Shown piece after piece: positions 1 to 40,941 of a stretch of 40,941 bases of DNA. The DNA is from a virus, in the IMG/VR virus record IMGVR_UViG_3300031552_000010, positions 1 through 40,941 of that record, one strand, 5' to 3'. Under the pieces are notes generated by a model. It was not told the origin of the DNA and made no database searches. It saw only the letters and a program-made list of their open reading frames with translations. Position 1 is the first letter of the stretch. Each line of letters opens with the position of its first letter. The position numbers and the translations under genes are program-made.

Positions 1-3000
1 ATCGTCCAGACAATGTGTATGCTGCAGCTACAGTCAATGCCGCTGGAAGTGTTTTGCAAACACTGTCAGTACAGTTAGGGCCTGCTGGAGCTACTGACAA
101 AACTATCACCGCTCTCCAAGCAGCTACCTCACCGTACATCAAATTTGTAAACGGTTCAGCCAAATGGCAGTTCAGCAATGATGGGACGACCCCACTAGAT
201 TTCGGTACCAGCAACGTAGCAAGCTGGGATGATTTATACGCGCTGGATAAAACTCTTACCATAGACGGCGCAGCACTCACCTTCACACAAACAAGCACAT
301 CTGGACAAGGGTTCACTGTCACGCGTAACCTTCCATCGGGAAGCACTGGCTTGCCAATTATGGGGGTAAGTAATCAGAATGCGGGTGACGACCAGCAAGC
401 GCTCGCTGTAACATCGTCAGGTGGGCCAACATTTGCTGCTGCTCTTGGTGGAGCACCCACTGGTACAGTATCAATTATTAACTCAACTGCGTTGATAAGT
501 AGTGCTCTTGGCGCATCCTCTGATGTGCGCTGCTTCGATACCGCTCTGTACCCAAATGCTGGAGATAATGCTGGGGCGTATTATCGTGGGTTTTACGCAG
601 TTGGAAGTGCTACAGGATCGGCTATCAAATACGCCTTCAACGCCGATGCAAATTGGAATTATGGCCTCTATTCAGAATCCAAAATCAGGTTGATTCTTTC
701 CAACGTGATCAATCCACTAGCTCAGCGTATAGACGTCACTAGTAGTGGGAATACTGTTGGTTTTGTTACACCCATTGTAGACATCAATTTCACACAGGAT
801 GCAGCAGACATCGCTACCATTAACGGTATTGATTTAGGCCTAAGTCCTGATGCCTCTGCTACTAGTGAAACCAGAGGCGTGTATGTTGATGGAAACTGGA
901 CTTACGGGCTGTATTCAGAATCTCCGATTAAAGAGAATATGCTCGGTATCACTGAAACTACGCGGATAGTTGAAGTCGTCGGCACATCAGGTGGTCTGGG
1001 TGCTACTGGTAAGAAAGTCTCCTTAGTTGATATCCAGTGGGCAGAACATGCATCGGCTGAAGTTGCATATATCTACGGAGTGAATATTGATCTTACTCCC
1101 GACGTTTCAGCATCTAATACAAAATACGGAGTGAAGATCGATAATAATTGGACCCACGGATTCCATTCTGCATCTCCTGGTCACATTAGCAGAGGCAGCC
1201 TAACCGGTTCAGATAACTGCTTCAGTGTTGTTGCAAATTCTAGTGGTCTAGGTGGCATAGGCAACGAAGTCAACCTCACCGTTCTCGATTTCACTGAGGA
1301 TGCATCAGACTCAGATGTGGTAAATGGTATTAAGCTGCTATACACGAAAGCAGGTGGCGCGAACACATCGAAGGCAATCAACGTAGATACCGATTGGACC
1401 TACGGAATCTACTCGTCGTCTCCTGGTTACATCGGTCGAGCGGGACTTACTGGTTCTGACGACAGTTTCAGTGTCATCGCAACTTCTAATGACTTGGGAG
1501 GGGTAGGCAACGAGGTCAACTTAATCAATTTAAGTTTCACTGAAAATGCTGCAGACTCAGATGTGGTAAATGGGATCAAATTACAGTATACAACGGCTGG
1601 TGGTGCGAACACAACGAAAGCTGTCAATGTTAACAATTCATGGGATTATGGTCTGTCGTCGGCATCTCCAGCGCAGGTGCTCTTATCTTCAGTAACTACC
1701 ACAAAAATCGCGTGTGAGTTTGGTGTTGGAACGAGTAGCTTAGGTGCGGCGCAAACTGCAACCATTTGCAGGGCCACATATACAGCCAGTGGTACCGATG
1801 ATGCATCATCCATTGTACGTGGATTCCATGCGGTAGGAGACGCTGGCAGCGCATCGATCAACAAACAAGCACTCTTAATCGACGCGGCGTGGGACTATGG
1901 CGTCTACTCTCTAGCGGCCACCAACAGCTTTTATTACACATTCCCAGCTACCACGGTTAACACCACACCAATAGTAGGTGTAGTTGCAACGACACCGGGC
2001 ACCGCAATGGGAGCGAGTTCGCAGATCTACGCGGTGAAGACTACGATCAACGCGAACTCTGCAGACCCAGCAACTACAGACTACTACGGTTTCCATTCTA
2101 CTTTTGTTCCAAACAGCACCACATCTGGTGATATGTTTGGGTTGTACTTAACTGGATACGGGCACTACAGTAGTGGAAAAGTTGGCAAAGCAATAGTCAG
2201 TGATGGTGGTGTGAGTACACTCTACCATGCACAGGTTGATGGTTTTAGTGGAAGCGAGATTGACCTATTAAAAACTAGCATGGTATCTAGCGGAACCGGG
2301 CTGAACGCGTCGGATGTTGCATCTTGCCTAAGAGTCCGTGTTGGTGCAGATGCCGATGACGCTGGCGAATGGAATGGTGTCTACGCAGAAGGCCCCACCA
2401 CAACAATTACCGGTGGTGCTACCACATATGCCTTCCAGGCGAACTCGGATTGGGATTACGGTTTCTACTCTACATCAGATGTTGCAGTAGTGGAGAGTGG
2501 CTTCACGGGTGGCGTCAATAAAGCAGTTATTGTGGGTATGACATCTGGAGGACTAACAAGTGCTCTTAGTGCTTTGACCGCTGTCAATTTAGATGTGGAT
2601 GGGCACGCTAATGATACGGCAGGTACAGTTACTGCTCTTTCTATAGGTGATCACAATGCTAATGGAGGATCCCTAACTGCTACTCGCGCCATTATTACAG
2701 GACTATATTGGCAGTATGCTCTTAAAGCTGTAAGTGGCCACATAGATCAGCAGGCAACCTTTGCTTCATTATACGATACCTCTGCTGGCATGGTAAACGT
2801 GGTAGCTACCAATTCTACCGCGTTGAGTGACACTGCACGTTACTCCGTCAAATCATATGTATATGGACACGCAAGTGATGCATCTTCTGCCACTCTTTAT
2901 AACTTCCATGCAAATGCTGACACTACAGGTAGTGCTGCTAAGATAGCCTATTATGCAGGTGCAAGTGGAAGTAATGGGTTGTGGTACGGATTCCGCTCAC

Positions 3001-4022
3001 AGAACGTTCCCTACGGTCTCTACTGTGAAAATGGTCAGGCGCAGGTCACCGCGCAGTCGGGTGCTTATACTCCTACAGCTTCTACTTCAGCCCTTATATA
3101 CACCAACCTAACGTCTAGTGGGTTTACCACTGGTGCAGCAACTTGGTACAACAACGCCTCCCGTTATACTTACAATGCTTCGGACACAGATGGAACTTGG
3201 TATGGCTACTTTGCTGAGACAAATGGTACCCCTGTTGCTGGGGTACAAACTATAGGGTACAAAGCACAAGCGAATCTGGATATAGGTTTCGAGTCATATG
3301 CACCTGAAAACAGATTCCAACGTGCCGATGATATCTCGTCCACTACGGCACCTACTGTGCTCATACAGAACATGGACAATGATTCGACTGGAGGAACTGC
3401 CCCTGCATTGCTGGTAGAGAATGCTTATACAGCGATTACTGGAACAGCTATTGAGATCGCTCACGCATACAATGGCGGTAACACGCAAGATACGATGCGT
3501 GCGATTGTATTGTCAAACACATCCAGGAACAGGCGTACATCTCCAATTGAGTTATGGCAACCTCGGATGGCTAATACTACTACAGCAGAATGGTATTTAA
3601 CTCACGGTACGCCAGGTTCTAGTCAACCGGCTCATTATTGGTCAGTTGCTAGCAGTACCGGGGAAGACAGCATATTCGCCCCACTAGTACTTCCACATGG
3701 AAGTACCCTACAAACAGTTGTGGTTTACTTGTATTTAGCAGGTGCACCACCGTCTGCTGGCAACCGTGTTAAAGCGCACGTATACAAAAAATCATATTCA
3801 CTAACAATCACCAACGCAATACTTGCCACTGGAGAAGTAAGCAGTGGAACAGGGACGCAAACTATTTCACTAACCTCAATTGCTGACACAGTAGACGCAA
3901 GAACTTACTCGTACTTTGTAGAAATAGAGGGTCCTGCTGTGTCAGGGTACACCACTGTATATGCACTAGGGCTATATTATGAATATGACATCACTGATCT
4001 CGGTGCTGCTCCTGGATATTAG
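1..4022 (+). CDS. Giant repeat-containing tail fibre/appendage protein, 5' end outside the window
   Basis: The reading frame is open to the left edge (codons from base 3), so the GTG at 15 is probably internal and the gene is cut at its 5' end. At least 1335 residues are present, rich in Ala, Ser, Thr and Gly. A repeat of 81-84 residues ends each time in a Trp-x-Tyr/His-Gly-x-Tyr/His-Ser motif. Its Trp residues fall at 214, 295, 379, 461, 543 and 626, counted from base 15, with a further one at 813. The last ~120 residues look like a beta-sandwich tip. Low-complexity repeated beta-rich sequence of this kind is typical of phage fibres, and the following fibre genes agree. The exact role (long tail fibre or capsid fibre) cannot be told. 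Codon composition is AT-richer than the replication genes downstream. Confidence 0.72.
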   Translation, partial: RPDNVYAAATVNAAGSVLQTLSVQLGPAGATDKTITALQAATSPYIKFVNGSAKWQFSNDGTTPLDFGTSNVASWDDLYALDKTLTIDGAALTFTQTSTSGQGFTVTRNLPSGSTGLPIMGVSNQNAGDDQQALAVTSSGGPTFAAALGGAPTGTVSIINSTALISSALGASSDVRCFDTALYPNAGDNAGAYYRGFYAVGSATGSAIKYAFNADANWNYGLYSESKIRLILSNVINPLAQRIDVTSSGNTVGFVTPIVDINFTQDAADIATINGIDLGLSPDASATSETRGVYVDGNWTYGLYSESPIKENMLGITETTRIVEVVGTSGGLGATGKKVSLVDIQWAEHASAEVAYIYGVNIDLTPDVSASNTKYGVKIDNNWTHGFHSASPGHISRGSLTGSDNCFSVVANSSGLGGIGNEVNLTVLDFTEDASDSDVVNGIKLLYTKAGGANTSKAINVDTDWTYGIYSSSPGYIGRAGLTGSDDSFSVIATSNDLGGVGNEVNLINLSFTENAADSDVVNGIKLQYTTAGGANTTKAVNVNNSWDYGLSSASPAQVLLSSVTTTKIACEFGVGTSSLGAAQTATICRATYTASGTDDASSIVRGFHAVGDAGSASINKQALLIDAAWDYGVYSLAATNSFYYTFPATTVNTTPIVGVVATTPGTAMGASSQIYAVKTTINANSADPATTDYYGFHSTFVPNSTTSGDMFGLYLTGYGHYSSGKVGKAIVSDGGVSTLYHAQVDGFSGSEIDLLKTSMVSSGTGLNASDVASCLRVRVGADADDAGEWNGVYAEGPTTTITGGATTYAFQANSDWDYGFYSTSDVAVVESGFTGGVNKAVIVGMTSGGLTSALSALTAVNLDVDGHANDTAGTVTALSIGDHNANGGSLTATRAIITGLYWQYALKAVSGHIDQQATFASLYDTSAGMVNVVATNSTALSDTARYSVKSYVYGHASDASSATLYNFHANADTTGSAAKIAYYAGASGSNGLWYGFRSQNVPYGLYCENGQAQVTAQSGAYTPTASTSALIYTNLTSSGFTTGAATWYNNASRYTYNASDTDGTWYGYFAETNGTPVAGVQTIGYKAQANLDIGFESYAPENRFQRADDISSTTAPTVLIQNMDNDSTGGTAPALLVENAYTAITGTAIEIAHAYNGGNTQDTMRAIVLSNTSRNRRTSPIELWQPRMANTTTAEWYLTHGTPGSSQPAHYWSVASSTGEDSIFAPLVLPHGSTLQTVVVYLYLAGAPPSAGNRVKAHVYKKSYSLTITNAILATGEVSSGTGTQTISLTSIADTVDARTYSYFVEIEGPAVSGYTTVYALGLYYEYDITDLGAAPGY
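651..1908 (+). repeat. Tandem 82-84 codon repeats inside the fibre gene
   Basis: About five consecutive units lie between the Trp codons at 654, 897, 1149, 1395, 1641 and 1890, that is 243, 252, 246, 246 and 249 bases apart. The third-to-fourth and fourth-to-fifth units are closest. A 22-base stretch at 1306-1327 recurs exactly at 1552-1573, one period (246 bases) later. The other units have diverged to protein-level similarity only. Confidence 0.8.
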
Positions 4023-4077
4023 GAGGAGTAGCTGTATGACAAAAATTTGTGCTAAATTGTTAATCAATCAGCAATGA
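4021..4077 (+). other. Strong Shine-Dalgarno followed by a 13-codon ORF
   Basis: AGGAGGAG at 4021-4028, directly after the fibre stop codon, is one of the best ribosome-binding sites in the window. Seven bases further on, an ATG at 4036 opens a frame of only 13 codons ending at the TGA at 4075. It may be a leader peptide coupled to the next gene (GTG at 4091), a decayed gene start, or a chance match. The peptide itself has no recognisable feature. Confidence 0.3.
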
Positions 4078-4090
4078 TGCAAAAAAGAAT

Positions 4091-4450
4091 GTGAGTGTCA
4101 TTGAGATGTCTGACGATACAGGCGGAATTCCTCTAAATAAACGAACAGTTGAAATATATAGAGATCTTCTCCAAGTTGAGGTGCGTGCACTAGTGACTCG
4201 TGTTTCTGAGCTCACACATACAGTTGGATCATTATTCGGAGAGGTAAACCTCATCGCTATCCAACTAGAAGAATCAATAAAACACATGGAGCGGCTATCT
4301 GGAAGATTGGTCTACTGTGAAGAAGAGCTTAGTACTATTAAGAAAAATTTAGCTGACTATGAAAAAATGGTGGATGATATCCACGAACTAGTATTGAATA
4401 CAGAAAACATAATGGAAGCGCTGCAAAAACATATAAGTAACAGCGAATAG
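4091..4450 (+). CDS. Small coiled-coil protein of unknown function
   Basis: The product has 119 residues. The frame opens at a GTG (4091), with an in-frame ATG at 4106 as an alternative; neither has a strong Shine-Dalgarno. From about residue 20 to the end it is a nearly uninterrupted acidic amphipathic helix with heptad-like Leu, Ile and Val spacing, so a coiled coil is very likely. There is no signal peptide or membrane segment. It sits between two large structural genes and is visibly AT-richer than both. A role as a fibre-assembly chaperone or small structural linker is possible, but the sequence gives no proof. I do not recognise a family. Confidence 0.6.
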   Translation: MSVIEMSDDTGGIPLNKRTVEIYRDLLQVEVRALVTRVSELTHTVGSLFGEVNLIAIQLEESIKHMERLSGRLVYCEEELSTIKKNLADYEKMVDDIHELVLNTENIMEALQKHISNSE

Positions 4451-4597
4451 ATACAGCTGATAGCTGCATGAATTCAAGTTATTCTATATCAGACACAAGT
4501 ACCCAACACACCATTATGCGATTTTAGGGCCTTCGTCAGTGTAGCAAATAGGTCCGATGGTTTCCGGTCTTTGTCAGACCAGGAGTGAGGGCAGCTC
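4451..4597 (+). promoter_or_regulatory. 147-base intergenic region with a hairpin next to a ribosome-binding site
   Basis: This is the longest clearly non-coding gap in the window. It holds a small inverted repeat (CAGCT-gat-AGCTG, near 4454-4466). A second, GGTCT (4566-4570) pairing with AGACC (4576-4580), lies immediately 5' of the Shine-Dalgarno AGGAGTGAGG (4581-4590) of the next gene. There is no T-tract, so the second hairpin is not a typical terminator. A promoter may lie here, but I cannot assign -10 and -35 boxes with confidence. A 19-codon ORF at 4468-4527 has no Shine-Dalgarno and is probably chance. Confidence 0.3.
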
Positions 4598-6118
4598 ATG
4601 GCAACGATGTTCGACCAATTCAAGGCCACGCTTGCACAGGCTGTGTCCGATGAAGACTTTCGTAGGAAAAACTATCTGTTTCAGAATCCAACCTATCTAC
4701 AAGCGGTGCTAGACAGAATAGATGCCCTCACGGTGGACGTGTCAATCACCCAAGGTTTCGGAGATGTCATATCCGTTTTAGGAATGGTTGAGCAAGACAC
4801 CGAGAATAGTGCGATCCGTTTTGATACCAGGGGGTTTACTACAACACTTTCCGCTTTTAGGGAGGGGCTGGTTGGGACTCCTATGAAGTTCTGGCGCAGG
4901 AACAATGCTGCTGGAGACTATGAACGATACCTTCTCGCTGATCGAACAGGAGGGGTACTTATATTAAATTCCAACGTGGAAGTTTTGCATAGATTTCCAA
5001 ACTTCGGTGCCAATCTAGTTGCTGACCAATATGATGATGCCAGTGACTGCTGCACGTTTAGTGTAGGTGGAACTGAGTACGTCGCGATAACGATGAAAAG
5101 CCATCACACCTGTAACATTTACGAATATTCAGTCGACGGAACTTTCCAGGCCAGAATAGGTGTGATCGATACTTCCGGAGACATTGCTGGATATTTGAAC
5201 AATCCTGTTGGAGTAGCCTGCGATGAAGCGAACAGCATCCTTTACATCCTGTGTGATGAAGGGCAACCAGCAGGAGCTACACTCAACCGAGGGTACATAA
5301 CCTCGTACGACGTGTCCACCCCGTCGGCTCCAGCGTTTCTTGCTCATGATATGTACTACGTATCCACTGGTAGCTTGCTGGACGCAGAAGTAACTACAGG
5401 CACAGATATATTCTTCGATGGTAGCTTTCTGTGGATAGCAAATGGAAACAATGAGGTGGGCGCCATCGATTTGTCTGGCACTTCTCCTCGCTGTGTGAAG
5501 TACATCGAAGCAGCTGGGTACGGCTACACCCTACATGCACCAGCGCAAGTGTACGTACATGATACGCTAGGTGGATTCAAACACGTGTATGTTGCCAATG
5601 GTGCTGCTGGCCTCATCGAAACGTTTGACTACCTCACTTTGTCACATCAGAAGACCTACGGGTATCGTGCGCTCGAGGACGAGCTCAACTCGTACAACCG
5701 GATGTCGACAGCAATCTATGGAGCTATCGGGTTTGCGCAGGGAGTAGTAGCAGACCGGGTGCTACTGGATGGTGAAGAAACAGACGTGATGATTTGTGCA
5801 GACCCACTCAACAAACGTCTGCACCGATTCAATCTAAACGCATACACATCTGACAACTTCGCCAACTTTGATATGATGCAATTTGATGTCCCCATCTCTG
5901 TTGAAAGCTGGACTGTATCCGGGGACATCCCCACCGACATGGTGCGTGTCTACTACAGATACTCGGAGACTGAACAGTTCCGAGAGCTCAACTGCGTATC
6001 AGCAGGACTGCAGCCCACGTCATCTATCCAGTTCCGGGTGTCAATCCAACTGGACTCTCGGCGCTTCGTGCGCGACTGGTTCATCCGCGAATTGATTATC
6101 CATGGTAAGCAAGCATAG
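4598..6118 (+). CDS. NHL/beta-propeller-like phage structural protein
   Basis: The product has 506 residues, with the ATG preceded by AGGAGTGAGG. After a ~70-residue helical N-terminus, the bulk (about 80-420) consists of repeating beta-strand units. These include NHL-type signatures such as NNPVGVACDE followed by LYIL near residue 205, plus similar units ending in VYVANG and LWIANG. This fits a beta-propeller. The final ~80 residues form a separate beta-rich segment ending in basic and Trp residues. There is no signal peptide. Lying in a fibre gene cluster, it is most likely a virion appendage or adhesin component. NHL propellers often mediate protein or carbohydrate contacts, so receptor binding is a reasonable but unproven role. 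Confidence 0.6.
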   Translation: MATMFDQFKATLAQAVSDEDFRRKNYLFQNPTYLQAVLDRIDALTVDVSITQGFGDVISVLGMVEQDTENSAIRFDTRGFTTTLSAFREGLVGTPMKFWRRNNAAGDYERYLLADRTGGVLILNSNVEVLHRFPNFGANLVADQYDDASDCCTFSVGGTEYVAITMKSHHTCNIYEYSVDGTFQARIGVIDTSGDIAGYLNNPVGVACDEANSILYILCDEGQPAGATLNRGYITSYDVSTPSAPAFLAHDMYYVSTGSLLDAEVTTGTDIFFDGSFLWIANGNNEVGAIDLSGTSPRCVKYIEAAGYGYTLHAPAQVYVHDTLGGFKHVYVANGAAGLIETFDYLTLSHQKTYGYRALEDELNSYNRMSTAIYGAIGFAQGVVADRVLLDGEETDVMICADPLNKRLHRFNLNAYTSDNFANFDMMQFDVPISVESWTVSGDIPTDMVRVYYRYSETEQFRELNCVSAGLQPTSSIQFRVSIQLDSRRFVRDWFIRELIIHGKQA

Positions 6119-6129
6119 GAGACTTGAGA

Positions 6130-6423
6130 ATGGTCACACGTATAGATAACCATCCTATCTCAAGCGACCTGGTTACGCTGTCTATTACCACCTCCGTAAT
6201 AAACATGTCACCAGCTGCCGTGCTGGCTGTCCTGGTAACTAGACAAGTGCTCACCCCTACTGCAGTAGCATACATCGAAACACAAAACCTGGTCCCAGAA
6301 ATCGTCAGTCGTGCTGGGCTGGATGAGGAGATACAATTCACCACCATCACAGAAATTTCACACACAACTGCAACTGATGGTACTCATACCTACAGAATGC
6401 AGTTGGACGCAGCTAACAGCTAA
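6130..6423 (+). CDS. Small hypothetical protein in the tail-fibre cluster
   Basis: The product has 97 residues. I chose the ATG at 6130 because AGGAGA ends 7 bases before it; the frame also allows a TTG at 6124. The protein is rich in Thr, Ile and Val, has no Cys, and lacks a clear signal peptide or membrane segment. It lies 11 bases after the propeller gene and 21 bases before the next fibre gene, so it is co-transcribed with structural genes. No family is recognised. A small virion component or assembly factor is the obvious guess. Confidence 0.55.
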   Translation: MVTRIDNHPISSDLVTLSITTSVINMSPAAVLAVLVTRQVLTPTAVAYIETQNLVPEIVSRAGLDEEIQFTTITEISHTTATDGTHTYRMQLDAANS

Positions 6424-6444
6424 CCACAAGTGCTGTGCTGATCG

Positions 6445-8754
6445 ATGGCTATTGAAATCACCACTCAGGTGACGCAAGCGGCACGGGTGTACCAAATCCG
6501 GGTGACGCTGAAGTCGCTTGATGTAATAGTAGATCCTGATCTCTACGTGCGCGAGGATAAAACTCGCGCTCAGATATTAGCTATTGCTGGGCTCCGATCC
6601 AATACCATATTCATTTCCGCTGTGCTCCTGCAAGAAGGATACATCGGAGAAATTAAATTTTATGTTGTCCTGATTACCCTCGAAGCAGTACCACCAACAG
6701 TAACTGCACACACACACGATCACACTACTCTGTTCATGCCGCTGCGTGAGTCGTACCGCGACGGCCCGTACATCGATCTAGATCCCACCCTCGGACCTGT
6801 AGACATCTGGGCTACCAAAGGCACTGTAGGATACCTGCGTATACATGATGGCTCCGATTACTTCTTGGAAGTAAACCAAGAAGGGCAGCTACGTCTAGGT
6901 GGTCATGTAGAGTTCACCACGGACACCGTCTACGACATTGGATCACTAGACGATGGGGTGACGTTAAGAAGACCACGCGACGTGTACATCGGCAGGGATG
7001 CATGGGTAGCACGAGACGGATACTTTGGCACCTCAGCCAAGAGCCCTCTGTACAAGTTCTTTGAACAGGCAGTAAATCCGGACAGCGATCCAGCTACCCG
7101 ACACATCTACTGGAACTCCGTTGATAACCTGCCGCATGGATGGGATGGGACAACTGATTTCCCGCTTGGTGGTGGTGGTCCGTCTACTGACAAAGATGGT
7201 GTAATATTCATCGAGAATCTTACACCGGACGCAGGTAATATAGACTGCACCTTTGCTGAAAATGGTACGCGTGTAGCGAGTGCAGCAGCCAGCCCAGATG
7301 TAGGAACCATCACAGTACACGTTTTCGCCTACACAGGAGAAAAGCAGGTACGGCCCAACGTAGACGTGAATGGGGTGCCAGTTAGTTGGACTACTACGCC
7401 GCAAAAAGATCCAACTGCCTACGAAGGAACAGCAGACCTTACGGGGTTTACACTTCCGTACACTATTACAGCAACCCATCAGGATGGAAACTCGTACGCA
7501 GTTATCGTCACTGAGGATGCGAAGCCCGTGATAACTACGCTCGAGTTTGTAAATGGTTATCCAGGTACGCAGACAGAATTGAAAGCTGTAGACACATTCG
7601 ACATAAATATTCAAACAGACCTCAACTTTGTCGAGGTGGAAGTTGAAAACAGCGGTGCCTGTTCCGCGATGAGCTTCAGTGTGGGAGCGACCACCAATCA
7701 TACGTTCGCCTCAGACATCGCAGATAGAGGAACAGTAACACAAGCGCTTCCTGCACGCGTACGAGTGAAAAGGTCTACAGGAACCTGGTCTGATTGGATC
7801 TACACAAATCAGGGTGGCGGCGCGGTCGATGGTAAGGATTTAGTGAATCTGAACAACACATATCCTTACATAGAACCGATGAACCAACTGAGTATCACAT
7901 ACCCAGCAACACAGCAAGCAATCAAGGATGCAGAAACAGTCACAGTAGATGCAACCTGCGCTAATTTTGACACCATCGCATACTCATCCCCAACTGGCGA
8001 GCTCTCTATCCCAAGCCCGTCTACATATGTAGCAAGCAAAGTAGGGGTGGCGCGAATATCTGGTGGTTATAACATCACTACAACAAACTACAGAATTACT
8101 GCTAACAGAGCAGCCAATGATGCAACGTCAGTAGGAAATCTTGTCGTCTATATTGCACACGACTTCGCAACAGTGCAGATGACTGAACCTGCGAGCCGAC
8201 TACGCACTGGTGGCAATGATGGTACGAGCGCACAAAATCATACAATCACACTGACTGCCAACCAACGGTTGATCTCAACGCCTACAGTCGCCGCGCCACC
8301 TGCTGGTGGAGGAACTTGGCAAGGAGCTGGGTTTGCTGGTGGACCAACGGTGTGGACTCGAGCTCTACAGTGCCATGACAACGATACAGTAGGTACGTAC
8401 AGCTACGGTAGCTTGATCGCAACAAATTTGGCAAACAGAGTTACTACTGCATACACCGGGGATAGCAACTATACTATCGGAGGTTTTGTCTCACGCACAG
8501 TTATCTTGACGGCATTTGCCAACGAAACAACCTTCAATGCGGCAGTGGCCGACTATAGCAAATGTACACTGCTATGGCCGATTAAGTCCCTGCCAAACAG
8601 AAGGGCGTTTAATACAACAACTACTCCTGATCCAAACAGCTGGTGTTTTGCTGGTACCGTTGGAATCAGCCCTACTACCGCACGCATCCTTGATACAGCA
8701 GCAACGGGATCTAGTTCAGACGACACAGCTGTAACGGTTGAGGAGAGCGTCTAA
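6445..8754 (+). CDS. Large modular tail fibre protein with Ig-like beta domains
   Basis: The product has 769 residues. The N-terminal ~90 residues are an alpha/beta segment and are followed by a His-rich HTHDHT stretch near residue 91. Around residues 158-190 there is the common fibre signature TVYDIGS...RPRDVYIG, often found in trimeric phage tail fibres upstream of tip domains. A Gly-rich linker (GGGGP, near 244) leads into repeated ~90-residue beta-sandwich, Ig-like modules to the C-terminus. There is no recognisable S74 self-cleaving chaperone. The start has no obvious Shine-Dalgarno. The stop overlaps the next ATG (TAATG at 8752-8756), suggesting coupled translation. Tail fibre is firm as a class; receptor specificity is unknown. 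Confidence 0.7.
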   Translation: MAIEITTQVTQAARVYQIRVTLKSLDVIVDPDLYVREDKTRAQILAIAGLRSNTIFISAVLLQEGYIGEIKFYVVLITLEAVPPTVTAHTHDHTTLFMPLRESYRDGPYIDLDPTLGPVDIWATKGTVGYLRIHDGSDYFLEVNQEGQLRLGGHVEFTTDTVYDIGSLDDGVTLRRPRDVYIGRDAWVARDGYFGTSAKSPLYKFFEQAVNPDSDPATRHIYWNSVDNLPHGWDGTTDFPLGGGGPSTDKDGVIFIENLTPDAGNIDCTFAENGTRVASAAASPDVGTITVHVFAYTGEKQVRPNVDVNGVPVSWTTTPQKDPTAYEGTADLTGFTLPYTITATHQDGNSYAVIVTEDAKPVITTLEFVNGYPGTQTELKAVDTFDINIQTDLNFVEVEVENSGACSAMSFSVGATTNHTFASDIADRGTVTQALPARVRVKRSTGTWSDWIYTNQGGGAVDGKDLVNLNNTYPYIEPMNQLSITYPATQQAIKDAETVTVDATCANFDTIAYSSPTGELSIPSPSTYVASKVGVARISGGYNITTTNYRITANRAANDATSVGNLVVYIAHDFATVQMTEPASRLRTGGNDGTSAQNHTITLTANQRLISTPTVAAPPAGGGTWQGAGFAGGPTVWTRALQCHDNDTVGTYSYGSLIATNLANRVTTAYTGDSNYTIGGFVSRTVILTAFANETTFNAAVADYSKCTLLWPIKSLPNRRAFNTTTTPDPNSWCFAGTVGISPTTARILDTAATGSSSDDTAVTVEESV

Positions 8755-9368
8755 TGCCAGATCCCGCCAGCAACTGGTTCGAAATAGAAAGACGCGTTAT
8801 TACGTGGTCGCCTCTAACCACGTTGAATGACGGGATCACGCCACTTGGTTACGATGGTGATCCAAATCTAGTATCTCCCCTTGGAACTCCTGGTGAACAG
8901 TGGCTATACAACGTACCAATCGGGCAGTTTTATAAACAGAGTAATGCTACTCTGTGGTGGAAAACCGGCACCCCGAATACCTGGATAAATCTCTCTGGTG
9001 GTGGCGGTGGTGGGACCGTAGAAGGAACATTTAACGGACCGTCTGTAAACATAGCAGACGCTGTATACGTATCAGCTGCTTCAACAGTTTCTCAAGCTGA
9101 TGCATCCTCGCCAATTGGGCAGAACCTTACTATAGGCATCTGCATCGCCAAGCCAACACCTACGACAGCAACCGTCCAGTTCGCAGGGGAGGCTGCAGTT
9201 TTCTCGGGAACACTTACAGCTGGAAATACATACTACTTGGATACAACTGCTGGACAAATTACTAATAGCGTTGCTGGTCATGGAACTGGTGACGCGATAC
9301 AAATAGTGGGCGTCGCAAAAGACGCAAACACACTAATCATCAAAACACAGATGATAGCGACACTATAA
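8754..9368 (+). CDS. Small tail fibre/tip protein with a shared C-terminal beta domain
   Basis: The product has 204 residues and its start overlaps the previous stop. The N-terminal ~85 residues contain a fibre-type segment (GEQWLYN..IGQFYK.....LWWKT) ending in a Gly6 linker near residue 82. Residues ~88-204 form a compact beta domain: Ile-Gly-Ile-Cys-Ile-Ala, then KPTPT, GEAAVFSG, a YYLDTTAGQIT turn and a final VGVAKDANTLII strand. The same domain recurs at the C-terminus of the gene at 10222. Domains of this pattern are common at the ends of phage tail proteins. It probably decorates or terminates a fibre; ligand unknown. Confidence 0.6.
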   Translation: MPDPASNWFEIERRVITWSPLTTLNDGITPLGYDGDPNLVSPLGTPGEQWLYNVPIGQFYKQSNATLWWKTGTPNTWINLSGGGGGGTVEGTFNGPSVNIADAVYVSAASTVSQADASSPIGQNLTIGICIAKPTPTTATVQFAGEAAVFSGTLTAGNTYYLDTTAGQITNSVAGHGTGDAIQIVGVAKDANTLIIKTQMIATL

Positions 9369-9370
9369 CC

Positions 9371-9763
9371 ATGACCATGGCAAAGTGGATACTGTATAGA
9401 AACCGACGCTATATCCGAGTAGCAACGGACCTCTATGGTACGCAGTGGTTTGCTACCAACGAGATTGGGGCGCTCATGCGGATGCTCCAGAAGTGGGGAG
9501 CAGCAGACAGTCCAAAGGTGGGGCGGGTGTTTTGGCATGATGAAAAACGAAAGTATCTACTCGTACCAGGAATACCATCAGAAAAAGAGGTAGCAGAATA
9601 TCTGGCCAAAGATGATCCAGAAAAGTTTGAGAAGGAGCAAAGGTATCTGCGCCCTGTAAGCTACAGCGAGATCGAGGACAAATGTCGACGTTGCATGGGT
9701 ATTGATTGGCAACTGGTTAAGAACGTGTTCAAAGAGCTCGAGGATCGGAAGCGGGAAGACTAA
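9371..9763 (+). CDS. Hypothetical charged protein between fibre genes
   Basis: The product has 130 residues from the ATG at 9371, with a second in-frame ATG at 9377 that fits equally well. Neither has a clear Shine-Dalgarno, so translation may depend on the stop codon of the upstream gene two bases away. The protein is highly charged and rich in Lys, Glu and Arg, unlike the Ser/Thr/Gly-rich fibres around it. It has a CRRC motif near residue 111 and a helical, acidic C-terminus. This composition suggests a soluble, non-virion role such as a fibre-assembly chaperone, but no family is recognised. The stop overlaps the next start (TAATG). Confidence 0.55.
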   Translation: MTMAKWILYRNRRYIRVATDLYGTQWFATNEIGALMRMLQKWGAADSPKVGRVFWHDEKRKYLLVPGIPSEKEVAEYLAKDDPEKFEKEQRYLRPVSYSEIEDKCRRCMGIDWQLVKNVFKELEDRKRED

Positions 9764-10209
9764 TGGCAGAAGATCTACTAAGACGTGCCATCCGCGCTGC
9801 AGGGCTCGCGCGAGCGTTCGAGGTGCTGGATCTCGAGGATTTTCTTGGTGACATCGACCGGGCGAATGCTTACGACGCATTAGCAAACGGAAGCTTCCAC
9901 CGCTTCTTGGAAAGTATCGTTCGTCCCAACATCATGCCTGCTACCTGGCAGAAGCTTACAGATATGGGATGGTCCGACGATGAGGTAGCAGGCTTAGTGG
10001 ATGGCGGGCTGATCACAGAAGCGCCAACCACATTGATCGCAGCAATAAACCTGGGAGCTCTATCACGAGACGAGTACGACGAATTCGCCAACTACCCCAA
10101 CCAAGAGGTAGAGATATTTTACTACGCCAAACCAGCGTATCAAATCATTTCGTCTCTCCAAGGAAAAGTGATGCTTCCTAAAATAAGCAAGGATGCGTTC
10201 GCTGAGTAG
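9763..10209 (+). CDS. Hypothetical helical protein between fibre genes
   Basis: The product has 148 residues and overlaps the preceding gene by one base. The sequence is mostly helical in character: an N-terminal Arg/Ala-rich helix, acidic middle helices, and a MGWSDDEVAGLVDGGLI segment near residue 67 resembling a small helix-turn-helix bundle. There are no catalytic motifs, signal peptide or membrane segments. Like the gene before it, it is compositionally unlike a fibre. The pair may act together in assembly of the neighbouring fibres (inference from position only). Confidence 0.55.
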   Translation: MAEDLLRRAIRAAGLARAFEVLDLEDFLGDIDRANAYDALANGSFHRFLESIVRPNIMPATWQKLTDMGWSDDEVAGLVDGGLITEAPTTLIAAINLGALSRDEYDEFANYPNQEVEIFYYAKPAYQIISSLQGKVMLPKISKDAFAE

Positions 10210-10221
10210 GAGAATAGCGTA

Positions 10222-10980
10222 GTGGCTATCCGAGTAACCAGTTTGTTGATGACTAGCCCGGTTTCGTTACCGGCACCGGCTAGCTACAACTTGCGGCCAC
10301 GCGAGACAAAACGATTCCCTTATGTCGAGTACGACAAGTTCATCAATGACCCGCGCATCGCTGATTATCTGCGTAAGAAAGCTATCTACATTGAGGACCT
10401 AGACGCAGGTGCAGGAGGCATCTTTGTATCTCAATGGAATCTTGAACCCAAGCTGCGGCTATTGCCTTACGTGTTCTGGGTAGATGCGCTCGGCTTCTTT
10501 CGCATGAAGAGTAGTGACCCCACTTTCGATCTGGATGGCGTAGTGATTGGTCCTGGAGCGGGCGGTCCCGTACCACCACATGGAAGTACGCACATCTTCA
10601 CAGGTACCGATCCAGTACCTCAGATCGAAGTGTTGGAAGGTCTGTGGTCTTGTACAGTCACAGAGCAAGTGGGCGATGCCGTATTTGAAAACGTGGCCAA
10701 TTCTGTGCGACAGTCCAACGCTAGTAGCACAGCGAACATGCCAGTGATTGGAATCATCATCAACAAACCAACACCAACTTCCTGTATCATCGCACGCTCT
10801 GGAGAGGTTGCTGTGTTTGCTGGCTTGACGGTTGGCCAAGAATACTATGCATCCACCACACCAGGGCAACTTACCGCTGTGGTTCCTACGACCAGTGGGC
10901 AGGTAGCACAGTATGTTGGGTATGCACGAAACACAACCACGCTGGTAGTCCAGCTACGAGATCCTTTGGTGAGGGCCTAA
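10222..10980 (+). CDS. Tail fibre/tip protein, paralogous C-terminal domain to the gene at 8754
   Basis: The product has 252 residues and starts at a GTG (10222), supported by AGGAGA 8 bases upstream. The N-terminal ~110 residues are a distinct alpha/beta part rich in aromatic and Pro residues. A GGPVPPHGSTHIFTGTDPVP stretch then links to a C-terminal beta domain (residues ~134-252). That domain carries KPTPT, GEVAVFAG, YYASTTPGQLT and VGYARNTTTLVV, matching the equivalent elements of the 204-residue protein at 8754. The HGSTH...GTDP element is the usual fibre linker HxxxHxxGxDxx. Virion fibre or tip protein is the best call; binding partner unknown. Confidence 0.6.
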   Translation: MAIRVTSLLMTSPVSLPAPASYNLRPRETKRFPYVEYDKFINDPRIADYLRKKAIYIEDLDAGAGGIFVSQWNLEPKLRLLPYVFWVDALGFFRMKSSDPTFDLDGVVIGPGAGGPVPPHGSTHIFTGTDPVPQIEVLEGLWSCTVTEQVGDAVFENVANSVRQSNASSTANMPVIGIIINKPTPTSCIIARSGEVAVFAGLTVGQEYYASTTPGQLTAVVPTTSGQVAQYVGYARNTTTLVVQLRDPLVRA

Positions 10981-10981
10981 G

Positions 10982-11209
10982 ATGCCGAACTTTAGATACG
11001 TTGGAAACGCACCAGCGTTGCCCAACGGCAACCTCAAGTACCGTGTGCGCCAGGTAGGTTTTGAAATCGAATTTCCTCGTGATGATCCATTTGAAATACC
11101 AGATGATGGGTCACCGCAGAGGGCATTCGTGTTGAAGTGTATCCGTGGTCAGACGGAATATGACTGGGGTACCAAGAGACAAATCAAAGCCTACGAAGAG
11201 ATCGTGTAG
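10982..11209 (+). CDS. Small hypothetical protein
   Basis: The product has 75 residues, starting one base after the previous stop codon with a weak GAGGG site upstream. It is basic at the N-terminus, then has an acidic DDPFEIPDDGSPQRAFVL middle and a lysine-rich end. The FEIEFPRDDPFEIPD pattern suggests a short beta-strand protein. There is no membrane segment or motif I can name. Position between two fibre genes and tight spacing argue that it is real and expressed with them. Confidence 0.5.
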   Translation: MPNFRYVGNAPALPNGNLKYRVRQVGFEIEFPRDDPFEIPDDGSPQRAFVLKCIRGQTEYDWGTKRQIKAYEEIV

Positions 11210-11236
11210 CAACAAACTCGTCATGGAGAAAAGATA

Positions 11237-13477
11237 ATGGCTAACTATCGTCGTGCAGTTGCACTAGAACCAACCGGATTCGGGAACGTAGAAGTTGCTG
11301 ACTCCGACGTCCTCCTCGTTGGAAATATCAATCCATCGAGTGGTGACCTAATACTGGGAGGTGGGACTGCTGCTAATGGCGTTGTCATCGCTGCGGGCCA
11401 CGACCTGGATATGTCCGGTGATGGTGTGTTCACCTTGGCGGGCACCGGAAATCTGAATATCACTGCGTCGGGTTCGCATGCCATATCTGGTGGTGACCTC
11501 GACGTGAACGTTGCCAGTGATTTCTCCAACACACTGACGATGAGCGGTGGTGCCGATATCGTTGGTACCACTGGCTCCACCATTACTGTCTTCGATGCCA
11601 TCAGCACTGTAGTGGGTGGAACCATCGGTGGCATCGTCCAAGAGAGCCTGGTGGACAAGACTGCCCTCGAACTCATCACAGGGCAATGGACTTTCCAGTC
11701 TAACAACACGACCAATCCGAAAATGATCGTGAAGGCGGCTGGTGGTGAAGCTGCCAACTCTCTGCTGTTCCAGGTGCAGACCTCGGCTGGGGCGAACCTA
11801 TTCTCCGTTGACGTTGAAGGTGACGTGGTAATCGCGGGTGGTGAGACCGTCGCGGGTACTACTGCCTACACAGGCGACATCACTCTGGGTGACGGTGGTA
11901 ACACTGTACAGCTTGGTTCTGCTGCTACCCCAGCAGTAGGCGACAACGTCTACATCAACACCACTGGAACGGCAGACGGCAACTTCTCCATCACTACTAC
12001 GAATTTCAACGTTGCTACTAATGGTAATGTAGACACCGCAGGAGACCTTACGTTCACTGCAGGTGGCACAATTGGTTCCACTGCCAATGGTGACATCGAC
12101 ATCACCCCGAATGGTACTGGTGAAGTCAACATCACCAATCTGGCTGCGTGTGGCTCCAACTGCAACGTCTGGAAGGTAAATCAAGACGCCGTCGTAGGGA
12201 CCGCTGAGTACGCTGGAACAGTTTGGCTGGATGGTGATGGTGCAGCTAACATTGAAGGCTGGCGTTGGAGAAACGACGGTAGCACTCCTGACTTCCAACT
12301 CCAATACAAGCAGAATCCTACGGATCCGTCAGACCTCACAGAAGTTTGGACGGACATCATCACGGCGACTCCAACTACAGTCACTATAAATGCCCCGACA
12401 CTCAACGCGACGACCGGTAACTTCACTACCATCACTGGTAATTTCACTGGTACCATCGCAGCTTGCGGGACTTCCTGCAACGCTTGGGAAATCAACAACG
12501 ACGCAGCAGGAGGAACGGCTGAAGACGTTGGTGTGATGTTCCCTGGTGGTGACGGTGCCAATGTACAAAACTTCCAGTTCTTCAATGACACCTCCCAGCC
12601 AGCCATGGTACTGCGTTACAAGCAGAACCCAACCGATCCAGCTGACATGGCCGAAGCCGGGTACACGTCCATTCTGACGGCTACCTCAACGCAGGTAACT
12701 ATCCCGGTTAATGTGGATGCCACCTCGGGGCTGGATGTAACAGGCGCAGCGTTAACAGTAGACGCCAACGGGATCGACTGCGCTGGCAACATCGATTTAA
12801 ACAATACGCTCTCCTTCGATGCTGCTGGTACCATCGACACGTCGGGCAATAACAACCTGACCATCAATACTGGTACGCAGGATGTTCTGGTCACTGCGGA
12901 CACTGTAGACCTGCAGACCAACGTCACTACTCTCGACGTGCCTGACCAGACTGGGTTCTCCATCGGAGGCACAGCACTCACCACTGTATTATGGACAGCG
13001 ACTGCCGTTGACATTGTATTCGGCGGCCCTGCGTCCAACGCTGACGCCTACCATACTCATGCGTCTGTCGCTTCAGCAGATCAGATTATCGTTGGTGGAC
13101 TCACTACGGCAGCGATGAGCCAGTACCAATCGGGGTATGTCAGCGCGAACAACACGATTACTCCTACTGATTGTTCGTCTGCCACTGGTACTTACCTGAC
13201 AGCTACCTTTGCTGGTGTGTACGACGGCACCGCGAATGAGATCGTCAATGCAGGTAAGATCGTTGTGCAGTTCGACGCAGGCCTCGCGCCTGCACCGGTA
13301 GCTGGTGATCCTGCCATCCTTAGCTGGAACAATGCAGGTCAATTCCGAAATCGTCCTCCCGCAGTCGGGTCTGGAGACTTCTTCACTTGGGCAGGCATCG
13401 TTCTGGATGCGAGTACTTACGCAGGTACGCAACGCTGTACAATTCTCATTCAGCCCAGTCGTCCAGTAAAGCGCTAG
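11237..13477 (+). CDS. Large repetitive tail fibre protein with duplicated Cys-x3-Cys modules
   Basis: The product has 746 residues, with GGAGA upstream of the ATG. The first ~300 residues are low-complexity beta-solenoid-like sequence dominated by Gly, Thr, Asn, Asp and Val. Two homologous modules then follow at about 303-395 and 408-500. Each begins with Ala-Cys-Gly-x-x-(x)-Cys-Asn and contains a RYKQNPTDP or QYKQNPTDP core, about 105 residues apart. More beta-solenoid follows. A linker with AYHTHASVASADQI and GLTTAAMSQY, typical of phage fibre stalks, leads to a ~110-residue C-terminal beta domain. It is a trimeric-fibre-type protein by all appearances; the host ligand cannot be inferred. 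Confidence 0.7.
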   Translation: MANYRRAVALEPTGFGNVEVADSDVLLVGNINPSSGDLILGGGTAANGVVIAAGHDLDMSGDGVFTLAGTGNLNITASGSHAISGGDLDVNVASDFSNTLTMSGGADIVGTTGSTITVFDAISTVVGGTIGGIVQESLVDKTALELITGQWTFQSNNTTNPKMIVKAAGGEAANSLLFQVQTSAGANLFSVDVEGDVVIAGGETVAGTTAYTGDITLGDGGNTVQLGSAATPAVGDNVYINTTGTADGNFSITTTNFNVATNGNVDTAGDLTFTAGGTIGSTANGDIDITPNGTGEVNITNLAACGSNCNVWKVNQDAVVGTAEYAGTVWLDGDGAANIEGWRWRNDGSTPDFQLQYKQNPTDPSDLTEVWTDIITATPTTVTINAPTLNATTGNFTTITGNFTGTIAACGTSCNAWEINNDAAGGTAEDVGVMFPGGDGANVQNFQFFNDTSQPAMVLRYKQNPTDPADMAEAGYTSILTATSTQVTIPVNVDATSGLDVTGAALTVDANGIDCAGNIDLNNTLSFDAAGTIDTSGNNNLTINTGTQDVLVTADTVDLQTNVTTLDVPDQTGFSIGGTALTTVLWTATAVDIVFGGPASNADAYHTHASVASADQIIVGGLTTAAMSQYQSGYVSANNTITPTDCSSATGTYLTATFAGVYDGTANEIVNAGKIVVQFDAGLAPAPVAGDPAILSWNNAGQFRNRPPAVGSGDFFTWAGIVLDASTYAGTQRCTILIQPSRPVKR
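12143..12736 (+). repeat. Two tandem ~105-codon modules within the fibre gene
   Basis: The paired modules begin at the Ala-Cys codons near 12146 and 12461. The shared TACAAGCAGAA falls at 12305 and 12617, 312 bases apart. At protein level the copies share the Cys pair, a GTAE turn, a GDGA segment, the KQNPTDP core and an ITATPT/LTATST-QVTI end. The duplication is old enough that the DNA has diverged. Confidence 0.7.
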
Positions 13478-13506
13478 TGGAGTGAATTAACTGCTAAGGA
13501 ATTACC

Positions 13507-15120
13507 ATGGCTGATCGTAGAATCATATCGCCAGACGATTCCGGCTACGGTTGGGTGGAGGTACGAACCCCTGATGTAGTAGTGGCGGATAGTCTACGTG
13601 TGCCCAACACGATCATCGCCCCGTCTGGTGTAGCATTCCCAGGAGCCCCCACTGCTGAGGAATGGTTCTGGCGTTCAGATACTACAACGCTGTATCGGCG
13701 CAACTCTACCAACACAGCGTGGGATCCCATCAGCGGCGCTGTCGCTCTTGGTGCTGCTGCTTTCTACCCACATGGATTCGTCAACCAAACAGATAGTTCT
13801 CTGACCTTCGTACCAGGCACAAGCACCCTCACGGTTACGACGGTAAGTGGCTACGACTTCTACTACCAGGGAAATCTGTTTCACAAGAGTGCCAACGATA
13901 GCATCGTAGTGGGTGTGGCCACTGGGCTGCATTTCATTTACTATGACGCTACGGGGGCACTCGTAGACAGCCTAGTTCCGTGGAATCTGCAGACTGCTGT
14001 TCCGGTAGCAACCATCTATTGGAACAACACCGTCACTGATGGGGTCTTTGGCGACGAGCGACATATGAGTAATATGTCGTGGTCGCAGCACTACTACCTA
14101 CACACCACCATCGGCACCCGGTTCCGCACCGGCCTAGCTGCCAGTGGATACGCTCTAGACACGGACACCGATGCTGCTGTCACGTTTGGTCTGAGCGCAG
14201 GTGGGGTGCTAGATGAAGATATTCCAATCAACATCACACATGCAGCGGTACCTACCAACCGATTCGAGCAGTACCTAACCGACCCAGCCAAGATTCCAGT
14301 TTTCTACCGAACAGGAGCTTCTGGTGAATGGGTGTGGGATGCTCCTGTAGACTTCTATTTCAAAAACGTCGCTGGTGGTAACCAACGCGTATCTTGGAAT
14401 CAATTCACACTCGGAGCATGGCAACAGACAGAAGCGGCCAGTGCCAATTATGTTGCCTACTGGATCTTCGCCACGAACCACTGGTTGAATCCAGTTATCA
14501 GTATTCAAGGTCAGCGTGAAGACAGCAATCTCACAAACGCAAGGCTAAATAATACCCTTGACACACTCAGTTTTGGATCTCTTCCTTTCCAGGAGATGAA
14601 GCTCCTGTACCGCATGATCGTCCGGACCAACAACGGATACGGTGGTACGCGGAAAGCGATGCTAAGTGATGTATCAGACTTTCGTGCTGTTAGTACTGTT
14701 GCAGGGAACTTCGTCCCGGCCAACCATGCTAGTCTTGGAGATCTAAATACCAGCGGTCACCCCGCAACTATTATTCATACCACTTCTGGTGGATGGGGTA
14801 AGAATCTAAAAACTACGGACACTGATGTTCAGCTTGCACTGCAAAGCACAGACGAGCACACGCATGCGATAAAGGCGGGTATTGTTCTCAAAGCCAGCTT
14901 CGCGGGAAATCCAAGAAAAGCGACCGTTACATTCACAACCCCATATCCTGATACCAATTATTCCATTGCACATGTTATTTACACGGATGGAAGTAGCAAC
15001 GCTGCTTTCATTGCCACGGTCGAGAACAAAACAGTTAATGGTTTCGACTTGAGTTTGCATTCTGGAAATATCAACGACGTGATCGATGTTGAGTGGATCA
15101 CAAAACCTGTGGGTGAGTAG
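13507..15120 (+). CDS. Tail fibre protein with a lectin-like C-terminal domain
   Basis: The product has 537 residues, with AAGGAA upstream of the ATG. The N-terminus (MADRRIISPDDSGYGWVEV) resembles that of the preceding fibre (MANYRRAVALEPTGFGNVEV), suggesting a shared attachment segment. A middle beta-rich region (~90-200) is followed by a Trp/Tyr-rich domain. A stalk-like NHASLGDLNTSGHPA and a DTDVQLAL motif precede the last ~75 residues. Those residues read FTTPYPDTNYSI...NGFDLSL...VEWI, the pattern of the H-type-lectin-like domain at many fibre tips. That makes it a likely receptor-binding protein. The stop codon TAG abuts the next ATG. Confidence 0.65.
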   Translation: MADRRIISPDDSGYGWVEVRTPDVVVADSLRVPNTIIAPSGVAFPGAPTAEEWFWRSDTTTLYRRNSTNTAWDPISGAVALGAAAFYPHGFVNQTDSSLTFVPGTSTLTVTTVSGYDFYYQGNLFHKSANDSIVVGVATGLHFIYYDATGALVDSLVPWNLQTAVPVATIYWNNTVTDGVFGDERHMSNMSWSQHYYLHTTIGTRFRTGLAASGYALDTDTDAAVTFGLSAGGVLDEDIPINITHAAVPTNRFEQYLTDPAKIPVFYRTGASGEWVWDAPVDFYFKNVAGGNQRVSWNQFTLGAWQQTEAASANYVAYWIFATNHWLNPVISIQGQREDSNLTNARLNNTLDTLSFGSLPFQEMKLLYRMIVRTNNGYGGTRKAMLSDVSDFRAVSTVAGNFVPANHASLGDLNTSGHPATIIHTTSGGWGKNLKTTDTDVQLALQSTDEHTHAIKAGIVLKASFAGNPRKATVTFTTPYPDTNYSIAHVIYTDGSSNAAFIATVENKTVNGFDLSLHSGNINDVIDVEWITKPVGE

Positions 15121-15849
15121 ATGCCATTCTTCATCGACAACCTACGGCTAGATGAGTACTCTACCGATCCGAGTAGTCCCAACGAAGGGCAAGCTTGGTA
15201 CAACGTCACAGACCATCGTTTCAAGGTGTATGCTGATGGTGCTACACATGAAGTCGCACATGTAGACGACCTCGAAGCTGGCAGCATCACAGTCAACGCC
15301 ACTGGGTTCAACGGTATCCTCAGTGCTACTGACACCGACGTTCAGACCGCACTGGCCACCATCGACCAACGCCTCTTCACCCAAGCCACTGTACCAGCAT
15401 CTACGGCCAACGGAGCCTTGTGGTACAACACCGCGTCTGGCTGGGAAATGCTCATGGCCTACGACACCAGCCGCGCAAAGTGGCTGAGCGTAACCGAGTG
15501 GACGATGCAGTGGGGGCATGACAGCGCTGATGGGGAGCTTCTGCGTGGCTACGGTGTGAATACTCCAGCTACAGACACAGGGCTCTACATTCCAAGAGCA
15601 GCGTGTGTAAAGCGCATCAGCGTCAGAACAAGAACTGACAACAACCTCAAACGTCTCGACGTCTACGTAAATGGAAGCAGTGTGCTCAACTTCAATCTGG
15701 TCGACGGTACTAACAGCAGCTATTACAAGAATAACGCTGTGAATCTGAATCTTGCAGAGGATGACTACGTTTGGATTTACGTTGACGCCGCTGGGCTAGC
15801 CATCGCAGATGTAGCTGTATCGCTCTGGTGCGCTTGGAGATGGGCTTAA
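15121..15849 (+). CDS. Short tail fibre protein with jelly-roll-like tip
   Basis: The product has 242 residues, starting immediately after the previous stop. The N-terminal part has the fibre linker GFNGILSATDTDVQTALATID (positions ~61-81), a helical trimerisation-type stretch seen in many tail fibres. It is followed by a Trp-rich segment and a C-terminal ~90-residue beta-sandwich with alternating hydrophobic strands (KRISVRT, RLDVYVNG, DYVWIYVD, ADVAVSLW). The same type of linker occurs in the preceding gene. A side fibre or tip protein is likely; no enzymatic residues are evident. Confidence 0.6.
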   Translation: MPFFIDNLRLDEYSTDPSSPNEGQAWYNVTDHRFKVYADGATHEVAHVDDLEAGSITVNATGFNGILSATDTDVQTALATIDQRLFTQATVPASTANGALWYNTASGWEMLMAYDTSRAKWLSVTEWTMQWGHDSADGELLRGYGVNTPATDTGLYIPRAACVKRISVRTRTDNNLKRLDVYVNGSSVLNFNLVDGTNSSYYKNNAVNLNLAEDDYVWIYVDAAGLAIADVAVSLWCAWRWA

Positions 15850-15852
15850 ACC

Positions 15853-18800
15853 ATGGCATTCTGGGTTAGAAACACCACTGGTGGAAATGTCACTGTAGAT
15901 GATCTTGGGTGCACGCTCGCAGCAGCCGAGGAGCGCGACCTTCACGTTCATTTCCTCTTTGACATTTTGCAGATGAGTGCGGACTTAGTAACCGCGCTCG
16001 GGTCGGGGGATCTGGTTCGGATCGATGGTCCAGGCGGCTCAACTATTCCTGCAGCAGAAGCATTCGATGACGCCACTTCGGAACACAAATTAGGTGGCGC
16101 TGCACATACTAGTACTTCGTTGGCAGGGTTGAACGCGCTGCTCACAGACGCTTCCCTTGATGACTCATCTGCCCAGAGACCACCGACTGCGCACGCTTCT
16201 ACCCACAAAGGTGGTGGTGCAGATCAAATAGATCTCGCCTCTCCGACAGTTGCGGGACTGTTATCATCAAGTGACAAAGCGAAGCTGAATGATCTTAGCG
16301 CTGGTGGCCTGTACCTTGCTTGCAGAAATGAGACTGGTAGTGATATACCCATTGGGAAACTGGTAGCTGCAGCAGGATGGGATCCAGTAAACGCGCTACC
16401 GCTGATCAAGATTGCAGACAAGGATACTGCAGGGGCACGTCCTGCCATCGGTTACACCGAAACAGCTATCGTCAATAATACCAATGGTCGCATCATTACA
16501 ACCGGCCACGTTTTCAATATCGACACATCTACTTGGGCGGTCTCTGACCAATTGGTGCTTGGAAACACTGGTGGCTTTTTACTACCTCCTCCAGGCGTAG
16601 ATCCGTTCACAGGTGACGTACAAAACGTAGCTGTAGTAGTTACATCCCACGCTACTGATGGCATTCTTTTGCTCACTCCTACTGGATCACCCCCGCTTAC
16701 TTCAGCTCAAATATTTGCATTGATCGGTTCTGACGGTAGCCCCAGCAAAACGAACCCGTATGTCACAGACTCCGATGCACGTCTTGAGCTACCTGAACAC
16801 AATTTCCGTGTGTCTCCTTCTGGGGGTGACTACACATCCATCAAAGATGCAATTGATGCAGCAATAACTGCTGGCGCTGCCTTAGGGAATCCGTATCAAA
16901 TAACAGTATTTCCTGGTGTATATACTGAAGCCCCTATGACGATGCAGCAGGGTATTACAGTCACTACGGTCAGTCGCAGTGATGCAGTGATTGTGCAAGC
17001 TAGTGACAGCGCGGAAGATCTGTTTACTTGTACCGGCGGCAACATCACAGGTGTTACTTGTGGTGGTGTTACTGATGCAGCTAAAGCGTTGTTCCGTTGC
17101 AGTACCGCGTCTACTTTGACTGTGCTACATGGAGTGTCGGTAAGAGAGTGTTCTACTGGTATTGCCGTTTCAAATGGAGCGGCAGTAATTGGTACTGATT
17201 TCTCAGTAGATATTAACACAACTGGTATTGAAGTGGGCACTGCAATCAGTGTAACTGGTGCAGGTAGCTACTTTGCTGTAGTAGGTGGTTTCTTCAGTGT
17301 ACCGTCTGCATTGCTACCTGCCTACTCTGTAAATCCGATTCAGACGGCTTTACGTGTTGCAGATCAGGCTGAAGTGTATCTTGTTGGCGTCACTGCACGC
17401 ATTGCCAACAAAGACACAACCCCAGACACACTGCTGGCAGATGGTGGAAGTAAAACCACAGTCATGGCCAGTGAAATTTCCAACTGCTACAGGGCAGCAA
17501 GAATTGGATCCGCAGGCACGGGAACCACTGTAATAGTGCAGGGTGGTGCCATGTTTGGCAACACTATCAATGGCCAGTGCGACTCTGCCACGGGGGTATT
17601 CCTTGTTAATGCTGCAACGGATAGTTTCAAATGGTCTGCAGTTGCTGGGGCAGTTCTATCAGGATCTGTACAGAGCACTGATGATGACCGTACATATTTA
17701 GCGGGGCTTCTGAGCTACTGGTTCACCACTGGAAAAGTCATGACACTAGAAAAGTGGTTTCATGACCAAACTTCTACTGGTGTAGCATGGCCTTACGACA
17801 CACTGGTAACCGATGGTGGTGGACTAAACGTAGATATTGCAGCGGCTGATGGTTGGGTAACACGTCATGCACCAGACCACGATAGCTTCAATGTAGAATG
17901 GGAAGCGGACACGGTTGCACTTACCGCCAGTACAACCAACTACGTTGGGTATGATTCAACCACGTCCTTGCTGGCGGCAACAACATCATACCCTGGAAAC
18001 GAATTTGTGCTACTAGCCACAGTAATCACGGATGGCAGTGGCATTCGGTTTATCCACCGCACCAGAGCACTTGCGCACGACGTTCAGGCTAGAATGCAAG
18101 AGTATCTGGAGATCACACGAAAGATTCTGCTCAAGACAGGACTATCAACGGTAGCTGGATCCACTGTAGTAAAATTCGAGGTCCAGAGTGGGGAGTGGTA
18201 CCGGTCGATAGACATTATCCCTTACACCGGAACAGGTACCGACGCTGCCTTCTCCTATTTCTACGGAAGCAATGGAGCGACAGAAGTAACTGGGCAGACG
18301 TCGGTAGATACTGTCTACTACGACGCTAGTGGTACGCTAACTGCAATGACAGCTAGCTACTACAGATCGGATACTGTGGTACTGACTTCGGATGGTCGCA
18401 TCTCTGTTATCTATGGAACGGCTGAGTTTGCTACTGAGTTACTCGCTATTGCAACTTCTCTAGGTAGCGTGCCCACTTTCATGGAAGCTACTGGAATCAC
18501 CTTGGCACGACTTATCGTGCAGCAAGGTAATGGTATCACCACTATCGTGGATGAGCGTCCAGTAGGAGAAGTAAGTGGTGGCAGTGGTCAGACAATTGCT
18601 GTGCACGCTAACTTAGCAGGACTCTCCGCAGATGATCACACTCAATATCTTTTAGCCTCTGGCACCCGTCCCATGGCAGGTGACCTGAACATGGGCAGTA
18701 ACAACATTGGCACCGTGGGTACGGTCGATGGTGTTACTGTCTCTGCCCACGCAGGCAGGCACGCACCGGGTGCTGCTGATGCTCTTACTACGTATACCCC

Positions 18801-19632
18801 AGTAACCACACAAGTAGGAGCAACCGCAGCAGAAGGAACTGCTGCCAGCCTTGCAAGGAGTGATCACCAGCATGGTATCACTGCTGGAACTCCTGTTGCT
18901 GTAGGCACAGCAAATGCTGCAGGGTCTGCATCTTCTGCTGCTCGTGGTGACCACGTACATGCTGGTCTAACACGTGGAGCAAACGACTTTAATAGTTTCA
19001 CTGTTAAAGCAGCGCCAACGTCTTCTGATATCTTGCTCATTGAAGATGCTGCTGCAGCAAACGCTAAAAAGAAAATCACAATTGGGACGTTGCCTGCTGC
19101 TGTAGACACGACGGCTATTCACAAAGCAACCAGTGCCGAAATTTCGGCAATGACGGAGAAGACCACTCCAGTTGGCGCCGACGTAGTTGTGATTGAAGAT
19201 AGTGCTGCAAGCTACTCCAAGAAGAAAGTGCAGGTTACCAATCTTCTGGCGCAGAAGGTGTTTGGAAACAACTTCCAATATGGAGAATCTCTAGGCGAGA
19301 GTACGACTACCGCTGCATGGACTCAGAAGCTTCGGATGACGACTCCTTCACTCCCAGCGGGCACATATAGAATCGGCTGGTCGTGTGAGCTACGTTGTAG
19401 GTCTTCTATTTCTGCTGACGTACTTGTTCGGGTTCAAGTAGATGACTCAACAACTCTTGCCTCCGGAAATGTAGAAAGTAAAGACACCCGTACCTACTAC
19501 CCGTTCGGTGGCACGTCATATTATGTGTTGGGTACTGGTGCTGCGTTAAACATAGATATGGATTTTGGATCTGAGGGTGGAAAAACAGCAGTGATTCGAA
19601 ACGCCCGCTTGGAAATCTGGAGAGTTGTCTGA
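15853..19632 (+). CDS. Tailspike-like protein with pectate-lyase-type beta-helix
   Basis: The product has 1259 residues. A ~75-residue N-terminal module is followed by a stalk with HASTHKGGGADQID (near 117). A small beta domain lies at ~155-275. Residues ~317-590 begin with SPSGGDYTSIKDAIDAA and ITVFPGVYTE, the classic opening of a right-handed parallel beta-helix of the pectin-lyase fold used by tailspikes, and continue as short Val/Thr/Gly rungs. Next are beta domains (600-900) and a stalk with DDHTQYL and GDLNMGSNNI (near 918). Two copies of an IEDxAAxxxKKK motif follow (near 1065 and 1117), then a ~120-residue jelly-roll tip. A polysaccharide-binding or -cleaving role is plausible, but catalytic residues cannot be picked from sequence alone. 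Confidence 0.7.
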   Translation: MAFWVRNTTGGNVTVDDLGCTLAAAEERDLHVHFLFDILQMSADLVTALGSGDLVRIDGPGGSTIPAAEAFDDATSEHKLGGAAHTSTSLAGLNALLTDASLDDSSAQRPPTAHASTHKGGGADQIDLASPTVAGLLSSSDKAKLNDLSAGGLYLACRNETGSDIPIGKLVAAAGWDPVNALPLIKIADKDTAGARPAIGYTETAIVNNTNGRIITTGHVFNIDTSTWAVSDQLVLGNTGGFLLPPPGVDPFTGDVQNVAVVVTSHATDGILLLTPTGSPPLTSAQIFALIGSDGSPSKTNPYVTDSDARLELPEHNFRVSPSGGDYTSIKDAIDAAITAGAALGNPYQITVFPGVYTEAPMTMQQGITVTTVSRSDAVIVQASDSAEDLFTCTGGNITGVTCGGVTDAAKALFRCSTASTLTVLHGVSVRECSTGIAVSNGAAVIGTDFSVDINTTGIEVGTAISVTGAGSYFAVVGGFFSVPSALLPAYSVNPIQTALRVADQAEVYLVGVTARIANKDTTPDTLLADGGSKTTVMASEISNCYRAARIGSAGTGTTVIVQGGAMFGNTINGQCDSATGVFLVNAATDSFKWSAVAGAVLSGSVQSTDDDRTYLAGLLSYWFTTGKVMTLEKWFHDQTSTGVAWPYDTLVTDGGGLNVDIAAADGWVTRHAPDHDSFNVEWEADTVALTASTTNYVGYDSTTSLLAATTSYPGNEFVLLATVITDGSGIRFIHRTRALAHDVQARMQEYLEITRKILLKTGLSTVAGSTVVKFEVQSGEWYRSIDIIPYTGTGTDAAFSYFYGSNGATEVTGQTSVDTVYYDASGTLTAMTASYYRSDTVVLTSDGRISVIYGTAEFATELLAIATSLGSVPTFMEATGITLARLIVQQGNGITTIVDERPVGEVSGGSGQTIAVHANLAGLSADDHTQYLLASGTRPMAGDLNMGSNNIGTVGTVDGVTVSAHAGRHAPGAADALTTYTPVTTQVGATAAEGTAASLARSDHQHGITAGTPVAVGTANAAGSASSAARGDHVHAGLTRGANDFNSFTVKAAPTSSDILLIEDAAAANAKKKITIGTLPAAVDTTAIHKATSAEISAMTEKTTPVGADVVVIEDSAASYSKKKVQVTNLLAQKVFGNNFQYGESLGESTTTAAWTQKLRMTTPSLPAGTYRIGWSCELRCRSSISADVLVRVQVDDSTTLASGNVESKDTRTYYPFGGTSYYVLGTGAALNIDMDFGSEGGKTAVIRNARLEIWRVV

Positions 19633-20609
19633 TGGCAGCCACAAAATATACCTACAGCATTTCGCAAGACTTCCCTAACCACAAGGAAGACTCTGCAAGG
19701 CTCACTCGCGAAATACAGCAGAGCAGTATTGCCACTGCGCTAGACTACATTAACACCTCAGGTGACGACTGCGACATTTGGTTCAAAGACGCTTTGAGTG
19801 CTGGGGACAAGACTACCCTCGATGGGATTGTTGCTACTCACAGCGGAGAACCGTTGCCTGCTACAGCATCTCCAGTAACCATCGCGGGTGCGCGGTTCGA
19901 CAGTGACGGCAAGCAAGTCATCGTTCCCACTCCTGCACCGTCTGGAAGCTATACCTGGTACACCTCACAAGGAGATGTGCTAGACCCTCTGGCCCGAGGC
20001 GAAGGACAACTAGCTCGTGTAACCTTTGCCGCTGCAGAGACAGGGGTTAAGACGGTAGAGCTTGTGTTCTCGGAAGCTGTGTACATCCATGATGGTGAGA
20101 TCAACTGGCGTGGAATAGAAGATTTCGATGGCACCGATCACTTCTCAGTGTATGTGAAATTCGGCCAGAGCGACGACCTCACCCCAAATCCTGGCGCGGG
20201 TAACTGCAACATCTCTGCTCCGTTTATCATTCCAGCAAATGGTGACGGAGACTATGACATCGACCTCGACACGGCGTGTCCCATTCCCAGCAGTCAGGGA
20301 CAGTGGATAGTAAGTGAAAAGACCGAGGTAATCACCCCATACGTTGAAGGGCAGACGATGGGGAAGTACGATCAGCGTATTGTACTAATGACCGGGTATA
20401 CTCCTCCCAACATGTACCTCGTTAGAAATCTTTCCATGGGCTCGCCTCGTGGCATCTTTGAAATTGACGCTTACATGGTCGAATGGATCTCGAAGCACTG
20501 GAAGCTGGGAATGGAAGTGGATAAAGTCAAGAGCCCAACTAATCCAGTTGAGATGAGCGGCATCATCATGTTGTTCCGGTGGCACGCTACCACCGACGAC
20601 AACCCGTAG
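19632..20609 (+). CDS. Phage virion/tail-associated protein of unknown function
   Basis: The product has 325 residues, and its ATG overlaps the preceding TGA (TGATG), with GGAGAG upstream. Residues 1-75 are helical and contain the element DIWFKDALSAGDKTTLDGIV followed by HSGEPLP, which is seen next to fibre and appendage proteins. The remainder is beta-rich, with Trp/Asp/Gly-rich loops and a C-terminal strand set ending in MLFRWHA. No signal peptide. It closes the first fibre block, directly before the phospholipase gene. It could be a virion adaptor or appendage protein. Confidence 0.5.
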   Translation: MAATKYTYSISQDFPNHKEDSARLTREIQQSSIATALDYINTSGDDCDIWFKDALSAGDKTTLDGIVATHSGEPLPATASPVTIAGARFDSDGKQVIVPTPAPSGSYTWYTSQGDVLDPLARGEGQLARVTFAAAETGVKTVELVFSEAVYIHDGEINWRGIEDFDGTDHFSVYVKFGQSDDLTPNPGAGNCNISAPFIIPANGDGDYDIDLDTACPIPSSQGQWIVSEKTEVITPYVEGQTMGKYDQRIVLMTGYTPPNMYLVRNLSMGSPRGIFEIDAYMVEWISKHWKLGMEVDKVKSPTNPVEMSGIIMLFRWHATTDDNP

Positions 20610-20617
20610 GAAATGAT

Positions 20618-21508
20618 ATGAAACGCGGTTTGGTCATGTCAGGTGGCGCCTCCAAAGGTGCCTTCACACAAGGTGTCCTGGTAGAGCTAGCTCGACACGG
20701 TGAGGAGTACCAGTTTATTAGTGGCGTGAGCGTGGGAGCACTGGAAGCAGGACTCATCAGCCAATATCCAATTGGACAGTTCCAGGACGCGGTGGATGCA
20801 CTTGACGACATCTGGCTTGGGCTCAATGGAGACAAGAGCATCTACAAGAGTTGGCTGCTCGGTACACTTGCTGGACTGATCAACCGAGATGGTTTTACCA
20901 ACAGCAAGCCGCTGTGGAACATCATACAGAGCCACGTCAACGATCAGGCTGCTCGTGAGTCTGGTAGAGAAATCAGAATTGGTACCTGCTCCTACGGCAA
21001 AGGGTTGTACGTAGAAAAAGATCAGAACACACCGGACCTGTGGAAATGGGTTGCCGCCTCGTCAGGGTATTCACCATTCCTGCTTCCCATTTGGATCGAC
21101 GGAGATCTGTGGTTCGACGGTGGCTACCGTTGCGTGACTCCGCTCAAGTCTGCAATCAAAGCGGGCTGCGAAGAGATCGATGTGGTGCTCACTGGTCCAC
21201 CAAAAACTGCGGGGGAAGACCCCCGCGACAACTGGCTAGGTACGAAAATCAACGCCTACCATGTTGGGATGCGCGTTGTTGGTCTCATGGCCGACGAAGT
21301 ATTTTATCGTGACGCGATGTACGCTGAAGCGATGAACCATCTCATCGATGCTGGACATCCTTCGGTTGCGGGTAAGAAAAAGATCAAGGTTCGCCTGTTC
21401 ATGCCAGAGCGTATCCTACCTGGTGGCGGCCTCAGCTTCGATCCACAGCTAATCAGAGACAGACGTGACGAAGGCATACAGGTAGCACAGAAGATACTGG
21501 GAGCGTAA
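20618..21508 (+). CDS. Patatin-like phospholipase
   Basis: The product has 296 residues from the ATG at 20618, which follows the previous stop and a TAGGAA site; the frame is open further upstream but that part overlaps the preceding gene. All patatin signatures are visible. The oxyanion-hole loop SGGASKGAF is at 8-16. The nucleophile elbow GVSVG carries Ser38, and DGG carries catalytic Asp167 in WFDGGY. The conserved SSGYSPFLLP segment precedes the Asp. Patatin enzymes use a Ser-Asp dyad to hydrolyse acyl chains from phospholipids. There is no signal peptide, so the protein should be cytosolic or carried in the virion. Next to membrane and lysis genes, a role in membrane damage, lipid remodelling or lysis timing is plausible (inference). 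Confidence 0.88.
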   Translation: MKRGLVMSGGASKGAFTQGVLVELARHGEEYQFISGVSVGALEAGLISQYPIGQFQDAVDALDDIWLGLNGDKSIYKSWLLGTLAGLINRDGFTNSKPLWNIIQSHVNDQAARESGREIRIGTCSYGKGLYVEKDQNTPDLWKWVAASSGYSPFLLPIWIDGDLWFDGGYRCVTPLKSAIKAGCEEIDVVLTGPPKTAGEDPRDNWLGTKINAYHVGMRVVGLMADEVFYRDAMYAEAMNHLIDAGHPSVAGKKKIKVRLFMPERILPGGGLSFDPQLIRDRRDEGIQVAQKILGA

Positions 21509-21521
21509 GGAGACGAGAGCC

Positions 21522-22466
21522 ATGAGTGCGATCATCTGGGGAATACTAGCGGGGATGTTCATCTCGTCTATCTATGTTGCTAGTAAAATTATCAATCACA
21601 GCCCAGCGCTTGCGTCCGCCACATGGATGCAGAGAAACAAAGTCATGGTAGGGAGCGCGGTGTTACTTGTACCATTGGTTGTCGGCTTCATTCTGGTGAA
21701 TGCCGTTTTCGGAAGAACCGAAGTAGTAAGAACTAAACACCTCCGCCCAGCTGCTCGCAAGGATCCCACGATACTTCCTCCGATGAAACCTGAGCCGCTG
21801 CTCAAGTTGGTTATCTCCGATGGTTCCAAGGAAACAGATATTGCTGCACTCAATCAGTGTGCGTCCGATGAAGTTACTCTCATCCAGAATGGAACCATAC
21901 AATGTGTAACGCATGAGTCGCCACAAGTGAAAGCGTGGATGGAAGATCAGAAGCGGCAGGAAGCGTTGCTACTGAAAAAGTATGTCAAGTACCAAGCACG
22001 CATAGTACAGAACAAAGGCTTGAAAAACTTGCCTGCCATGCAGCCTGCTGTAATGAAGCAGGGATTTTCCTGGCTCGCGCCTGCATCGGGAGGAAGTGAT
22101 GCGAAGGTGGCTGTACAAAAAGAGACTGTGCAGAAACCTTTTAAGGATCGAAACGCTGAGCTCTTCTACTTCCTGGCGCTCGTGTTTGGTGTGCTTGGAA
22201 AGTATTTTTGGGACTACTATGAGGAGCGACGTGGAGGAGCACCGGTCAAATTTGAGCCGCACCTTATCGTAATGAGCTTCATCATCGCCGCGTTGGTGTA
22301 CTATTCGATTCAGCAGGGGATCGAAAAAGAAGCTGGTACGCTCAAGGTACGTGGGGTCATGTTTGCGTTCAACAATGGATTCATGTGGCAAACCATACTC
22401 ACCAGTATGAACAGGTCACGAAACGATGGACAAGCTGCAGCGACAGATGAGAAGCCAGCAGCGTAG
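21522..22466 (+). CDS. Four-helix membrane protein of unknown function
   Basis: The product has 314 residues, with the strong site AAGGAGA before the ATG. Hydrophobic segments lie at about 3-22, 41-62, 213-233 and 247-266. A ~150-residue charged soluble loop separates the two pairs and probably faces one side of the inner membrane. The C-terminus is short and polar. It lies between the phospholipase and the holin-like gene, so it may be part of the same envelope/lysis programme, for example a holin partner, antiholin or superinfection-exclusion protein. No family is recognised and none of these roles can be chosen from the sequence. Confidence 0.6.
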   Translation: MSAIIWGILAGMFISSIYVASKIINHSPALASATWMQRNKVMVGSAVLLVPLVVGFILVNAVFGRTEVVRTKHLRPAARKDPTILPPMKPEPLLKLVISDGSKETDIAALNQCASDEVTLIQNGTIQCVTHESPQVKAWMEDQKRQEALLLKKYVKYQARIVQNKGLKNLPAMQPAVMKQGFSWLAPASGGSDAKVAVQKETVQKPFKDRNAELFYFLALVFGVLGKYFWDYYEERRGGAPVKFEPHLIVMSFIIAALVYYSIQQGIEKEAGTLKVRGVMFAFNNGFMWQTILTSMNRSRNDGQAAATDEKPAA

Positions 22467-22522
22467 AACAAAAGGTCAGAAACCGGAACCAATCTTGTAA
22501 AATCAGGGTAAGGAGAAAAACC

Positions 22523-23371
22523 ATGAAGAAGATTACAGCGTTGTTCGCTACTGTAGGTCTGGTAGCACTACTTGGAACCGTTAGCTACGCGCAGCCTGCG
22601 GCAGCGCCTGCAGCGATGAGTGCAGCTGCCGCCATGCCTGCTCCTGCTATGAGAGCAGCACCTATGGCACCAGCAATGCGTGCCACACTGCGCCCCCGTC
22701 CCATGGTGATGCGGACGGTGATGACTGTGGCAGCAATGGTAGCAGCGCCTGTAGCACCTGCACCTGTTGCTCCTGTGATGGCGGCTGCTGCACCCGCTGC
22801 ACCGGTTATGGCGGCTGCACCTGCTGTTATGGCTCCAGAGGCAATGGCGCCAACACCCCCGACCGCACCAGCAGTAGCCAAAACAGACTCCAAAGGGAGC
22901 GTAGTCGGTGGGTGGATCCTTCAGGTGATCTTGTACCTGCTCGGAGTCTTCTTGGCAGCGTTTATTCCAGTATTTACAGCGTGGCTGTACAAGAAGTTCA
23001 AGCTCACAGACCTTCAGCACAAAGACATGATCGACACTATGGTGCTAAAGGCAGCCATGTTCGGTATCGGAAAAGCTGAAGAAGCATCCTACAAGCTCCG
23101 AGACAATCCGATGGATAGTGCAAAGAAGCTCGATCTCGCCATTGAAAATGCCAACAAGTACCTGCGTGACTCTGGCCTTCCTGAGAAGGGCGCCGCCTAC
23201 CTGGCCGATGTTATCGAGTCTGCGCTGGGGCTCGAGCGTGAAGAGGGCAACGGTACGACGAAACCAGCACCGGCTCCTGCACCCAAACCCGTCGAGAAGA
23301 CTGAAGAAAAGCCTGCTGAGAAGCCTGAAGAGGTACCAGCAGACGACGAAAATCCAAAGAAAAACAAGTAG
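22523..23371 (+). CDS. Holin-like protein (LLH-type domain) with signal peptide and Ala/Pro/Met-rich linker
   Basis: The product has 282 residues, with AAGGAGA upstream. Residues 1-23 form a typical signal peptide (MKK start, hydrophobic core, SYA cleavage before Gln24). Residues ~24-125 are low-complexity Ala, Pro and Met. A long hydrophobic segment lies at about 129-152 and is followed by KKFK. The domain after it (~160-245) includes a GIGKAEEA helix, the ANKYLRDSGLPEKGAAYLADVIESALGL region and acidic helices. It resembles the C-terminal part of LL-H-type phage holins, which carry one membrane helix and a helical domain ending in an IEaAV-like motif. The tail (250-282) is Pro/Lys/Glu-rich. 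A secreted N-terminus is unusual for that family. A terminator follows 14 bases after the stop. Confidence 0.55.
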   Translation: MKKITALFATVGLVALLGTVSYAQPAAAPAAMSAAAAMPAPAMRAAPMAPAMRATLRPRPMVMRTVMTVAAMVAAPVAPAPVAPVMAAAAPAAPVMAAAPAVMAPEAMAPTPPTAPAVAKTDSKGSVVGGWILQVILYLLGVFLAAFIPVFTAWLYKKFKLTDLQHKDMIDTMVLKAAMFGIGKAEEASYKLRDNPMDSAKKLDLAIENANKYLRDSGLPEKGAAYLADVIESALGLEREEGNGTTKPAPAPAPKPVEKTEEKPAEKPEEVPADDENPKKNK

Positions 23372-23385
23372 CGCTATCTGATATG

Positions 23386-23407
23386 GGGCAGCCTGTGCTG
23401 CCCTTTT
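23386..23407 (+). terminator. Rho-independent terminator after the holin-like gene
   Basis: A perfect 7-base-pair GC-rich stem, GGGCAGC (23386-23392) with GCTGCCC (23397-23403), encloses a 4-base loop and is followed by TTTT. It lies in the 51-base gap between two genes. The T-tract is short, so it may attenuate rather than stop transcription. Downstream genes could then be expressed at a lower level or from their own promoter. Confidence 0.75.
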
Positions 23408-23422
23408 ACCAAGGATATTACG

Positions 23423-23833
23423 ATGCCAGACACACCAACCCCACCAGCGCAGCCAGAAGCAACCCCCGAAAACAAAGAGGTGGTGACCGAAACTCCCAAG
23501 GTGAGTGATGAGCTCAAGCAGGAGTTGAAGGATGCTGCTGGGTCGACGCTCAAGAAAACGCTCATATGGGTTGTGGGAATTATTGTAGCCATCGGTGCAG
23601 CGATTGCAGGTGTCTTCGGAATCCTTTACCTTCTGAAAGGGAAGGGCCCGATAGAAGGCGTCAAGGATGTGATACAGAATACTAAGAATGAGACTACTAA
23701 AGCTGACATTGCGGAAAAGATCAAGGTAGCTGAAGCGAGGGGCGCTGAGCAGGTGATCATCGATAAGCTGAAGGAGATCAAGGAGATAGATGATGAAGCG
23801 AAGCAGTTGGAAGAGCTCAACAAGCTTCTGTGA
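23423..23833 (+). CDS. Single-pass membrane protein in the lysis region (possible i-spanin or antiholin)
   Basis: The product has 136 residues, with AAGGA upstream of the ATG. Residues 1-40 are acidic and Pro/Glu-rich. A single strong membrane helix spans about 46-70, flanked by KK before and KGKG after. Residues ~80-136 are a charged amphipathic helix (AEKIKVAEARGAEQVIIDKLKEIKEIDDE) with coiled-coil character. One membrane helix plus a coiled coil, overlapped at its 3' end by a lipoprotein-like gene, recalls the Rz/Rz1 arrangement. The flanking charges leave topology open and the family is not recognised. An antiholin or second small holin are alternatives. Confidence 0.55.
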   Translation: MPDTPTPPAQPEATPENKEVVTETPKVSDELKQELKDAAGSTLKKTLIWVVGIIVAIGAAIAGVFGILYLLKGKGPIEGVKDVIQNTKNETTKADIAEKIKVAEARGAEQVIIDKLKEIKEIDDEAKQLEELNKLL

Positions 23834-24374
23834 AACGACGTCTTCGTGGGTGGTTTTGCTTGGGGCGTTCGTGCTTATTTTGCTGTCTCTCAGCATTGGC
23901 ACCGGTTGTGCAGCAACCGCGCTTCCTCCGGTCAAGACGTATGAGCAGGCCAAGAAGGAAGTGGAGGCTCGAGGACCGCTGGTAAGCAAGCCCATTGAAG
24001 AGCGTGAAGGCTACTCAGAGGGGACCAGTAAAGTGGTGAAGCAGGGAGACCCAGCGCCACACGCTGGCATGGTGATCGACGCAGACAAAGCGCGCTACTA
24101 CATCGCAATCAAGGCAGAGCGTGACCGTCGGCGCAAGGAGCTCGAGGCTGCACGGGTGAACCTGGAGATTCAGAAGCTCATCCATCAGTCGGCACTTGAG
24201 CACATTGATGCGAAGATCAAAGCCAACAACACGTGGTGGGAGCGCAACAAGGGGCTGATGGGTCTAGCCTTTGGCACAGTCATTGGTGTTGGTTTGGTGG
24301 TTGGTGTCCTGTACGCTGTGACTAAAGGTAAAGGTGCATCTACCACCACGAACACACACTTACTTCGTTGGTAA
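23793..24374 (+). CDS. Candidate unimolecular spanin (lipoprotein-like N-terminus, C-terminal membrane helix)
   Basis: The product has 193 residues from the ATG at 23793, preceded by AAGGAG at 23780-23785; an adjacent ATG at 23790 is possible. The first 41 bases overlap the preceding gene. Residues 19-38 are a hydrophobic signal segment ending in SIGTG-Cys39, a lipobox-like site with an atypical Gly at -3. A ~110-residue hydrophilic, helical periplasmic region follows. A second hydrophobic helix lies at ~154-176, then a basic tail. An outer-membrane lipid anchor plus a C-terminal inner-membrane helix is the architecture of u-spanins such as phage T1 gp11, which fuse inner and outer membranes in the last step of Gram-negative lysis. 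The start is uncertain (GTG at 23850 is also in frame). Confidence 0.5.
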   Translation: MKRSSWKSSTSFCETTSSWVVLLGAFVLILLSLSIGTGCAATALPPVKTYEQAKKEVEARGPLVSKPIEEREGYSEGTSKVVKQGDPAPHAGMVIDADKARYYIAIKAERDRRRKELEAARVNLEIQKLIHQSALEHIDAKIKANNTWWERNKGLMGLAFGTVIGVGLVVGVLYAVTKGKGASTTTNTHLLRW

Positions 24375-24378
24375 AACA

Positions 24379-24561
24379 ATGACTGAAGAAAACAAGTGGG
24401 CTACGTGTTGTCGAGGAAGGAAATGCCCAGAGGTCCTCGTGAAAGAAGATAGTGTCGAAATCAAAGACGATCACGAGGGAGCTGTTAAGCTGACCTTCAG
24501 GGAATTCGATCTAGTGGTAGACGTTGTCAAAAGCATGCGTGAACACCCCGAATCTGAATGA
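24379..24561 (+). CDS. Small Cys-containing hypothetical protein
   Basis: The product has 60 residues. I chose the ATG at 24379 because it begins four bases after the spanin stop; the longer frame start at 24334 lies inside that gene. The Shine-Dalgarno is weak. The N-terminal half has Cys-Cys-x4-Cys (WATCCRGRKCPEV) and the second half is acidic with a VEIKDDHEGAVKLT strand-turn. Three Cys could bind a metal, but a fourth ligand is not obvious. Its TGA overlaps the next ATG (ATGA at 24558), so the two are probably translated together. Confidence 0.5.
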   Translation: MTEENKWATCCRGRKCPEVLVKEDSVEIKDDHEGAVKLTFREFDLVVDVVKSMREHPESE

Positions 24562-24989
24562 CTCTCTCCTTCCTCCTATTCGTCTTCATCTCCTATGGGT
24601 TAGCCTTCCTTGCTGCTGACGCCTCCATCTTTGGTGTATCTGCCAAAGGCTTTCTAAAAGATCCGTCAGACGAGGAGTACATTCGCTCAGCGGGAGTTTT
24701 CCCTTTTCGTCGCTGGGTGCTCCAGTTCCCACTGACATTTGTCCGTAACTTCTTCCAGAAGTTGCTCAAGTGTTACTTCTGTATGGGCATCTGGAGCGGT
24801 GTGGGGGCTCACCTATTACTAAGCCTGTACTCTCATGTGAATCCAAGCTGGCGCAATAGTTACTTTCTTTGGGGTCCTATTGACCTCAAAAACCTGGTGG
24901 TTGGATCGATGGTAGCTGCGGTCATCGGTGCTGTAGGCAACTACATCCTAGATCTCTGCATAGGCTTCCTCGAGAAATACCAGGAGTAG
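24558..24989 (+). CDS. Membrane protein resembling phage DUF1360-type proteins
   Basis: The product has 143 residues, starting in an ATGA overlap. It has an N-terminal hydrophobic helix (~1-22), a central hydrophobic segment around 77-95 that contains LLKCYFCMGIWSG, and a C-terminal one at ~112-137. A Cys-x2-Cys inside a membrane-proximal 'C-x-x-C-x-G-x-W' pattern is typical of DUF1360-like inner-membrane proteins in phages and bacteria, whose function is unknown. It ends the envelope/lysis block. The AGGAG of the next gene overlaps its last codons. Confidence 0.5.
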   Translation: MTLSFLLFVFISYGLAFLAADASIFGVSAKGFLKDPSDEEYIRSAGVFPFRRWVLQFPLTFVRNFFQKLLKCYFCMGIWSGVGAHLLLSLYSHVNPSWRNSYFLWGPIDLKNLVVGSMVAAVIGAVGNYILDLCIGFLEKYQE

Positions 24990-24996
24990 AGTACGT

Positions 24997-27126
24997 ATGG
25001 GCATCATCAAGCTGACCAAAGACGCGCTACAGCGTCAGATGTTCCAAGGGATGAGTATGCACGTAGTCCCGCGTGGGATAACTGTGCCCTTGGATATCTT
25101 TGCCCTGGGAGAAGTACGTTACGGCAGAAAGCTCACCGCAGTCCTACCACTGCTTGTGCCCGACAATCGTTTCCGTCTCGCTGAAGATGCCATCTATCTC
25201 ATCGACAGGATCACGCTCAACCGCCCGGTCACCTGGATCGAAGCAGGTGGCTATATCTCGATAGGGCAACGAGAACTCCACGAAGTAGTAGACGTAATTG
25301 AGGACGTGATAGTTTTGAATACAGGATTGCTGGCTGACCATGCTGTACGTGAGCCTGTGTATCACTACTCCAATCCAATTAAGGTAGAAGGAGCATACTC
25401 TGCGGGTAAGAAACGAATAAACGTCGACAGCACCAGTTACATCGTTCGCGGTGACTACATTGCCATCTCGTCCACCCCTACACTAACCACAGCATTTAAA
25501 GAATACCGAGTAGTAGATTATCATTTCACTAGTTTGGTCAACGGCATCTACCAATACCAGGTGGTGCTAGATCGCGGAATACACCGAGATCTAGACGATG
25601 AAGAAATCATCCAGATACGCGCTTATTTGGCGTACAAATCAAAAATTTTACCACTACCTGTAAATACAGGTTTCATGCAACAGGTACGTGGACCGTTTCT
25701 CCTTGATTGGCGTTCAGCACCTTTTATTGCTGGTGTCACAATCCAAGAAACACAATATATACAGAAGTATGATTCGTCCTTCTCGAAAATTGGTGCTCCA
25801 CTAGAAATTCAAAAGAACACTGTTTTCTTAGAAGCACCAATCAAGGCTGATCAGTTCTTGTTTTGGGACAAGGTGGATGGAGAAATAAACTACGACAAAA
25901 GCGAAGGGAAGTTTCTTGCTCTGCTTAATGATCAAGGCAAATGGTGGCTGAAGCATACATGTGCCCCCATCATTGAGATACCATTTACATATGCTTCTGG
26001 ATCGATGGTTACTGTTGCTCCAGCAGGACTTGTTAACAATGATTGGTTCCGCATAAACGATGGCGAAGACACAATGCTCTTCGAGTTTAAAGTTGATGGA
26101 ACCTACGTGCCAACACCCACAGCTGCAGCTACTGGCTGGATAACCGTTCATCCAAACGTAGCTGCAATACTTAACAACGACGGATTCACTTTAGACGATG
26201 GATTTGGAACAGTAATCAATTTCGAATATAAAGTTGATTATACCTTCGTACAAACCAATGGATATCGTGTAATTGATATTACTACAGCAGTGTTTGCAGT
26301 AGACGTAGCAGTTTCTACAGAAGCAGCAATAAACGCAGTGGCTGCACTGAAAATAATCGCAAGCAGAATAGGCACGCAAATAAATCTAACGAATGATGAA
26401 ATAAGTACCAAAGGAAACCAGCTGATTGTAATCAGTGCAAATCTCTTAGTTGTTGGTTGGACTGGATCTCCAGTACCAGGATTTCCTCCATACGAGCTAA
26501 CAGGTGGAACAGACGACCTCGAAACGATAGATATCAGTGCGTCTACTACTGCCGTTGAAGTAGCTATACTCACCAGTGCAGCAATCAATAGAGCAGAACT
26601 AAAGGTAACAGCAGAAGCACCTGGTATATTTAATTCATTCCAAATATTCAGCGAGGTTAAAGGGGTTGCTGGTAACAATCCCATCACATACAGCATTACT
26701 GACCCCAACTTCCTGATCAACGGTATGAGTGGTGGAACAGGTGGCGTCCAGTGGAGTTTCGAAATAACACCTGATCAGGACATCCTGATGCGAATCAGAT
26801 TCTACCCAAACGCTTGGACAGACATCAATCTGGTAGGTGGCAGCACCACTTTGGTAAATGCTTCTCTCGCTTCTACTGATGAACCCATTGAACGAATCGA
26901 CATCTTGATGAAGGGCGCCACTGCAGGCGAAGTTAAGATGGGAGACTGGAACATAGCCACGCCACGGATGTCAGCGGTCGCTCATGAGTACGTGTCGCAG
27001 ATGCTGGGAGATCACACCTATGCAGCGCATGGCTTGTTCATCAAACCGCTGTTTCCGTCACTACATGATCTGGAAACAAAGCTAGGCTTATACGGCAAGC
27101 TTAATAGCGGCTACCTCCGCGTGTAA
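24997..27126 (+). CDS. Large virion appendage/baseplate-like protein with a duplicated beta module
   Basis: The product has 709 residues, with AGGAG before the ATG. Residues 1-330 are a mixed alpha/beta structural region. From about 350 there are two related segments, FRINDGEDTMLFEFKVDGTYV and FTLDDGFGTVINFEYKVDYTFV (near 350 and 395). This DG...FEF(D/K) module occurs repeatedly in phage appendage and adhesin-like proteins. It is followed by helix-strand units with AINA-type helices and a GTQINLTND strand. The C-terminal ~100 residues are more conserved-looking (Trp-, His- and Leu-rich). The DNA of the module region (~25960-26720) is visibly AT-richer than its surroundings, perhaps from module exchange. 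Structural role is likely, precise position in the virion unknown. Confidence 0.6.
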   Translation: MGIIKLTKDALQRQMFQGMSMHVVPRGITVPLDIFALGEVRYGRKLTAVLPLLVPDNRFRLAEDAIYLIDRITLNRPVTWIEAGGYISIGQRELHEVVDVIEDVIVLNTGLLADHAVREPVYHYSNPIKVEGAYSAGKKRINVDSTSYIVRGDYIAISSTPTLTTAFKEYRVVDYHFTSLVNGIYQYQVVLDRGIHRDLDDEEIIQIRAYLAYKSKILPLPVNTGFMQQVRGPFLLDWRSAPFIAGVTIQETQYIQKYDSSFSKIGAPLEIQKNTVFLEAPIKADQFLFWDKVDGEINYDKSEGKFLALLNDQGKWWLKHTCAPIIEIPFTYASGSMVTVAPAGLVNNDWFRINDGEDTMLFEFKVDGTYVPTPTAAATGWITVHPNVAAILNNDGFTLDDGFGTVINFEYKVDYTFVQTNGYRVIDITTAVFAVDVAVSTEAAINAVAALKIIASRIGTQINLTNDEISTKGNQLIVISANLLVVGWTGSPVPGFPPYELTGGTDDLETIDISASTTAVEVAILTSAAINRAELKVTAEAPGIFNSFQIFSEVKGVAGNNPITYSITDPNFLINGMSGGTGGVQWSFEITPDQDILMRIRFYPNAWTDINLVGGSTTLVNASLASTDEPIERIDILMKGATAGEVKMGDWNIATPRMSAVAHEYVSQMLGDHTYAAHGLFIKPLFPSLHDLETKLGLYGKLNSGYLRV

Positions 27127-27137
27127 CGAGGATCCAA

Positions 27138-29351
27138 ATGGCTATTATCCCGGGAATAAACTACACCATCCGCCAGTCGCTTGATCGTCTGCAATACCAA
27201 GCGACGGTGTACAACGAAGAGTTTGTGCAACGTATTAAGTTGATGATGGGGCACCCGGATTACTTCGTTACCACTTCCTATGGTATCGTTAGTGAACCGG
27301 ACCCTGGTACAGCGGTGCCCGGAACCACGAGCGTCCCGCTCACTCTATCAGTAAATAATACTGATTCAGAAACGGTGGATATCAGTCCAGGAATGGTTGT
27401 CACCAAAAGTGGGATGTGGATTCTGCTCCCTGATTATGTACGTCAAATACAGCTCGCAGATCCATCTGTTGGTATTACCAATGTCGTGTATCTACGCTAT
27501 GTAGTAGATCCAGCAGACACGCAGCTGAATGACTACTATGATGCAGTTGTCCCTGTAACATACCGACCCAGTTCGCCCAATAGTTTTCTTGGTGCCGCAT
27601 CACAGGTTGATGTAGACACGCTGGACGTTTTTCAAAACTACGACCAAAACGTAAAGGATGATCTGGTTCCGATAGCTATCGTGATCATGCAAAGTACGGA
27701 AGACCCACTCACCAGCACAATTACTAATCAGTTATCTATTGACCATACACGTGGTAGCTATGGATTCAATCGCCCGTGGTTCTCCGCTGTAGATAGCGCC
27801 CACAGAGCGCAGCTTGGAACTGGTGTGGCTACTGCTACCAACCCACATGCTATTTCCCAGAACGATCTAACCATTGGTGATTTCACTCCACTACAGCTAG
27901 AGCTCGACCACGGCATGATCGTGGCTGACGATAGATCCATCGCAAAGATTCCAGGAGTGCGTTGCGAAGTAGCATTTCCGTACTCGTCTATTCGTACAGA
28001 CGACGCTTCGGGCACGAAGACATCCTACCCGAATGCTCAGTATGTGGAGCTCACCAACTACCCGATTCGTCTTGGCAGAACATGGCTAACAGGTGGCACT
28101 GTTGATATAGATTGGGGAGCTGAAATCGTTGAGGGAACAAACCGTGTAGTCTTTCCACGAGGAGCAGTCCCAACTACTTCCACTGTTCATATGTACTACA
28201 CAAAAGTAGATGCGTGCGAGCCTCCTGTAGGTAGCAACGAGATTGTTTTTGCCACCAAAAATCCAGCGGAAGAAGAGTTGATCATTGCTGGTGGCTCTGG
28301 GTTTACGTCGCTGACAAACACACAGGAACCATTCGCAGATGCGCAGAAGTTCCCCATGCTCTACGAGATACTGGTAGATGGGGATGGTGAGATAATAAAA
28401 ACACCTCAAGTGATATATTGTTACAAACGGCTCGAGCTCATTGGTACCTCAGACACCTTCGACATCGGACTGTATGGACCAGCGCGAATCATGTGCGGAC
28501 TAGTAGATGCATCTGGATCTGCCACCATGGTCGTCAAACCGCACCTTTACGGAAAGGACGCCAGCGGAAACTCCATTGAGCATATCTTTGAGTTCGACTC
28601 TTCTTGGGTAGATCCTGGGCCTGTACCGAAAGAAACACTCACACCGCAAGCGTTGCAGTTTACTCCTCAGGTGTTTTCTAGCTTGGACCAGATTATTATC
28701 GATGAGAAAACGGATGCTGGGCCCAATGCGGCGATTATGATGTGGGCAGCGCTGAATCCTTACGACACCTACGACAAGTTGAAAGACGCTTGTCACGTCG
28801 CACAGATCATGTGGGACGGCTTCCGCATGGCGCAGATTAGAGATAAGCGGATCATCTCAACTACAGTACGTGAGCAACTTCTCCGTCCTGTAGGAAACGA
28901 AACGCTTAAGTATATTGCCACTGTTATGGCTGGAGGAAATTCTACCGTCATCATGGAAGATTTCCGTGCACCAAGATACCACGACATGGTGCCTAACCCC
29001 GAACGGGGTACAACGCTTCCCAACATTTTGCCAGCTAACAACATTAGCAAGTTGCGTGTGGGTGCAGAAGGCTACTACCAAACAAGAGCAATAGCTGCTA
29101 ATGCCACGTCTGGAACCTATTGGAGGGTAATCCTCGTACCTATTAAAGAGACACGGTCAGAAATATATTACGTATACCAAAATCCACCACTCTTCCAATA
29201 CTTTAATCCTTTCACTGGCTGGGGAGCCGCAGCAATGACAGCGGTTGCTGGCATCCCCAATACTTTTGACATCACATTACCTTTTATCCCACCAATGATT
29301 CGGGTAGCAGTTGACTGTGTCGATTACCTTGGAATGGTCGTGTTCGGGTAG
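27138..29351 (+). CDS. Large phage structural protein, baseplate/appendage-like
   Basis: The product has 737 residues, with GAGGA 7 bases before the ATG. The N-terminus (TIRQSLDRLQYQATVYNEE) is helical and the rest is a long series of beta-rich segments with Tyr/Pro-rich loops. It has no internal repeats, membrane segment or recognisable enzymatic motif. The C-terminal 60 residues are hydrophobic and beta-rich, ending in DCVDYLGMVVFG. Tight spacing to the genes on both sides (11 and 9 bases) marks it as part of the same structural operon as the flanking appendage proteins. It is probably a virion protein; I cannot assign it to a named component. Confidence 0.55.
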   Translation: MAIIPGINYTIRQSLDRLQYQATVYNEEFVQRIKLMMGHPDYFVTTSYGIVSEPDPGTAVPGTTSVPLTLSVNNTDSETVDISPGMVVTKSGMWILLPDYVRQIQLADPSVGITNVVYLRYVVDPADTQLNDYYDAVVPVTYRPSSPNSFLGAASQVDVDTLDVFQNYDQNVKDDLVPIAIVIMQSTEDPLTSTITNQLSIDHTRGSYGFNRPWFSAVDSAHRAQLGTGVATATNPHAISQNDLTIGDFTPLQLELDHGMIVADDRSIAKIPGVRCEVAFPYSSIRTDDASGTKTSYPNAQYVELTNYPIRLGRTWLTGGTVDIDWGAEIVEGTNRVVFPRGAVPTTSTVHMYYTKVDACEPPVGSNEIVFATKNPAEEELIIAGGSGFTSLTNTQEPFADAQKFPMLYEILVDGDGEIIKTPQVIYCYKRLELIGTSDTFDIGLYGPARIMCGLVDASGSATMVVKPHLYGKDASGNSIEHIFEFDSSWVDPGPVPKETLTPQALQFTPQVFSSLDQIIIDEKTDAGPNAAIMMWAALNPYDTYDKLKDACHVAQIMWDGFRMAQIRDKRIISTTVREQLLRPVGNETLKYIATVMAGGNSTVIMEDFRAPRYHDMVPNPERGTTLPNILPANNISKLRVGAEGYYQTRAIAANATSGTYWRVILVPIKETRSEIYYVYQNPPLFQYFNPFTGWGAAAMTAVAGIPNTFDITLPFIPPMIRVAVDCVDYLGMVVFG

Positions 29352-29360
29352 GAGTTTCAA

Positions 29361-30278
29361 ATGTCACAGACAAGATATTACAACTACGGGTCTGTTCTCG
29401 ATGATGTAAGCGAAAATATTCCACATTACGCTTTGCATCCAAAGGGTGTATATCGTGGTTTTACTTTATCAGTAGACGCAAGCTACAATCTGGTGCTTGG
29501 TGAAGGACACGGATTACAGCACGACGGTGTTGTGTGGAAGGAAGATGCAGATCGTACTTTCACATTTACTGCACCATCTACAGCAACTACTTACACATTG
29601 GTAGCAACGCACACCAACCGTGAGATCCTTGGAGGGACGCCAGTAGAGTACAGTCTTGAAGAGTCTCTAATAACGAACGCTACGCTGTTCGATGGAGTGG
29701 TATTAGGATGGATAAATCATCCTGGCGGAGGAACACCACTCATCCAAGCATACGTCACAGAGGCACCGAAGCTAGCTGACAATGACTACGCATGGTTAGT
29801 TGCTGAAGCACAACCAGTGGAGCTCATACCACCGCTCTCACGTTATGCGAACTCAGCAGTGGGAACTGACATTACGTTCACCGAGCAAGCATTCGATACC
29901 ACCAACTTCGTTGTCTATGAAGAAGTATCAAACGCTCCGACAGCAATACCAGCCGTGCAACAGCTGGTGCAGAACCTGTGCTTTTTCATGCAGAGCGGTC
30001 TACGCCCAGTAGCCGTTGAAGTTTACGTAGATTTTCCTTCTTCACCTAGTACGAGTGTGACGATAGAAGTGTTTGATACTAACCAGACCCCGGTAACAGT
30101 CACAGGTGGAACTATCTCTGGGTCTGGTGCTTGGACGGCGCACTACGCTAACGTCGACCAGGTTGGTGGAACATTCGATGATGATAAACCGTACACAGTG
30201 CGGATTACATTTGACGTCAACCAGGGGGAGTATATTCGTTTGGGGAGGGTTCGTGTTCACTTCTGGAAGTACTTCTAG
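29361..30278 (+). CDS. Virion appendage protein with C-terminal beta-sandwich
   Basis: The product has 305 residues, with TAGGAG upstream. The N-terminal ~150 residues contain a beta domain with GEGHGLQHDGVVW and TYTLVATHTNRE strands, of a type seen near the N-termini of tail appendages. The C-terminal ~110 residues are a regular beta-sandwich (AVEVYVDF, TSVTIEVFD, YTVRITFD, LGRVRVHFW), like carbohydrate-binding or tip domains. It is the last structural gene before the metabolic and replication region. Confidence 0.55.
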   Translation: MSQTRYYNYGSVLDDVSENIPHYALHPKGVYRGFTLSVDASYNLVLGEGHGLQHDGVVWKEDADRTFTFTAPSTATTYTLVATHTNREILGGTPVEYSLEESLITNATLFDGVVLGWINHPGGGTPLIQAYVTEAPKLADNDYAWLVAEAQPVELIPPLSRYANSAVGTDITFTEQAFDTTNFVVYEEVSNAPTAIPAVQQLVQNLCFFMQSGLRPVAVEVYVDFPSSPSTSVTIEVFDTNQTPVTVTGGTISGSGAWTAHYANVDQVGGTFDDDKPYTVRITFDVNQGEYIRLGRVRVHFWKYF

Positions 30279-30293
30279 GGAGTTATTAAACCG

Positions 30294-30830
30294 ATGATTA
30301 CGCTCGTAAAATTTATGAAAAATCGTCAAGAAGATGCACCCCCGAACAACAAGGTGATATCCAAGACGCTTGGAAAGACTGGGGTGCTCTCTTGGGAACA
30401 CATAAACGGACAAGATGAAGTACCTCAAGCCGAGGAGTTCTGGTATGTTGAGATCGTGAAGGAGAAAGGATCGGGAACCTCGAGAGGGGTATTCATGCTG
30501 CGGCCTATTCAGAAGGTTCCTGAAAAGGCTAAGGATGGTGAACCCGACATCATACACATGATCCCGGGTACGTACACAACAGAGCGGCAAGAGAACACCA
30601 TCCTGCTCCATCCGAAGATTTTGAACTATCCAGAAGGCCTTGGACCAAACTGGATATGCAGCTTGACCATGCGTCGGAAGATCATGAGTAAGTATAAAGA
30701 AAACGGTCAATATACGGTGAACAGCATCATCGTAGTGTTCGATGGTGCAACTGACTGGCCTAGGGAAGAGCTTCCCGGAAAATCCGCACACGATGCGGGA
30801 AGGAGCAGCCTCGACATGGCTCCTGGTTAG
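30294..30830 (+). CDS. Hypothetical protein
   Basis: The product has 178 residues from the ATG at 30294, with GGGAG about 11 bases upstream; an ATG at 30315 is an alternative. It is a soluble, basic, mixed alpha/beta protein with several Trp residues and a central FWYVEIVKEKGSGTSRGVFML strand-loop-strand. The C-terminal 25 residues are polar and probably disordered. No motif or family is recognised. It marks the switch from structural to metabolic genes, 14 bases before the decarboxylase gene. Confidence 0.5.
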   Translation: MITLVKFMKNRQEDAPPNNKVISKTLGKTGVLSWEHINGQDEVPQAEEFWYVEIVKEKGSGTSRGVFMLRPIQKVPEKAKDGEPDIIHMIPGTYTTERQENTILLHPKILNYPEGLGPNWICSLTMRRKIMSKYKENGQYTVNSIIVVFDGATDWPREELPGKSAHDAGRSSLDMAPG

Positions 30831-30844
30831 GTAGGAGTAAGACG

Positions 30845-31270
30845 ATGTACAAGATTGAGGGTACCCATCTCATTGTAGACGCTTATGTACAAGATGCAGC
30901 CACACTCGGGGAAGAGAACATGCTGCTTCTCTTTGACGAGCTCGTGGAAGCATTAGACATGACCTACTTACAACGCCCTCAATGCGTAGAAGTTCCGCTG
31001 GACGAAGCGAAACTCAGCAGTGGCGAAGATGAGGGTGGCTGCTCTTACTATTGCCTCATCACCACGTCACACATCGCAGCGCACACATGGGAGCTTCGTA
31101 AAGCGGTAATGCTAGACGTATTCTCCTGCAAACCATTCGACGCAGAGAAAGCGCTGAATGTTCTTGACAACAGGCTATGCTTCACTGAACATACGAAGAC
31201 AGTAATTCAACGGCTGGATCCACGTGAAGAAGTAATTGTCTCAGCCACCCTATTACAAAGGATGCATTAA
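30845..31270 (+). CDS. speD: S-adenosylmethionine decarboxylase-family (SpeD-like) pyruvoyl enzyme
   Basis: The product has 141 residues, with AGGAG upstream. It opens like SpeD (GTHLIVDAYV...DAATL). The core, from CSYYCLITTSH to AAHTWELRKAVMLDVFSC, aligns without gaps to the active site of Thermotoga-type SpeD. Ser67, Ser75, His80 and Cys95 correspond to Ser55, Ser63 (pyruvoyl-forming), His68 and Cys83. SpeD cleaves itself before the pyruvoyl Ser and decarboxylates AdoMet to supply aminopropyl groups for spermidine. Some SpeD relatives, including phage ones, instead decarboxylate arginine or ornithine, so the substrate is open. The residue before Ser75 is Thr rather than the usual Glu. The length suits the small bacterial class. 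The stop TAA abuts the next ATG. In a phage this would be an auxiliary metabolic gene for polyamines, which bind DNA. Confidence 0.8.
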   Translation: MYKIEGTHLIVDAYVQDAATLGEENMLLLFDELVEALDMTYLQRPQCVEVPLDEAKLSSGEDEGGCSYYCLITTSHIAAHTWELRKAVMLDVFSCKPFDAEKALNVLDNRLCFTEHTKTVIQRLDPREEVIVSATLLQRMH

Positions 31271-31669
31271 ATGAGCTGCTGCCGAGGACGCGCAAAACCT
31301 GCACCTGCTCAAAACGGGAAGCCACCTTGTAAAATACTAGAACAGGGTGGCGCCAACATGCGCTTCTGGGCGATGAACGTTCAAGGCCGGTACGGTCTGT
31401 ACATGCGTGGTGAAACAGGCAGCTTTGTAGACGTTGCCAATTTTATTACCACCTACTCATGTGACGGGCCTGTGGCTAGAACGGTGGCCAACAACCTAGG
31501 GCGCGTGTTGTTGGCGATGAATAAAAACCCCGGGCCATTCCGCGATCAAGCCGCGACTGGCGTCTCCCTGGTAAAGCTGCTGCGCACTGCAGATGCGGTG
31601 CTCAATCCTGGGAGATCTCCAGATGGCCGACAACTTCATCCTTTCGCCCCTCGCAGAAAAAATCTGTGA
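31271..31669 (+). CDS. Hypothetical protein overlapping the DNA polymerase start
   Basis: The product has 132 residues, starting directly after the SpeD-like stop. The N-terminus MSCCRGRAKPAPAQ has a Cys pair followed by a basic, Pro/Ala-rich tail, a pattern seen in some small phage proteins. The middle has a FWAMNVQGRYGLYMRGETG beta-hairpin-like stretch. The last 47 bases overlap the polymerase reading frame and include sequence just after the polymerase start codon, so the C-terminus is constrained by a second frame. No function can be assigned. Confidence 0.5.
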   Translation: MSCCRGRAKPAPAQNGKPPCKILEQGGANMRFWAMNVQGRYGLYMRGETGSFVDVANFITTYSCDGPVARTVANNLGRVLLAMNKNPGPFRDQAATGVSLVKLLRTADAVLNPGRSPDGRQLHPFAPRRKNL

Positions 31670-34622
31670 AGCCAACGAAGGGTGTCCCCTTCTAGGGAAC
31701 CGGTTCGTTCGCAAGCAGGTACCCACCGAAGTACATCGAGGAGGACAAAACAAACAGGGAATGGGTGTGGACGTGATGTTCATCGCGGAAGCACCTGGGC
31801 GTGTAGAGAACGACGTGGGGCGTCCAGTAGTTGGCGGTACGGGCAAGATCCTACGGCAGCTGGTGTGCAAGCTCAATGACGGAACAGAGCGGGGTGTTGC
31901 GTACGGCAACATCGTACGCTGTCGCCCGGTACAAAACGACGACCCAAGGAAAGACCGATCACCCACCCCGAAAGAAGTAGCTCACTGTCGCCAAAATATC
32001 CTGAGCGACATCATGAAAATCAAGCCCGCCTACATTGTCTTGCTGGGCGGCTCTGCTGCCATAGGGCTCGCTGTAGACAAACGTACAGGGCAGCCCATCG
32101 ATCCTCACTCCAAGGTTTTTAATCTACGTGGCAAAGAGGTAGTAGTAAAAACTCCAGACGGAGAATCCTACCCAGCCATAGTCACTTTCCACTTTGCTTT
32201 TGTAAGTCGTGCGCCAGGGATGGGTGGCGTGTTCGAGGAGGACATAGCTCGAGCATTCTATCGAGCGCGCAAGATTGTTCCTGACTACAGTAGACGAGGA
32301 GAGAAAGTAGTCGTCGTAAACACAGTGGATCGGGTATTCCAACTCCTCAAGCACATGGCAACGAAGCTCACGAGCGACCAAATAGTAGCACTGGACTATG
32401 AGACAGCTTCTCTCCAACGTGTTGGCAACAAAATACTCACAGTGGGATTTGCGTACGGACCAGACAAAGCGTTCGTGATTCCCTACAAGCATCCGGGGAG
32501 CCCATGGAGTGGGAAAGAGTTCCGAGAGGTGAAGGGGCTGCTCCAAAGGTTTTTCACCACGCGAAATGCACCGTTCCGTTCATTGGTAGCGCACAACCTG
32601 AAGTTTGAGTGTGCAGTTACGCTTGATGAGTTTGGTGTCCCATTGTGGAACCTTCCGCTAGAGGACACGATGCTACGTGCTCATGCGCTGAACGAAAACA
32701 GAAAAGGGGCAGTGCAGGATGCCTTCACGCTGAAAACTCTGAGCGACGAGTGGCTGGGGTTCAAAGGGTACTACGATGAGGACATCGCACCCGTAATCAA
32801 GCTCCTCAAAACGAAGGGGCATACACTAGAGGAAGTAGACCTCGAAGCCGTCTGTGAATACAATGGGATGGACTGCTACGTCACATGGCGACTGCATGAT
32901 ATGCAAGAGCGCGTAGCACAGCAACAGAAGTACCGGGAGAAACTCAAACAGCTGGGGCTCAACATGCATGGGCCTGTGTCGATGTTTGCAGCGGTCTTGG
33001 AGCGCAACGGCATACGCGCCAACAAAGAGCACCTGCGTTGGCTGATGGCGAAAGATTCCCCTATCGTAGGGCGCATCGCTAAAATAGAAGAGGACCTGAA
33101 AGAGCGTGATACGGTAAAGCAGGCCAACAGGTTGCTGCTCCAACAGGTGAAGAAGACGCGTGGGATGGCAGGCATCTGGGGGTCTCAGGTGAAGGAGCCG
33201 TGGCTGTTTCACATCAACAAGCCTCCTTCGCAGAAAGCACTTTTCGTGGACGTGCTGCATCTGTCTACACAGATCACGCAAAAGACGCATCGGCCCAAGA
33301 TCGACAAGGCTTTTTACAAGGAGCACAAAGGTGTTACTGAGGTTGACCTGGCAGCTGAGTGGAAAGCGTTAGACAAGTTACGTGGCACATACATCGAGTC
33401 TCCCTACAAGATGTTGCAGAACAGCCCCGAGATGCGCGATGGACGTATCCGTGCTTCCTTCCACTTTCACGTTACAGCCACAGGAAGGACGAGCTCGAGT
33501 GACCCCAACATGCAGAACATCCCGAAGGGAAAGACTGTGAACGCGTTAGCAGTGAAGCGTGTGTACACAGTGGACCCGATTCACTGGATGGTTTGTGTGG
33601 ACTACAGCCAAGCAGAGGTACGCTGGCTGGCGCAGGTAACGGGCGACCCGATGCTCAAGAAAGCGTTTGAAGCTGTTGCTGCTGTGCAGAAAGCTTATCT
33701 GGAAAATCCCACAGAGGAAAACCGTATACGGATGTTGCAAGAAGGTGATTTCCACCGGCAGACGGCTTCCCAGATTTTCAACAAACCCCCACACGAGATC
33801 TCAGACGCCGAGCGTGGCGCGTCCAAGCAAATCGTGTTTGGCATAATCTATGGCATGTCTGTGTTTGGTATTTCTGAGGCGTTGCACATTTCGCTCAAGG
33901 AAGCTGAAAACTACCAAGAAAAGTTCCTCAACCAATTTCCCAGAGCACGCAAGTGGTTGTACTGGATCGAGAAGCATGGATTCGAGAAGGGGTACATCGA
34001 GTCTCCCATTGGTAGGCGTAGACATCTGGTGTCGGGCTTTGTAGCTACAGACGACAACCAATTCTTTGAGATCGATGGTAAGCGCTTCTCCTCGGATATT
34101 GGTAAGTACAGATCCTATGAAGACCGGGTCTGCCGTAACGCTCCCATCCAAGCGATTGCTTCGGACACAAACCTGATGGCGTGCATTGCAATCCAGAAAT
34201 ACATTGAGCTACACAAGAAGCCATGGCGCCTGTTAAATATTGTTCACGACTCAATTATTGCTGAGATACCACAAGCTGAAGTTGAGGCATACATGAAGGT
34301 GGCCAACGACATCATGGTAGACCCAGACCTCATGAAGTCCTTCGGGTTTACCATGTCGATTCCCTTCGTGGTTGATTTTTCGATTGGGCCGAACTGGGCA
34401 GATCAAATAAACGTTGACATTCAGGAGAAGTACACTGTAAAGTGTCCGGAGTGTAAAACGGAGCGGCAAGAAACAGCCTTCCCGAAAAATAAGCGGTGTG
34501 AGGAGTGCGGCTCGAAAGAGGTGGACGTGGAGCTCAAATCGGGACCGGTCAAAAAGGTGTTGAGTTATCTAGACTGGTGGCAGCGACGGCAACAGCAACA
34601 GACTACCCAAGCTACTGCGTAG
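31623..34622 (+). CDS. Family A DNA polymerase with N-terminal UDG-like domain and C-terminal zinc ribbon
   Basis: The product has 999 residues. I chose the ATG at 31623 for its GGGAG site 8 bases upstream. Residues 1-200 resemble family 4/5 uracil-DNA glycosylases: IAEAPGRVEN (54-63) with GRPVVGGTGKIL, four candidate iron-sulfur Cys (15, 21, 100, 122) and a late TFH motif. Residues ~250-440 are a DnaQ-type 3'-5' exonuclease (Asp258 and Glu260 in LDYETA, HNLKFE, and YNGMD). The polymerase has motif A with Asp660 in DYSQAE, motif B Arg731-Lys735-Phe739-Tyr743 with family-A spacing, and motif C HDS with Asp876. A Cys4 zinc ribbon (941, 944, 959, 962) follows. It is the replicative polymerase. 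SPO1-type phage polymerases also carry a UDG-like N-terminus. Glycosylase activity is uncertain. Confidence 0.93.
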   Translation: MADNFILSPLAEKICEANEGCPLLGNRFVRKQVPTEVHRGGQNKQGMGVDVMFIAEAPGRVENDVGRPVVGGTGKILRQLVCKLNDGTERGVAYGNIVRCRPVQNDDPRKDRSPTPKEVAHCRQNILSDIMKIKPAYIVLLGGSAAIGLAVDKRTGQPIDPHSKVFNLRGKEVVVKTPDGESYPAIVTFHFAFVSRAPGMGGVFEEDIARAFYRARKIVPDYSRRGEKVVVVNTVDRVFQLLKHMATKLTSDQIVALDYETASLQRVGNKILTVGFAYGPDKAFVIPYKHPGSPWSGKEFREVKGLLQRFFTTRNAPFRSLVAHNLKFECAVTLDEFGVPLWNLPLEDTMLRAHALNENRKGAVQDAFTLKTLSDEWLGFKGYYDEDIAPVIKLLKTKGHTLEEVDLEAVCEYNGMDCYVTWRLHDMQERVAQQQKYREKLKQLGLNMHGPVSMFAAVLERNGIRANKEHLRWLMAKDSPIVGRIAKIEEDLKERDTVKQANRLLLQQVKKTRGMAGIWGSQVKEPWLFHINKPPSQKALFVDVLHLSTQITQKTHRPKIDKAFYKEHKGVTEVDLAAEWKALDKLRGTYIESPYKMLQNSPEMRDGRIRASFHFHVTATGRTSSSDPNMQNIPKGKTVNALAVKRVYTVDPIHWMVCVDYSQAEVRWLAQVTGDPMLKKAFEAVAAVQKAYLENPTEENRIRMLQEGDFHRQTASQIFNKPPHEISDAERGASKQIVFGIIYGMSVFGISEALHISLKEAENYQEKFLNQFPRARKWLYWIEKHGFEKGYIESPIGRRRHLVSGFVATDDNQFFEIDGKRFSSDIGKYRSYEDRVCRNAPIQAIASDTNLMACIAIQKYIELHKKPWRLLNIVHDSIIAEIPQAEVEAYMKVANDIMVDPDLMKSFGFTMSIPFVVDFSIGPNWADQINVDIQEKYTVKCPECKTERQETAFPKNKRCEECGSKEVDVELKSGPVKKVLSYLDWWQRRQQQQTTQATA

Positions 34623-34632
34623 GACGGCACTC

Positions 34633-36516
34633 GTGAGCACTAAGCACTACGACGGGGAACACATCCGTATCCTCGAGAACCTGGAACCGATCCGTCTACG
34701 GCCAGCCATGTACATCGGGGACACCGGCCCTGATGGTCTACATCATATCCTTGAGGAGGTTGTCGCCAACGCGGTAGACGAGTACATGGATGGCCACGTA
34801 ACTGCCGTTGGTGTAAAAATTGACACGGAGAGCCAGGTTGCCACGGTCATCGACAATGGTCGCGGCATTCCAGTATCAAAGCACAAGAAGACAGGCTTAC
34901 CACTGCTCACAGCAGTTTTAACGAAGCTACACTCCGGGGGCAAGTTCGGGCACGGCGCGTACACCAGCGCAGTAGCAGGACTACATGGGATTGGAATAAA
35001 AGCAACCAACGCATTGTCTGAGAAGCTGTCGGTCTGGACGGTGCAAAAGGGCAAGGTGTACCACCAGACGTTCGAACGTGGTGAACCCACAACGAATATC
35101 TCTACAGTAAAGAGCCCGATGAAAGCAGGCACACGCATACGCTTTCTACCCGACTCGAAAATATTCAAGGGAGCAAAATTCAATGTCGAACGAATTCGGA
35201 AACGGCTACGTTCGATCTCCTACCTTTGCCCGGGGCTTGTACTAGAGCTCAAAGTAAACGATGACCCAGCAGAACGTTTTGTGGCAGAAGGTGGTCTGCG
35301 GGACATGCTGGACGCCATGATCGATGAAGAGACAGATGGGACTCGCTCGCACGAGCCCATCGTTATCTCTGATACACTGGTGGATGCTGTCTTTGTTTGG
35401 GTAGACGATCATGGAATGAACGGTTCCAACGAATGGTGGGACTCTTTTGTGAACGTCACGCACACACCCGAACACGGTAAGCATGTGAGCGGAGCCAAGA
35501 AGGCGATACAAAAAGTACTGCAAGACCAGGCAGCCAACGGAAAGTACGGTAAGCTGAAAGGGGACGATCTCCGTGAAGGCCTGATGGGGATAGTCCACGC
35601 ACACGTCCTCGAACCTGAATTCAGAGGGCAGACCAAGCGCAGCCTGCAGAACGCTGAAGTAGAGGAAGGCGTTCAGACGATAGTGGAGACTGCCTTCCGA
35701 AAATTCGTGGCAGCTAATGGCGACGTCGTCAGGGAGATACTTGAACGTGCAGTAGCTCTACGTGACTCGAAGAAGAAACTACGGGAGCAGCAGAAGGCAA
35801 TCCGTGAAACGAAGGTCAAGCAAGGAGCCAAGAGCATCCTACCAGGAAAGCTGTGTGAGGCGCCTGATTGTTCTGCTGAGGAGCGAGAGCTTTTCATTGT
35901 TGAGGGCACCTCGGCTTTCGGTAGTGCCCGTGACGCTCGGGTGATACAGAAAAAGAAGCTCCACTTCCAAGAAATCTTGCCGCTACGTGGGAAGGTGAAG
36001 AACGCAGCGGAGGTGGAGATCGACAAGATCCTTGCGAACGCTGAGCTGACGAGCATCACCCAAGCCATCGGCACGGGTATCGGGCCAGCATTCGACCTGA
36101 ACAAGTGTCGCTACCAGGGCATTTACCTGCTGATGGACGCCGACTCAGACGGCAAGCACATCCAAGCACTCCTACTCACGTTCTTCGCGGCGCACATGCC
36201 CCAGCTGATTGAAGACGGGCGGCTGTTCATTGTGGAGAGCCCTTTGTTCATGGGTGTTACAGCATCGCAGCGTGTCTACGGCGACACGGTAGAGGAAGTC
36301 AAGGCGCAGGTGCGGGAGAACGCAAAGATCCGCATTACACGTTTCAAGGGGCTGGGAGAGTCGGAAGCACCGGACCTACGTATCTACGCGATGGATCCAA
36401 AGACGCGGAGAGTATGTCAAGTAACATGGGGAGGCAAAAAAGATCAGGAGCTCGTGCTGGCTTACATGGGAACCGATCCACAACACAGAAAAAGGATTCT
36501 GGGCGTTGAGGAATGA
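34633..36516 (+). CDS. Type II DNA topoisomerase ATPase subunit (GyrB/ParE-like)
   Basis: The product has 627 residues, starting at a GTG with a weak AGGA upstream. The GHKL ATPase domain has Glu42 and Asn46 (EVVANAVDE), DNGRGIP, and the glycine-rich GLHGIGIKATNAL. A transducer lysine lies in QTK (333-335). The TOPRIM part has VEGTSAFGSA with Glu424, PLRGK, and DADSDGKHI with Asp502 and Asp504, then FKGLGE. All metal ligands are present. The usual EGDSAGG reads EGTSAFG here. With the partner at 38154 it would pass one duplex through another using ATP. It may serve replication of the phage genome. Gyrase and topoisomerase IV cannot be separated from this subunit. The stop overlaps the next start. 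Confidence 0.95.
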   Translation: MSTKHYDGEHIRILENLEPIRLRPAMYIGDTGPDGLHHILEEVVANAVDEYMDGHVTAVGVKIDTESQVATVIDNGRGIPVSKHKKTGLPLLTAVLTKLHSGGKFGHGAYTSAVAGLHGIGIKATNALSEKLSVWTVQKGKVYHQTFERGEPTTNISTVKSPMKAGTRIRFLPDSKIFKGAKFNVERIRKRLRSISYLCPGLVLELKVNDDPAERFVAEGGLRDMLDAMIDEETDGTRSHEPIVISDTLVDAVFVWVDDHGMNGSNEWWDSFVNVTHTPEHGKHVSGAKKAIQKVLQDQAANGKYGKLKGDDLREGLMGIVHAHVLEPEFRGQTKRSLQNAEVEEGVQTIVETAFRKFVAANGDVVREILERAVALRDSKKKLREQQKAIRETKVKQGAKSILPGKLCEAPDCSAEERELFIVEGTSAFGSARDARVIQKKKLHFQEILPLRGKVKNAAEVEIDKILANAELTSITQAIGTGIGPAFDLNKCRYQGIYLLMDADSDGKHIQALLLTFFAAHMPQLIEDGRLFIVESPLFMGVTASQRVYGDTVEEVKAQVRENAKIRITRFKGLGESEAPDLRIYAMDPKTRRVCQVTWGGKKDQELVLAYMGTDPQHRKRILGVEE

Positions 36517-37079
36517 CAATTACGACAAGCGACATTATACGCATGGAGATTTCTCCTCGGGAGATGAACGTGATCGCTGGGCATGCAAAGCTCGCGTGCC
36601 TGGGTGGGAAGTCTCACATTCGTGGCAGTGACAGGCAGTCGACACTCAAAGAAGACCAACTCGTGGGGCAGGTTGGACAGTACGTAGGCAGCTTGTGGCT
36701 ATGTGGGAGCCCCGATCCTTACCTACGGTCTCGGTGGGTGGCCAACCAGAACCCCACAGTGGGCGACGGTGGAAGCGATTTAATCGGGTCCAACGTGGAC
36801 TTCAAGACCAGCTTGGTGCGGAACCCAGACCGGGACCTGCTGGCCTACCGACTGGCGGTGCGCCCTCGAGAGCGGCACAAAGATTGGATCTACGTGCTGG
36901 TGCTAGTAACCCAGATGAAGGCGCCAAAGCCGGTGGTTGCTCACCTGATAGGCTGGGCCAGTGAATCAATGCTACCTAAGCACCCCGGTAACTCTGGGGT
37001 GTTCAGCGGGGCGTTTACATTACGTGCGCAAGAGCTAAACCCTCTTCCGCCATTTCGTTGGCTATGGAGGCCACAATGA
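36513..37079 (+). CDS. PD-(D/E)XK nuclease-like protein
   Basis: The product has 188 residues, starting in an ATGA overlap with the topoisomerase stop. The core fits the restriction-endonuclease fold: a helix with Glu47 and GQVGQ, then DGGSDLIG with Asp89 and NVDFKTS with Asp96-x-Lys98, followed by a YRLAVRP strand and alternating hydrophobic strands (IYVLVLV, VVAHLIGW). The Asp-x6-Asp-x-Lys spacing is the motif II/III catalytic set of this superfamily. These enzymes cut DNA using Mg2+. The target could be recombination intermediates, host DNA or modified DNA; nothing here decides. Its place between the two topoisomerase genes suggests co-expression with replication. Confidence 0.65.
   Translation: MTITTSDIIRMEISPREMNVIAGHAKLACLGGKSHIRGSDRQSTLKEDQLVGQVGQYVGSLWLCGSPDPYLRSRWVANQNPTVGDGGSDLIGSNVDFKTSLVRNPDRDLLAYRLAVRPRERHKDWIYVLVLVTQMKAPKPVVAHLIGWASESMLPKHPGNSGVFSGAFTLRAQELNPLPPFRWLWRPQ
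37066..37070 (+). promoter_or_regulatory. Shine-Dalgarno GGAGG that fixes the nucleotidyltransferase start
   Basis: GGAGG lies 5 bases before the ATG at 37076. The frame also opens at 37058, but that ATG has no such site. The chosen start also makes a 4-base ATGA overlap with the previous gene. Confidence 0.7.
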
Positions 37080-38167
37080 ATTTCGATTACGACGGACATA
37101 CCATTTTCAAAACGCTAACTGGTTCCAGAGTGTACGGCACATCGGACGAGTCATCTGATTACGACTACCGTGGTGTCTGCATTCCTCCGATACAGTATTG
37201 GTTGGGGTACGCCAGCAAGTTTGAGCAGTACACACCAACCGACGGAGATGTTGTAATCTACGGCTTGTCGAAGTTCCTGCACTTGGCAGCGCAGAACAAC
37301 CCCAACGTCATTGAGCTACTGTGGATACCGGAGAGGCATTGGGTAACGAGCTCCCCGTACTGGGAGAAGCTGGCAGCCCACAGAGGTCTATTCCTCTCGA
37401 AAAAGTGCTATCACACATTCCGGGGCTACGCCCATTCCCAGCTTAGACGTATGCGAAGCCACCGGGACTGGTTGATGAAAGGTGACCTGGTTGAGCCAAA
37501 GCGAGAAGACTTTGGTCTACACGACAGAAGCGAGCTACCCACAGAGACAATCAACGCGGCACAAGAGCTGATCAGAAGACACCTCAACAAGTATCCCATC
37601 GAAGAGGAGTTATCAGGCATTCCCAAGGAGACTGCGTTGGGGGTGCGACACATGATGAACAACTTCCTCGAGCACACGTTGGCGTTGACACTACAGGAGA
37701 TCGAGGGCAAGGCTTGGTTATCTGCGGGGAGAGCTCTGGGATTCAAGGACAACTTTCTGGAGCTTCTGCAGCAGGAGAAACTGTACCAACGGGCGCGTAA
37801 GGAGTACGAATCCTGGATTCACTGGAAGAAGGAACGGAACCCGCGTAGGCAGGTAGCAGAAGAAAAGCACGGCTATGATACGAAGCACGCTGTGCACTTA
37901 GTACGACTTCTTCACATGTGCAGCGAGATTCTTCTGGAGAAGACCATGTGGGTAGAGTGTCGGTTGGCACAGGAAGTGCTCATGCCGATTAAACGTGGGA
38001 AGTGGTCCTACGAAGAGTTGATGAGCTACGAGGAGCAGCTTAGCAAAGAGTTGGAGGTTCAATACAACAACTCTGAGCTACAGAGCAGCCCCAAACGAAA
38101 TGAAATTGAAAAGCTCGGTATCGAACTCGTACAGTGGTTCCAAGGATGGCCCAATGCCACAGCCTGA
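37076..38167 (+). CDS. Polymerase-beta-superfamily nucleotidyltransferase (RlaP/PF10127-like)
   Basis: The product has 363 residues. The N-terminus has the nucleotidyltransferase motif Thr-Gly16-Ser17-Arg-x-Tyr-Gly followed by SSDYDYRGV. In this motif Asp28 and Asp30 would hold the metal, as in the hG[GS]...DhDh signature. The IPP..YWLG and WIPERHW segments fit the RlaP-like family, which includes many phage proteins and is thought to modify nucleic-acid ends. The C-terminal half is helical. The substrate (RNA or tRNA end, DNA end or protein) is unknown. Its ATG overlaps the upstream TGA, and its last 14 bases overlap the topoisomerase A start. That places it in a coupled four-gene unit. Confidence 0.75.
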   Translation: MNFDYDGHTIFKTLTGSRVYGTSDESSDYDYRGVCIPPIQYWLGYASKFEQYTPTDGDVVIYGLSKFLHLAAQNNPNVIELLWIPERHWVTSSPYWEKLAAHRGLFLSKKCYHTFRGYAHSQLRRMRSHRDWLMKGDLVEPKREDFGLHDRSELPTETINAAQELIRRHLNKYPIEEELSGIPKETALGVRHMMNNFLEHTLALTLQEIEGKAWLSAGRALGFKDNFLELLQQEKLYQRARKEYESWIHWKKERNPRRQVAEEKHGYDTKHAVHLVRLLHMCSEILLEKTMWVECRLAQEVLMPIKRGKWSYEELMSYEEQLSKELEVQYNNSELQSSPKRNEIEKLGIELVQWFQGWPNATA

Positions 38168-40316
38168 AAAGAAAAAGACATCCGACATCGTACAGGATAA
38201 TATCCTTGAGTACGGCAGCTACACGATAGAAGATCGGGCTATCGCGGATGCTCGTGACGGGCTAAAACCGGTACAACGGAGGGCCTTGTGGTCGTTGCAC
38301 GAGTTGAAGCGGTACAGCAAGGACATCCCCATCAAATGCGTGACTGCGGTTGGGCACACGTTGGGGCGCTACCATCCGCACGGTGACTCAGCCTGCTACG
38401 GTGCGCTGGTCAACATGGGGTGGGCGCGGTACGAGTTGATACAGCGGCACGGAAACTTCGGTAGCAAGGAAGCGTTGCTCGAAGCACCACCCGCTGCGTA
38501 CCGCTACACAGAGACACGGCTATCGAAATTTGCTGACAGAATATTTGACGACATCAAGATCATGCCGTTGGTGAAGTCGTTCACCGAGGAGCACGAGGAA
38601 CCGTTCCTGCTACCCACTCGGGTACCGCTACTGCTGGTGAACGGATGTGTGGGAGTGGCGATGGCAGTGGCCACCAACATCCCACCACACAACTTGGCAG
38701 AGGTGATTAACGCTGCACTGGAAGTGCTGGAGAACCCAGACTGTACCACGGACGATCTCCTGAAGCACATCAAAGGGCCAGACTACGGAAGCGGCGTGCT
38801 GCTGTCCAAGAAAGACGACTTGCGGAAACTGTACGAGACAGGTAGAGGCAGGCTGGCATTCTCTTGCAACTACCACTTTGAAGAAGGCACAGGCGGCAGG
38901 CAGCGCTTGATCATCACGGGATTCAACCCTGGGTTCGACGCCAATAAATTTGTGCGTGTAACAGCGGAGCTCAAGGAAGCGAAGCTACTCGAGTCAGCTG
39001 CCAATGATGAGGGGTCGCTAGAGACGGGGACCAGAGTGGTGGTTGAATTTAGCGACGCGAAAGTGGTAAATGATCGAGTGCTGCCACTTCTACGGTCGTC
39101 GCTCACCTACCAATTCTACGCGCTGAACAATAAGAAGCGCCCCATCCTTTACAGCTTGAAGGAGTTGATCGAGATTTTCCTGCGCTTCCGACGCCGGGTA
39201 GAGCAGCTGGTATTGGAGGATGAACAGGTTACACTCGAGCGCAAGCGAGCGACGGAGAACGCCCGGTTGCTAGCGGTGAAGGCGCTTCCGGTGATCACGA
39301 AGATTTTGATGGAGGCCAAATCGGAGGACGAGCTTATTTCCAAGATCCGCGACACGTTCGGATTTGTCGGGGATGAGCTAGCGAAGGTCATCGCGGATAC
39401 ACCCGTCCGCGCGCTGATGTCCATCAACAAAAACAAGCTCGCGGCGAAGATTCGTGAATACAGTAGTAGGCTTGACGAGATCAAAAGCGATTTAGAAAAT
39501 CTGGATCGGGTGGTAGCGCGGCGTCTGCGAGAGATGCTCGAGTACACAGACAAACGAGGCACACGGCTGCGTGGTGGCAACGACGACCTCGACCTGACCG
39601 CAGCGGAGACCACCTACTACGTGGGTGTAACACCGGACGCGAAGGTGGACAGTCACACTGAGCTCCCCTTGAAGAGCCGTGCAGCGTGGCCCTACGTTAA
39701 CCTCATCAGCACGCCGGGTAAATTCGCTACCGTATCAGTGGACAACGTCGGCCAGTCGATCTCCCTTTCCTTCATAGAGAAGTTCGACAAGAGTGTTGGG
39801 AAAATAATCGGCCTCGCGTCGGAGACACATGACTGCATGGTTGTGATCTCCCGCAAAGGCAAGTACGTAGCGTTCCCACCAGACCAGAGACGCACACAGT
39901 TTCCCGTATTCAAGCCGCTAGGTGATGACGAACTAGTGTTTGCTGGTGGCATGAACGATGGAGACAGGTTGCTCGTGATGTGCGAGGATGACACACAATT
40001 CGATGTTGGATATGAGAAACTGAAGATCACGCGCCCGAACGTGCAACCGAAAGCTCTGCTAGGAAAGTGGAAAGTCATTATCACCTCAGCGATTGTTGTG
40101 CCAGATGGCACTCTACTAGTAGATGCAACAGGAATGGAGATTGGTAACGCAGATGTATCTGAAGCGGACCACCCACTATTTACCCTGGGTGAGCAGAACC
40201 TGGTGGTGTTGGAAAGTGGCAAGCGTCTCATAGCCACACAGGAAGAGCTGCTAGAACAGTTGCACAAACGCAGCGCAGTGCTGCAAGTGATTCCTCTTAA
40301 AGAGGAAGAAGAGTAA
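38154..40316 (+). CDS. Type II DNA topoisomerase DNA-cleaving subunit (GyrA/ParC-like)
   Basis: The product has 721 residues. I chose the ATG at 38154 because AAGGA lies 7 bases upstream and the protein then begins just before the conserved SYTIEDRAI. Visible motifs are GLKPVQRR (36-43), RYHPHGDSA (72-80), the catalytic Tyr118 in AYRYTETR, and GVAMAVATNIPPHNLAEVI. A coiled-coil region lies around residues 350-470. The C-terminal ~200 residues are beta-rich with blade-like repeats, but I see no QRRGGKG GyrA box, so wrapping and negative supercoiling are doubtful. It forms the A2B2 enzyme with the subunit at 34633. Both subunits appear catalytically complete, unlike many fragmentary phage topoisomerases. 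Confidence 0.95.
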   Translation: MPQPEKKKTSDIVQDNILEYGSYTIEDRAIADARDGLKPVQRRALWSLHELKRYSKDIPIKCVTAVGHTLGRYHPHGDSACYGALVNMGWARYELIQRHGNFGSKEALLEAPPAAYRYTETRLSKFADRIFDDIKIMPLVKSFTEEHEEPFLLPTRVPLLLVNGCVGVAMAVATNIPPHNLAEVINAALEVLENPDCTTDDLLKHIKGPDYGSGVLLSKKDDLRKLYETGRGRLAFSCNYHFEEGTGGRQRLIITGFNPGFDANKFVRVTAELKEAKLLESAANDEGSLETGTRVVVEFSDAKVVNDRVLPLLRSSLTYQFYALNNKKRPILYSLKELIEIFLRFRRRVEQLVLEDEQVTLERKRATENARLLAVKALPVITKILMEAKSEDELISKIRDTFGFVGDELAKVIADTPVRALMSINKNKLAAKIREYSSRLDEIKSDLENLDRVVARRLREMLEYTDKRGTRLRGGNDDLDLTAAETTYYVGVTPDAKVDSHTELPLKSRAAWPYVNLISTPGKFATVSVDNVGQSISLSFIEKFDKSVGKIIGLASETHDCMVVISRKGKYVAFPPDQRRTQFPVFKPLGDDELVFAGGMNDGDRLLVMCEDDTQFDVGYEKLKITRPNVQPKALLGKWKVIITSAIVVPDGTLLVDATGMEIGNADVSEADHPLFTLGEQNLVVLESGKRLIATQEELLEQLHKRSAVLQVIPLKEEEE

Positions 40317-40329
40317 AAGGAGACAGACA

Positions 40330-40722
40330 ATGGAAGCCAATGAATTGAATGAGCGCGTAAGGATGGCGGAGAAAAACCTAGCACGGAGTCTAACAGAAAC
40401 TGTAGCACGCGAATATGAGGTACATAGCTCTCAAATGGGAGAAATAGAAGTTCTATTAAAGAGGTTGAAAGCACAGGTAGCGTTCCTTGGAAATCATGCA
40501 GCTGGACATAATTTTTTGAGTGAGGCTCCACCAGAAGATGTACATGCTGAAAAGAAACCAGCCAGTCTGAACATGTTCGTGGTTAGCTACATAGACATGG
40601 TTGGAAGAAGCAGAAACTACATTGGTGCTGAATTGTCGGAGCTTAGCAAGGAAATAGCAGACATTACCAACACACTCGTTGGTCCAATGGACGAAGACGC
40701 AATCAAGGCACGTGGCAGGTAA
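40330..40722 (+). CDS. Small coiled-coil protein of unknown function
   Basis: The product has 130 residues, with AAAAGGAGA upstream of the ATG, a strong site. Residues 1-55 and 85-120 are charged amphipathic helices separated by an Ala/Pro-rich, probably flexible stretch (EAPPEDVHAEKKPAS). No Cys, signal peptide or membrane segment. The codons are AT-richer than the topoisomerase gene before it. It overlaps nothing, and its TAA abuts the next ATG. A replication accessory or regulator is possible from position only. Confidence 0.55.
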   Translation: MEANELNERVRMAEKNLARSLTETVAREYEVHSSQMGEIEVLLKRLKAQVAFLGNHAAGHNFLSEAPPEDVHAEKKPASLNMFVVSYIDMVGRSRNYIGAELSELSKEIADITNTLVGPMDEDAIKARGR

Positions 40723-40941
40723 ATGGCTGTCCTTCGATCACCCATCAAGATCATCGGAGGGAAGGGTGTGCTCCGAGGGAAAATCCTTCCCTACCTTCCC
40801 AAGCATCGAGTGTATGTAGAACCGTTCGGTGGTGGGGCCAGTGTGCTGCTGGCGAAGGAGCGCAGTGAAGTAGAAGTCTACAACGATATCGATCCCCGCG
40901 TCGTCATCCTCTTCCAAGTAATCGTGGACGCCAAGAAGCGC
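40723..40941 (+). CDS. D12-class N6-adenine DNA methyltransferase, 3' end outside the window
   Basis: The 73 codons present are open to the right edge. The N-terminus PIKIIGGKG...ILPYLP, motif I VEPFGGGASVLLAK and YNDID are the opening of Dam-type (MethyltransfD12) enzymes, which methylate adenine N6 in DNA from AdoMet. The catalytic DPPY motif would lie beyond the window. In phages such enzymes usually protect the genome from restriction. AdoMet is also the likely substrate pool of the SpeD-like enzyme upstream. Confidence 0.85.
   Translation, partial: MAVLRSPIKIIGGKGVLRGKILPYLPKHRVYVEPFGGGASVLLAKERSEVEVYNDIDPRVVILFQVIVDAKKR

Follow-up and report, generated by a model that had tools for sequence, protein, structure and literature searches.

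We propose that a short gene of a tailed phage encodes a self-processing pyruvoyl decarboxylase that acts on a basic amino acid, with arginine more likely than ornithine, and we put the probability of this reading at about two in three. The gene lies at 30845–31270 on the plus strand of the window, by which we mean the whole 40,941-base virus record that was analysed, whose ends are open or unknown. The basis obtained here comprises the protein's family, its fold, its catalytic residues, the clade-wide loss of AdoMet-type positions, and the presence of a canonical SpeD alongside in two phages; the retention of Pro after the HxW motif in most clade members counts against the proposal. To our knowledge, the window clade has no assayed member.

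In the proposed mechanism, a proenzyme of the SpeD fold would cut itself between Thr74 and Ser75, and Ser75 would become a pyruvoyl group that forms a Schiff base with the alpha-amine of the amino-acid substrate before its decarboxylation, a step in which His80 and Cys95 would assist. Class 1b SpeD acts as a homodimer, and the phage enzyme is likewise predicted to be dimeric. Its substrate would be a basic amino acid instead of AdoMet, conversion of L-arginine to agmatine being likelier than that of L-ornithine to putrescine, and during infection the product may supply the host's synthesis of polyamines.

A class 1b SpeD homologue in a tailed phage

The product of the open reading frame is a class 1b SpeD homologue, with homology far beyond chance. 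It matched the Pfam family AdoMet_dc (E 1.2e-16, 61.4 bits versus a curated cutoff of 25) and PHROG 3125, 'S-adenosylmethionine decarboxylase' (E 9e-16). An AlphaFold2 model built from a 52-sequence alignment had a mean pLDDT of 92.5 and aligned with Thermotoga maritima SpeD (1tlu) at Z 15.2 and rmsd 2.4 over 115 residues and with Aquifex SpeD at Z 14.6, and Foldseek matched the model to 2iii at 1.2e-07. A phage SAM lyase (6zm9, Z 6.8) was among the weak fold matches; we considered this identity and set it aside (Z 6.8 versus 15.2). That the protein depletes AdoMet, as phage SAM lyases do, to counter host restriction or CRISPR signalling is extremely unlikely, given that the lyase match, the one point in its favour, does not rise above background Z, that the residues of pyruvoyl chemistry are conserved, and that the AdoMet-binding positions are lost. 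The original prediction had suggested AdoMet depletion as one role and charge balance in DNA packaging as another; neither idea gained support of its own, and the window contig yielded no further polyamine gene.

The SpeD-like gene starts with ATG, with AGGAG a few bases 5' of it, and the ATG of the next gene directly follows its stop codon. No promoter-like or terminator-like match clearly exceeded shuffled sequences. The genes of this block are as follows.

30294..30830, plus strand: upstream gene, 178 aa, without a family; syntenic with speD in relatives L002 and L017
30845..31270, plus strand: SpeD-like proenzyme gene, 141 aa; Pfam AdoMet_dc match and predicted model with Z 15.2 to 1tlu
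31271..31669, plus strand: downstream gene, 132 aa, without a family; abuts the speD stop codon and is syntenic in L002 and L017
31593..34622, plus strand: family A DNA polymerase with an N-terminal UDG domain (Pfam UDG 1.7e-15, DNA_pol_A 3.7e-71)

The closest relative, L002, shares 67% identity over residues 1–126 and the same gene order. Between the two genes pN was 0.27 against a pS of 0.81, at which synonymous sites are saturated, indicating that the SpeD-like protein is under purifying selection. The product of 31271–31669 starts with MSCCRGR or MGCCRGR across the lineage, with counterparts directly after the speD-like gene at 2636–3031 in L002 and 3482–3793 in L017. Homologues of the UDG-domain DNA polymerase also come after speD in both relatives; the polymerase gene is context of the speD block and no part of the enzyme. 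The source of the window is a tailed phage whose genes include a tail sheath (PHROG 15433), the family A DNA polymerase, and topoisomerase II subunits. Elsewhere the window encodes a patatin-like phospholipase at 20579–21508 on the plus strand (PF01734, 2.5e-21) with intact GGASKGAF, GVSVGAL, and DGG motifs, and the product of 24558–24989 (plus strand) has a DUF1360 match barely above the Pfam cutoff (23.4 bits versus 21).

Processing site and substrate pocket

The following codons of the SpeD-like gene bear on its chemistry and specificity.

31025..31039, plus strand: Glu61–Gly65 (EDEGG), an acidic loop that replaces the canonical Phe49-x-Pro51; Asp or Glu before GG in 28/28 clade members
31043..31045, plus strand: Ser67, corresponding to T. 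maritima Ser55; clade members have Ser or Thr
31064..31069, plus strand: Thr74–Ser75, predicted self-cleavage site, from spacing, clade conservation, and homology to T. maritima Ser63
31082..31084, plus strand: His80, equivalent of T. maritima His68; invariant
31094..31096, plus strand: Leu84, where the human enzyme has Glu247, which binds ribose (His+4); 27/28 clade members have Leu, Ile, Ala, or Met
31127..31129, plus strand: Cys95, equivalent of T. maritima Cys83; invariant in the clade

Self-processing of T. maritima SpeD requires Ser63, His68, and Cys83 (PMC10407285). Ser67, Ser75, His80, and Cys95 of the phage protein follow the 8/5/15 spacing of T. maritima Ser55, Ser63, His68, and Cys83, and the alignment thus upholds the original prediction both on these four functional residues and on Thr74 (codon ACG, 31064–31066) standing in place of Glu before Ser75. 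Ser75, His76, His80, and Cys95 showed no variation among clade members. Silent partners tend to lose catalytic residues, and this invariance makes it very unlikely that the protein is a silent or regulatory partner of canonical SpeD comparable to the trypanosome prozyme, a precedent with the same fold (5tvm is among the fold matches); two phages do carry a canonical SpeD alongside, but most of the phage contigs, the window among them, show none.

Relatives were gathered from viral contigs, phage records, and cellular genomes; the clade was recovered by alignment-based searches, and a single-protein search of viral contigs gave only L002. Thr-Ser occupies the processing site in all 28 distinct phage proteins of the window clade, and Thr precedes the pyruvoyl Ser (position −1) in 14/14 pelagiphage-type proteins, that of phage HTVC201P included, and in 48 of 49 SpeDC-like proteins, the exception (L051) being probably misplaced by the sorting rule. 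Glu was found at this position in 12/12 canonical SpeD rows and in 78/79 of the bacterial FSCKPFD group, and phiN3 has Asp; no assayed AdoMet decarboxylase in the compared set has Thr. From these alignments, Thr at −1 is typical of putatively substrate-shifted phage SpeD homologues. The purified HTVC201P enzyme decarboxylates arginine (Km 0.87 mM) and is inactive on ornithine and lysine (PMC9992855), and Thr at −1 therefore allows self-processing. The idea that Thr74 is unusual or decisive was not sustained: the residue is found throughout the clade, many other SpeD homologues of phages have it too, and human AdoMetDC Glu67, the equivalent of the −1 Glu, touches the adenine of AdoMet via its backbone (PMC3686867), so Thr need not itself set the substrate.

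Thr is also one of four residues reported as diagnostic of the ornithine decarboxylase SpeDC (Li et al., PMC10407285); we take it to be the −1 position, as assigned from SpeDC-like sequences. That the window protein is itself a SpeDC-like pyruvoyl ornithine decarboxylase, making putrescine directly, is a lesser possibility that overlaps with the main reading, whose ornithine branch it is. The Thr at −1 that SpeDC-like proteins commonly have would fit it, and putrescine requires no agmatine-converting enzyme, but the remaining diagnostics are missing: at positions assigned from SpeDC-like sequences, Gln occurs in 1/28 clade members, Phe in 0/28, and Tyr in 0/28, leaving only Thr. Like the window protein, SpeDC (PMC10407285; phage LBP and UCP01-04 in PMC9992855) has Thr at −1 and the FSCKPFD motif and is common in phages, but SpeDC-like proteins show Gln at −5, in most cases Asn following the Ser, Phe following the His, and Tyr preceding the Cys strand, all four of which the window protein lacks. 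Most phage SpeDC-like proteins (L026–L092) have Asn, not His, directly after the pyruvoyl Ser (ETSN).

The substrate pocket differs from that of canonical SpeD at positions that bind AdoMet. We matched Leu84 to human Glu247 by offset, four residues past the catalytic His (human His243), and take T. maritima Glu72 to be the equivalent residue by the same offset. Human Glu247 contacts both ribose hydroxyls, O2' and O3' (PMC3686867). Canonical SpeD has Glu or Asp at the residue after HTWP, and phiN3 has Val at the ribose-Glu position. The original prediction had also noted that the flank departs from SESHxxxHTWPE; the change at Leu84 extends across the clade (27/28), but the loss of Pro does not, since 22/28 members keep it, and the missing Pro of HTWEL was accordingly dropped as a clade marker. 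Canonical rows carry an F-x-P-x-G segment with Phe49 and Pro51, in place of which the clade has EDEGG or QDEGG; all 28 distinct members have an acidic residue, Asp or Glu, ahead of GG. As a candidate pocket, this acidic loop may accommodate the positively charged side chain of arginine or ornithine.

Taken with T. maritima SpeD (1tlu) and cyanophage SpeD, the window protein shares the fold (Z 15.2), the pyruvoyl Ser, the His, the Cys, and Ser/Thr55; relative to canonical class 1b SpeD, Glu is replaced by Thr at −1, F-x-P-x-G by EDEGG, HTWPE by HxW-x-L, and TCG by SCK. The HTVC201P arginine decarboxylase (AXH71538; Li et al. 2023, PMC9992855) is, like the window gene, a SpeD-derived phage gene of the SpeD fold family with a Thr-Ser site (ETSHIAFHSW versus ITTSHIAAHTW in the window), without Phe49 and Pro51, and with the same spacing of the Ser55, Ser63, and His68 positions. 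The two proteins are about 30% identical, and HTVC201P differs in its loop (EGNxG versus EDEGG), in two additional residues ahead of the Cys strand, and in having Asp-Glu after HxW where the window has Glu-Leu. Bacterial and archaeal SpeDA arginine decarboxylases (PMC10407285) share with the window protein an FSCK[PD]FD motif and an acidic loop before a G-x-S/T motif, and SpeDA-type rows were its nearest cellular homologues found; unlike it, they have Glu at −1 in 78/79 rows and mostly HTF instead of HxW, and the gene is often beside agmatinase. A Pro that true SpeD conserves is reported to vary in SpeDA (PMC10407285); two positions are candidates for it, and the window protein has Pro at neither, but at one of them 22/28 clade members keep it. 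A different group of phage SpeD-like proteins (L003 at 2983–3360 of LR756501.1, a 735 kb phage, with L045, L050, L054, and L061) combines Glu at the processing site with a PEDxG loop and the FSCKPFD motif, as in bacterial SpeDA-type proteins, and by these motifs is possibly another arginine-decarboxylase-type gene.

The AdoMet_dc family match would also be accounted for if the enzyme did decarboxylate AdoMet, its pocket having diverged, and so raised host spermidine in the manner of other phage SpeD enzymes. The phiN3 enzyme, which has Asp at −1 and lacks HTWPE, restores spermidine (PMC9992855), and the backbone-only adenine contact of the human −1 Glu means that Thr alone does not exclude AdoMet. 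Against this, the clade as a whole has lost both the Phe/Pro segment and the Glu that binds ribose, and Thr at −1 is absent from the assayed AdoMet decarboxylases compared; we consider this alternative improbable. Because phiN3, an AdoMet decarboxylase, also lacks the Glu, the loss of AdoMet-type positions is suggestive only.

Phylogeny and genomic context

The first tree (73 proteins) supported the window clade (99/98) and gave it pelagiphage-type and SpeDC-like proteins together as sister group (95/85), a placement that would suit an ornithine decarboxylase. In a second tree (83 proteins, column 74 removed) it stood beside the pelagiphage arginine decarboxylase group (90/96), and the SpeDC-like proteins formed a clade of their own (100/99), which argues against that alternative. 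Canonical SpeD was a separate clade in both trees (100/99). Motifs alone served to identify the SpeDC-like rows, and the assayed SpeDC phage proteins LBP and UCP01-04 were not found in the phage collection searched. phiN3, a proven AdoMet decarboxylase, fell inside the SpeDC-like clade, showing that substrate is not fixed by tree position. AU tests rejected no alternative, including trees joining the clade to SpeDC or, as an AdoMet decarboxylase would allow, to canonical SpeD (p about 0.3). Since the order between groups differs in the two trees and the AU tests reject nothing, we claim no firm sister group; the trees favour, without proving, kinship with the pelagiphage arginine decarboxylase.

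Two phages carry both versions of the gene. G004 (108,580 bases) has window-type L017/L192 and, 21 kb apart, a canonical SpeD (L178) with the motifs FSPQGVSG...ESHLTWHTWPE; six genes, speD among them, are homologous and in identical order in G004 and the window, placing G004 in the window's own phage lineage. G041 (203,362 bases) has window-type L218 and canonical L280 about 10 kb apart. A canonical SpeD as second gene was found in 2 of about 30 clade contigs, and not on the window, the completeness of all contigs being unknown. Li et al. looked for neofunctionalised copies in genomes that hold two SpeD homologues, and confirmed such copies by biochemistry (PMC10407285). These pairs weigh against AdoMet as the substrate of the window-type protein; with an ornithine decarboxylase they would mirror bacterial SpeD and SpeDC pairs (PMC10407285). 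The original prediction of a substrate other than AdoMet is thus strengthened by the HTVC201P-type Thr, the lost AdoMet positions, and the second canonical SpeD in two phages, while the substrate itself we infer.

Cellular FSCKPFD homologues adjoin an agmatinase-family gene on the same contig in three bacterial or archaeal genomes (G009, G012, and G013), and coordinates that match indicate the same arrangement in G028 and G029; a deoxyhypusine-synthase-family gene is also nearby in G013 and G029. This neighbourhood is the published context of the SpeDA arginine decarboxylase (PMC10407285), since genes for cellular SpeDA cluster with one for agmatinase or for agmatine deiminase, and SpeY is often encoded there as well. 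We favour arginine over ornithine for the window protein because only one of the four SpeDC diagnostics is present and because agmatinase lies beside the nearest cellular FSCKPFD homologues. On the phage contigs, which are fragments, PF00491 (arginase/agmatinase), PF04371 (agmatine deiminase), and PF01916 (deoxyhypusine synthase) were all absent above cutoff, as were spermidine synthase families; G003 had one sub-threshold spermidine synthase match. With no agmatinase or agmatine deiminase on the phage contigs, agmatine would need host enzymes. The proven arginine decarboxylase gene of HTVC201P likewise has no adjoining agmatinase or agmatine deiminase, and use of its product by host enzymes has already been proposed (PMC9992855).

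A further possibility is a SpeD-derived decarboxylase with its own pocket (the DEGG loop and HxW-x-Leu) and a substrate beyond AdoMet, arginine, and ornithine, to which we give little credence. Were a new-substrate reading true, phages that also have canonical SpeD would run two SpeD-derived polyamine steps from one genome.

Implications for SpeD-family annotation

Phages reshape host polyamine supply. A phage SpeD-derived arginine decarboxylase, as we favour here, is of a kind already known (Li et al. 2023, PMC9992855), and a subfamily with this loop and pocket pattern appears to be new, as no description of it was found in the literature searched. At least 28 distinct proteins belong to the clade, from phage contigs as long as 435 kb, and the AdoMet decarboxylase name given to it by the family libraries used is probably wrong. 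SpeD homologues labelled as AdoMet decarboxylases may really be arginine or ornithine decarboxylases. With AdoMet-binding positions changed, the pyruvoyl machinery intact, and two phages carrying both versions, the clade offers a test of which residues set the substrate.
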